From Ehretia macrophylla (taxonomy: Eukaryota; Streptophyta; Magnoliopsida; Boraginales; Ehretiaceae), in NCBI GenBank assembly GCA_037974665.1, contig CM075772.1, positions 42,684,552 through 42,748,551 on the forward strand: DNA of 64,000 bases, given 5' to 3'. How positions within the stretch are numbered: position 1 is the first letter of the stretch; every line of letters starts with the position of its first letter. The translations under genes and the position numbers were made by a program. Below the pieces are notes generated by a model. That model did no database searches and was not told the origin of the DNA. It saw only the letters and a program-made list of their open reading frames with translations. This document shows positions 1 through 64,000 of this stretch, one piece after another.

Positions 1-1852
1 TTTTATCAACAGGAAGTGTGTAAACACCCATCTTCAATTCATGCTCACCGCATAATTCCGGACGGTCACAAAAGGTTGATACATCAACTCTAGCTTTGAG
101 GTTGTCTTTTGTCTTACCCTTGACCGCCATCACCGTGTTGAAAACATTATCAAACACATTTTTTTCAATATGCATCACATCCAAATTGTGTCTGACAAGA
201 TGTGTCTTCCAATAAGGCAAGTCCTAGAAAATACTTCTCTTCGTCCAATTGTGCCAATCCCCAAAACCGGATAGTTTGCTTTCTCTCATGTCGTTTATGT
301 TCGGGTAATCTTTCACTAGTTCCCACAACTGCATACCATCTAATCTTGGCGGTGGTGGATCAGTTTCAACTCTACCTTTGATAAAATTCTTTTTGTCACG
401 CCTTAATGCACTATTCAATGGTAAGAACTGACGATGACAATCAAAGAAAGAATTTTTTCTACCTGCTGGTAATCGAAATGCTTTAGACTTATCCATACAA
501 TATGGGCATGACAGTTTTCCATGTGTGCTCCTTCCAGACAACATACCATATGCTAGGAAATCATTTATTGTCCACATCAAAACAGCCCTTAACCTAAAAA
601 AATTTTTTATGGCAACATCATAACAAGGTGCACCTTCGAACCATAAATTTTGTAATTCTTCGATTAAAGGCTCTAGGTACACATCAATATTCTTCCCAGG
701 ATTCTTGGGACCTGGGATAAGCAGGGTTAAAAACATGAAAGGATCTTTCATGCACATCCACGGTGGCAAATTGTATGGGGTTAAAATGACCTGCCAACAA
801 GAATAAGGTTTCGCATTTGAACTGAACGGATTAAAACCATCTGCGCACAAACCAAGCCGAACATTTCTGGGTTCACATGCAAATTCAGGATATACACTAT
901 CGAAATATTTCCATCCCTCAGCGTCTGAGGGATGACAAATTTTTCCTTCCTCAACCTGGTGGTTCTTGTGCCACTGCATGTGCTCAGCTGTCACCTTTGA
1001 CATGTATAGCCTTTTCAACCTTGGAGTCAATGGGAAAAACCGTAATTGTTGATATGGTTTCAACTTACTCCGTTTTGAACCACGTGTTGTTGGTTTGAAA
1101 CGTCGGTGATGACAACGCGGACAACAATCTAGGTGTTTTCTGTCATTGTAGAATAAGGTACAACCGTTTACACAAACATCAATCTTCACATATCCTAGTC
1201 CCAAGGGTCTAATTAATTGCTTACACCTGTAAAAGTTTTCAAGCATCGTATGCGTATTCGGCAACGAATCCCTAACTGTTTCAATCATTGTGTTAAAGCA
1301 TAGTTCGCTCATGTTATGCTCGGCCTTGACATTCATATAACGAGACACAGCAGATAACTGCGTTAAGTTTTCACAACCTTCATACAGTGGTAAATCAGCA
1401 GCCTTCAACAACTGAAAAAACTGCTGTGCTTCAATGTTAGGATCTTCTGTATAAAAGTTTTCATCACCATACCATTCTGAACCAACAGCGTCAAATACCA
1501 TTGTCCTATAGTTATTTCTTTCTTCTACCATCTCGTTGTAATCATTATTTTGAAAATTGGACGTACGTATATTACAATTATTTGACATGTCTTCCCCGTG
1601 TTCAGTCCATTTATAGTAGTTTACCATGAAACCTTTCCTGTAAAGATGAAGTATGACCTCCTCGGATTTTTCAAAACTATGATTTTTGCATTTGGCACAC
1701 GGGCATCTTATTTTTTCACCATCCATGTAATATCTTTGGCCACGTGCGAAATCTACGAATTCATGTACACCAATAACAAATGCCTCGTTAAAATGCCCGT
1801 CAGGATCGTGACGATGATACATCCATTCACGACTTGTATCCATATCGAACAA
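1..1852 (-). pseudogene. TNP2-like CACTA transposase, nonsense-mutated, 3' end outside window
   Basis: The protein would cut and join the CACTA element ends. The ORF from 1852 (or an ATG at 1843) gives 542 aa. Residues about 4-60 match the plant transposase-associated N-terminal domain (REWMYHRH; paired cysteines in CPCAKC). A CPRCHHRR zinc-like knuckle lies mid-protein. The Transposase_21 core follows (GLCADGFNPF, VILTPYNLPPWMCMK, CPYCMDKSKAF). The frame stops at TAG (minus strand, 224-226) directly after WTKRSIF. The same frame then continues open to base 1 with typical downstream TNP2 residues (LPYW, LDVMHIEKNVFDNV). Family members normally have Trp at the stop position, so a single TGG-to-TAG change is the simplest explanation. 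The copy is probably not autonomous unless the stop is read through. Confidence 0.9.
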
Positions 1853-3770
1853 AAATTTCCTATGTAATATATAACATATTCAATAAATGACTTATTGATG
1901 TTTCGTTACATTTAGAGCATAATATTAGGACCATAATAGATACACTTACCTTTTTCTATGTAACATTATGTGTAATAAATGCATTTATGCTTAATATATG
2001 TAAAATAGTTTATTTCACAAAGATCCATGTAGATAAAGATCTTAATTGCAACAAATTAACTACTTACTTCTTAAGCTAACTTCCTAACTTAACTTAAGTA
2101 CCTATGGTTTAACAAAAATTTTTATTTTCTTCTATTGTTTAAAATGTCTCATTTTAGTCACAACATATAATTCAAAAAGTAAATATCTCGCCCCTATTAT
2201 TTTTAATTAGTGTCAATGTTGTCCAAATGGTTTTCTTAAAATTTTAAATTCGTCTATATTATATAAGGAGAAAACTGACATTTTGTTAGGAATAATCAAA
2301 ACAATAGGGACGCAATTGATAACTTTAAACATTACAGAATAAATTGAAACTTTTCAGCCAACAATAGGGACTATATTTAGACATTTTCAACAATATGGAA
2401 TACACTAAATTTTTTTGCAAACCATATGGACTAAATTTGAGATTTTCCATACTTATCTTACCACTCTAATCTAATCTATGTTACTTTCTTGTATTTAAAG
2501 TCCACCATCAAACATTCATTAACAAAACCAAGCATTGAAGATAATTAAAACACATAGTATATAATAAGAGTAATTACAACACGTACTACGACCTAACAAG
2601 CCATACAATATATAAATTTAAAATACAATTCTTAAACCAACACATATACAAGCAACGCTTATACTTCTTAAGTGAAACAAGATCAAAATGAAGTACGTAA
2701 CCTATACGTCTTACATACTAAACTACTTATCTTACTTATCTGAGTGTGTTAACATAACATATTAATTTGTCTTGCTAAACTTATAAAATTAAATTGTATA
2801 TTTTTATTACTTAATAATTATCTAAGTTTATTAACCTAACTTATTTAATTACTTAGTCTATTATCTTAAATTTAATTACTTATTAAATTAGTCAACATAT
2901 CATACTATCATGGAAACCGTCTAACCTAATTTAACTGACTTAATTGTCAAGACACACACAGAAGATGAAATCGGTATTCTTACTTGTTAATCACCTTAAA
3001 TTTCTCACTCAAATTAACTTAACTTTACTTAAACATCTTAATACAACTGCAAAAATCTAATTCTCTACCAACAACAAAATACCCATTCATCCATTTACAC
3101 AAACATCATATTCACAATACACTTTCAACTAAATTATTATAATATACAAAATCAAATACATAACAAATAATCACAATAACTTTAATTTAATTAAACGGAT
3201 TTACATTTACAAATAAATTTATTTTAAAACTTCCAACTCGTACAATCATCAAACTCACCTGAGCTGATTGAAACTAGATAAGTCACATCTAAATATCTAA
3301 AGCCCCAAACCTTGCAAAATAAAGTCAAACACATTGTATTAATCAAAAAAATAAATGTATAATCAAAAAATATTTATTACATTAACACTATGTATTTTTG
3401 GCAAAAAAAAAAATTTAAATAAAATAAATCTGAAAAAATAAAAAAAGTTCAGAAATATATTAAGCAAATATTGCTCAACCAAAGTTTTGGTTAATTAAAA
3501 AACAATTTTATTATATAAAACAAAGAAAAAAACTGAAAAATGAAAAAAAAATTATAAAACTAGGAAAAAAATAGAAAATTATACAAAAAAAATACATAAA
3601 TAAAATTATATATATAACAAAATAATCAAACACATTATATAAATGTTTATATACACATATATATACATACATATACATATAGTACATATATATATATATA
3701 TGCATATATACATACATTGCAAAAGAAAAAAATAGGGAGTATATTTTCGAATTTTACCTAATATTCAAGG
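1853..3770. other. AT-rich transposon interior, no gene seen
   Basis: This stretch lies upstream of the TNP2 start and is strongly AT-rich, ending in TA/CATA simple repeats (about 3640-3720). I see no coding signal on either strand. It may hold the transposase 5' UTR and introns. Confidence 0.6.
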
Positions 3771-3774
3771 TAAG

Positions 3775-3945
3775 AGAGGGTGTTGAGGGGTGGGGATGAG
3801 GGGTGGGGGGGTGGAGGGGTGAGGGAGGGGGGGAGGGGCGTGGGGGACACGAGGGGGTGGGGGGTGAGGGAGGGGGGGAAGGGGGTGTTGCTAAGTTTGT
3901 TTTTTCGCTAGGGGTGGGGGGCTTCTGTTTTTTTTTTTTTTTGAA
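3775..3945 (+). repeat. G-run-rich tract followed by poly-T
   Basis: About 120 bases consist largely of GGGG, GGGTG and GAGGGG runs on the plus strand, followed by a T15 run near 3930. Many runs of three or more G within short loops fit the pattern for G-quadruplex formation. It borders the palindrome array. Confidence 0.8.
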
Positions 3946-3975
3946 TTAAAAGAGGGCAGCAGCTGTAAGCGTCTT

Positions 3976-4868
3976 CAATTATGGGAACCAGCATAGCTGG
4001 TTCCCCATGGTGACGGCCCAGTGACTAACTGGGCCGTCACCAAAGTTTGGGGACCCGATTTGACGGGTCCGCATAGAGAAGGCCTGGTCCGTGGAGACGG
4101 ACCAGGCCGTCTCCCAAGGGTTTCCAATAGGAGACGGCCTTGGCCGTCTCCAAAATGGAGACTGGAGACTGGCCTGGTCCAGTTCCAGTCTCCATTGAGG
4201 AGACGGCGTGGGCCGTATCCTCAATGGAGACCGGGCTCTCCATTATGGAGACGGCCCAGGCCGTCTCTATAATAGAGACGGACCAGGCCGTCTCCAAAAT
4301 GGAGACTGGACCTGGTCCACTTCCAGTCTCCATTTTGGAGACGGCGTGGGCCGTCTCCAAAATGGAGACGGACCAGGCCGTCTCCAATATAGAGACTGGC
4401 CTGGTCCAATTCCAGTCTCCATTGAGGAGACGGCGTGGGCCGTCTCCTCAATGGAGACCGGGCTCTCCATTATGGAGACGGCTCAGGCTGTCTCCAAAAT
4501 GGAGACGGATCAGGCCGTCTCCAAAATGGAGACGGACCAGGCCGTCTCCAAAATGGAGACTGGCCTGGTCCAGTTCCAGTCTCCATTGAGGAGACGGCAT
4601 GGGCCTTCTCCTTAATGGAGACCGGGCTCTCCATTATGGAGACGGCTCAGGCCGTCTCCTCAATGGAGACGGGGCTCTCCATTATGGAGACGGCTCAGGC
4701 CGTCTCCAAAATGGAGACGGACCAAGCCGTCTCCAAAATGAAGACTGGCCTGGTCCAGTTCCAATCTCCATTGAGGAGACGTCGTGGGCCGTCTCCTCAA
4801 TGGAGACCGAGCTCTCCATTATGGAGACGGCCCGACCGTCTCCAAAATATAGACGGCCTGGGCCGGTT
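3976..4868. repeat. Array of GC-rich palindromes, about 27-bp units
   Basis: The region is a run of short perfect or near-perfect palindromes separated by 5-base AT spacers (AAAAT, TCAAT, ATTAT). The commonest unit is the 22-base palindrome GGAGACGG-ACCAGG-CCGTCTCC. Variants have other cores (GGCCTTGGCC, GGCCCAGGCC), and the left edge has unrelated palindromes (for example GGTGACGG...CCGTCACC at about 4010-4040). A longer unit containing CTGGTCCAGTTCCAG recurs at about 4171, 4398, 4562 and 4747. GGAGAC motifs also occur in the subterminal region near 6780-6960, so the array may be an expansion of transposase-binding sites. All six frames stay partly open because of the repeat; none looks like a gene. 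Confidence 0.92.
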
Positions 4869-5170
4869 ACAATTTCTAGAGATGAATTAAGCCATCGCCA
4901 ATTGTTTAATTTTCCTTGTCTTTCAATTTTTAGTTATAATGATTTAATATTTGATAGTTTATAATATATTGGTATAAATTATAAAATAAATGTTAATATT
5001 CATATTTAATTTCAATTGTGTATCTCAATTTATCAAACTAATATGTTGTTGAATTAGTAATTAATTTTTTTTTAAAACAAATATTTATAAAAAAAATTTA
5101 AAATATAAAGTAGATGAAGGTAATTCATTAATAATTCAAATGCTTTTACGTCATTATGTAGTAATTGGGA

Positions 5171-5600
5171 ACGTCATGTCCCCAATTATTTGACCTATGG
5201 AAGACGAATGGTACGCAGCCACGTGGTCACGAATCATACATACGATAGGGACATGTGAACTCTGCCACGCGGCATACGGAAATTGAATTGGCAGGGCCCC
5301 CGTTCGTAAGGTAGATGGATTCAGTAACTTTTCAACATCGAAAATATCGTGCACGCCGTGTCCCTTATTATTTGACCAATTGCAGACGAATGGTACGCAG
5401 CCACGTGACCGCGAATCATGCGTAGGATAAGAACATGGTGTACTATACCACGGGGCAGCAGGAAATTGAATTGGCATGGCCCCGGTTTGCAAGGTAGATG
5501 GACTCAACAACTTTTCATTGTCAAAATTAGCGTGCACGCCAGGTCCCAAATAATTTGACCCATGGAAGACAAATGGTACGCAACCACATGACTACGAAAC
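5171..5600 (+). repeat. Tandem repeat, 182-183 bp unit, 2.3 copies, with G-boxes
   Basis: The anchor AGACGAATGGTACGCAGCCA recurs at 5202 and 5384, and in diverged form at 5567, giving a period of 182-183 bases. Copies 1 and 2 carry CACGTG G-boxes at 5220-5225 and 5402-5407; the third copy has CACATG. The repeats end about 90 bases before a TATA box, so they may act as an upstream enhancer for the ORF at 5772. That role is inferred. Confidence 0.85.
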
Positions 5601-5689
5601 ATTCGTGCATATATTACCATATTATAAAATGCTGGGGTGTCTCGCTACTGTCATCAAGTTGTCTCTACATAATTCAATTACTTGTTTGC

Positions 5690-5697
5690 TATATATA
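5690..5697 (+). promoter_or_regulatory. TATA box upstream of the small ORF
   Basis: TATATATA lies 75 bases before the ATG at 5772, at a spacing compatible with a short 5' UTR. A second TATAAAA lies at about 5622. Confidence 0.45.
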
Positions 5698-5771
5698 GCA
5701 GTCGAAAGTGTGCTTTCTCACACCGTCTAGAATTTTCAAAAAAAATAGATTGGAGTTAAATTGTTTCAAGG

Positions 5772-5990
5772 ATGAGCAAGGATCAACAACACCACTCAGT
5801 TTCTTTTCCAAGACCAACAAAAGATGAAGAAGGGGATACGATGAAACCGTATCCACATTATAGCAAATACGTTAAACCCCAACTTGATCTAAATGCTCCG
5901 ACAAAATACGACGGATACATATTTAATGCCCAAGTAGTCCAAAAAGTTCAAGATGACATGCTACGGATCTATTGCCCAAACGTATTTTAA
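5772..5990 (+). CDS. Hypothetical 72-aa protein inside the CACTA element
   Basis: The function is not recognised. The ORF starts with MSKDQQHHSVSFPRP and is hydrophilic. A central segment is rich in Tyr, Pro and Lys (YPHYSKYVKPQLDLNAP), followed by a short possible helix (AQVVQKVQDDMLRIY). There is no signal peptide and no membrane segment. It lies on the strand opposite the transposase, between the palindrome array and the subterminal repeats. A TATA box and G-box tandem repeats precede it, which favours transcription. It may be the first exon of a longer gene, an accessory transposon protein, or captured host sequence. Confidence that it is translated is modest. Confidence 0.35.
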   Translation: MSKDQQHHSVSFPRPTKDEEGDTMKPYPHYSKYVKPQLDLNAPTKYDGYIFNAQVVQKVQDDMLRIYCPNVF

Positions 5991-6690
5991 TAATATTTAT
6001 ATTTTTTTATCATATTGGAAACATCGGCATTAGTACTATTTGTTCCAATGCGTACCAATGTTATTGCGTTGTTCTGCATGATGTGTAGTGTATGGTTGTT
6101 ATGTTTTAGTGATCACGATGTACTATGTTAGGTATTAAGTTGGTGTGTTTATGTACTTCGAGCATATAATTTGTAACATGTTAATTATGTTTCCTCTTTT
6201 GTCGTTTTGTTGTTGTATTAATAAATGATTATATGTACTCCTTTATTAATTATGAATGTAAAATTAAGTTTATGTTTGTAATGATTTAACTCTTATAATA
6301 AAAAATCTTAAGTTGTTTCCTATTTAATCGTTTTGTTGATTTAGAAGAAATAATAGAAATAGTGGTGCATTACGTTAAATATTAATCATATATATAAATT
6401 GTTCTTCACGGAGACAATAATGCGTCCCATTAACTTTTCGAAGATTATAAATATGTTTTATTTATAATAATAAAAGACATATTTTGTTTTGTAAGTAATG
6501 ATGAATAACTTATCGTTACAATCAAAGCCTCAAATGTGGACGACTTACTTATGTAGATGCCAATTCATGACATTATAAGACGGAAAATTAGTAGTGACTA
6601 CTTATATGTATAATTATTACATTAAAATAATTCATCAATATATAATTATAAATTTTTGGCAACGACAGGGTGACTAAATTATGACTTGTT
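5991..6690. other. AT-rich segment without recognisable gene
   Basis: This is the 3' flank of the 72-aa ORF inside the CACTA element. I found no coding similarity. Possible AATAAA-type signals occur (for example near 6217). Confidence 0.5.
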
Positions 6691-7100
6691 TTGTGGATCA
6701 TCTCGAACTATGAGCCACTTGGCGACAGCATGAAGACAACATGTTATTATCTGTCACCAAATTGTCACCATATGGTCACTTTTGGAGACCGCATATGATG
6801 TTGTCACCATATTCTCGCCAATTGGCGACGGCATGGGGACGGTATGGAGACAACATGTCATTAGCTGTCACCAATTAGTCACCATATGGTCACTTTTGGA
6901 GACCGCATACGATGTCGTCACCAAATTGTCGCCAATTGGGGACGACATGGGGACGGCATATGTAGTTCGTCTCCAAAACGAAACAAAATGGTCACTAAAT
7001 TGTCACTAAAGTTGCGACATCTTACACCGTCTCTAAACCGTCGCCAAGTTGGTGACAAAATGGCGACAACCTGTCGCAAAAATACGTTTTTTTTATAGTG
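6690..7100. repeat. CACTA subterminal repeat region and 5' terminal inverted repeat
   Basis: Motifs TGTCACCA, TGTCGCCA, TGGCGAC and GGAGAC alternate in both orientations. A longer unit containing ATATGGTCACTTTTGGAGAC occurs near 6771 and 6885, a period of about 114 bases. The terminal 16 bases, read on the minus strand from 7100, begin CACTATAAAA. Such regions are the transposase binding sites in this superfamily. Confidence 0.85.
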
Positions 7101-7944
7101 AATGACGTTTTACTAGAACGAATTTAATGTTTCGCTTCCGTTCTACGTCAAAGGGAGACTTCCGTCCACGTAGCCAAGAATATTCCACATCTTCTCTAGT
7201 ATAAATAGTATTTTGACATTGATCTATGATTATTATTACCATCGATTTTGTCGCCATTTACCATATATGGAGATATGATATTTAACGAAACTTTCTAGAA
7301 ACAAATACTGCAGTCGACCAATCATCTTTGATGCCATAGAATTATAAGGTCCTCGGGTGAATTTCGTCTTATCTTTCCTTGAAAAATCCCTTTTTTTAAA
7401 TTTTCTTCTTGCATAATTATTCTCATTGTTAAAGTGCCTTTACTAATTTTTATAAAAAAAATAAATTGCGTCATAGGTCACTAAATTTAGATGAAAATTT
7501 AAATTTTCCAAAATTTTATTTGTTTTAAATCATCACCTGAGCAAATTATTTGTTTCATTTACTCTTCTATTAATTTTTTCAGCTAATTTTAAAGAATTTT
7601 TATTTTTAGTTAAGCAAAATTACCATTCGTCACACCATTTTCATAATATAAAATAGAATAATTCAAGGCCAGACCTCAAAAGATAAATAAAAACAAAAAC
7701 AAAAAAGAATATGTTGATATGACAAGAACTCTTAATAAATCAGAATTCACATAAAAAATACGCATAAGAGTACAATATAGAAGCACAACGTCCAGGACGT
7801 TTCACTCATGGAAATTTAGATGTTTTACATATATCTTACTATTCGTCACATAGGAACGACCTCGTTGACAAAACTTATTAATGCAGAATCAAATACTGAA
7901 GATTTGGAAATTTCGACATATTATTTGTGAGGCTTTATAATTAA
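7101..7944. other. Intergenic, no gene seen
   Basis: Unique AT-rich sequence lies between the CACTA terminus and the P450 stop codon. It includes the 3' flank of the P450 gene. Confidence 0.5.
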
Positions 7945-9812
7945 TTACAGTACGTACTTTCTTGCTACTAGACACAGAGGAGTTTTCTTAAGCATGGCTA
8001 GTCCAGGGAAAGCTTCGGTTGACACATCTTCTTCAGTCATTCCAGGAGGTAATAGCCAATCAAATGAGTAGAGAAGATTGGCAAGTGCAAGCTCCACTGT
8101 TACTATTCCCATAGCGATTCCAGGGCAGCCTCTCCTGCCTGCCCCAAATGGAATGTAGCCAAAGTGTTGCCCTTTATAGTCAATTTTACTATCCAAGAAT
8201 CTCTCAGGCAAGAACTCATTTGGATTGTCCCAGTATTCTGGATCTCTTGCAATGGCCCATGCATTAACATAAACCATGGATTTGGCTGGGATTTCATATC
8301 CACCTATAGTGCATTTTTCTGTTGTTTCCCTCGGTAACAAGAGGGGAGTTGGTGGATATAATCTCAAAACCTCTTTTATGATTGCCCTGAGATACGAAAA
8401 ATTCTGAATATCCTCCTCTTTTAATAAGCCTTCTTTTTTACCTATACTTCGTACTTCGGCTTGAACTTTTTTCATAACATGAGGTGCCTTCATTAGGGCA
8501 GTCATAGTCCAGATTGTTGTGGCTGCACTTGTTTCTGTTGCAGCAACAAAAATATCCTGTGAAGAAAACATAAGAACCAAAATCAAGTTAATTGATAATT
8601 TCTGTAATGTTCTATATTGGTGGAAGACATGTTACGTTAGTGGTTTTGAGCCAGTGAATTTGAACTCAAGTAGTTATTTTTTGAACACAGATACTAGTCT
8701 TGGTTATGTTTATGATTTCTGAGCCTTTGGCATAACGACTTCTATAAAGTTAACAAAATCTCAAACTTTCCCAATGGTGGAACTTTATTAAGAATAATTC
8801 ATAACCTCATATCAATCCATTACCATATATATTTCTTGCTTTGGAGCTATAAGATAATTAATGATCGATTTGTAGCATGTATAAAATGAGAAAATTTGAA
8901 TCTTGTATTGCTTACCAGGAGCAAGCCTTTGACGTTTTCCCATGACAAGTCAACTGGAAGTGATTTTTCTTGTCTCAGTTGGAGCAAGAGACTAAGAATG
9001 TCCTCCTCCATCTCCTGTGGCCTATTTGGGTGGAGGTGCTCCTCGATAAGTTCCTGAGAGAATGAATCCAATGCGTGGACGCACTTCTCCAGTCTTGCTT
9101 TCATGCCAGTGAGAGTATCAATCCAACCTAACCATGGAAAAAAATTAGCGAAGAAGAAACCTCCCAACATGGCCTGAAATTCGCGAAGAAGTCCGTCGAA
9201 CCTTCTCCTTTCAGACCCTTCTTCATTATACCTCTTGCCAAAAGCAATCCTACAAATTAAGGTGCTTGTAAAAGACAATGCTATCTCAGACAAGTTTAAG
9301 ACTTCACCAGTCGAAGCGTGCTTCGATATCTGGTTTATCATGTGTATAACTTCGTCTTCGCGAAGAGGACGGAAAGACTGAACTTGTTTGAGGCTGAAAA
9401 GACGAAGAATACAAATTTTTCTCATCTCCCTCCAGTAATCGTTGTAAGCAGAGAATGCCATATCCGTGGCATTGTAGGTTAACTTATTCGTGTTGTAAAG
9501 TACAGCCCTTCCAGAAAAAATCATGTCATTTGTTTTCAAGGCTTCTTCAGTCAATTTTGCTGAAGAAATCACAAGTAATGGCTTTGAAGCAAGCTTCATC
9601 ATCATCACTGGACCATATTCTTCTGATAGTTTCCATAAGTAGTAATGAGTGTTGGTGGTGTCAATTTGATGCAAGTTTCCTAATAAAGGAAGCCCTGGAG
9701 GACCTGGTGGAGCACGGCTCTTTCCAACACGAGATGATCTCTTGTATCTGTGAATAACAAGAAGGAGAAAGAATGGGAGAGCTAAGAGGAGATAATATGC
9801 TGGTAATATCAT
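7945..9812 (-). CDS. Cytochrome P450, CYP71 clan (CYP71/CYP83-like), two exons
   Basis: Exon 1 is 8916-9812 and exon 2 is 7945-8556. The intron 8557-8915 has GTAAGC...TTCACAG ends in phase 0, giving 502 aa, the usual length. Residues 1-22 form the ER membrane anchor, followed by the proline hinge APPGPPGLPLLGN (34-46). The I-helix motif is AATET (304-308), with Ala where Gly is more common. The K-helix ExxR is 361-364 (EVLR). PERF is at 416-419. The haem loop is PFGAGRRGCPG with the axial Cys at 443. All residues needed for a working monooxygenase are present. The one-intron structure and the AxxET region fit A-type plant P450s, which oxidise specialised metabolites. The substrate cannot be told from sequence alone. 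Confidence 0.95.
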
Positions 9813-9892
9813 TTTTGAATATTTCTTGAGAGAAACTCATATGTTTTTGTCAATAAAAGGTGCTTTGTGCAACCTCAAAGATACAACTCAGT

Positions 9893-9900
9893 TATTTATA
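9893..9900 (-). promoter_or_regulatory. TATA box of the P450 gene
   Basis: TATAAATA on the minus strand lies about 80 bases upstream of the start codon at 9812, at normal spacing for a plant promoter with a short leader. Confidence 0.6.
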
Positions 9901-10073
9901 CAAGAAATGAATCGTCTAGAAGGTGCTCAAGTTTGACAAAGAACAAAGCTAAGCTTCTCGTATGGCGTTCTTTTAATTTTGCTCCAGTATAATCTCCCTA
10001 TTATATTCTTCGATTATAGTCAAGGATTGGCAACTAAGAATACAGTAGATGATATATATATATATATATATCA

Positions 10074-10540
10074 ATGGTTTAATTAGTACGCTAAAAAATG
10101 AGAGAGAAAAAATAATTTTTTAAAAATTTTGACATGTTAATTAAACTTTTATAAATGAGATCCAGATGATATATATATATATATATGTATGTATCAATGG
10201 TTATGTTATAAATGAGAGTGGTGGCCTAAATATTCAAGCAGCCAAGCTAGGTCCAACTTGAATATATGGGCCACCACTCTCATTTATAATAGGTTTTTCT
10301 TTTTTTCAAATTTCCTCGAGAGAGTAATGGCACTATTCTAATCTGCTATGGCAGCCTTGAGATGATTAAACAAAGTCCCATCTACATCGCGTGGGCTTTT
10401 TTAAAAAAATTTATTTAATCATTATGTACATCACATTTTCTTTTTTTAATTTAAGGCCGCCTATATATATTAAAGAATATATACTTACAAGAATTGATAT
10501 TGAAATTTCTCGTACTCATAGTGAAGAACATTGGAATCTC
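10074..10540 (+). repeat. Segmental duplication, copy A
   Basis: Shared landmarks with copy B (11405-11800) in the same order include TTTAATTAGTA(C/T)GCTAAAAAA, ATAAATGAGA, TTTCCTCG(A/T)GAGAGTAATG, CCTTGAGATGAT, ATCTACATCGC and AGAATTGATATT. The copies are clearly diverged. Copy A has an extra hairpin at 10206-10289 and TA-dinucleotide runs near 10045-10070. Confidence 0.75.
10206..10289. repeat. 84-bp foldback hairpin with 33-bp arms
   Basis: The left arm begins TTATAAATGAGAGTGGTGGC and the right arm ends with its complement. By eye, 31 of 33 arm positions pair, around an 18-base loop (10239-10256). The hairpin is absent from the related sequence at 11505-11530, so it is an insertion in copy A or a deletion in copy B. 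It could be a tiny MITE or a small-RNA precursor. Confidence 0.85.
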
Positions 10541-10654
10541 TCACACTCACAGTGAAAAACATATCTCTAAACTGAAGACCAAGTGATTTTTAACTTTAAG
10601 AGATTTACGATTATGCTATTGAAGCTGAAATTGGGAGTAAAACAATAAAAAAGT

Positions 10655-11345
10655 AAAAAGTTTTTTTATTTATTTATAATTCAGTAAATTTTATTGCAAG
10701 AAATCAAAGTACATCAAGTACAACATGTTACACAGCGAAGAAAACATCCAGTACAAAAACCAAAATCAGGAATCACAGATTTGAAAAGGTCAAATCAAAA
10801 ATCAAAAGGAAATTCAGAAACGAAAAATTCCCCAATTGTTAAGCGCTGTTTTGTTGATAGTTGAGTTGATGAAGCTCCACCCCAGCGTAATTTTTGAGTT
10901 TACATCGTTACGATAACATTGAAAATTTGTTCTTCAATGAGAGCCACTTTCTGAAAAATACGCCTATTTCTCTCAAACCAAATGTAATAGACAGCAGCAC
11001 AAAAGAAAATTCTGAATAATTGAATTCTTGCATCGCCTCTTCTGTGATCAAAAGTTGAAGCTAGAGATGTTCAAGATTTTAGGGAGAGTGAAAATCAATT
11101 AATCAATGGACAGAAGAGATAACCCCTGCTTCCAAATTCTCCCAGTGAAAGAGCATTCAAAAAACAGGTGTTCATTTGTTTCACATCCCATGAAGCAAAA
11201 AATGCAATTTGAGTTATTTTGAGCTCCCCAGGAAACGAGTTTGTATTTGGTTGAGAGCCTATTCAAGATAGCGAGGTAGGAGATGAAACTGTGCTTAGGG
11301 ATGCAATTATTAAACCAAACAAGATTGTACCATTGTTTCTGTTAT
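10655..11345 (-). pseudogene. LINE (L1-type) 3' fragment, reverse-transcriptase zinc-binding region
   Basis: Minus-strand translation from about 11340 shows the plant zf-RVT pattern: NCIPKHSFISYLAILNRLST, then CIFCFMGCETNEHLFFEC, then IWKQG. After frame breaks comes YYIWFERNRRIF. The order and motifs are those found at the C-terminus of plant L1-type LINE ORF2 proteins. Stops interrupt it. An A-rich tail on the minus strand (T-run near 10658 on plus) marks the probable 3' end. It is a dead 5'-truncated copy. Confidence 0.8.
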
Positions 11346-11404
11346 ATTCTTAGTAAGTGTTACGTACCACCCTATTTTCATCACTCATTTATTACCTTTT
11401 ATGT

Positions 11405-11800
11405 AAATGTTTAATTAGTATGCTAAAAAAAGAGAGAAAAAAATATAAAAATTTGTTATTTTTACATGCATGCTAACTAAGCATTTATAAATGAGAGGAG
11501 ATATATCAATGGTTTTTTTTTTCAAAATTTCCTCGTGAGAGTAATGTCCCTATTCGAATCTGCGATGGCAACCTTGAGATGATCAAACAAAATCTCATCT
11601 ACATCGCATGATTATTTTATTATTGTTATTTAATCATCATGTACATCGCATTTTTTTTATTTATTTATTTAGTCATCATGTACATTGCATTTTTTTTTTT
11701 AGTTTAAGCGAGACCTACCTACAAACATATATATATATACTAAAAGAAAATACTTACGAGAATTGATATTATGATCTTTCGCATTCACAGCGAGAAATAT
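11405..11800 (+). repeat. Segmental duplication, copy B
   Basis: This is the partner of 10074-10540, offset by about 1.2-1.3 kb and separated from it by the minus-strand LINE fragment. It lacks the 84-bp hairpin. Confidence 0.75.
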
Positions 11801-11929
11801 ATCAGAGAACGATTTTATCAAAGAATTATCATTGACAAGTAAAGATAAATATCTAGTACAACTCATTCTTTTGTACTGGATGCACTTGGAAGAAATGCTC
11901 AAGCTGTGCTTCCTATACTAAGGGTCTGT

Positions 11930-12270
11930 TTGTAAAAGATTACGAAAAGTCCTACAAAATGGTCAAGACCTTCTGTTCATGTGTTTACCACCTCTGGCAT
12001 GAACGTAATGCACGCATTTTCAACAACACCTTTGCTAATGAGGAACAAATCATCAACAAGATTAAAGATGATGTCCGATGCAAGTTTCTTGGGGGGAAGA
12101 AATTCAAGAGCTGCCTGATTAATAGGGAAATCTGTAAAAATTTCAATCTTTGGGAACTAATTGAATAGTCTCTAGTCGTATAGTTTGTAACTTGCCTCTT
12201 GTAATGGCTTGTCTATATGTTTTTAGAGTGAAATGAAATCTTTACTTGCTGACCGAGCAAAAAAAAAATC
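11930..12270 (+). pseudogene. LINE (L1-type) 3' terminus with poly-A
   Basis: A 69-aa frame (11959-12168) contains VYHLWHERNARIFNN, the typical end of the RT zinc-binding region in plant L1 LINEs. It then runs through a 3' UTR to an A9 run at about 12261-12270 preceded by TGCTGACCGAGC. It is strongly 5'-truncated. Its orientation is opposite to the fragment at 10655-11345. Confidence 0.78.
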
Positions 12271-12308
12271 TTTAAGATCTTCCCTTTTTTATGTTTCTCT
12301 TATTTTTT

Positions 12309-12430
12309 AGGCATATTATGGGCCATTAAATATAGAGTAATAAATTAATTATTTAAATATTTTAAAAAGGTTTAAAATAAGTGTCTAAGATTAATTAAAA
12401 GTACCAAATTTAATGGCTCATAATACACCT
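12309..12430. mobile_element. 122-bp MITE-like inverted repeat
   Basis: The ends AGGCATATTATGGGCCATTA and the complement of TAATGGCTCATAATACACCT match at about 20 of 23 positions. The interior is AT-rich. I could not find a clear target duplication, so the superfamily is unassigned. Confidence 0.65.
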
Positions 12431-13120
12431 CATTTAAAAAAAAAGAAAAAATCAACAAAGGCGAGAAATTATAAACCCCGCCACTTTGTTAAATGACAAG
12501 CTCTTCCTTTCTAGTAACTAATACACTATTAAGAGGAAAAAAGAGATTAATGCATATTCAAGTAATATTATCTCTTTCTCTTTTATATTCAAGAGATATT
12601 ACCTCTCTCTAAAATCATCGTATTTCTTTAATTTTCTTATCATAACTTCTTATCATTAAGTTGCACTACCATCCGAACAGCATGTAAAATGCATCTATTG
12701 TGTTTAATTAGATATTATGCGAAATTTCACATGGCCTAACTTCACATCTAGTTGACAATTACTGTGCGTTTACCGCAACAAATCATAGCCTCACACCTCC
12801 TAAGGATGAATTCAGGACTTTTTTCAACGCACAATTTAATACTGATATATATTTTTTAATTTTTTTAGTGAAAATTAATTAACTTTTTAAACTAAAAATA
12901 CTTTTATTTATAAAAATATGTTGAAATCAATAGGAATTATAACCGTCACTATTCCTTACATACATCTATGGTTCACGTCTCACAAGTTCACACCTGACAC
13001 ATCTACCGGTTATATTATATTCAGTTATAATATACGCGTGGTCTACATGACGTCATGTGGCAAGATTATTCTTATTGCGTTTGTATCTCTAAAAAAAAAA
13101 GATGGTGCAATGATTGAAGA
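12431..13120. other. Intergenic AT-rich sequence, nothing recognised
   Basis: There is no coding similarity. A plus-strand ORF around 12918-13172 has no recognisable domain or codon character. Confidence 0.5.
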
Positions 13121-14890
13121 GCGGCGTTTGGTTCATGGAATGATTTTTCATTCTTGGGAAGAACATTCATGAGAATGACATTCCCAAGAATGTGGTTGAA
13201 ATTGTTTTGTATGTTATATTGTTATATTTGGTTGAGACTCAATATTCTTGAAAATCTTGAACAATTTTTCAACAATGTCCTAACTCAAAAAAAACAAAAG
13301 TGTCAAAAAACTATACAAGTCATGATACACATTGTACACTTTTGCCAATACGCGAGCAAAAAAAAGTCTAATGTATTTATACAAGTAAATAAATTTATTT
13401 TTATATTTGTAAATTTTAACTTTAAGTTAAAATTTTAAATTTGAAAAATTAAAAATTTAGATTTATTTTTGAAAAATAAAATAAAATTTAAAAACTATTT
13501 TATTTATTTTTAGTTTTATTTTTCAATTTTTCAATTTTTCAATTTAGTTTAAAATTTTTAATTTTATAATTTAGCATTTAAAATATAAATTTAATTTAGC
13601 TTAAAATTTTAATAATTTTTTATTTATTTTATTTAATTTTTATTAGTGATGAGAGCTCCCAACTCCCATCTTGGAGACTTCCATTGATACTCAATTTGGA
13701 TTTTCGCAACGAACCCATCAAGAAGCTTGGCATAGGTAGTGTTTGGGAGCTCTTTCTCAATGTTCATTTCCACACGAATTCGAGAATAGCCTAAGGGGGT
13801 GTTTGGTTCACAAAATCATATAGGATTTCCAAGAATGTAAAATCTAGAATATGTTATTCCCATGTTTGATTCACGGAATAAAAAAATATTCTCACGAATA
13901 TCACATTTTTGGGAATGCAATATTCTCATGATTTACTCAATTTCTATTCCCATGTGAGGGGGGTGGGAATCTTATATTCCCAAGTAGTTAGAATGTTTTG
14001 GAGAAAACAAAAGACAAAAATACCCATCTTAAAAAATGCAAAATTAAAACAAATAACATAACATAATTCAAAAAATAAATTAAAAAGTAAAACATAAAAA
14101 TTAAAAAAATTTAAAAATTTAAAAAATAAAATAAATAATAAACTAAAAATAAGATAAAATAAAATAAAAATATAAAAAAAAAAAGAAATAAAATAATATA
14201 AAATAAAATAAAAATAAGATAAAAAATAAAAATATAAAAAATCAAATAAAATTAAAATAAAATAAAAATAAATAATAAAATGAGATAAAATAAAAATAAG
14301 ATAAAATAAAATGAAATAAATTATAAAATAAAAAAATAAATAAAAAATAAAAAATAAATAATAAAAATAAATAAAAATTAAATTAGTAATTAAAATAAGA
14401 TATAATAAAAAAATTAATAAGAATAAAATAAAATAAAAGTAAAAAATTAAAATATTTAGAAAAATAAAATATTAAGCTAAACTAACATTTTATAATTTAA
14501 ATAAAAAATTAAATAACATAAAATTAAATTAAAAATAAAATAAAATAAGATGAAGTAAAAAAATAAAATAAATAAGGATAAAATAAGAAAAATTAATAAG
14601 AATAAAAGTAAATAAAATAAAATATTTAGAAAATAATAAAATAAAAATAAGAATAAATTAAATTAAATTAAAATTATTAGTTTTTTTTGGAGTTAGGGCA
14701 TTGTTGAAAAATTGCTCAAGATTCCTAAGAATATTGAATTTAACCAAACATAACAAAAAAATATTCATAGGAATATTTTTGACATACCAAACTATTTTAA
14801 TCACATTCTCGGGAATAACATTCATGTGAATGTCATTTCTAAAAATGTTATTTCCATGAATGAAAAATCAATTCATGAACCAAACGCCCT
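13121..14890. mobile_element. Long-TIR nonautonomous element (about 1.77 kb)
   Basis: Left (13121-13290) and right (about 14690-14890) ends are inverted copies of roughly 170 bases, starting GGCGTTTGGTTCATG on each side with around 75% identity by eye. Between them are a unique segment (13650-14030), which includes a second start-like motif GGGGTGTTTGGTTCAC at about 13796, and a long A/T simple-sequence block. No transposase is present. Long TIRs suggest a Mutator-like or foldback element. No target duplication was identified. Confidence 0.6.
14035..14685 (+). repeat. A-rich low-complexity block (ATAAAATAAAAAT-type)
   Basis: About 650 bases consist almost wholly of A and T, with purines nearly all on the plus strand and variable AAAATA/AAATAA units. 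It sits inside the long-TIR element. Confidence 0.9.
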
Positions 14891-14983
14891 CTAAATGTGC
14901 TCTCTACGATGTGAGAGAGTCCATTTGCAAAGGAGTACCAAGATTACTTCTAATGTAACTAAAATCGGCTCTCGACCAAGGTC

Positions 14984-15271
14984 CACGTGGAACATTTTTG
15001 AGTTTCATCTAAATCGAAACTTTGTCACATATTATGTTAACTAGTTGTGTGTTTGGCTCCCTTTTTTTTTTTTGGGTCCTGATCCACGTAGACAAAGGGC
15101 GAACACTCATCGTTTACGACATAAACTCACGTGGAACATTTTTGAGTTTCATCTAAATCGAAACTTTGTCACATATTATGTTAAATAGTTGTGTGTTTGG
15201 CTCCCTTTTTTTTTTTTGGGCCCTGATCCACGTAGACCAAGGGCGAACACTCACCGTTTACGACATGAACT
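14984..15271 (+). repeat. Tandem duplication, 144-bp unit, two copies
   Basis: CACGTGGAACATTTTTGAG begins at 14984 and again at 15128. The unit includes a T11-12 run and a piece of mitochondrial rRNA sequence, so the duplication happened after that DNA arrived. The two copies differ at only a few positions. Confidence 0.9.
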
Positions 15272-15328
15272 ACCAGAGCATCTAATCCTGTTCGCTCCCC
15301 ATGGTTTCACACCCCAGCGTCGGTTGCA
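15217..15328 (-). pseudogene. rrn18: Mitochondrial 18S (16S-like) rRNA gene fragment in nuclear DNA (NUMT)
   Basis: Read on the minus strand, the sequence carries the conserved small-subunit rRNA block around GGATTAGATnCnCTGGTAGT (here GGATTAGATGCTCTGGTAGT), followed by TAAACGGTGAGTGTTCGCCC and GGTCTACGTGGATCAGGGCCC. The last segment matches the plant mitochondrial 18S gene rather than the plastid 16S gene. Several substitutions and a junction to a poly-A run (on that strand) show it is a dead nuclear insertion. A shorter second piece is in the first unit of the 144-bp duplication (about 15073-15127). Confidence 0.82.
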
Positions 15329-15344
15329 AAGGAGAAGAGGATGG

Positions 15345-15450
15345 TGATTGATGTGCCGTAGTTGATTTTCAAGTTGGAAAAGGTACAAACCATTGCCGGG
15401 AGACTTAATCACCACATTCCCAAACTGTTTCCATTGAGTATATGCCAATA
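15345..15450 (-). pseudogene. Possible DUF4283-like LINE ORF1 fragment
   Basis: The minus-strand frame reads WKQFGNVVIKSPGNGLYLFQ, similar in pattern to the DUF4283 domain of plant non-LTR elements (W..lG....k..g.glflF.F). It is only about 35 residues, with stops on both sides, so this is a weak call. Confidence 0.3.
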
Positions 15451-15459
15451 TGTTGATTA

Positions 15460-16215
15460 CATTTGGAGATTACACTAAATCAGTTCTGACTAGGTCAAGG
15501 GTAATAATGTCTTTTTGAACCAAAATGACTCTAGCAACAAGATTTTAGTTTTTGCAATATCGCCAGCCATTTCTTAGCAGAACAATGAAAAAGATACAGG
15601 AGAAGTCCACCAACAACTAAATTATATTCTTTTCTTTTTTTTTCTTTTTTTGAGAAGTAACAATTAACTTATGTTCTTAATACCTACTATTTACATGAAT
15701 TAAATTTTCTTATAAAAAGAACACAGTATAATCCAATCACCTTCCTCCATAACTCTTATAAATTTCAGAGATTTCACTTGTTTAGAGTAATGAAAGTCAT
15801 GTATGTGAAATAGGTAATCAAAACAAGAGTATATATCACTCTTTCACTCCTTGACATTCCAAATTTAATTTTCCCGAAACTCCGTTCCACAGCCTATTTC
15901 CCATGTACCAAGTTGCACAAAAAAGCAAAGCAAAAAAACATATAAGCATGTCATACTAAATTTGCACAAGAATAGTATATTCAAACTGGGGGAAAGCGTA
16001 ATTTAGACCTTGCTAATGCTATTAATCAAAGTAGTCTACAACATTACGAAGTAATTAGAAGTTAAATTGCAGCCTACTTAAGCTTGTAATGTAAACTTTT
16101 GCTAATAAAGAAAGATATTGTGAGCTAGTAGCTGGAATACACACAGTATGAGCAGTTTGATTAAGAAGAGAAAGCGAATATACAAGAGGGAAATTGCTTT
16201 AAGAGGGAAATATCA
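15460..16215. other. Intergenic, probable 3' flank of the Ycf20-like gene
   Basis: No gene is recognised. The 3' UTR of the minus-strand gene ending at 16216 must lie in the upper part. Confidence 0.5.
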
Positions 16216-16683
16216 TCAACTGGCAAGTTTAAAAGCATCGATGAAAAGACCATAAGTAAAACCCATCTTGAAATTGTTTAATAGGGCAAGGGGGAAAGTC
16301 ACTTTCGGCCTGCTGTAATAGAAACTCGTCGCATACTCGGTGATGAGGACACACAACACAGCTGCAATTACATCATTGACTCCTAAAGCTCCAAAAGATA
16401 AGGATATAGTTTGTGCCACATAAAAACCACCGAGTAGGGATATACCTCCAAAAAGTGCCCGACGAGAAGGACTTCTAAAGTAATTTCTTGAGATTTCTGG
16501 CACTAATCTTATAATATCAACAAGCCGTCGAGGCCCTTCGTTGTCCTGCACAGCCAGGACAATGAATGAAGAAGATGACGATCTTGAAACAAATGTTCTG
16601 CAACCACTACGCAAAAGATTGGATCTGGGAATAAAGCTGTTTCCCAGAAGGCTTAGAGAAGTCGAAGTGATGGAGTATGCCAT
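16216..16683 (-). CDS. Ycf20-like protein (DUF565), plastid-targeted
   Basis: Single exon, 155 aa. Residues 1-45 are rich in Ser, Arg and Leu with few acids (MAYSITSTSLSLLGNSFIPR), as expected for a chloroplast transit peptide. The rest matches the Ycf20/DUF565 family: RRALFGGISLLGGFYVAQTI (75-94), a second hydrophobic segment GVNDVIAAVLCVLITEY (101-117), then FYYSR and the conserved tail LLNNFKMGFTYGLFIDAFKL. The family comes from a cyanobacterial and algal plastid gene. Arabidopsis relatives (NPQ6/NPQ7 type) affect non-photochemical quenching, so a thylakoid membrane role is likely. The biochemical activity is unknown. The frame is intact with no odd features. An intron in the 5' UTR is possible but not visible. 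Confidence 0.9.
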   Translation of the reverse strand: MAYSITSTSLSLLGNSFIPRSNLLRSGCRTFVSRSSSSSFIVLAVQDNEGPRRLVDIIRLVPEISRNYFRSPSRRALFGGISLLGGFYVAQTISLSFGALGVNDVIAAVLCVLITEYATSFYYSRPKVTFPLALLNNFKMGFTYGLFIDAFKLAS

Positions 16684-19190
16684 TTGAGATGTCCCTTTAA
16701 TGTCTAGAAAGCACCATTAATTTCCTGGATGTAATAATTAAGAGACGCTTAAGCTTCCCCAATGCACAATTTTTAAGCAGCACCAAAGAAACCAAGAGAG
16801 TTGAATAATCACTTTAAGACAAAAATCACGTGCTCAATTAGATGCAAAATCTTAAAAAGGATAGATTTACAGAGTGCTTTGGATGCATTCACTTTACTGG
16901 GCAATGAACAATATGTATTCAGAGGCAAGTGCAGAAAAGGAAGTTTGAACCATGACAGCAGTGAGGAATAAGAAAGCGCATTTACAGGACGAACTTAACT
17001 GAAGGCAGAGATGGCGCAATCAATTGAAGGATCAAAACTAAAATTGTTTGGGTAGTTAATATGAAGTTCGTTTTTAGATATAAATGATTTTTCAAGTTCA
17101 TACATGCTAAAAATTACATGAATCTACTTCGTAAGGACTAATTGTCATCAAATGACATAAAAACAGCTGTAAAGCCAGTAATTCACATAGACAAAGCATC
17201 AGTGGACTAAATGAATTAACTATTCAAAAGCATAATATAAATTTCAACTGGATATCAACAATATACCTAATCTAGATCTATAAAAATCTCCATTATCTTT
17301 TCATTTTGGTTCCATCAGATTTACAAATGAGTTACATGAGGCGGGCTGATTGAGCATATTTCATGCTCTAGTTAAAGAACTCCCAGAAGGAAGCCATGAA
17401 CCTATTCCTTTTACAATATAAAGACCATCATATTCACCATGTTACACTACGACCATATGCGAAGCTTGATTTGTCAGAAGCAATTCCAAACAAGTTATAA
17501 GATCTCACCATGTTTTAGGAGGCACTCCTGATGCGCACCTCAACAAGTATACACAAACAATGCGAAGAATAAAAAGTTGGAGCAATTAATATCAGTTAGT
17601 AGTCCATCAAGGAGTCATTAGGTACAAATCGACGGACAAAGGCATTCCTCTCACCATCTCCATTCGAATTGAGACTTTATACTAGTAATGGCAGTCGAGG
17701 GTGTTGAAGTAGGTTAGATGCAATTAACTTAGCACGTGAAAGAAGAGAAACATCGATATAACATATCTAATCTAAACATAAAGATATCTTTCATCCAATT
17801 TACATGTATGCATAACAATATCCCATTTTTATCCAGATTTGCGCCTTTTTTCACATTTCCTCACACCCTCTACATTTTCTTTTTCGAAAGCATTCTATCA
17901 TAAAAACCCAAAGAATTAATATCAAAAAAACAATGCTTTTCTCAAACTTTTAACATCGCATACTTCAAGTTAATTAACGCACTAATATTCCAAATTTAAG
18001 CTTAAAAAAATGCTCTCATTAGGCAAATTATTGTGAACAGTTAAAACTAATGGCCAGCAACAGCATAATACACCAAACAATTAAGTCGAAAGCTATTAAG
18101 CATTATATTACATTATCTATCTCCAATTATAAAGAAACTAAGCACAGATTTATTCTTCAGTCAAAAAAAAAAACAAAAACAAAAACAAAAAAGCTAAATA
18201 ATTAAAATGGGGTCACATCCAAAACTTGAAAACAGTAAAGTAGAGGAAGCAAAGCAACCATCCAACTACATAACAGTACTGAAACGTATAAACAGAGGGA
18301 AAATATTGGAAAAGAGAAACAAATAAACTTGAAAATGGAAAACTTTGAAGTAAACAAAGATGATAGATGTGTGTGTGTGTGTGTTTTACCTTTAACTTCC
18401 TATCTGAGCATTCAACGCAACAAGAGAGAAACCGAGACCTGAGGGAGCAGTTTTGGTTTTTTGGCCATCTCATTTTCTTTATTTTCTTTCTTTTTTTTTC
18501 CCTTTTTTTGTGGGTGCGCGTAGTTTTGCTTTTACTTTCTCTTTTCTTTTTCTTTTTCTTTTTCTTTTTCTTTTTCTTTTTTCTTTTCAAAATTCTTCTC
18601 TCATTTTCAGCTAAGAATCCTCTCTTTTCTTAAATTTTCCCTTTCAAAAATGAGGTAAATTGTAAGTCATCGGGTTTAGTCTTCATAGAATTGTACCATT
18701 TATTTTAAAAATATTTTTTCATAAAGGATGTGAAATATATGTTAAACCCTTCTCAAAGTTCATAATTTACCTTTTTCCCTTTTTTTTCTTTTGTTTCCTT
18801 GTTTTCCTTTATGCTTTTCATAATTGAAAGCCCCATTAGCTTTAAGGATGAAAGGCTACTATGACTTAATCTATTAGTTTGGATTATATTAAATAATTGA
18901 CTTGATAATTTAAAAGCAAGATTACAATTATTGAATATGGATTAGCAATTTGGGTAATAGTATGTTGATTACCTTATATGGTACGGATATTGTTCAACTA
19001 ATTATAAAAAAAATAAAAAATAAAAACTTTGATTTCATCCGAGCAATCAAAATTTTCTAATTAAATCAATAAAATGATCCATACCTAAGACCGATGATTA
19101 GGTTTAAGAGCTTTTAAGAGAATTAGATTAATAAATAAAGCCGTGTCTATTCCTCCAATTTTGGTTTCTAATAAATCATAATTAGTTCTA
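16684..19190. other. Intergenic region with simple repeats, no gene seen
   Basis: It contains the upstream region of the Ycf20-like gene, a (GT)n run at 18367-18385 and a TTTTTC-type pyrimidine tract at 18530-18600. Long ORFs across the pyrimidine tract encode only Phe/Leu or Lys runs and were not called. Confidence 0.6.
18480..18600 (+). repeat. (TTTTTC)n pyrimidine microsatellite
   Basis: A nearly pure pyrimidine stretch contains about nine TTTTTC-like units between 18537 and 18590. Confidence 0.9.
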
Positions 19191-19194
19191 TAAA

Positions 19195-19635
19195 ATAGTC
19201 ATTAGGCTTGTTATGTTATATAGTTCGGAGTGTTAGGTGTGAAATATCAACATGTTCATAAAATGTCGGTGACTGATATGAGAATGTTGAAATAGATGTG
19301 TGACAAAACTAAGAAGGACAAGATTAAGAATGAAATAATACGTGAAAGAGTGGAGCAGCCCCGATTGAGAAATAAGATGAGAAAAAATCGTCTAAAATGA
19401 TTTAACTACATAAAGAGACAACCTGTTGCGGCGCCTATTAGAAGGTACGAAAATTTAAAATAATACACTATAAGAGGGGTAAAAATAGACTTAAAATTAC
19501 TTAGACGAAAACAATTAGACAAACCTCACGTGTATGAATCTCATAAAAAAAATACCTCTACAAAAAAGAATAACATCACATGATCCATATAACCGATCCC
19601 ACCTAGTGAAACAAAACTTAATTTGATTTGATTTG
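19195..19635 (+). pseudogene. RTE-type LINE 3' fragment with GATTT-repeat tail
   Basis: Plus-strand codons from about 19278 read MRMLK, stop, MCDKTKKDKIKNEIIRERV, matching the C-terminal MRMLRWMCG.T..DKIRNE region of plant RTE-clade reverse transcriptases. KMRKNRLK, IKRQPVAAPIRR and, further on, an RSHL-like end follow. Multiple stops and frame changes show decay. The copy ends in TTTGATTTGATTTGATTTGG at about 19622-19641; a short-repeat tail instead of poly-A is typical of RTE elements. Confidence 0.75.
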
Positions 19636-19644
19636 ATTTGGTTT

Positions 19645-20311
19645 AATAATTTTGTACAAGACTGCCGAAATTGTTAGCTTTGTATATTCTTCAATTTCCT
19701 CTTTCAAACACGATCCTTGACCATGGTTTACGTATAGTTCTCTACCAAGTAGAGTTATCGCGATGGGATGATAACTATACATACAATTATAACGATAGCA
19801 TAGATATATAATTCCATAGCGATAGTCCTCTAGTAGAGAATCAAACATAGGCATGTCCCATCAAGATAACCTAGTAGAGGGTCCACAAGCAGTGACAATT
19901 ACCTATGAAGACTCACTTTTGCACGACTCAAAGTCACTTCCTATGAGTCACCAGCATATTCTTCAACAGAGAGAGCTATCGAAAAACATAGTTAATTAAG
20001 AAGAGATCCTCTCAAGACAAAAAAAAAAAAAAGGAATACTTCATCGATAGTTTAGTACATAAAAGAGATAAGATAGCTACGATGAAGTACAGACATGTGT
20101 TATCTTCCCTAACATTTCAAACATGATGAATTATCAGAACATCACAAAACCCAGCAGCAGAGAAGATTAACACTCCCCAGAGAACAAAATAAAGAAAAGT
20201 CTTCGTCAATATCTGACTGTTAGCCCATCCACCGCATCTCCCAAGCGCTCAAGTCAGTGATCGCGGATCAGGTAGATCCTTCATAAATTTGAACTACATT
20301 TGTTCGAACGC
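19645..20311. other. Intergenic, includes 3' flank of RPN1
   Basis: No gene is recognised. The 3' UTR of the minus-strand RPN1 gene lies in the upper few hundred bases. Confidence 0.5.
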
Positions 20312-23300
20312 CTAGTGATCTTCTCTATAATCCGGATTCTCTTTCAAGATGACAAAGCCCTCGAGGATGGGTGACAGCGGAATATATCTGTGTAGACAGT
20401 TAATATCAGTACATGACGTATAAAGTAGCAGGTTTACAAACCAAAGGGAGATTATCTTACTTCTCTGTGGCAAGTTCTGCTCTATCACCGGCTGCCAGAA
20501 GCACGGGGGTCGAATGAGTTTGAAAACCAGTAATGGTCTTAGGTCGACCTGCTTGGCCAACAACATCAACAGCTTGGCCTACACGAACAGGTACTGACAA
20601 CGGTTTCAGATTTTCATCCACGGTCAACAGCATCCTTGGCTGCAAAAGGAACACAAAATTAAACAATGAAAAACGTTAATGTAGCTCCCAGTCCCAGATA
20701 TAACCCAAGAGCAAAAAGAGAAAGGTAGCAATAAACTAAAGAACATAGTAGTAAACTATAGCCTAAATGAATATTTCACTTGAGTTCATACCTGCATTGC
20801 CAACACGAGGAAGTACAGCACGTAATGGTATTTCCCCAATATGATGGCTTTCATATTGAGACAAGCGTGCAACAGAGTTACAAGTCCAGCCAGCGTTGTC
20901 CTGTAAAAAAGAGAGAAAGGAGCTTCAGGAAAATCAAAAAGAAAAAGCCAATCAACCAAATATTAAAGACATTAAAAAATATTAAAACAATCAAATCTTC
21001 AAAGAGTCGGGTGTTCACTAGCATATTGTGAAAGTAAGCCAATATTTGGAGAATGGATAATAGCACATTTTGGCAAAGCCCTTGGAGTCATGCTGGTCAG
21101 TAGTTTTCTAGATTTGCCCAATATTCTCTACTAAGTCTTGGTATCAACATCGACATGTCAACCAACTTGCCCACTTCTTGAGAAGTTCATATAGCACTCC
21201 TTCAAAACAATAAACACAAGATCCGATATACTAGCATCTGAACTAATAAGCGATCTATAAGATATCAATGTATCATAACACACAAAAATATTGATTCTAT
21301 TGAGCTCAAGAAAATCTTTACAAAGTCCATTCATGCATTTTTCATGGGGACATAGATTTGAAAAATCCTAGGATTTCCAAAAACTGTAGAATTTGCAGAA
21401 AATGAAGCTAACCCTTCCGAGAGTCTGCAGATTACCATTTGATGTCACACAACTCCATTCTTTGAGATGAAAATTCAAAAGAACGTCTACAATACTATGC
21501 TCAAAGATTTGAATCTCAACTACTGACAATAATTTTGGGGAAGTTTCTACTGAAAGAAAAGAGAAAACTCACGGTGATAGCAGAAATCTTTCAGAATGAT
21601 AAGGGGAAAGCGTCAATAATCCTTTGCCCAAATGCACTAGACCTTGAGCAATGCGAACCTGCAAAAGCCATAAATGCACAAAAATCAGCTACAAGAACCC
21701 TTTCAAGCAAACAGAAGTAGGATGAGTGTAGGCGAGTGTGGTTCAAGCTCGTCACATATAAATACACGTATATAAGGGCAAACTGAAGCATTACGCAGAA
21801 GAGAAGGCTGGCTTCTTTGTAGTAATAACTTGACAGATTTCGAAGCATGCCAGCAATTCTTGCATTGTTGGTTCCTGCACCTATCAACCCCATGGCAATG
21901 ATAGCAGCCTGTAAAATCCAAACAGACATGACTTCCACTCACATAGCAGAGTTAATGTGAATGTGTCAGATTACAACAAATTAAACTTGTAATATTATCT
22001 AAGAATACCATTGCAACTTCTGTATCTGCATCATGACTAAGTCGGCTTAACGTGTCCATGACGTTTATCTGTAAGAAGAAAAAAAGAAATGGGAAAAAGA
22101 AAATAGACAAAATAGATATTCAGGATATGCAACCCCAATTTCGATGGCTTAAGATTGGCATGTAAAAGACTAAATACCTTTGGGTTGGAAATGCAAAGGA
22201 GACCTAAAGCTAAAGGTACAGCCCTTCTAATATTTTGCTCCCCATACTGCAATAGATGTTCTAATGAGCGGATTGCCATGTCAAGCCCTAGTTCTTCAGC
22301 CATTGCTACCATAGCAATGCCAAGTACAGCTGGTCCTTGGTAGGTTTCACCCTTCTCGAGATGTTGCGCACATTGACCAAGGAAGTGTTGGACCTATGAC
22401 AAAACATAGATAACAGTTTTACAACCATAATAGAGTGTCCTGGAAATGCAATCCACTAATTGTAGTTCAATACCTTAAGTACATTGCCTGTTCCAGCATA
22501 AGCACAAGAAAGTAGGGTCATGTCACAATGTTTTCTGATTTTCTCATTGAATGTTTTTGAAACTTCAGCGGTAGCTTCCACGCTTTCCTGTTATATTAGA
22601 GAGACAAAAAAATAAAAGAAAATGAAACATAAAAACTGATTCATTCATATATATAGATGATAATAGTAGTCATGTAAAAGTGTCCCACTTCCAACATAAA
22701 TGAGCAATATGAACTTTTGAAAAGAAACAATACATATACTGTTCCATGATCATTAAAGCAACCAACAATATAAATATTGTTACCTGCTTCCCAAGGTATA
22801 GCAAACCAAGACCAAGAGTCATAAGACGGGCGAGGGGCTCCCCCAATTCTGACTCGCTTCGATCCATCAATGCGAAAATAATTGCCTGGGCAACCTCTTC
22901 ATTGCAGGAGCCGACATATACCAAGCCCAGAGAGATTGCAGTGAACGCGATCACATCAAGAGAGGCTTTTGCATCTCCAAGTATGGGAGTCAATTTACTT
23001 CGGATCTGCATCACAGTAGAGAATCAATTTAACTTGCAGGATATAATGTGACATAAAGATGAAATGTATAAAGATAAGAACATCTCTACACCATACTCTA
23101 TAGTACAACAAGAAAATTACTCATAATTATATCAATGAAAACAATACTTTGACATAGTGACTGCAGCAAGGAATGAAATGAAAGTAACTCACATGCTACA
23201 AAATTATACAAACAACTAAAGACCTTACCTGCTCATTCTGAGAACCTGCATATGCCAGTCCAAGGCCCATTATTGCACCAATCCTAATAGAAGGATCTTC

Positions 23301-26300
23301 TTTGTCTATATATTCAGCAAGAAGTGCTAAAGCCTGCAAGAGAAAATTGTGAGACCTCAAGAATATGTAGTCACAAATAAGATCTCATGAGATATGGAGT
23401 CAAATGAAACATACAGGATCGCAATCATTTTTGATACCGCAATTCACAATTCCAACTCCTAATAATGCGCCCGAAATGATGGGGATGTCCGTGCTATGGA
23501 AATACTTGTCAATTTGAGCAAGTCCGGAATCGACATCCCAAAGCAGGATCATACCCTAAAATGTGGAGCAGAATAATTATCATACTTCAAACTACATAAA
23601 CAATTAAAGATATTGGAACTGAAAGTATATAAACATACCAGACTAGCTGCCGCACTGGCTTTTCCATGTTCCTTATTTTTGAAAAGCCAACTTGTTGAAG
23701 CTCCACCACTTGACGCTTCTGATGGAACAGTCATCAATTTGTCCTGGGAGAAAAAGAGAAGGAATTAATATGTACATATATAACAGCTTAAGAGTCAACC
23801 TCAGCTTACACATAGAGCACACCCTACCTGGCCAAAACCAGCATTCACAAATGCATTGACAAATGTTGCTGCCAAGTTCTGTCTGGCTGAATCAACACTT
23901 GCACCAGCACTAGCCCTACCATCAAGCAAATGTGCCTGACAAATATAGAGGAGAATATTAGGAAATCCAATGTAAAATTTTCACAAGATTGAATTCTATA
24001 TAAATTAGTTTGAGTGCCAACAAATTGCTATCAGGGCTACCAATGTGTGATTATCAGTGTCACATTCCACGTTATCTTTCTGATAGAAATATTTATTTTG
24101 TGATACCTATTAAAACAACCTAGTAGTGAAAATATGCTTGCTTCTAGGAAAGCAAGATTTAAAAAATTAAAATGGAAGATAACAGGACATAAATTCGAAA
24201 TGAGCTTATCTAGTGTCATCTTATTGCTGACTTTAAGTTTGGATGTGGCAACAGGGGAAGGGGGGGTGGAATGGAAGATTTAAGATCAGAAGTTGATAAC
24301 ACATGCACAATGTACTCCCATCATTCATGCAATGGACACTAACTGAACATTCATGGCCAGGGAATCAACAAGTTCAAACATCTTAAAGAGATAGTGGGCT
24401 CATATCCTCATAGGAAACAGCCAAACCTTGTAAATATCCTCAGGAGACTTGGGCTCCATGACCTCTATATCACGAGCAAGGGTAAGATAACCTTCACTTA
24501 ATTTAGCATTATTGACGATCTCTTGCAATCCCTCTCTTTCTTCATCATCTGCGCACATCTCTTCATCAAGTTCAAAAGTTATGCCCTGCAATAAAAGGTA
24601 GAACACAAAAATCAGTATGTTAGAAGTTGTTTGGCCAAACTTAGCTGCAACTTGCACATAAATAAGACTATATATCTCCACTCATTTATTTTCTGCTATA
24701 TTGAAAAATCAAACAGTTTAATGCCATATGGTAAGTGACTAGCATTCATCCCATTCGGTGATCCTAACAGAACATCTACTGGTAGATGTCTGTGATCTAT
24801 TTCTAGAATTCATTCTATTATCTCCTACAATGTTCAATTAGAAATCTATGAGCAAGGCAAGTTAATCTGACACAGAGCCACCGTGATGCAAACCAAACTA
24901 ACAAGATAACATTTCAAGTTAATTTTCCATTGACCCCTTCAAAGGGAAAAGGATGGGGGGAGATGAGCCTACAATTCCAATAGAAAAGGATTTACAAGGT
25001 GATCTCAGATTACCATTGACTCTACCATAATAGCAAAAGCCCTCACAGTCTCAATATCGCTAAATTGGATAAAATACTCAAATTAAGCTGTAGAAACTCT
25101 ATTAAGGAAAAACTGAGTGAGAGTAAGTTACATAATCCATGACTTACATGGCGAGCAAGGATGAAGCAGAATTGCTTCTTCCGCAGGATATCATCACAGG
25201 ATGTAAAAACCTGCTTTACATACTGCAAGGAACGGACTTAGATGTCAGATCCAAATCAAACAAGGAATAAAAAATAATTTATTCTAGTCACTCCATCCAA
25301 AATGACACAACTGACAAATCATGTAACCAATACAATTCCCAATTCTGAAATCAAGAACATGGGTGCTTTGACATAGACAAACCTGCATGTTATCTAGGTA
25401 CAATGCAATCTGAAGTGCACTTGGATATTCCTCAAACTTCATGTAGATCGTATATGCAATATCCAAGACTAAAGTATCATCTGGTCCGGGAAGGTATCTG
25501 TAAGAAGTAGATATCAAAGATTATGAGTACAAGAATAGATGATCATGTTTTCAAATCAAGGGAGCTGGTAGATGGGTTTGATGGGATGGAGATCAAGCTA
25601 TTTTACGCATGAAATCAAACAAAGAGTTGTCAAGCAGAATCTTTGCATGGTGTAAGTTATTTTCTTAACAGTGTGTCACCACAAAATATATGATATGGCA
25701 ACCTGAAAGACTAGTACGTGAGAATCATTTCACTCGCAGGTTCCCACAATAAAGTTCAAGTGATAAACTAAGCACTTAGATTTTATTTACTCAAATATTC
25801 ACCTCATTTTTCTTTTACTCTTTCATGAATAAAAATGTCTCTTATTTGCCGGCAAATTGTCAGAGTTCAGACAAAGTTATTGCAACTATTTACTATTATT
25901 AGCCTGGAAATAAAAGAGTGAAAAAGCAGCGACGGTTTATCATTGTTTTGCTTACGTCATCATCTTTTTTTCCTCTTCATTTACTGGGGAGGGGTTGGTG
26001 GATTTTCGTGTGTGCATGCATGCGGGTGGATCGATTGGCTGTCGGATTTCATCCCGCAACTAGAAGAAGATCGCTTCGGGGGTCACTGTAGTGTGGCTGA
26101 ATGTAGAGCAGTCTGCCCTTACAGCCTTTGATCAGTAGATTATTTAGAACTTCCGAAAATGGTCAAGGTAGCTTTCTGGGGATGGGGAGTGGGGGGTTGC
26201 TAGATCTGTTATGACACATGCATGTGTTCCCTATCAGCATGTTGCATAAGGATACTTCCCACACTTGCATCGAGAAATCTCTCACAGAAATCCCTTGTAT

Positions 26301-29300
26301 ATGTGTATGGAGTAGACCTTGAGTTCTAGTTGATTTTGAGATGTATCCTTTCTTGAATATTATGGAGCATACACCATATTATAGAAGCATTCATTCAAGA
26401 CCCTATTCATCTATATTAAGACTGGGAACATGACTAGTGAACTCACTTTACGACTAGCATTGAGAAAGAGAGAAACCATGTGAAGGTTGTCAACTTCAAT
26501 GGAATAATGTAACCATGAATCAATGTGAACTACACCAATATTTTAGCTGCCAATGGATCTACCTTCATAATACCCATCTTTGCCAAATGTTTCATTAAAA
26601 TTGGTATTAAGTTAAAAACCGGGTCAAATGTACCACTGAGTGTAAGTATGGAAATAAGTAAGGAGCTGAAGTGGTTTGAGCAAAACTTGATTACAATTGG
26701 AGAAAAATAAGAAGATAACGGTTATAGCTTAGAATTGTTCTATTAAATCTTGATAATTGTGTTTCTTGATGTACTATCTATACACACAAGAAAAAGATGT
26801 GAGTGGGCCAGCTCACCTTATCCTACATTCAATTAGCAAGTTTACCAACCGTGAAAAAGCCAACAAACATGTGCTTAAAAATACAGCCATCAAGAAGCGT
26901 AACTTCGCAACAATTAAATTATTGACTCTCCTTTTCATCATACCACACTGGACAAATGAAAACTGATTTGCCAAAACACTTAAATAGAAAGACCTTAAAA
27001 GGGCAATTCCTACCATATAACACAAAAGCATATCAAGATAGAAAAATAACAATCAGGCATATCAGAGTGATTAACAGTTTTTGAAAACCACTTACTTAGC
27101 AGAGCTGGTGAGGTAAAGGCAAGTCCTCTTGTAATTTGTCTTGTCCACATGTTCCACTAACAGATCAAGGTCTTCCACCTGGGAAATGTGAGAAAGCTTA
27201 GTTAGTTACGGCCAGTTAAGCAGCAGCTATTCAAAGACTGTGCAAGGCAAGCACAAAAAAGGTACCTCCATCAGAAGATCTACAGCCTCAGGTTCAGCAT
27301 TATGCTGCAAAATGGAAGAATTGATTAGAAAAAATTATCTCAAGGAAAATGTGTTGCCACTATGACACTATCCACCTTGACATATAGCATTTCTCAATAA
27401 AGACACCTTCAAGGGAGCACAAAAACCAACCAAAATCATGCGGTGCAGATATGTGGTGAAATCATTAAACAATGGAAAGCACTGAAGGACTCATACCTTC
27501 ATATGGAAAGCAACAATTTGTTGGACCAGCTCCATTAGATCATCGATGGGCGCCTCCTCAGCCTGAAATGATTTAATGAGTTTAAGAAGCCATAATTAAG
27601 ATAAGTTCTGGAATCCAGTAAACACATAACACTTGAAATATCACAAGATGTACCTAGTCTATCATGCAATATGTGCACTTGCAGATCAGAATAAAGAAAC
27701 CCCTCTTTAAAAGGACTAAACAAACGAAAAATAAAAATCAACTATAGATATGACCCCGACAACACTTGCCAAGTAACCCAATAGGACAACAACCATAAGA
27801 ATGGGGAAAAAATTACGATCATATAAAGCCTATAATCTGCAATTTCCTCTATGGGAAAGTGACCTACGTATTTCCCTCCTTACAAATAAGCAGATTGTAA
27901 TGACGACAAGAGATGGACACTAACCTGGCGTTTAGCATATTCTTGTGAAATTTCCCCAGCCAAGTTCCTACATACAATCATCACATACTCACAATATTAA
28001 TGGAAAGAAGAAATGAAGTTGCAACAATCTCAAAGTTACATCCATCATAGAAACCCCATCTCAAAAACAAAACCAGAAATGCATAACAAATACTTCTTCT
28101 ATCATTGTAGCTGAATGCATCAATGAAATACAGTAAAGGCGTTAAGTAAAACTTTGTTATTTAGTTTCACAAAGCTAATTGATGCGTGCATATATATATA
28201 CATATTGCAGTACCAGAAAGTATCTGATAGTAAACTTATACCGTATACCGCTACCTTTGACATGATATGAATAGGCTCCCTGTAATTCATGTCTTGTCCC
28301 TGTTCTATTGGTGTGGCAACAACTTCCATGCGTATGATATGCATAGAAATAATTATTTATTATGTTATATAATTCACTTATATCTGCATTCAGAAACCCT
28401 AATAGAAAAAGTATTCAACAATAACACTGTTCTATAAATTTTTTCCTTTATATAAGCAGGTACTGACAAAGGTCCATAGTCAGAAGGCTTCTACAACAGT
28501 CACTGAACAGACAATCAATTGAAGGTCTAACATGCCTTTTCTACTTTTTCGTCTTTCATTTTATTTTTTCTTTTTATTTGGGGGGATAAAGGGACTTCAG
28601 GATTTTTCACCTCAAGCACGGGAAGAAAATTTGATAGTCTATAAATGCACTATAGTTTCTCCCCCAACAATAACATGCCTTAAACATTAAACATACATAA
28701 AGAAGTACTCAGGTCACTGGAACACAAATAGAAATTCTCACCTGACATATTCATGACCCCAGGAACCTATATCACCTTCTGAACCTAGTAGCCTAAACTT
28801 CAGACTTTCCTGAAATAATTGACACATAAAAAGTGATGAGACTAAATATAGACCAATAGTAGCCATTATAGCAGCAAACAAGTAAAAAGGAAAAACTTGT
28901 GCTAGATCAAAACTATTCATTGCATGTGCAACCTTATGCATCCCTAACCACAAATAATAAAAATTTGGCAGACAAGACAATAACCCATGGCAAATCAGAT
29001 GAGCAATCATCGAATAATCCGGAACTGAATAGTTTAAATTGAAGTCAAATTTGCAAGTACACAATCCATACCCTTTCCCCTTCAGCAGACATTGTTAAAG
29101 CCAAAACGGAGAGTATATCTGCTAGTAATTTCTGCATGCAAAGAAAATTATGAATCAGATGGTTATAGATTTTCTATCAATGTAAATGACAATGAAATCC
29201 ACACTTAAAGCTCCACTACCTTTACATCTGAATCTGCCATCTTTTCATAGTATGCCTTTAATGTTCCATAATGAGGACGCAAAAATTTCAATGGCTTTGG

Positions 29301-31485
29301 AACGGATGTCATAGAGCTTGTTGAAGTCCGAATTTCCTGCCTACAAGAGAAGAAGGGTAAAACAAAAGGTAAAGGATGAAATAAAAATTCACCAAGAGGC
29401 TGGCAACTGAAAATACAACAAACCACAGTCAATACATCCTTACCAACTTAGCATAACTAGCATTCAGAATGAACTAATTGGTTGAGACGGCATAATTGCA
29501 AAATGTCTCGGCCTTAAGTCAAGTTATCATACTACTCAGCAAGGTGTCTGCAATCTTACGATACCAGTAGCTTTTTCCTTTTTCAAAGATTTTGAAAACA
29601 TATTTGAAGGTACACAATTGCATAGTGACAGCACAAAGTGTAGGTCCTTAATCAATAACGCAACTACAAGATTGACCAGTTAAATAACATGGTGAACATA
29701 AGATTCACTTCTAAATATATATGTGAATCAGAGCACACTATTGCAACGTTAAAACAAGCCAAGAAACAGAAACTAATATACAAATTGACTCTTATACTCA
29801 TTCTAATTAGTCCACTTAAAAGAGAATGCTAAACATCAAATCACTTCTAGAACACGCTGTAACACATTATTTCTCTATATCATCAACCATTACATACTCC
29901 ATCATTCCATCAGTGTTTCAAGAATTTGACATTTTTTAGATTGTTGAATATTGCTTTAATTATTATCCTATGTAATGTTGAACATTGCTTTAATTATTAA
30001 GAATGCTCCAATGTAAAATCAAAAAATTATGTACAGCAGTAATTTTTTTCAGTTCGGCAAATAACCTTATACAATTATCTATAGACATATGTTTATAAGT
30101 AACTTCAAATACCTAGCATCAAGTCATTTACGTGACTACACTATACATCACTCTCCATTCAGACCCCATAAACTCTTCAAGGCAATCTCACTAGCTATTT
30201 TATTTTCAGCTATTGCAGCTTAAGTATAAGTGAAAAGGAATATTCAATTCAAGAAGCGGAGTAAGCTGCAATTCCAGAGGCATAACACGAAGAGGTCATG
30301 GGACTGATGAGTGTCCAGCATTCCATCTCGTGATTTTGCGGTTAGTCTTCGAATCTAGAAAGAATACAAAATTCGACTAAGAATCTACCTACTTCATGAA
30401 TCATAATTGTCCTACACAAGTGTCCCCAGAGTTTACTAATTTGAATTTTTAAACATAGATCCACTTCACAAACAATTATCCATGGTGCATAAATTTGGGA
30501 AAAAGAAGCTCAGAACCCTATCAGACTTGCAAAATTGCCCCCAATGTTTCCTAATATGAATTGTTAGACATAAATATGCACTTCACAAACCTCGATGCAT
30601 TATTTCATGAAAAAGGAGCTAAGAGCCCTATCGCTAAGTAATCATATAAATAATCGTATTTCGAAATCAAACAAAAAATAAAAAACCCATAAACAGTTAT
30701 GAATAGTTGAATACCTCATGCTCTCAAGCGCAACTTTCTGTAACCCGGCATCGGGGTCCTGAACTCTCTCGACATACAGCTCCAACTGCTGCTTCAAAGC
30801 CAAATCCTCTTCTGACTACATCGATCAAAAAAGAAACCAAAAAAATTGAACAATTCATTAATTTCCACTGACTAACAATTATAAAGTACCAAGCTTTTCC
30901 GTTTCTTCCATATTTTCCTCTTATCATATACCAAAACAGCTTAAAATTCAGTGACCTAGCTCCAAAATTGCTGAATGATAATATTTGAACACTTATTTTC
31001 ACAATATCTTATCTTTCTCCTCAATTTTTTCTTCAAAAATTGTTATAAGCATAAAGCATCAAAGTTTTTTGCTTTTTCCCTATTTTCCTCCATAATTTAA
31101 TAAAAAAAATCAACCTATACAATTTATGCAAAAAAAAATCAGTAAACCAGCTCGGCAATTGCTGAATAATAAAAATTAAGCATAAATCTCAACTAATTTT
31201 GTTCAACAATTTCCATAATGAACAACACAATAGAAGCATGAAGCATAAAAAAAAAGTGCTTTTTTCCTGTTTTTGACCTTAATGAAAAAGCTCAATTTAC
31301 ATAAATAAATAATTACACATATATGTATATATAAACAAAATTTTGGGACTTACAAGATCTTTTTCATTATTGTCGTCCTGCTTCTTATGGTCCTTCGAGG
31401 GCAGCTTCAACGGCGCCTCATCTCTGGTGGCTCCGCCGCTGCCGCTGCCGCTGCCGCCGTTAGTGCTGTTCGGATCCGGAGCCAT
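20312..31485 (-). CDS. RPN1: 26S proteasome regulatory particle non-ATPase subunit RPN1 (PSMD2 homologue), 25 exons
   Basis: RPN1 is the base scaffold subunit that binds ubiquitin, shuttle factors and deubiquitinase. Exons in gene order: 31354-31485, 30715-30815, 29220-29340, 29072-29131, 28742-28809, 27925-27967, 27497-27562, 27266-27304, 27096-27178, 25383-25497, 25148-25222, 24427-24585, 23828-23935, 23639-23743, 23415-23555, 23229-23333, 22784-23005, 22474-22587, 22178-22393, 22009-22068, 21795-21908, 21573-21658, 20792-20900, 20461-20639, 20312-20387. All introns are GT-AG and phases agree. The sum is 2697 nt, or 898 aa, close to the known plant size (about 890). The first 44 residues are Gly/Ser then charged. 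PC repeats fill about 426-760 (for example [51 protein letters not shown]). The C-terminus [20 protein letters not shown] is the family signature. The gene is intact. Confidence 0.97.
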
Positions 31486-31498
31486 TACGAATCACCTT

Positions 31499-31556
31499 AA
31501 ACCCTAGGAAATGCTGAAAATTTATCGAACTAAAAACAGAGAGTAATAAACCCTAA
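31499..31556 (+). promoter_or_regulatory. Two telo-box motifs in the RPN1 leader
   Basis: AAACCCTA occurs at 31499-31506 and AAACCCTAA at 31548-31556, 14 and 63 bases upstream of the ATG, in reverse orientation to the gene. Telo-boxes near start sites are common in plant housekeeping genes. Their role here is inferred. Confidence 0.5.
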
Positions 31557-31749
31557 CTTGGATTTTTAGATTAGATTTTCAAACACACTAGTGTATGTAT
31601 ATGAGTGAATATGTATACATTAAAGAGGGAATATATACATATGTATATATATATATATGCTGTCTTTATGAACAAGCAAAGAAGGATATGGGTTGGGCTC
31701 TTTTTGGACTCTCTCTCCGTTTAGTAATTGGAGTACTATGTCGGCTGTT

Positions 31750-32005
31750 TTGCATGTAGGCCCAATCATAAAAGCCCAACTATAGAAGCCCGTCTCTCTC
31801 TTTCCTTTTTTCTTTTTTGGATTTGTAATCATTCAACGATTTGGTATAGTTGCCCGTGATTGTATAGTGACGGATTTTTTGTAGGTAGGCCCAATCATAG
31901 AAACCCAATTAAAGGAGCCTGTGTATTTCTTTTTCTCTTTGTTTTTTACTTTTTTGCCCTTCAAAGATTTGGTATAGTTGCCTGTGATTTGATAATAAGA
32001 TATTG
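31750..32005 (+). repeat. Duplicated RPN1 upstream segment, 129-bp period
   Basis: TAGGCCCAATCATA(A/G)AA occurs at about 31757 and 31886. The downstream sequence GATTTGGTATAGTTGCC(C/T)GTGATT is also repeated with the same offset. Each copy carries TGGGC/GCCCA elements. TGGGC is a reported plant proteasome-gene cis element, so this could be a duplicated regulatory module. Confidence 0.75.
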
Positions 32006-32359
32006 TAGAGACAAATTAAACCCATAAACTCAAAGTTATAACACTATGAGATATAAATACTATACCTCGTGTTGAAGAGAAGGATTGAAAACTAATAAAA
32101 AATAAATAAATAACAATTGAAAGTGCCACTCTATCATATTTGTGCAAATAATGAAATAAAGTGAAAAGGCCGTCAGATAAAAGTTACTCTAGGGCTAATC
32201 TTCCCAAAAAGCTCATATTGATGGGCAACAATACTACTAAAAAGAAAGGTTTCAATATTTCTCATACTCAATCTACCATTCAATATTTCTTGGCCCAAAC
32301 ATTATAGGCCGCCTAGGCACTTGTCCAATGTTAGTTGGATCACTTAACCATACTTCATA
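32006..32359. other. Intergenic, nothing recognised
   Basis: Unique AT-rich sequence between the RPN1 upstream duplication and the MITE. Confidence 0.5.
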
Positions 32360-32367
32360 ATGATAAG

Positions 32368-32892
32368 TAGAGGTGTGCATGGGTCGGTTTGAACGGTTTA
32401 AAGTATATTTTTTGATCCGAACCAACATATTCGGTTTGAAAAAATTAAAACCATAACTAACCCATATACATTTCAAAACCACCCAAACCAAACTAATACA
32501 TTTGAAGAAACCAAACTACCTAAACCAAGTCAAATCATACATTCGATTTAACTTATAATTATATTTGAATAAAGTAATTGTATTGTAGAAATCTAAAATA
32601 TAAAAAAGTTACTCATAATATCTTTTTTTTTTCAATAAAAAGGGAGATAGATTAAAAAAATGTAGAGGAAAGTGAAAAGGTCTCTAAATATATATATATG
32701 TATATATATATATGTACGGGTCGGTTTGGGTTTATAGTTTTGATAGCAAAAACCATAAACCAAACCATATAGTCGGTTTATATGAAAATGTAAAACATAA
32801 CTAACCAAACTTTTAAAAAACCGCTAAAAATGAGTTGGGTTGGATTGGGTTAAGCGGTTTGAACGGGTTGGCGATTTCGTTGCACATCCCTA
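32368..32892. mobile_element. hAT-type nonautonomous element (525 bp) with 8-bp TSD
   Basis: The element begins TAGAGGTGTGCA and ends with the complement of TAGGGATGTGCA (10 of 12 positions pair). ATGATAAG flanks it exactly at 32360-32367 and 32893-32900, the 8-bp duplication expected of hAT elements. The interior has many GGTTTGG/CCAAACC motifs in both orientations (subterminal repeats) and no coding capacity. Confidence 0.9.
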
Positions 32893-32900
32893 ATGATAAG

Positions 32901-33791
32901 AAAGAGCATCGTGCAGAGATCATGTTGCTCAACTTGAAAAAAAAAAAAAAAATCCTTTGTTTTTTGGTTTTTTTAAAAAAAATATTATATTAGACATTTT
33001 TGTTGTATGATGATAATCTTTCTCACAATACGAGTGCACCCTCGGAGTTTGAGTGTCTGAATCCGCCACTACTAATACAACATATCAAGAATTGGTACTC
33101 ATGGTTATGAAACTGAGTCCAATTTAATGGATTATCTAAATTTGTTCAAGAGAAGTCAAACATATAGTGATTTTTATTGCTAACAAAGAGAACATTATTG
33201 ATCCCAATACTAAAGACACTAATATTTGACAATCATTTTTAAATGTTAATTAAAAAGGGTCAAATTAGTGTACTGCGACGCAAACTATTCCCGCATTTCA
33301 CAGTTATAGATATAAGTATTTTGAAAATACAATTTCACAACAATGAGTAACTATGGCGCTAATGGCTGGTTTTGCTAAAATAAGCAATATTAAGAACGTT
33401 ACTTTTAGTAAATGATGCGAAAAAGGTTAGTAACATTGATCTATGAGAAGTTCATCAAACTCTTTAAGAGTAGTGAAAAAAGTTGAATGAAAGAGATAAG
33501 CAATTGGAGCAAATCTATCTCTCCACTCAACTACGATGTAATAGAGGCTACCAATGCTATGGTTTCATAGCACTATAGGGCAACTGGAAAGTTTCTGAAT
33601 AAGCATTACACAATGTTTTAGATGATTTTTGGGAAAACAAAAATAAAACAAAAGAAATGACAGGTCCTCCATTTCTCCTATACATTTATTATTTTGACAT
33701 CAAGAAATGATGTTATTATTAGACATAGAAAAGAATTTTAAGAAATTCATTTTTAATAAGAGCTAGAAATTTCTTTAATCTCTAAAATTAG
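32901..33791. other. Intergenic, nothing recognised
   Basis: AT-rich unique sequence with no supported gene or repeat structure. Confidence 0.5.
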
Positions 33792-33800
33792 ATATTGTGA

Positions 33801-33931
33801 CCATTGGCCATTTGTTCTAGTGGTATGATTCTCGTTTTAGGTACAAGAGGTTTCGAGATCAATTATTGTGTGTGAGATGTGATGTAAAATGATTTAAACT
33901 TCCCTAGATTTTACAGAGAGAAGAAAAAAAA
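33801..33931 (+). mobile_element. tRNA-derived SINE with 9-bp TSD
   Basis: The head (33806-33870) resembles tRNA-Pro. GGCCATTTGTTCTAGTGGTA carries the A box. It is followed by an anticodon-stem-like TTCTCG...AAGAGG and a B-box-like GGTTTCGAGATCAAT. A tRNA-unrelated body follows and ends in an A9 run. ATATTGTGA flanks the insertion exactly at 33792-33800 and 33932-33940. The anticodon position and several stem pairs are mutated, so it is not a working tRNA gene. Confidence 0.82.
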
Positions 33932-33940
33932 ATATTGTGA

Positions 33941-34411
33941 GGATTCTATTACCTTACTATAAAAGAATAGCTCGAGACAATGCTTTATTTGTGCCTAGTC
34001 AATCCTAATTTAACACGAGAACTACATTTATTATTCTCCAATAATCGAATACTTTTGTTCATAAGTAATGGTATTTGATTCCATCTTTGGATTTATTTTA
34101 TTCCCAAGTTCTAATCTCAATTATCAATATTGATTCATATGATGGGCTTACACTTACTAATATCTCTTGAAAGTATCATAGTTTGGAAGATGATAACTCA
34201 GGTAATAATTCTCAACAAACAGTAACAGAATTTACTAATTTATGCACTCTTTTCATAAGCTACTGAAACAACTAAAAATGGATAAATCATACATGGTCCA
34301 TCATTTGATTTGCAAAGCAGAAAATTTTTGCAAACAAGTGGAACAAAAGTATAACACACACATTCATCATAAGTAATGTCGTCGATTTACTTTTGATAAT
34401 TAATGCCTATT

Positions 34412-34451
<40 letters not shown>

Positions 34452-34455
34452 TCAA
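33941..34455. other. 3' flank of the E6-like gene with (CT)n run
   Basis: No gene is recognised. A (CT)n microsatellite at about 34415-34449 ends six bases before the E6-like stop codon, so it lies in that gene's 3' UTR. Confidence 0.7.
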
Positions 34456-35382
34456 TTAAGGAACATACTCCCTTTGAGTATCTGGGTATCCTTGTCTCCT
34501 CTCGCTTTCTTCCATGGTATCAAACTCATAGTTTGTCTTCTCACCATAGTAGCCTCCATTGTTGCCACTTCTCATAGCTGATTCATAACCATTCTGGTTA
34601 TAGTTATTATACTCTTTGTTAATCTCGTAGTAGTATTTTCCATTCTCCATAAATCTTGTATCACTCATTCCTTCTCGTTGCACGAAATTCTTGTTATAGT
34701 TGTCTGTGTAGGCTTTGTTGTTGTAGTTTGATGGCAAGTAGCCATTCTCGTTGTAGTTGGTGGTCGAGAACCTTTTGTTTTCATAGTTGTTGTTGTAGTT
34801 GTTGTATGACTCTCCAGTGTTGGACTCCATGAAGCTCCCTGTGTTGAATTCTTCAGCAGGAGCTTCGTTTTCATCCTTGATGTTGGTTCTGGCCGTGGTC
34901 GCTGGGGTCCTCTTCGGAAGAAATTCATCGTCATCTGCGCCGGGGCGCCCATAGAGGCCGTAGGCATTGTCGATCTCAGCAGGCGCTGGTGCAATGCCAT
35001 TTTCCAGGGCTGCTGGGGCATGATTGGTTTCGCTGCCTACAGGCGCCGAAGCTGGAGAAGGTGTAGGGGCGCCGTAGGCATTATCGCTCTCAACCGGCGC
35101 GGGTGCAATTCCATTTTCCAGGCCTGCTGGTGGATTGCTGATTCCGCTGATAACAGGCGCGGAAGCTGGAGATGGTGTAGGGCCGTAGACGGTATCACTC
35201 TCAACAGGCGCGGGTGCAAATCCAGTTTCCAGGCCTGCTGGCGGATGGCTGATTTCGCTGATGACTGGCGCGGGTGCTGGAGATGGTGTAGGAAAGAATT
35301 TTCCTTCTCTAGCATCAATATAAGGAGAGAATGACACTATTAACAAAAGACATGAGATTTGTCTAGCAAAATGATAAGTCAT
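34456..35382 (-). CDS. E6-like secreted, proline- and asparagine-rich protein
   Basis: Single exon, 308 aa. Residues 1-24 are a signal peptide (hydrophobic CLLLIVSF, probable cleavage after IDA), so the product is exported, probably to the cell wall. Residues 31-145 are three tandem repeats of 37-40 aa, each with PTPSPAxAPV and an FAPAPVES-type stretch. These Ala-Pro/Ser-Pro motifs suit hydroxyproline O-glycosylation, as in arabinogalactan proteins. Residues 190-270 are rich in Asn and Tyr (NNYNNNYENKRFS), followed by EGMSDTRFMENGKYYYE, the mark of the cotton-fibre E6 family. The repeats are also clear in DNA (111-114 bp period at 35054, 35168, 35279). The molecular function of the family is unknown. 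The frame is complete. Confidence 0.88.
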   Translation of the reverse strand: MTYHFARQISCLLLIVSFSPYIDAREGKFFPTPSPAPAPVISEISHPPAGLETGFAPAPVESDTVYGPTPSPASAPVISGISNPPAGLENGIAPAPVESDNAYGAPTPSPASAPVGSETNHAPAALENGIAPAPAEIDNAYGLYGRPGADDDEFLPKRTPATTARTNIKDENEAPAEEFNTGSFMESNTGESYNNYNNNYENKRFSTTNYNENGYLPSNYNNKAYTDNYNKNFVQREGMSDTRFMENGKYYYEINKEYNNYNQNGYESAMRSGNNGGYYGEKTNYEFDTMEESERRQGYPDTQREYVP

Positions 35383-35454
35383 GGCTAGAAATTAAAAGAG
35401 AAGCAAAATTGGTATTGCTTATTGGCTTCTAATTTCCTTGATCTGCAATTCTCG

Positions 35455-35465
35455 TATATATATAA
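35455..35465 (-). promoter_or_regulatory. TATA box of the E6-like gene
   Basis: TATATATATA lies on the minus strand about 75 bases upstream of the start at 35382. Confidence 0.55.
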
Positions 35466-36030
35466 GGCTCATATTTTCCGTGATGATATGCGGGGATGGA
35501 GGGATTTTGAGAATGTGGGGTACGAAATTATAGCTTTTAGTGAATGCAGCATGTGCGTATCTATGACTACTGAGATTGTCCAACAACTTAGAGGCACCAA
35601 ACTCGTGCTTTAGAAAAGCAAAAAAAAAAGTCATGTAGTCAAAAGATGCCATTTGTCTTTCTAGATACATAAAATTTAATTAAAGTTGGGTTCGGGTGTC
35701 AGCTAATAAATATACAGATTAATTAGTCAATTATAAGATTCAATTTCTCATGAAAACCAACATACCAAACTAATTTTTCGAACAACTGTAACTTTTCTTG
35801 AGAAAAGAATAAACGGATATAAGCTTTCTCTAAACTGATAATTTTAATTATAATGATTTTGCCTTCTTTTATAATCTCAAAAAAAAAAAAAATTATGTGG
35901 GGTCCATGGGGTACTCAATCGTCGGTTGTTAGTTGGAAGGTCGGTGCACTCCTCGGTCTTTAGTTATGGTTTTCTTTTCTCTCATTTGATTATCACCTAA
36001 CCCTTCTATTAAGTTTCATAAGTAGCAAAG
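35466..36030. other. Upstream flank of the E6-like gene
   Basis: No gene is recognised. There is an A-run at about 35879. Confidence 0.5.
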
Positions 36031-36054
36031 ATGAGGCATGCATATATATATATA

Positions 36055-36140
36055 TATATATTTAGGAGTAGTTTAGTGGTAAATTATTATTTTTGACTGT
36101 TAAAAGACCGGGTGGAGGTAGAAAAAAAAAAAAAAAAAAA
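36055..36140 (+). mobile_element. Short SINE-like insertion with poly-A and flanking duplication
   Basis: AGGAGTAGTTTAGTGGTAAA resembles a tRNA D-arm/A-box. About 60 bases later it ends in an A18-20 run (36122-36140). AAAGATGAGGCAT with AT repeats precedes it (from 36028), and AAAGATGAGGCATATATATA follows it (from 36139), consistent with a target duplication. The B box is not visible, so it is truncated or internally deleted. Confidence 0.5.
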
Positions 36141-36354
36141 AGATGAGGCATATATATAGCCCGTATAGTGCCTCTTTTTTAGAACTATTATTATATATAC
36201 ATGATAGTGATAGGTTACTTTGCATATGTTTGCAGCATAAACTGCATAACTCAAGATCACAAAAGATGATTAACAAAGAAAACCAAAAGAAAATTCAGAT
36301 GTGTAGATCTGATCAATTAGCTAGCTTTTGCCACTTGTTTAGAATTTTCATTAA

Positions 36355-36925
36355 AGTTAAAAGATGTGAACAGTAACCTACCAATGTGTGGGGCAGCAAA
36401 AGGGTTCGCTTACTATTTGAGTTGTGTAAGGGTGCTTTCCATTTAACTTCACAAAATATTTTAAAGTATTCTTATTTTTTAGTCTGTTATATAATTTTGT
36501 CTTCATTTAACCCCACATCACCTCTAACGAATTTAAATTTTTCTAATAATATTATTACGTTATTAGCAAGATTAATAGTAGCAAAGTAGTAATAAAATTA
36601 TATAATTTTTACACACAATGATCTAAATTATTTTATCATAATTATATTATTACTTAACACATTGATCTTTCTAATAACATTATTAAATCTTGGATAGAAT
36701 TTTCAGTTAAGTGAAAAGATGTGAACCATAACCTACTAAAATGTTGGGGAGCAAGGGTTGACTCAATCTTTGAGTTGTAAGGGTTGTAGCCCTCTTCTCT
36801 TTCAACCCAACAAAATATTTTAAAATACTCTTATATTTTAGTATGTAAAATTATTTCACCTCTACTTAGCCCTACATCACCACTTAATTGTCATCACTTT
36901 ATTGTTATTGATCTCTTTAATAACG
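36355..36925 (+). repeat. Diverged tandem duplication, about 355-bp period, two copies
   Basis: Landmarks of copy 1 recur in order in copy 2: AAAAGATGTGAAC at about 36358 and 36715, TTTGAGTTGT(G)TAAGGGT at about 36416 and 36761, ACAAAATATTTTAAA at about 36452 and 36809, and CCACATCACC/CCTACATCACC near 36512 and 36875. Confidence 0.7.
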
Positions 36926-36929
36926 TTAT

Positions 36930-38917
36930 TACATTATTGGATGATCTAAACCACTTAAATCCCCACCCTAAAGAAAAAAAATATATATTTTTCAAAATTA
37001 CTTAATTTTCACCGATAAAATATTCTAAAATTTTCCATATTGGAGAGTTATTATAGTTATAAAGCTCGCTCTTCTTCTGTTCTAGCCTCTACTATCTTTG
37101 GAAGGAAAGATATCTTAGGTATTACAATTTGGGAGTGTGACCAACTTCTTCTTTTTTTAAAAAGAAAATTTCAAAGGGGTATAAGTTATATAACAAAATA
37201 TCAAAAATATCACCCACAAAAATATTTCTCACACTCACTACAAAGAGCATGCCACTAAACCAAAGGCTCGGTAACTTCTTCTCAAGATACAAGAAGACAT
37301 CTACATTAAACTCTTCTCTTGGAGGAAATTTAGAAATAGCAATACAAATAGGCAAGTTTGTATTACTTGGAGTAAAAATGGGGTTCTCATATTGTAATTT
37401 GTTTACATATTTTTCATTGCTGGTTTAATCTAGGCGTGTTTTGGTTTGTCAAGTTTGTTTTGCGTTTTGTTTGGCCAAAACATTGTGTGGATGTTTACTT
37501 TTTTGCTTTGCAATTGAATTTCCTTTTGCTTGCTTCGGCAAAAAACAATATTGGACCCCTTGAAATGTGGAACAATCTCGAACATCGTTGTTTGCGGCCA
37601 TAAATTGAGGCCAATTCAACGAAACAATCAAAATACTTATAATATAGAGCCACGATTTATGACCTGATTCCCTAATTGTAGGAGGGGAGTGGCCCCCACC
37701 AATTTAGTAGTTATTTTACTTTCCTAAAGCTAATTTACACAGTTCAATATTTATTTATTTATTTCCTGGATTTTTTTTTTTTTTTAATGACATGAGAACT
37801 CAACTACTAGAATTTGACTATCGAATTATCCAGTAAAGTTTAACCACCAATTAATAAATTTTCAAATGCAGTGGTGCGCTCTCACACATGCACCAGGTTA
37901 ATTAATTATAAAATTCTAAAATAGTGAAAAATGTTGAACTTACGATCTTGTAAAAGTGATTTCACTTATACTATTACTAGATCATGCACTTGAAAACTGA
38001 ATTTTATTTTATTTTATAATAAGGAACTTATCGACCACATTGGATTTGATCTTTTTATCTACATAAGATTCAACTGATACGCATGGAATCTCCCTATTTT
38101 ATGGCCTAGCTTACCATCTATGGACTTCTTAATTTAGCAGAAAGCTTGGGTGTTAGTGCACCTGAGAACTATAACGTAGAATTTTCAGAACGATAAGACA
38201 AACTGACGGGAAAATCTTTTTTTTTTAATGATGAAAATCGAAGTTATGGTTCAAATTTAAAATTTTTAATTATAACATACAGTACTCGACCATTTTACTG
38301 AACTCTTAACTAAAAAAAATCTATTTTGCATCTTTTATACATATACATTGGCCCCTCAACGAATTCATGAGCAATCAAGCCTCCAATATCTTTTCCCGAC
38401 AACATAAACCTCCAATATCACGACAAACACTATCCCAAAATCATCGTTTTACCATAATGGACGATACTGATACGAATCTACACTCAATAAGGAAAAAAAT
38501 CATGCAAAAAGAATATTCATAAATTATATACAATTCAAAGAGTCCTTGGTCAAGTACTCAAGTAAGATCTCATTTGTAATATTATGATTCAGTGCCCAAT
38601 TATCTAATTTCACAAAATCGGCTAATGTGCTAACGGAATAGATTGTATTATTGGACTGCACGTGAGTCCAGTAGTTCAATAAGAATTCCCAATGCAATCT
38701 AAAATGAAAGCACCGCCTTCATTTCTAGAAAAGAAGCCAACAACTGATTCGAATACATGTAGAAAGGTTTAATAGAAGAGTGACACCCTCTTTAGAGGTG
38801 CCCGAGAGGCATGGTTGTTTGAGGGCGGGATCTAAAATCTCTCCAACGTGTTGTGGAGATAAACAATATGAGAAGATCCACTTCGTGTGGGCATTGTGCA
38901 TGGTGGCGTTAGTACTC
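36930..38917. other. Intergenic, nothing recognised
   Basis: AT-rich unique sequence without a supported gene, ending at the target site of the outer copia element (CAAAT, 38918-38922). Confidence 0.5.
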
Positions 38918-38922
38918 CAAAT

Positions 38923-39156
38923 TGATGAATTTGATAAAAGAGAAAATATCATTTGTGTAATTGTGAAAAAATGATTTCATTACTGATTCATATATACATG
39001 TATGATATTTATAGGGTACAATTGAATCACGTGTTCTAATTCCAGCTAGATTACAGCTGTACATGAGCTAAGTTGATCTTAAGTTTCCTAGGGATTTATA
39101 CTATGCATGTGAGTCTTTTTTCCTCATCTGAAACTGAGCTGGAGCTTCTCTTATCA
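38923..39156 (-). repeat. 3' LTR of outer copia element (234 bp)
   Basis: It begins TGATGAATTTGATAAAAGAG and ends CTTCTCTTATCA on the plus strand. A G-rich polypurine tract (minus strand GCTTGCGGGGGCA, 39157-39169) adjoins it. It has an extra 11 bases (near 39048) relative to the other LTR. Confidence 0.92.
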
Positions 39157-39169
39157 TGCCCCCGCAAGC

Positions 39170-40311
39170 TAAGTTGTGCTACTACAAAGGGAAGCTTGGA
39201 CTATATGTAGGTCAACTTGGCAGTGGACAAGGCCTTTGTGAGCAGATCTGCTAGTTGTTCATTGGATGCAATGTGGGCCACACAGAGTTTCTTGGAAACA
39301 ACTTACTCATGAACATAGTGATAGTCTAAAGCAATATGTTTAGTACGACTGTGAAAAACGGGATTTGCAGCCAAAGCAAGAGCAGAAGCATTGTCAACCC
39401 ATAATGTAGGTGAAGAAATAGAAATATGAAGATCATTCAGAATATAGGTCAGCCAAGTGATCTCAGTAGCAGTATAAGCCATCGCACAATACTTTGTTTC
39501 TGTTGATGATCGGGCGACAGTGGGTTATTTGTGAGAGCACCAGGAGATTAAGTTGGGCCTGAGAAATATGCAATATCCTGTGATAGACACTGCACAACTT
39601 TCCCAATCCGAGTCAGAGAAGGCAGTCAACTTGAAAGGACCTAGTTTGAACAATAACCCATAATGAATGGTCCCTTGCACCTATCTAAGGAGCCTTTTGA
39701 GTGCATTGTAATGGGACTGCAACGGATTATGCATATGCTGACAAATACGATTGACTACAAACTGTAAATCAGGGCGTGTCACTGTGAGATATTGTAAAGC
39801 TCCTACTATACTGCGAAAATGGTTAGGAGCGGAGTAAGGTGGATCATTTTCTAGAGCATTCGAAACAGTGGAAAAAGTAGGTGTTGGACTAGAACTGCAG
39901 TTTTGCATTCCTGCATAATGCAATATGTCTGCAGCATACTTAGACTAATGCAACAATATGTCTGTGTCTGTACGTAGCACTTTAATACCAAGGAAATAAG
40001 ATAGAGCTCCCAGGTCTTTCATGGCAAAATTGTTGCTCATATCCTGAATAAGATAAGCTATTGCAGAAGAAGAGCTGCCAGTTACTATGAGATCATCAAC
40101 ATATATGAGAACAATAAGAGTGACAGCTTGTGAGTGTTGAACAAATAGAGAATTATCTATTTTGCTGCAATGAAACTCCTGCTTAATAAGAAATGTAGAA
40201 AGAAGTTGATACCAAGCTCTTGGAGCTTGTTTAAGTCCATAAAGTGATTTGCATAACCTGCACACGTAAGAAGGATTAGTTGAATCTTCAAAACCTTGAG
40301 GTTGCATTATA
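39170..40311 (-). pseudogene. Copia RT C-terminal part and RNase H (outer element)
   Basis: In minus-strand order: LYGLKQAPRAW, the RT catalytic LIYVDDLIVTG, FAMKDLGALSYFLGI, YLTVTRPDLQFVVNRI, then RNase H residues such as SDSDWESC, SSTETKYCAMA and HSRTKHIALDYHYV. In-frame stops at about 39945 and 39681 and others break the frame. The 5' part of the RT is displaced to 49177-49714 by the inner element. Confidence 0.9.
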
Positions 40312-40316
40312 TAAAC

Positions 40317-41771
40317 TATTGGGAATCGTGCATGGTATTTAAATATTTTATAATTAAATAAAACGCAGCGGAAACAATTGATACTCATACATTCGTTCAT
40401 GGCTAATTACGTAGATTATAACATGCATAAATAATAAACTATTAATTACGCATAATAAGATTTTAGGATTACCTTTCCATGATGACGAATCTGTTGTAGG
40501 AATTGATCGAATCCAGAGCTCCCCAATTATGAAGCTTCCGAAAGTATCCATATGAGATTCGAGCCATCAATCAGCAAAACCCCCACTATGAGTTTTAGAG
40601 AAAAATATTTTTTATGAAAACATAGGATTTGTGCTAGCTTTTTTGTCTGTTATAGTTTTCTATTTATAGGAAACACTTGACATACTAGGGCTAGCATTTG
40701 GGTCAGCTGGACTTAGATTGATAAATTGACTAGACTAAAATTTCAATCTAATCAGTCTTAAGTCAAATTAAATATTAGACTCTTCTAACATTTAATTTAT
40801 TTTCCCCGCTGACTAATTCCGAATCTCTTTTGTGTGACCTCTCGGGTTCATAATTAATTGGTAGCGAAATCATATTAATCCAATTAATATTTAATTAGAA
40901 CTCTTCTAATTTAATTCTCGCAAGTCGTGAATGATACCTAGCAGTATATCACGACTACCCAACTAATAATAAAGTGAAATTCTACGAACCCTTTAGTAAC
41001 AACTATGCAATCAATTCATTCTGTCTAAATTATCCCGATTGACCCAGAGTTATGGATAGGGTCGTCAAACTCTATTACTCAATTATATGTCCAAATCTAT
41101 TTATTCAGTAACTTATGAATAATACGTGGAACAACTTCCACTATTCTATCTCGGCCAAGGATTTTTAGTTACTCGATTAATAGATCGCATAGGATCCCTA
41201 ATTGACAGATTCCGTATCTACACGCACCTATCTCTATGCTAGAATAGATTGTAACCACTGAATACATTATCCAATCCTTGATGAGGACTAGCTTTATTGC
41301 ACCAGCAAATTACGTTATCCCTAACACAAGATAACAGTGGTGTCTCAGGTCTAAGGACTAATCGTACCATTACACTATACAATGAATTATTGATCGTTCC
41401 ATGTAATTCATTGTATCAGCGGTCATATCCAATCACTTGTTGTCAACAAGCACTTATACATCTACCTTTACGACATGAGATTAATGGCCCAAATTAATAT
41501 CTCATATTATTTGGATGGTAGACTGCAATCCGATCTTTCTGGATAAATTAACGCTCAATTAATTTATCCTACGATCGGAGACTATTTTAGAATATATTTA
41601 TGAATATAGATTCTGTCACTCATATCTTTACTCTTAAGGATAGAATCTATAAATATCATTCTAATGACTTTTATTTAAAATAATTAATTGTATCTAAATA
41701 AACTACCCACATTAAATAAATAATATAATTATTATGTCCTAAAATTGGCATTTAGGGCATATAATCCAACA
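40317..41771 (-). repeat. 3' LTR of inner copia element (1455 bp)
   Basis: The plus-strand left end is TATTGGGAATCGTGC, where the partner LTR has TGTTAGGAATCGTGC, so the canonical TG has mutated to TA. It ends ATAATCCAACA. It aligns along its whole length with 47697-49171. Confidence 0.92.
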
Positions 41772-44700
41772 ATCCCCTACTTGCACTAAAGCCAATTACT
41801 CTGGTATCTCATACCCATCTTCTCAAGATAGTAATCAAATGACTGTTGAATCATTGCCTTAGTAAGTGGACTAGTACCGCCAACTGTTGACGTTATTTAC
41901 TGCATAATATCATCCTTTCCACAATCTCTGATCGATGTGGTAATGCCTCTTTAACGCGCTTGGATCTCTAGTGAGACCTAGGTTCCATAGCTTGTGCTAA
42001 AACTCCATTATCGTCATAGCACTTCCCGTTGACTTAATGGAAAGAACCATCCTGAGTTCAGTTACGAACTCCTAGATCCAAACCGTTTTCTCTTGTTACA
42101 TCTGATGCAACGATACACTCAACCTCGGGAGTTTGCAATTGTACCAATATTTAGAACCTTTCCAAATAATTGTTCTCTCGTTATAGGTGAGTATAAACCC
42201 ATATATGGATTTCCAATAATTCATTTCAAACTCTCAGCCTGAAACTGTAAAACTTTAAGTTTTACCTTTCTCCATATACCAAGAACATTTTCCAATGTTT
42301 CTCAAGTACTTAAAAATGTTATTGATTGTTTTCCAGCGTTCCTAACCTAGATTAAACAGACATCTGCTCATAACACTTATAGCATTTATGATATTATGTC
42401 TTTGTACACAGCATGACGTATATAAGATTCTTAATTGTTGCAGCACTTAGAACCTTATGTGTCCAGTTTATCTCTCTTTAGCAGTCTCAGGACTCACAGC
42501 CCTGAGAGATAAACGTCATGTCTTAAAAGAGAACAATCATCTTTTAGAATTTTTGTACATGTTAAACACATTTAACACCCTTTTGGGAAAAACCCATTAA
42601 TCCTTTGGATCTATCACTATAGATCAACTTCCAAGGATTTAAGCGGATTATCCCAAAATTTACTTGGAAAATTATTTGAATAACTAGACCTACTTGTGTA
42701 GTTAAGATTCGTCTTTATTCTCAATGAAGTGAAACGGATGGTCTAGATTCTTTAGGGTTTGTTAAGTACATTAATGGACCCCTTTACCTTGCACTCTTTG
42801 TGACTTATCATTGGACTCAAAACGTATCGGCAAATCTATATTAATGTCTTCATTAATAAAGTCATTATGGAATGTCGTTTTGACATCCATCTACCATATC
42901 TCATAACAGTAGTGTGCAACTATCGCCAATAAATCATAATGAATTTTAACAATTGGTGAAAAGATTTCCTCATAGTCAACTCTTTGCTTATGACAATAAT
43001 CTTTTACCATTTGTCTTAAAGGTCTCCATCTTTATTCATTTAAGATCTTATGGCCTTAAGCCATTTAAGCTTATGTCAAACATAGCTTTTCATAACAGAC
43101 AAAAAACATCAACATGATCATTGTCATCTTACTAATCTGGATAAAACTGTGAAATAATCAGTAGTTCTTGGATTGAGCTTTCTAGAATCGAATCCTAGAT
43201 TTGACTCAGGTCAACTGGTTGTTTAGTGACTCCTACTGAGTCATACTTTTCTTCCCACACTATCTTCTTAGATGAACTATTCTTCCAAGAAGAAGTTGTA
43301 CTTGCTAACAGACTCTCTAGTCAGCAAGGGAATAAAAACTATATCCTAACGATTCTTTGGGATAACCAATTAACCTTGTCCAATCTCATTTTCAATTTTT
43401 CAATCTTAAGCCTTTTGATTGAAAGCAGGATAACCCTCATTCTTAACACCTTAAGACTAGGTATCTTGTTCTCTCATATCCTATATGAAGTACTTGAGAT
43501 TAATTTGGAAGTGACCTTGTCCAAGAGATGGACTGCTATAAGGAGAATATAGCCTCACAGGCTAAATTATAAATCAGCATAGTTTATCAATTACAGACCA
43601 TGTCCAACAAGGTCCAATTCATTCTCTGCAACACTTCATCAAGCATCAGAGTACCAGAATGAATCAATGAAATAACTATATTATTTTTCGTTGAGATACT
43701 ATCAGAATTGAAGCTAAGAACTCTCCATGATCTCATCATTGAGACTTACTTCTCATTTTTAGTTTTGATTTACTACTTTAATTCTGAATTCTTTGAACGC
43801 TTCAAATGGTTCATATATACATTTATGACAATCATAAGTATATGTAAGGTAGCTAAAATATTTATTGGGCTATTGCGCCAAATGGCCTATATACATCCCT
43901 ATGTATAAAACCCTAAATATTTATGGTCCTTTGACTTTGTCCTATAAATGGTGATTTGATCATTTTAAGAACACAAGATTCACGTGTGAGGAATGTCCCG
44001 GGGCCTCAAGGGCTTACCAGTCCTTCTTTCATCAATTGTGTGATTCTTGTTTCTCCTCTATGACCTAATCATAAGTATCACGATAATCTAAAGTTATCAG
44101 TATCTCTAAATCTCTCATATTACTTGTTTATCTGTCATTATCCATATAAGACTCTATTCATTAATTTACTAGTGTCATCTCATTTATTTCCCAAATAAAT
44201 GAAACACATGAACAACAATTATTCCAAAATTAATGAACACCCAGATGGGTAAATGAGAAGGCGAGATGTATTTATAGAGGACATCCATTTCTCTTCAAAC
44301 TCTTTGAAGTCTTTTGAATTTTCCTCTATTATTAGTTCCCCTTTCTTGTAGTGGAAATAATTATCAATCAAGTTTCAACTTTTCAGATCTACCCTTGATA
44401 TATGACTCTCATTTCCAAGGGTTGTGTCAAATGTGTTCACATGAATAAATCCATTATGAACGACAAGAGTGAATTGAGAATTGACCTTGAGGATTAGATT
44501 TGTTTGCATATGATAAACCACGAATAAACTCATGGATTCAAGATACTTATCCTGAGAACACATACTCTCAAATCAATTCCTCAAGTTATTCTTTGTTTGG
44601 AACAATTTTCTAGATATCTCATATCTACCACTAGATATCTCATATCTAGTTGTCCTATCTTGCTTACTTCAAAACTCTTGTAAGTAATTAATGATGGATA

Positions 44701-47696
44701 CATTGTCCATGCTCTCCTACTACTTTTTGACAACTTATTTTGGGCATCTAGAACGTGTATAACTTTCTCAGATCTGAGAAAAATTCTCAAAACATTGAGC
44801 TAGTCATCGAAGTTTGGTTTAGTCAAAATAGAAGGTTGGGTTCACATCCGATATTATATATAGGTAGTAATTTCTAAGGATGTTAGATAATTATATTATT
44901 AACCATTTGATTTAAGTCTTTAAATCAAACAGTAACCCCCACTAAATTTTTTGAATCCCACACTTCCCTAGTGGAAAACGGAAAAACAATAAGGTGTTTT
45001 TCTTAGTGGAATTGGAGACCCATTCATTTTAACCCACCTCACATTTTAGATTTTTGGTGAAGATAAAACAAATAGGTGAATAACCTCTTATTCAATGTAT
45101 CTCATACAAATTTCAATTGTTCTTGCCTCCAATCCTTTCGACCTCATCTTATAGATTTTTTGTCTTCAAGATTGTTTAAGTTAAACCCATTATCCTGGAA
45201 ATTTGGATCAATGCAATACCAACACCTCACATGATAGATTTTTGGTTGCCAGTAAGAATCCAAATTTTCCACATCTCATGCTTATATAGAATTAGTTCAT
45301 ATGTTGATACAAATAAATAACCCTTATGTGTCTATAACCAGCTACTTACTTGCCCAACACATAAACCAATCTACGATAACGGAAGGCAATGATATAATCT
45401 TCTCAAGACTACACCATTATTAACTTAATATTTAGTTTGGGAAGGTTTGATGGTCTTTAGTTTAGGTCTCACTTTTCACATGCTTATAATTTTCAATTTA
45501 TCGCATAAATAAAATAGAAACATACATGCACTCATCATATATTTATCGCATAAATAAATAAATAAATGCATAAAATAAAATGGGATGATCGTGGACTAGG
45601 AGCACTATTAACCCGAGCCACTGGGTTGAATACCTAAATCAAATAAAGGGCCCACAAGATAGATTCATGGGTTGCTGCTCCTAGGCTTCACAAAACTCCT
45701 TTCACGAAATGGGCCCTCCAACTCTTGATGTCTTCATCTTGATCTTCCATTATATTTATGTACATAGATTCCTAATCTAGTGGGGATACATAAATGGGAA
45801 TGGGGTTTTACATATTTAAAACGGGGATAAGAGGCATGCAAGCCCCATTTTAAATTATTACATAAAACCCAAAATAGGTAAATAAATAAAATAATGACAT
45901 TCATTCATTCATCTATTTATACATCTCAGACTAGTACATGATCACCCACAACATAACAAATAATAAAGGAAAGTAATCAACGAATGTAGCACAATTAATC
46001 TCCCAATATAATCTCATTATATTAGGTTTATCCAATTAATAATCACCTTTATTAATTTGGATCCTTAAATATCTCATATTTAAATAAATATAATCACATT
46101 ATATTTATAGTAATTAATTAATAAACAATTTATTAATTAACTACAAGTATAGCACAATTAATTTTCTAATATAAAACTTTTTATATTAGATTTTTCCAAT
46201 TTAATAAACTATTTATTAAATTTATTCTATTTAATAAACTCTTTACTAAAATTTAATCCATAAATATCTCATATTTACAAAATATAAATATAATCAAATT
46301 ATATTTAATAATTAATAAACTATTTATTAATTTAAAGTGTCAAAAGGTATTTGGGCTCCTTTAATTAATTTGTCAAACAAAATAATTAAGCAATTTGAAA
46401 TTTAAGGATTAAAATAAGTCCAACTTATTTTTCTTTAGTCCATATTCAAGTCCAAGTCCAAAAAAAACAAATAGCCCAATCCAGACATTAATATCAGTTC
46501 ATACTAATCTTATTTAGTCCGAATTCAACTTGGCCATTATGGACCACTAAAAGAGTCCATGCTAATTTTTAAAACAGTTTTAAAATAGCCCGGATCAGAT
46601 AATAAAAGAAGTCCAACTATTTTATCAAAGTCCGAATAAAAAATTGGCCCAAGTTTAGCCCAAAAACAAATATATGCCCATTAGCCCAAAATAAGAAAAA
46701 TAAAACCAAAATGAAATTAACCTAAAAACCCATTGGGTCAGGTTTGGGTTCGGACCTTATACGGTTCGGATCTGGATCCATATCCGGACCTAAATCGAGT
46801 CTGAACCCTAAACAAAACAAAAAAAATCATTTTTTTTCTTTTTCTTTCTTCCCTACAACGCCGCCACCCTTCTTCCTTTATGGCTGTAACTTTGCAGCAC
46901 CAACCCTCAAGGAGCGAAGCTCCTTGAGCACCCAGCATAGCCGTGACAGCCTAGGTGTTGTTGCCAGCACAACCACGATAGCCTAGCTGTCGTGTCTGTT
47001 GTAGGCCTATGGCCGCGAAGAGCAGTCATGGTTGCTGCGGCGCTCCTCGTAGCTCTGTGTCTTACAGTCGCGAGGGTCACAAGGCTCCTCGCGGCAGCCA
47101 TCCTCGTGGCCGCGAGGAATCACCACTCCTCGCAACCGCTTGAGGAGGCGCCGCGGGAGCCCAGTGGCTCTTGCGATGGCCACAGCCGCGAGAAGCCATT
47201 CTCTCGGCTGTGGCTTGCGTGACACCCACCTGGGTCACGAAGACCCTTCCTCGTGACCCTGGTCCAAAACGGCAGTGGTACCACCGACGTGGTAGGCTAC
47301 TGCCATGGCTGGAGGATGATGATTTGAAAACAATTTTAAAATCCTTTTTTTTTTTTTTTGATAACAAAATATGTTGTTTAAAAAACTGATTCTAAAACCT
47401 TTTTAAAACAGTTTCAAAAACAACAAAATCAATTTTAAAACAACTTTTAAAATTGTTCATTACATAACATAAAAGTAGTTTTATAAAAACAATTTTTACA
47501 AAACTAAATTGGGAAGAACTTTCAAGGCTGCGATTTAATAAAATTAAATTTATGGGCATACCAATTAACAGATTCAAAATCTATTAATCCAACAATTTCA
47601 CAAATTATTTATCTTGACACTATTGATTGTGCTATACAATTTTGTGCTAAAATCGAATAAGCACGTAAAAGACATGAACGGTGGCTATGATACCAC
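41772..47696 (-). pseudogene. Decayed internal region of inner copia element (gag-pol remnants)
   Basis: Minus-strand translation in several frames shows copia pieces in the expected order. The integrase-RT linker (about 43420-43200) has SLLAS and FFLEE-like residues. RT (about 43020-42840) has RVDYEEIFSPIVK and WxMDVKTTF-type motifs. The RNase H tail (about 42040-41830) has DNNGVLAQAMEPRSH. Many stops and frameshifts are present. Gag is not recognisable. The block at about 46850-47320 is unusually GC-rich. Plus-strand ORFs in this region are chance frames. Confidence 0.75.
47682..47695 (-). promoter_or_regulatory. Primer binding site of inner copia element
   Basis: TGGTATCATAGCCA on the minus strand, one base from the LTR, resembles the 3' end complement of initiator tRNA-Met used by plant copia elements (TGGTATCAGAGCC). 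Confidence 0.8.
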
Positions 47697-49171
47697 TGTT
47701 AGGAATCGTGCATGGTATTTAATAATTTTTTATAATTAAATAAAACGCAATAGAAACAATTAATACTTATGCATCCGTTCATGGCTAATTACGTAGATTA
47801 TAACATGCATAAATAATCAACTATTAATTACGCATAATAAGATTTAAGATTACCTTTCCATGATGACGAATCTATTGTAGGAATTGATCGAATCCAGAGC
47901 TCCCCAATTATGAAGCCTCCGAAAGTAACCACACGAGATTCAAGTCATCAATCAGCAAAACCCCCACTATGAATTTTAGAGAAAAATATTTTTTATGAAA
48001 ACATAGGATTTGTGCTAGCTTTTTTGTCTGTCATAGTTTTCTATTTATAGGAAACACTTGACATATTAGGGCTAGCATTTGGGTCAGTCCTAATTACTGA
48101 ATTTGGACTGATTAAATGATTGGACTAATATTCCAATCTAATCAGTCTAAGTCCAATTAAATATTAGACTCTTCTAACATTTAATTTATTTTCCTCCCTG
48201 ATTAATTCCGAATCTCTTTTATGTGTGACCTCTCGGGTTCATAATTAATTGGCAGCGAAATAATATTAATCCAATTAATATTTAATTAGAACTCTTCTAG
48301 TTTATTTCTTGCAAGTCGTGAGTGATACTTAGCAGTATATCACGACTACCCAACTAATAATGAAGTGAAATTCTACGAACCCTTTAGTAACAATTATGCA
48401 ATCAATTTCTTTTGTCTAAATTATCCCGATTGAGTCAGAGTCATGGATAGGGTCATCAAACTCTATTACTCAATTATATATCCAAATCTATTTAATCAGT
48501 AACTTATGAATAATACGTGGAACAACTTTCACTATTCTACCTCGACCAAGGATTTCTAGTTACTCGATTAATAGATCTCATAGGATCCCTAATTGACAGA
48601 TTTCATATCTACACGCACCTATCTCCATGCCGGAATAGATCGTAACCACTGAGTGCATTATCCAATCCTTGATGAGAATTAGCTTTATTGCACTAGCAAA
48701 TCACCTCACCCCTAACACAAGATAATTGTGGTATCTCATATCTAAGGACTAATTGCACAATTACACTATACAACGAATTATTGACCATTTCATGTAATTC
48801 GTTGTATTAACGGTCATGTCCAGTCACTTGTTCTCAACAAGCACTTATACATCTACCTTTACGACATGAGACTAATCGCCCAAATCAATATCTCATATTA
48901 TTTGGATGGTAGACTGCAATCCGATCTTTCTGGATAAATTAATGCCCAATTAATTTATCCTACGATCGAGGACTATTTTAGAATATATTTATAAATATAG
49001 ATTCTGTCACTTATATCCTTACTCTTAAGGATAGAATCTATAAATATCATTCTAAGGACTTTTATTTAAAATAATTAATCGCATTAATTGTATCTAAATA
49101 AACTGCCCGCATTAAATAAATAATATAATTATTATGTCCTAAAATTGGCATTTAGGGCATATAATTCAACA
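47697..49171 (-). repeat. 5' LTR of inner copia element (1475 bp)
   Basis: The plus-strand left end is TGTTAGGAATCGTGC and the right end is ATAATTCAACA, followed by the TAAAC duplication. It differs from the left LTR by frequent transitions and several small indels. Confidence 0.92.
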
Positions 49172-49176
49172 TAAAC

Positions 49177-49714
49177 ATCCTCCATAAGCTTGCCATGAAG
49201 AAAGGCATTAGACACGACCAACTACCTAACCTGCCACTGAGATTGCAATGCTAGAGACAAGACAATTTGAATCATCTGATTTTTAACCACTGGGCTGAAT
49301 GTCTCTTCATAATCTAACCCTTGTGTCTGATGAAAGCCTTTAGCTACTAATCGGGCTTTATAACGAGCAACTGCCATCATCATTCCTTTTTATTTTGAAC
49401 ACCTATTTACAGCCAATTGGGTGTCTAGAGTGTGGCAAAGGTTCCAAAGTCCAAGTTTGTTGATACTGTAAGACATTATATTCATCTTGCATAGCTCTTA
49501 CCCAATGAAGATTCTTGGCTGCCTCTTTGTAAGTTAATGGCTCAGTTAAAGGTGGAACAATACTTAACGTGGTAACAGTATAAACTTTGGGCTTAAGGGA
49601 GCCTATTTTCGAACTTGTAGTCATGGGATGAAGTGAAACAGGAGTAGAAGATGACGCATCAAGGGAGGGAGAAATAGGTCGTGTGCTTGAGTCTGCATTG
49701 ATAGTTGGACTCAA
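49177..49714 (-). pseudogene. Copia RT N-terminal part (outer element)
   Basis: On the minus strand, TYKEAAKNLHWVRAMQDEYN is followed by WTLEPLPHSRHPIGCK. After a frame break come [20 protein letters not shown] and TFSPVVK. The sequence ends exactly at the inner element's target site. Confidence 0.88.
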
Positions 49715-49788
49715 GTTAGGTTGAGGAGTTGATGAAGTGCAGGCAGTGTGTGATAGAGACTGATGGACAAGCTGTCATGGTGCTGTAT

Positions 49789-50790
49789 TTAGAGAAGTAG
49801 TAGGTGAGATATGTGATGTGACAGAATGAGAGGAGAGGACCGAGAGGATTTAAGAGTAAACTGAGGAAGAAATAGGTGGGATTGATAGGTGTTATTAGAT
49901 TGTTGAGCTGAGGGAAGTGTAGTAGCATTAGGCACTTTTGAAGCAAGAGGGAAAACATGTTCGATGAACTTAACATGTCGAGATATATAGACCTGGTTGG
50001 TGGAAAGATCAAGACACTTGTAGCCTTTTTTAGTAGAACAATACCCAATAAACACACAAGGATTGGACCTAAGTTCCAATTTATGACTAGTGTATGGTCT
50101 TAACCAGGGGAAACATAAACAACCAAAGACTTTTAGCAGAGTATAATCAGGTGGCACGGAATAAAGACACTCGTAAGATGTTCTATGATTCAGAATTGGT
50201 TTTGGTGTTCTATTAACTAAGTAATTGGCAGTTGCTAGAGTTTCTAGCCAATATGTACTAGGAAGATGAAACTAGTGCAAGAGAGCAACCCCCGTCTCTA
50301 TCCAGTGCATATACTTTCGTTCAGCTTTACCATTCTGTTGTAGGATATACGGACAAGTTGTTTGGTGAATGATACCTAATGTTTGCAAAAAATGTAAGAA
50401 TTTATGGTTTAGGTACTCTGTACCATTATCTGTTCTAAGGACCTTAATAGCAGAGTAAAATTGAGTCTTGATCATAGAAACAAAAGATTGAAAAAACTCA
50501 AACACATCAGCTTTAGATTTCAAAGGGTAAAGCCAGGAATATCAGGTATAGTCATCTAGGAAAACAACATAATATCTATAATGTTGTAACGAATCTGCTT
50601 TAGATGGTCCCCAAACATCGGAATGCACAAGTTCAAAGGGTTGTGTAGTTATAGTATTAGACAATGGAAAGGGCAGTCTATGTGCCTTTGCAGTTAAACA
50701 TGACTCACAGGCTAATCTTAGAGCTAAGAAGTCGTAAATGCAAAAGCTGAGCTTCAGAGATAGATGAGGCAGAGTGAAAACAACTGCGAA
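49789..50790 (-). pseudogene. Copia integrase region (outer element)
   Basis: Minus-strand motifs include RLACESCLTAKAHRLPFPL, VLRTDNGTEYLNHKF (second catalytic Asp) and ILQQNGKAERKYMHWIETGV. The C-terminal LLKVFGCLCFPWLRPYTSHKL and KLELRSNPCVFIGYCSTKKG follow. Frameshifts and stops split it. Confidence 0.88.
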
Positions 50791-50803
50791 CTTGTGGTTA
50801 GGC

Positions 50804-53800
50804 TGTAACGCCCTGATCCCTCACGGAACTGGGACTTCTATTATTCAAACTATTCTCAACCCAATTCCAAACCCCGGGCACGAAAATAGGAAAAAACGGA
50901 CAGAGTTTTTCCTTTTTATAAGACTAATCAAAATCCTGCAAGCAGCAAATAAAATCACACGAGCATGTAATCAAAATACAATAAAGTCTATCTTTAGCTA
51001 TTACATATCTCTACTCTATCAAATCACATAAATCCTTTAAATTGGTTTTCAATCCAACAAGTAGTACAAAATACATACAAGACTTCAAGGGATTTCAAAA
51101 CATAACAAAAATACACCAAGTTTCATCTTCACAAACAGCTTCCAACCACAGCAGGATAAGCAACCAACAGCACGACACACAAGGTAGTTATTCTAACTGC
51201 TCTTGTAACATTTTAAAATGAGAAATGAGTAACCAAAGTTACTCAGTGAGGGAGGTGATGCAATATGATATGCAACAAGGATAGTCATATATATAACACA
51301 AAGTAACAAGACTAGATAGACAAGTATTTAACCACATATAAAAAGAATACAGTTCCACTTTGTCTTCAATCACGAGTCACGAGCCAAGATCTTCAAACAA
51401 GTGCCAGCAAACCCTTACTTCTCCAAATTGGGGTACTCCGGATGTACCCCGATCCTACGATCCATATCTCCCGAGGTAGATCCATATGCCCCAACGAGGT
51501 GAACCACGCCTCTGGGGTAGGGGAGTATGCCTCAGCGAGAAGGGACTGGGAAACCATGGTAGCCGAGGGAGCACGGCAAGCCCGACGCCGCCCGTGTTAC
51601 TCAATACTATCATGCCCAAAAAAGTTGCGCAATCCCAAGTCAAGTCATGAGAGCCAAGATTATCAAATAACACATACGAGGGACGACAAAGTAGGCCGCC
51701 CTCACAATTAGTCACAATAACATGAAAAGACTTAAGAGAACAAGTAAAATAATACATATAAACTTTAACAATAACTAAATAATTCAATTTAGAAATAATA
51801 AATCAAGTTAAGATGCACAGAAGAGATGAAAAATCCCTCCCCTTCACCAGGTAGCTGAAGGATACAAGAACTAGCGTTAGTCTACTTTCAACACCTTGGA
51901 TTGGCCCAATGGATCAACCCTAGCATGTAATAGAACATATACTTATCACAAAGAATCTCCTAGAGACATTCGTAACCAACACAATAAAATCACATTAATG
52001 GCTCAACTCACAAACTTCTCCAAGTAGATAAACAATCCACACAAGCGTAGTTAATTATTAGTTGACCAATTTCAAGACACTAACATGTAATAAGAACAGT
52101 ACAACCATATAGACATGATATAACATATTCTCACATAATACAATGCAAGTAACTTTAAATCATTTCTTTGATCTTGCAATTGACATTTACTACACTAGAA
52201 TTCTAACTGCCTAAGTAATGAATCATTTTACCTCATATCAACAAAAAGTGACTACACTTTAAACTTATAATATAATGCAATTATCATGTACCTCTCATTC
52301 TCTAGCATGCATTTAACTCATTAATGCCCTCATATATAGTTACAATTTAGAAGTAATATAACAATACAATCAAAATATGCCCATATCCCAACAAGGTAGC
52401 TAAGCAACTCAAATCACAAACCTCACCAATAGGGTTTACACATGCTATACAAATGCATATAAACACCTAATCAATCAATTAGAAAGCAATCTCCAACATT
52501 TAATTAAACTTTAACACAATTTCTCCTTTGACAACTAAGCAATCTTACTTACATACGAGATTCAAGGTTCTAACCCAAAAATAGGCAAACAACTTATCTT
52601 TTCCTACAACCTTCTCAAATAGCTCAATTACACTTTAGATAATCATATAAGTACATAATAACACATCTTCAAGCACTATACACATCAAAGTAGCCAAATA
52701 CGACTTTTCCCCTTTCTTTAGCCAAGTTTTTCTTCTCTTATGTGCATTTCAAAGTTACAAAATCACAACCTAACCATACTACATTCCTAATTAAGCCAAA
52801 ATACACCTATCAAGACCATGAAAACCCGTTTTAGAAGTAAAAGCTCGGGAAGGCCCCAAGCGGGTTTTAACTACAACTAACCTATTCGAACCCCAAATTC
52901 ATGCAACAAAAGCACCAAAAGTACTTTCATGCCCCAAGGATGCCTATTCCAAAGCCTAAACGTGCCCGGATTACATTTCGCGAAAAACTCCCTTTTTAAA
53001 AGTTAGCTAATACTAGCATTCGTGGAACTTCTCTTTCTCTTGATTCACTAGATGGCAAGTAACTATGTCTAATTCAATTAAGCATTCACACATAACCACC
53101 ATTCATCACCATTAAGCTTCTTACTACCTAAAATTTCTCATTATTCACTAGAGCCAACCATCAAGGCATCATAAACCTATAGCAAGATAAGTTGAAATTC
53201 TAGTTTACATTGGCTTGAATTTGTGGCTTTTGTTACCAGCATAATTGTTCTCCAAAAACTCTGAAACTCCACAGAAATGTAGTTCATCAAATGTAGATGG
53301 GTTTAGCCTCAAACGGATCTCATTTCGGAGTTATATTCAATGAGATATGACCTCCACAAAATCATCACGCAATCTGCCCTGCACCAGCGATTTTTCCCAG
53401 ACAAATTTCGAAAATGGCAAAATCGGAGGGTCAAAACGTTAGAATTAGGCTTAGCACTAGAAATGCACATTTGCTCTAAACTGCCTAATCTAGCTACTGT
53501 ACAAATTTCGTTAATCTTTGATTACTATGTCAAAAGTGCTCTAGAAGTCACTGGCAGTGCACAGTTCAGAATTACTCTTTTGCACTACTCTACTTTTAGC
53601 TATATTTCCTTGCTTCTTGAGTTAAATTAAGCATCATATTGACTTATAGTTAGCATATGCCACTCATCAACCTCACTTAGAACATCTATCAAACACTTGG
53701 CCTACATAATTAACTATTACTAACAAACATTCACTTCAACTACAACTACTAAAACCGCACATTAGTTTGGCGCCATAAAAATATTTTAGGCTCTAATCAA

Positions 53801-54780
53801 GGTTTAACAACTCCTAAATTACACTTAAAAAGCAATAGAATAAGCTAGAACATAAGGATTTACAATTCACTTTTTTTTTACTATTCATCATCTTCAACCT
53901 GTCAACTACCAATTAATCTTCAACTACACATGTAAACGAAGCTTAAAATATTGTTCTACACCATCTCTAGCTAGCATTTGAGGTATTAGAAGCATTATAT
54001 CATCAAATATCAACAATTACAAAATTTCTCTACAACTAGAAATCAAGAGAAATGCACATTAAAAGCTTCCATCACCTTGCACAAGCTAGGAATGGATGAA
54101 AATTAGCTAAAGATCACTCCAATTCTTGCTAAAATGGCTGAAAATTGAAGAAAATCACATGCCCTAGCTTTTCTTCTCTTAACCGTTTCTCTCTTTCTCT
54201 CTTTCTCTCTTTCTCTTTTCTGCTTCTAGACATTTTTTTTCCTCTTTGTTTTTGTGTTGTCTAACTAATATGTATATGTATAAATATATAATAGGTAGAT
54301 AGTTATATTAGATAATGGGTTGGACTAAAATAAAATATAATTGGGCTAAACAACAAGGTAGAAATCTAATTTAAAAAAACTAAAGGCCCAAAACAACTAA
54401 AATATTACTATTTACTCGGGGACACTAAAGATAATTAATTTCCCGACACTCCCGATATGCTATGCACATAGCACGATGATCGAACGGTTATATAAATGAT
54501 ATGGAATGTAAGAAAAATAAGTAATTCAAAAAAAAAATAGAAACATAAAATTTTCATGTCGGGCTTGAGTTATTTAAGCAATTAATAGAAAATAATAGAA
54601 TCTAGCACTTAAATACAAAAGAATAAATTTCAACAATTATAAAATTAAGATAGTTACCTTATTTAATTTTTATTAAACTCTATTTGCATGTATTTCAAAA
54701 ATATAATAAATAGTGCAATTAATGAATGAATTGAATTAAGTTATTCACATAATTATGAATAAAATTTTGAAGTAACATAT
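50804..54780. mobile_element. Insertion in outer copia: probable solo long LTR (about 4 kb)
   Basis: This block separates the copia protease from its integrase and has no coding capacity. It begins TGTAACGCCCTGATCC at 50804. A plausible other end is ...GAAGTAACA near 54777, giving the short inverted ends TGTAAC/GTTACA typical of gypsy LTRs. A GC-rich stretch at 51430-51600 and a pyrimidine tract near 54190-54230 are internal. I found no internal domain, no second LTR copy and no matching 5-bp duplication, so the right border and the class are uncertain. Confidence 0.45.
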
Positions 54781-56199
54781 TAATATATGCAAATATGTAC
54801 TGTATACTATATGCTGCGTCTGGGCTATTATATGGGCTATGGAGATACTCTGTGGAAGAGTGTATAAACCATTCTTACAGAGGCCATTGAATAGGACTTG
54901 CTTGGTGGAACTGGTCAGGATAAGCACCTCATTGGAGTTAAACAGAAGAGTAACATCATTATCAGTGGCCAACTTGGATACAGAGAGTAAATTAGATGAA
55001 ATTTTTGGCACAAACAAAACACTTTGTAGCTGTAGATTAGAAGAAGGAAAAGATATAGTACCGGCTCCTATGTGAGTGATTGGGAAATTAGAGCCATTTC
55101 CTACTGAGACAGCATCAGTGCTTTCATAGGATTGATAGGATGCAAGACGAGCCAAATCATTCGTGACGTGAGAGTTAGCACCCGAATCTAAATACCAGGC
55201 GGCATCTAGTACAGAAGGAGCTTGAAAATAGGCTGCTAAGGCTTGTTTGCCAGTCTGATTGCTTGTGTACTTAGAATTATCAAACCTATGCCAACAATTG
55301 AGAGCAATGTGGTTAGGTTTTGCACAAATCTGACAATATACCTTCTGCGAGGCATCAGTAGGCTTTGACTGTGGATGCTGAATATATTGAGCATTGGAAT
55401 AGCCTTGTGAATTATAGCCTCCAGCCATTCCACCTCTGTGATTTCCTCTACCACCTCTATTATTAGAATTTCGACCTTTGTCATGTTGTGAATTAGAGTT
55501 AAAGTTACGATGTGCATTTAGAGCAGAGTGAAGATCTCCAGACGTAACATCATGTGTAGCCACTGAATTAATAGATTGAAGATGAAGTTCTTCAGAGATG
55601 AGTAAACTTGAGACTTCAGAAATCGTAACTGGATCTTTGCGAACACGAATTGACTCGTACTCTGCTGGTAAACCTTTGAGAATATATAGAACAAGATCAT
55701 CTTCGTCGATTGTTGTAGAAACACTAGCAAGGCTATTGGTGAGAGCTTTCACCTGATCGAGATATGATTGCATGCTCTGCGAACCTTTTCTGAGTGTATA
55801 GAGCTTCATCTTCAATTGATAAAGATGAATTCGAGAGAGAGATTGAAAGCGCTCTTCTAAGGCAGTCCAAATCTCTGCGAAGGTTGTAAGGTGTAGGATT
55901 TGAGGTTGTACGGTAGAATAAATTGATGCACAGAGGCAAGATTGCAAGTGCTGATCAATCATCATCCACTGATCATATTCTGGATTTGGCTCAATTGTAC
56001 CGTCTGCTTTCTTGAGCTTTGATGGCGGACAGGGATGAGCACTAGTAACATGATCGAGAAGACGATGTGGTTTTAGAATTCGTTGTAATTGAGCTCGCCA
56101 TAGGTTGTAATTAGAGTTATTGAGTTGTACTCGAGCCAGAGAACTCCAATTTTGAATCAACAATTTAAGGCTAAAAGGTAGTTCAGCTTCATCCGCCAT
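54745..56199 (-). pseudogene. Copia gag-protease (outer element)
   Basis: The ORF gives 484 residues from the ATG at 56199. The gag part has YNLWRAQLQRIL (31-42) and WTALEERFQSLSRIHLYQLK (111-130), characteristic of copia gag. A Gly/Arg/Asn-rich linker (240-262) precedes the CCHC zinc knuckle (CQICAKPNHIALNC, 289-302). The protease has AAWYLDSGANSHVTND with catalytic DSGA at 338-341. The last 25-30 residues (from about 54790 downward) are not copia-like and run into the inserted block. The gag part itself is intact, so only the downstream pol is broken. Confidence 0.9.
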
Positions 56200-56288
56200 T
56201 GTTGAAAGCTTGTGAAGCTATAAAAAAAAAAAAAAAAATTCATAGTGAAAAGAGAGAAGGATCGAGAAGACAGTTAAGTCTTGTAGAA

Positions 56289-56302
56289 GGCTCTAGATAC
56301 CA
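56289..56302 (-). promoter_or_regulatory. Primer binding site of outer copia element
   Basis: TGGTATCTAGAGCC directly follows the LTR end on the minus strand and matches the initiator tRNA-Met site with one inserted base. Confidence 0.85.
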
Positions 56303-56525
56303 TGATGAATTTGAGAAAAGAGAAAATATCATTTGTGTAATTGTGAAAAAATGATTTCATTACTGATTCAGATATACATGTATGATATTTATAGGGTACA
56401 ATTGAATCACGTATTCTAATTCTAGCTGTACATGAGCTAAACTGATCTTAAATTTCCTAGGGATTTATACTGTGCATGTGAGTCTTTTTTCCTCATTTGA
56501 AACTGAGCTGGAGCTTCTCTTATCA
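56303..56525 (-). repeat. 5' LTR of outer copia element (223 bp)
   Basis: It begins TGATGAATTTGAGAAAAGAG and ends CTTCTCTTATCA on the plus strand, followed by CAAAT. By eye, it has about nine substitutions and one 11-base indel against 38923-39156. Confidence 0.92.
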
Positions 56526-57493
56526 CAAATGCACATTTCGACAGAAAATCAAAATTGTGGTGAGGAGGTCACCATAATAAGAGTCTCTCAAGAAAATGGT
56601 GGAGGAAATTAATTGTTCTATGTCTTGATAATAAAAAATGATCATTGAATGCCAACGTTAAGATATCTTATCGACAAAACTATCGGATATAGATAAAATC
56701 ACTATACTATGTTAAGTTTATGGCTAAAAATCTTAAAATTATAAAAATAACAATATAATATGTATATTTAAATTTGATATTAACCTTGTTTAAGTATCTC
56801 CTAAGCAAAAAAGGGTATCGTAGAAAATACTGATAAGTAATATCGAGAAAAGGGACGTGAAATAGTTAAAAATAATAAATCATTCTACTCAAAATATACA
56901 TGTCAAAGAGACATGATATATATTAAAAATACTCTACTTTCAGAATATCGTGCTTAGAAAACAAAAACTAATTATAACTTAAAATTAAAGTGTTAGATAT
57001 ATCAAATATTAAAAAAAGAAAAATAAAAAAAAACCTCATAACAGATTGCTATTAACAATACCCTCAAAGTTCTTCTGTATTTTCAAAACAGTATTTTTTA
57101 TACTAGCTAATATCAACCTTTATTATCGGGTCTTTATAATTATTAGAATATATATTTCTCCCTACATAGAAAAATTATAAATTCCTAACTACCATATAAA
57201 ATTGCAGGTTACTCCACTTGATACCAAATTTGTATCTTAACATTTTTAAATGCTCAATCTGTTTCTTAGCATTTTAGAAGGTTCTTTTGCTCCAAACAGT
57301 TGCCCTGTGTGGAAGTGTCTCCAAAAACAGTTATTTTTGTTTTGAAAAAATAAAAAAAAATTATTTGGCGTAAATTTTTTTTGTGATTGCTTTGAAAACT
57401 AACTTTGTTTATTTATTTTCTATTAGCCGCTTTTTTCAGCCGGTAGCCCTGTACCTTATTCTATTTCTCACTAGCCAAGAAAATATCATTTGG
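56526..57493. other. Intergenic, nothing recognised
   Basis: AT-rich unique sequence. The bases from 56531 continue the target-site flank of the copia nest. Confidence 0.5.
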
Positions 57494-58627
<1,134 letters not shown>

Positions 58628-58728
58628 AAAAAATATATTTTCAAAAATAAGAAAATGAAAACACATTTTAGATGTTTTCGTATATTCTTATTCTCCCTCT
58701 AAACACTCGCGGCATCTATCCCCTTTGA

Positions 58729-59100
58729 GGTGCGTCATTCTCAGTCCACTGGCAGCAACACGCTTCACCCATCTTTAATGACAGGCACACATTCTTCATG
58801 ATCAACCCAATAGACATGTTTCAGTTCACTCAGCCCAATCCTCCATGTCGTTCCAGTCCATAACCTACATATCCAATCTGCAAACGCATACCAATACCCC
58901 CTAACCCATCCCCTATATCCTCGACTATTAACTCAATCATGGAAATTCCAAGCCCACCCCATAGCCCACCTTCTTCCAGCCCACCCGTTATAAACACACC
59001 CCACGACCAACCTAATAGCCCAAGCAACCCAAGAGTAATATTAGATACCACTATATTTTTATCTCCAATTATATCACATCTTATATGGATGCTTACTTAG
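58729..59100 (+). pseudogene. Decayed proline/serine-rich coding remnant
   Basis: One plus-strand frame of 123 codons has a single internal stop (TAA, 58861-58863). It reads SVHWQQHASPIFNDRHTFF, then after the stop a Pro/Ser-rich part (IPSPPHSPPSSSPPV). I do not recognise the family. A Pro-rich linker would fit a LINE ORF1 end, and a LINE RNase H remnant lies just downstream on the other strand. It may also be chance. Confidence 0.3.
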
Positions 59101-59221
59101 CATATTAAAAATGAAAATAGTTGGTATACATCAATGCTCTTCTCCTAATTCAACATTTTTCTTTGTCATAATACCACATAATTTCATACAAAAATAGTTA
59201 ATCAACTCTAATTGCTCTGAG

Positions 59222-59383
59222 GTTATTATAAGATATAACAGAAAGTGCAAAAGACAAAATCAATCTAGAAGAAGTAAACCATAAATGCTTAGCCATCCAA
59301 TCTGTCACAACATTTGCCTGCCTTGGAATATGCTTGATGCAGGAAGATTGGAGGGTGGACAAATAGGTTCTAATATCAGTGAC
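59222..59383 (-). pseudogene. RNase H-like (RVT_3) fragment of a non-LTR element
   Basis: The minus-strand frame contains RTYLSTLQSSCIKHIPRQAN followed by VVTDWMAKHL, matching the end of plant RVT_3 RNase H domains (H..R.aN.vAD.lAk). An in-frame stop lies just upstream (59384-59386). Only about 50 residues remain. Confidence 0.65.
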
Positions 59384-59390
59384 TCACTTG

Positions 59391-62300
59391 ATTTAGTTTT
59401 CAGTTATCTCAGTAATAAGTTATTATATATCTAGCATTCGTTTCAAACACAACACTTGAACGATTGAGTTCTAATTTATTCCAATTTACCTTCTTAGCCA
59501 AATTTAAGATTGTAAAGATGAAGTTACCCTTGGGTTCATTAGCTAGTGATCATTAAACTTATGAAATAATGCAAGTGTTTGAAGAGCTTAAGTAGAATGA
59601 AATGCTTGAATTACATTTAGTCATTTTCTCCTAGCCCAATTCTTGACACACGTTCACGAGCCATACCCATTTTGGTTCATAGGGGTATCTTTTTTGGGCC
59701 ACCGACATAATTATTCTCATAACCCAAAATTTCCACAGGTGCTTGATAAACATAAAAAGTAAATTCAAACACCCTTCCCAATTTTTGTATCCTTCTCCAA
59801 CTTTTAGCAATCAAACGACTATGTGAACTTAGAGTAGAAACATCTTAACCAAAAAAAAAAAAAAAAAAAAGGTGAAAAGACATGACTAATCATGGTCTCA
59901 ACTTAGAGTTCATAAAGTGCTAAATAATTATTGTCTTACATTAATATATCACAAATTTTTAAGATAATGATTTTGAACTATTTTAACTAATCGCAATTAG
60001 TTTTAGAACGACAAACCCTATTACTTAACATAATATTAGAATTGGATCTTAGCCTAATCTTATCAATCAGCTTGTGAACAACATTTTCTTGTTACCTCTC
60101 TATATCAACTTCCGTACCTACTCTTCTTGTTGACTTTATTTTTTCATGTCAATTTTTGTATTCAAAACTATTTTCTTAATCGTGGGTATCCGTGAGAGAG
60201 AGTGTTACTGATTATCATTCTCCCACATTAATAATTCAAAATTTTATCATACAATTATAGCTAATTGTGATTTTTTAAATTTTTAATAATTTCAGTTACA
60301 GTTAATAATTTTAAATCCGTACAATTATGACTACAAATTATGCTAAACGATTTTACTTAAAAATTATTTCATTTTGTACGTTAAGCGACTCGCTGCCATC
60401 AAACCTACAAGCTCAAGCTCCTATATAAAATGATTATACCAGTAGTATTTCCCTTCTTAAAACCAACAGAGATTTTAATTTCCATAAACCCACTTTGGCC
60501 TAACATAGCCAGACGCTAGCAGAGGCCAAAGAGATAGTAATCCTCCAGTGTTTCCATAAAGTCAGAGGCGTCAGCGAGCCAGCCACGTTCCAGTGGGCCA
60601 GTGGAGCCGCTGAGGTCAATTTTCCGACAGCGTCAATGTTGGAGTCATCGGTACTTCCAACAGTACGTGTTGGACCCTACAGCCCTACCACTTCACAAAG
60701 TACGGCCGAGTTGTGGCTGACATTTTTTTTCCTTTTTTTGGAAACCCTCTCGTGTTTCGAGGTGTGAATTACATGATGGTAACGGTCCCCTCACCATTTC
60801 TTTTTTTCAACTCAGCTTTTGTCTATGTTGGTTTCTGTCCAAGTGTCACTCTTATGTGGTCATTTAATTGTTATTCGCAGTTTCGACTCTCTCCAATCAT
60901 GGCGGACCTGGATCATCACCTATCCACATATAAATGAATTTTATAATATATAGGGTTTTTTATTTGTTTAGGATTGAAGATCAGTTCGCTTAATTTGAAA
61001 AAATTTCAGTAAATCAAATATAGTGAATCTAAAGTATACTTTGATAAGTAAAAGGAGTGAAATGTTCTGGACTCTTGTAATTTGTTCAAACTATATTTTT
61101 TAATAATTTTTGTTGACATTTTTTAACTGAAATATGAGATTGGGACACGTATAAATAGGGTTTAAAAATAACATAGGAGAATTATTAAAGGAAAACTGTA
61201 TCACATGGACTGTTATGTAGTTTCGTCAAACTACATGGAATCACGGTCATTTCACCCTAAGTAGAAGTTAGGAGAATGCATTGTTCAAGAATTAATTCTA
61301 ATGTTCAAGAAAATCTAATAGTAGTGATTAATTGTTCAAATCTAATAGTAGAAGTTAGGAGAATGCATTCTATTAAATTTCTATCATAATCTGGATCTCA
61401 AGAGTTAGGTGGACTATTGGTAAGATAACGGTTCATCATGACTAAAGTTTTGGATTTAAAATCTCTATTTAATTCCCTTACAGATTGTTTGGAATAAATG
61501 AATTTTACAAAATTTTGCGAAACTCATTTGCAAATCTAAGTTTTTTGTTTAGTTGCACCTTTCTAAAAAATTAAAATTCCAAGATTTGTAATTCTTAGAT
61601 TTGCATAAGCCTTACTCAAATCCTAGGCCAAGAGGTGAAATTTGCAAATTTACATTTTCTAATTATGTTGCTAATATTTTGAGGACAAAACCACCATCAA
61701 GTTAAAGGAAAAAAAATATTTTTCACTCTTCTTCTCCACTCTTCTCTTCTTCCAAATTGACGGCAAAAAGAAAAAAAAAGTCAACTTCTTCTTCAAATAT
61801 TCATTTGATTTTTCTTCTTCAGATATTCATTTGATTTTTCTTGCAAATTTATTTGCGATATCTTTTCTATTATGTATTATTCTTTTTGTTTTTTTTATAG
61901 TACTATTATGTTGTTGCTGTTGTTGTTCCTTCTTATTTTCAATATAATAACATGCAATTAAAGGGCTCTGTACGTTATTTCTAGGTTTGCCATGTAGATT
62001 ATTCTTTCAGGGATATGTGTTTCTTCTTTGGGACAATCTTTTTCAGTTTCTCTATACAATCGATTTAAACTTTTTGTAGTTTCCTAGGTTTGCCCATGTA
62101 GATTTATGTTATTAGTAATTTTGACCAAATGTAGAAAAAATTAAGAAAATTCACTCAAAACATTGTTTCATGATAATGCTCATTAGATGCTTAATTATCA
62201 TACCAACTAAATATTGGCCAAACTCTCACTTAGCAATAGTTTACTATTTCATTTGCCTTCTGATTGACTTCTCCAATATATTTTCTATGATTTGTGGATT

Positions 62301-62865
62301 TTTTTTAATTATTTACTAGTGTATATCTGTTGTTTATATGGATTTTTCGTCTCGTTTACAACTAATGGACGGGTTTATAGTTCATAGAATAGTGATGTTG
62401 GCTTGTAGAACAAAAGATTTAAATAATGAAGTATGAATAAAGTTCTTAATGTTATGCAGGCCACAGGTACTTTAATAATCTGCACAATATAATCTCATCA
62501 ATACATGATTTAAGTGGTCCGAAACTGATGTTAGATGACAGGTTGAATGTTTGCAGGAAAAAATTAAAATTGAATAAAAGAAGGGTATTTAAGTAAAATA
62601 TAACTATTAATTCCTATTTCATATGTGTTCCAAACATAACTTGGATTTACAAATAACAGACTGATTTGAAATATATATTGAGACATGCAGTAACATTATA
62701 TTATAGAGTTTTTAGCCTAACAATGGATCCTTTCTCGCCTAAAGTAAATTCATCGTAATAGAAAAAAAATGATTCTTATATTTACTATAGAGTATTTAGT
62801 GCATAAAACTCATAATATTAGAGAGATCTGCAAAAGAGTCATATACATTTTACAATAATTTCTGT
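59391..62865. other. Intergenic, no supported gene
   Basis: Mostly AT-rich. A more GC-rich piece lies at 60480-60720. A 23-base direct repeat (AGTAGAAGTTAGGAGAATGC) occurs at 61260 and 61347. A plus-strand ORF at 60713-60937 has no recognisable domain and was not called. Confidence 0.5.
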
Positions 62866-63504
62866 CGAGGTCGGATTCTCGCAGTTGAACTGTTCGGCTA
62901 CGCTTGCCGAGCTGAACGTTTTAGATTGGCCTCTGAGTTGAACTTTTCAGGTCGGCTACGTCATCTGCAGAGAGAAAAGAAGGAAAAGTTTTCCATCGGA
63001 CACGCGAATGATTAGTATGTCCGAGCTGGCAAGGTAGCTGAGAGCATTTAATGACGAGTTACCTCCAAAGTGAAGAGGGTAGAGCTCTATTTATACTAAA
63101 TTCGGGTATGACAGCATTTAATGCAGTGCAGCTTTATGTCCCATCAGTACTTTATGTCCCATCGGAGCAGCTGGCACTGAGGTCGGGGTTTTCCGGGGTC
63201 GAGTCAGCATCCAGGTTGGGCATTTAGCTGAATGCGCTGGGCTCGGCTCAGATTAGCCCGTCTCAGCTCGGCACGGGTAAATCACCCCAGCTCGGTTACC
63301 CTTCGTCAATTCCCCTCCCCCCCAAGTCGAGATCGAGGGGGAGAGATCTAGAATTGGGTTTTTTCCCGAGCTGGATGTACCCGACCCCGACAGAGTAGGA
63401 ATGGCCACGTCAGCGGTGCATGCCCTTCAGATGGCTGACACGTCACCTGGTGGTTCTGACAAGACGCGACGTTTGGACTCCCCGAGGTAATTTTCAGAAA
63501 CGCC

Positions 63505-63512
63505 TATAAATA
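63505..63512 (+). promoter_or_regulatory. TATA box
   Basis: TATAAATA within CGCCTATAAATAGGGCC lies about 220 bases upstream of the ATG at 63733, in a GC-rich context. This is a strong plant-type TATA box. Confidence 0.6.
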
Positions 63513-63732
63513 GGGCCTTGACATCCAAGATTCGCTCCACACTTCGCTTTCAACCTTCAAGAGTTTTAGGTCGGACAACAGAGTGGTCGGACGCAGTTAG
63601 CTCGGAAAGAACCTCATCGGGATTTTAAGCTCGGAGCCAGCTAGGTCGGTAGCATTCCGCAGTCAAGAGCAGTAGGTATGTCCCGTCTCCCTTTAGTCAT
63701 TCCTGTACATTTATATTTAGTCTGTAGACAGG

Positions 63733-64000
63733 ATGGGGAGGTCGGAGTCGGAAGATTCCCAGGCGATAGAGGTGAGGTCCTACGGTGGAGATGAGAGTCT
63801 GTCGAGCTCGAAATCTACCTCAAATAGAGATCAAGATGGAGAGAGCACTAGTGCGTCTTCAGGGTCGGCTCGAAAATCTAGACCCGTGGAGAGTGATGAT
63901 GACTGCCAAGTTATTGGGGTCAGACTGGCGCAAGAGGAAGTCGAGGCGGATCCTTTGGCCAACCTGGGAGACTTGGAAGACAGGAACGATAAGGAGCCGC
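63733..64000 (+). CDS. Partial ORF, acidic Ser-rich N-terminus, runs off the window
   Basis: An ATG at 63733 opens a frame with no stop through base 64000 (89 codons). It begins MGRSESEDSQAIEVRS and is rich in Ser, Asp and Glu (GGDESLSSSKSTSN, VESDDDCQVIGVRLAQEE). No domain is recognisable in this part. Low-complexity acidic N-termini of this kind are frequent in plant retroelement gag-like and plant transposon proteins. Position 200 bases after a good TATA box supports expression. It could also be a host gene. Confidence 0.5.
   Translation, partial: MGRSESEDSQAIEVRSYGGDESLSSSKSTSNRDQDGESTSASSGSARKSRPVESDDDCQVIGVRLAQEEVEADPLANLGDLEDRNDKEP

What the first reader, a model, noticed from the sequence alone, without database searches (positions are those of the whole stretch)
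3976..4868. Dense array of perfect 22-bp palindromes inside a CACTA element
Roughly 25-30 GC-rich palindromes with near-constant 5-base AT spacers, about 27 bases per unit, lie over 2 kb from the element terminus. Each single strand can fold into a hairpin, and sister units can form long cruciforms. The unit shares GGAGAC with the subterminal region but is far more regular than normal subterminal repeats. It could be an amplified transposase-binding platform, a small-RNA source or a replication-slippage product.
Basis: partly seen in the sequence, partly recalled or inferred. Interest (0 to 1): 0.7.

Follow-up and report, generated by a model that had tools for sequence, protein, structure and literature searches.

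The report
Hypervariable hairpin-repeat array in plant CACTA transposons
A family of plant jumping genes carries, just upstream of its transposase gene, a fast-changing block of mirror-image repeats built from the short motif found at its ends, possibly a landing pad for the element's own DNA-binding protein.

Summary
Window 3976-4868 holds 26 short inverted repeats where 100 simulations gave 0-3. They are not perfect 22-bp palindromes: typically 8-bp arms around a 6-base centre, with 5-bp spacers. The array lies in a 12.0-kb CACTA element, 2.2 kb inside its right end, upstream of tnp2.

All 13 unit clusters that I fetched (of 20 listed) lie in CACTA elements. The array is in 30 of 30 family copies read, 10 of them chosen by the element's end and not by the array. 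Seven of the 13 clusters are divergent CACTA elements that keep the 22-bp dyad (GGAGAC-N10-GTCTCC) with unrelated spacers.

The half-site GGNGAC is dense (45-52 per kb) in the array and both subterminal regions, and 0-5 per kb elsewhere in the element. Array length is hypervariable (613-2,123 bp; 0 of 435 pairs equal); larger indels are mostly whole units.

Best reading: a noncoding control region bound by the element's TNPA-like protein, working like VANC-target arrays. Binding, transcription and methylation were not tested; a neutral palindromic minisatellite or a hairpin leader remain open. New variant of a known kind.

The parts
3976..4868 (.). Palindromic array: 26 inverted repeats (arm >= 8), half-site GGAGAC/GTCTCC, mostly 5-bp AT-rich spacers
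3983..4108 (.). Leading palindromes of other sequence (arms GGGAACCAGC; TGGTGACGGCCCAGT; GGCCTGGTCCGT)
   Evidence: counterparts of the first two in older copies L029/L030
3771..3920 (.). G-rich tract on + (C-rich on the tnp2-sense strand); a G-rich or C-rich tract is also seen by eye beside the array in the 7 divergent loci printed
3751..3761 (-). Splice-donor-like TTAGGTAAAAT, in 29 of 30 family copies (function inferred)
1853..3770 (-). AT-rich stretch, putative first intron (inferred)
1..1852 (-). tnp2 coding part (Transpos_assoc, Transposase_21); in-frame TAG at 224-226 in this copy; continues left of the window in L009
4957..4972 (-). CCAATATATTATAAAC, TATA-like, about 98 bp upstream (tnp2 sense) of the array in the 30 family copies read, with one base change in L017 (function inferred)
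5171..5606 (.). 183-bp tandem repeat (2.4 copies)
5772..5990 (+). 72-73-aa ORF, 72 aa or longer in 27 of 30 family copies; no Pfam match
6660..7100 (+). Right subterminal region, 20 GGNGAC/GTCNCC half-sites, ending in the TIR ...TTTTTTTTATAGTG at 7100

Best explanation
The array is a hypervariable noncoding control region of a young CACTA transposon family. Its unit is a 22-bp dyad of two GGAGAC half-sites. I infer that the element's TNPA-like (Transposase_24) DNA-binding protein, which should bind the GGNGAC repeats at both ends, also binds this array and there regulates or de-silences the transposase promoter/leader. Whole dyads are gained and lost by unequal exchange or slippage, so length differs from copy to copy while the dyad persists. 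Shown: the shared motif, the dyad's persistence in divergent CACTA elements with unrelated spacers, its restriction to CACTA in the sample, length turnover mostly in whole units. Inferred: which protein binds, that the array is in the transcribed leader or promoter, and any effect on methylation or expression.
For: Half-site density per kb: array 51.5, right subterminal 45.4, other parts of the element in the window 0-4.9, window outside the element 0.4; left subterminal 31 sites in 656 bp, element interior L009:4746-9000 0.94. 1,227 exact GGAGACGGNNNNGGCCGTCTCC matches on the two strands (some sites match on both), 0 for the reversed control. 13 of 13 fetched clusters are in CACTA elements: 6 with this family's flanks, 7 divergent with a CACTA-type end. 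GGAGAC-N10-GTCTCC is the commonest adjacent arrangement in the 7 divergent arrays (34 of 110) although unit spacing differs. Of 40 subterminal hits 34 have the array, 24 by coordinates and 10 by reading; 6 were not examined. TATA-like and donor-like motifs flank it. Hosaka et al. 2017 (PMC5735166, passages) describe dense, fast-changing motif arrays as targets of TE-encoded anti-silencing proteins.
Against: Grammar differs from the subterminal repeats: inverted 11/16-bp gaps with third base A (1,155 of 1,223) in the array; in the right subterminal region no inverted 16-bp gap (0 of 356), 123 direct 11-bp gaps and a free third base. So a different binder is possible. No binding, expression or methylation data. 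Within the family, arm positions are hardly better kept than the non-arm positions 13-14, and arm changes are nearly all one-sided. The Transposase_24 matches are below Pfam's cut-off (24.9 and 24.8 bits against 28.7). The array shows no CpG protection (o/e 0.59-0.69 in 20 copies).
Confidence: 0.48

Rival explanations
1. Neutral palindromic minisatellite: a palindromic seed is prone to slippage and unequal exchange, spreads inside the element and hitch-hikes with it; no function.
For: Length hypervariability: 0 of 435 pairs equal; L013 and L051 have no substitution in 1,351 bp of flank yet arrays differ by 276 bp. Larger indels mostly in unit steps (27, 48, 21, 75 bp) in 11 related pairs. In 419 units from 20 copies arm changes are nearly all one-sided; two-sided ones are 15 cells of one inherited terminal unit and 3 single cells in the printed counts. 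Older copies L029/L030 carry only about 270 bp.
Against: Same 22-bp dyad kept in divergent CACTA elements with unrelated spacers; all 13 clusters examined are inside CACTA elements; never lost in 30 of 30 family copies despite fast turnover (20 of these 30 were however chosen by array similarity or are the window itself); kept in a 2.06-kb derivative (L045).
Confidence: 0.25
2. Structured RNA leader: the array is transcribed in an untranslated first exon and folds into hairpins that limit translation or feed small-RNA production.
For: RNA fold of the tnp2-sense strand -675 kcal/mol, z -37.8 (20 shuffles); position between a TATA-like and a donor-like motif; palindromes of unrelated sequence beside the G-rich tract in different elements (GAGGGCAG/CTGCCCTC against TTGGATCAGC/GCTGATCCAA and close variants); 9-37 ATGs per array on the sense strand in 30 copies.
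Against: Folding strength follows from the palindromes and is as extreme for DNA (z -37.5). Almost no two-sided arm changes within the family. No Rfam match at gathering threshold in window, L009 and L016. Transcription not shown.
Confidence: 0.18
3. Host transcription-factor platform: the dyads recruit a plant factor (for example a TCP-type GGNCC/TGGGCC site, recalled) that drives the transposase.
For: GC-rich conserved centre GGACCAGGCC and TGGGCC variants; possibly promoter-proximal position.
Against: The same half-site fills the subterminal regions, where the element's own protein is expected. No enrichment test against known plant sites was made.
Confidence: 0.07
4. Captured host satellite that happens to sit in the element.
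For: Satellite arrays inside CACTA elements are reported in Chenopodium (PMC8978399, passages).
Against: 13 of 13 examined clusters are in CACTA elements; half-site shared with subterminal repeats.
Confidence: 0.02

Closest known systems
Subterminal stem-loop repeats of soybean CACTA elements (Tgmt*, Tgm1; PMC2613891, section 7 and passages)
   Same: Dense repeats of one short motif, partly inverted, that can form stem-loops, in a CACTA element with tnp2, thought to bind a TNPA-like protein.
   Different: There they lie within 159 and 732 bp of the ends. Here an additional block lies 2.2-3.1 kb inside, separated by about 1.8 kb nearly free of the motif, on the 5' side of the transposase gene, with its own dyad grammar and hypervariable length.
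VANC-target tandem repeats of Arabidopsis VANDAL elements (PMC5735166 and PMC10398659, passages)
   Same: Noncoding, dense short-motif arrays inside the element; rapid gain and loss of repeats; lineage-specific forms.
   Different: VANDALs are another DNA-transposon group (Mutator-like, recalled). Their motif is arrayed in one orientation, here it is inverted. No VANC-like protein was found or sought here.
Maize Spm/En control regions (upstream region and GC-rich first-exon downstream control region; recalled; no open paper on them found; not held)
   Same: GC-rich noncoding block between the terminal promoter region and the transposase coding part (recalled). TnpA activates Spm with demethylation (statement seen in PMC10398659).
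   Different: No sequence comparison was possible, so whether Spm has anything like the palindromic, hypervariable array was not checked.
Satellite arrays in Chenopodium CACTA elements (PMC8978399, passages)
   Same: Tandem repeats inside CACTA elements.
   Different: The family described there (a 171-bp monomer in C. sosnowskyi) also occurs with no connection to CACTA. Here none of the 13 examined clusters is outside.

Membership tests
CACTA (En/Spm) transposon | CACTA-type terminal inverted repeats | tested here: met
   Left CACTACAAAAAAACGG at L009:4090; right TATAGTG at window 7100; TGTAGTG in 18 of 19 sister copies, TATAGTG in L010
CACTA (En/Spm) transposon | 3-bp target-site duplication | tested here: inconclusive
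   Window copy AAG / AAT, one mismatch; short divergent element L045 AAA / AAA; not tested for the other copies
CACTA (En/Spm) transposon | tnp2-type transposase | tested here: met
   Transposase_21 E 6.5e-79, DUF4218 1.4e-41, DUF4216 1.3e-23; interrupted by an in-frame TAG in this copy
CACTA (En/Spm) transposon | TNPA-like second gene | tested here: inconclusive
   Two exon pieces match Transposase_24 at E 2.6e-5 and 2.8e-5, below the curated cut-off; 4 other pieces of the presumed gene gave no match to it
CACTA (En/Spm) transposon | Subterminal repeats at both ends | tested here: met
   20 half-sites right, 31 left
TNPA-type binding array | Same motif as the subterminal repeats | tested here: met
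   GGNGAC in all three blocks, but orientation, spacing and third base differ
TNPA-type binding array | Bound by the element's protein | not testable with these tools
   No binding data
VANC-type anti-silencing target | Noncoding hypervariable motif array | tested here: met
   Hypervariable array; noncoding is by position and lack of a known protein, not proven
VANC-type anti-silencing target | Motifs in one orientation | tested here: not met
   956 of 1,203 adjacent gaps are inverted; so it is not filed as a VANC target, only said to work like one
VANC-type anti-silencing target | Loss of methylation when the element's protein is expressed | not testable with these tools
   No methylation data
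Ordinary genomic satellite | Long arrays outside the element | tested here: not met
   13 of 13 fetched clusters in CACTA elements; of 20 clusters listed on C1, 1 more was already held (L012) and 6 were not fetched; other contigs were not listed

The most novel reading that the evidence does not exclude
CACTA elements of this plant run their own sequence-specific anti-silencing or autoregulation circuit. The end-binding protein also reads an internal, hypervariable array of inverted dyads at the transposase promoter/leader, so array length sets each copy's activity. This would be a CACTA counterpart of VANC/VANDAL, with the dyad kept across divergent elements while spacers are replaced.
Probability: 0.3. 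Interest if true: 0.72.

Novelty: new variant of a known kind. Interest (0 to 1): 0.5.

Why it matters
It separates a motif block used inside the element from the same motif used at the ends, in a young family whose copies differ naturally in array length (613 to 2,123 bp), in one case with no flank substitution between two copies. That makes an open idea testable within one genome: that dense, fast-evolving target arrays let a transposon's own protein keep it from being silenced. If function is refuted, it is still a clear case of a palindromic minisatellite changing by whole units inside a transposon.

Tried and rejected
Compensatory change between arms as evidence of hairpin selection: 419 units (137 distinct; units with more than 4 arm mismatches were not counted) from 20 copies; two-sided arm changes are 15 cells of one terminal unit and 3 single cells in the printed counts, so not supported within the family. 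Strand bias of ATGs as a sign of a translated leader: 770 (+) against 543 (tnp2 sense) over 30 related copies (one search had 766 and 540 with one array cut short), suggestive only, copies are not independent. Strict 11-bp (one helical turn) phasing as the array's rule: common in this family (417 of 1,203 gaps) but not in the 7 divergent arrays (3 of 110 at 11, 11 of 110 at 12), so dropped. Coding array: several open frames exist; not pursued, not formally excluded. Rfam: no match in window, L009, L016. CpG content: array o/e 0.59-0.69 in 20 copies, against 0.78, 0.60, 1.22 and 1.08 in four other parts of the element; no protection seen. Correction made on review: one search measured the array of L015 183 bp too short (it lacks a 183-bp repeat unit) and compared 434 of 435 pairs; redid all 435 pairs without that repeat, and its figures are used. 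Literature: searches on CACTA with subterminal/palindromic/tandem repeats, the Spm downstream control region, TnpA demethylation, satellites, anti-silencing, stem-loop arrays (listings, capped); no title or abstract start there described an internal dyad array of this kind, but the library lacks most subscription papers. No structure prediction was run: the presumed TNPA-like gene is split over weakly matching exons.

Full report
Where it lies. The window is C9:42684552-42748551 of an unnamed 1.58-Gb, 20-contig genome. Window 1-7100 is the right-hand part of a 12,011-bp CACTA element. Its left end, CACTACAAAAAAACGG, is at L009:4090 and its right end, TATAGTG, at window 7100. On the minus strand it carries tnp2 (Transposase_21 E 6.5e-79), DUF4218, DUF4216 and two weak Transposase_24 pieces. 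In this copy tnp2 has an in-frame TAG at 224-226. The flanking triplets AAG/AAT differ by one base.

The array. In 3976-4868 there are 26 inverted repeats with arms of 8 or more and loops of 8 or less, against 0-3 in 100 Markov simulations. The commonest unit is GGAGACGG-N6-CCGTCTCC; other units are about 30 bp and 16 bp long, and mostly 5-bp AT-rich spacers separate them. No 22-mer is fully self-complementary, so 'perfect' is too strong. Longer nested dyads exist (20-bp arms at 4326-4369 and 4415-4458). Folding is extreme for the two strand/molecule choices tried (RNA of the minus strand z -37.8, DNA of the plus strand z -37.5, 20 shuffles each), as palindromes must give.

Shared motif, different grammar. 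GGNGAC/GTCNCC occurs at 51.5 per kb in the array, 45.4 in the right subterminal region and 31 times in 656 bp of the left one, but 0-4.9 per kb in the other parts of the element inside the window, 0.94 in L009:4746-9000 and 0.4 in the window outside the element. In 20 copies, 956 of 1,203 adjacent array gaps are inverted, chiefly at 11 bp (417) and 16 bp (305), and the third base is A in 1,155 of 1,223 sites. In the right subterminal region of the same 20 copies, 158 of 356 gaps are direct (123 at 11 bp), 146 are inverted at 18-22 bp, none is inverted at 16 bp, and the third base is T, A, C or G; in the single left region read, 27 of 30 gaps are direct.

Sister copies. All 19 copies chosen by array similarity and all 10 chosen by the subterminal region carry the array at the same place. 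Of 40 subterminal hits scored (of 377 candidates), 24 lie next to array hits by coordinates, 10 were read, and 6 could not be fetched. Over the 30 copies the array runs from 613 to 2,123 bp, and none of the 435 pairs has equal length. In 128 pairs with under 1% flank divergence the median difference is 153.5 bp. L013 and L051 show no substitution over 1,351 bp of flank, yet their arrays differ by 276 bp. In 11 related pairs, indels of 10 bp or more are mostly unit-sized (27 nine times, 48 six times, 21 and 37 three times, 75 and 244 twice), next to 1- and 3-bp indels; array substitutions are 1.8-6.5%, more than in the flanks, though misaligned units inflate this. This is fast turnover in a young family; the pairs are not independent.

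Genome-wide. The 22-base pattern has 1,227 matches on the two strands (some sites match on both), 0 for the reversed control. The places that the capped list shows fall, by my count, into 20 clusters on contig C1. I read 13 of these and held a fourteenth from the array search (L012). All 13 are in CACTA elements: 6 have this family's flanks, two of them older (L029, L030, 82-88% identical). The other 7 are divergent with a CACTA-type end word within 3.1 kb; 4 of these 7 (L037, L040, L045, L046) also match a subterminal region by BLAST, 3 (L031, L039, L044) do not. In the 7 the 22-bp dyad recurs (3-20 units per locus at 4 or fewer mismatches, 0 in 20 simulations each), but spacers are unrelated in sequence and length, from AAATTT to 50 bp and more. 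The dyad, not the 27-bp period, is what lasts. One of them, L045:412-2467, is a 2.06-kb element with AAA/AAA flanking triplets; its length leaves no room for the transposase genes, yet it keeps the array.

Position. In tnp2 sense the order is CCAATATATTATAAAC, about 98 bp, array, C-rich tract, TTAGGTAAAAT, AT-rich stretch, tnp2. The first motif is at that place in the 30 copies read (one base change in L017) and the second in 29 of 30. I infer that the array lies in an untranslated first exon or at the promoter. No transcript data were available.

Selection. Within the family, arm changes are nearly all one-sided, which speaks against strong current selection on pairing, and conserved non-arm positions are kept about as well as arm positions. 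Between divergent elements, palindromes of unrelated sequence occupy the site beside the G-rich tract, which hints at a structural role there. Older copies L029/L030, 95.8% alike over their 3 kb and perhaps one duplicated segment, have arrays of about 270 bp, so the array may have grown in the young lineage; the number of independent cases is small.

Comparison. Soybean Tgmt* has stem-loop-forming subterminal repeats of a 17-bp motif (PMC2613891, section 7 read). VANC targets in Arabidopsis are dense noncoding motif arrays in one orientation that gain and lose repeats (PMC5735166, passages), and TnpA activation of Spm correlates with demethylation (PMC10398659, passage). The likeness to Spm's GC-rich first-exon control region is recalled. 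The element is a CACTA member by ends, tnp2 and subterminal repeats. The array works, I think, like a TNPA or VANC target, but membership in either class was not shown.

Verdict. Real, CACTA-restricted in the sample examined, conserved as a dyad and hypervariable as an array. A regulatory binding platform is most likely (0.48); neutral minisatellite (0.25) and structured leader (0.18) are live rivals. On review the first two odds were moved by 0.02 because the corrected spacing counts show a larger difference from the subterminal grammar and the corrected length data a faster turnover.

Noticed in passing
window 5772-5990 (+): A 72-73-aa ORF with a TATA-like stretch by eye upstream reads outward to the element end; 72 aa or longer in 27 of 30 family copies, no Pfam match. 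Against L011, the older copy L029 has 5 nonsynonymous and 4 synonymous changes on 175:44 sites, a hint of past purifying selection; among the young copies changes are nearly all nonsynonymous, which shows none.
   Followed up: partly
window 5171-5606: 183-bp tandem repeat between array and that ORF, found in the family copies read; L015 lacks one unit. Possible promoter repeats or captured host DNA.
   Followed up: no
window 7101-9169 and L010:5934-8001: The copy at C9:42.61 Mb is a segmental duplicate: flank 99.5% identical over 2,069 bp, yet the element's non-array parts are only 95.7-98.3% identical. Gene conversion or faster mutation inside the element could explain it.
   Followed up: partly
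window 224-226: In-frame TAG inside the tnp2 coding part of this copy.
   Followed up: yes
window 3771-3920: Long G-rich tract (GGGGTGGGGG...) beside the array, with a G- or C-rich tract seen by eye also in the 7 divergent loci printed; possible G-quadruplex or pyrimidine-rich leader.
   Followed up: no
L045:412-2467: 2.06-kb non-autonomous CACTA element with AAA/AAA flanking triplets that keeps the G-rich tract, the array, a left subterminal region and both end words.
   Followed up: partly
L009:13-3878: Open frames left of the element look like a Ty3/gypsy-type polyprotein by eye; not tested.
   Followed up: no
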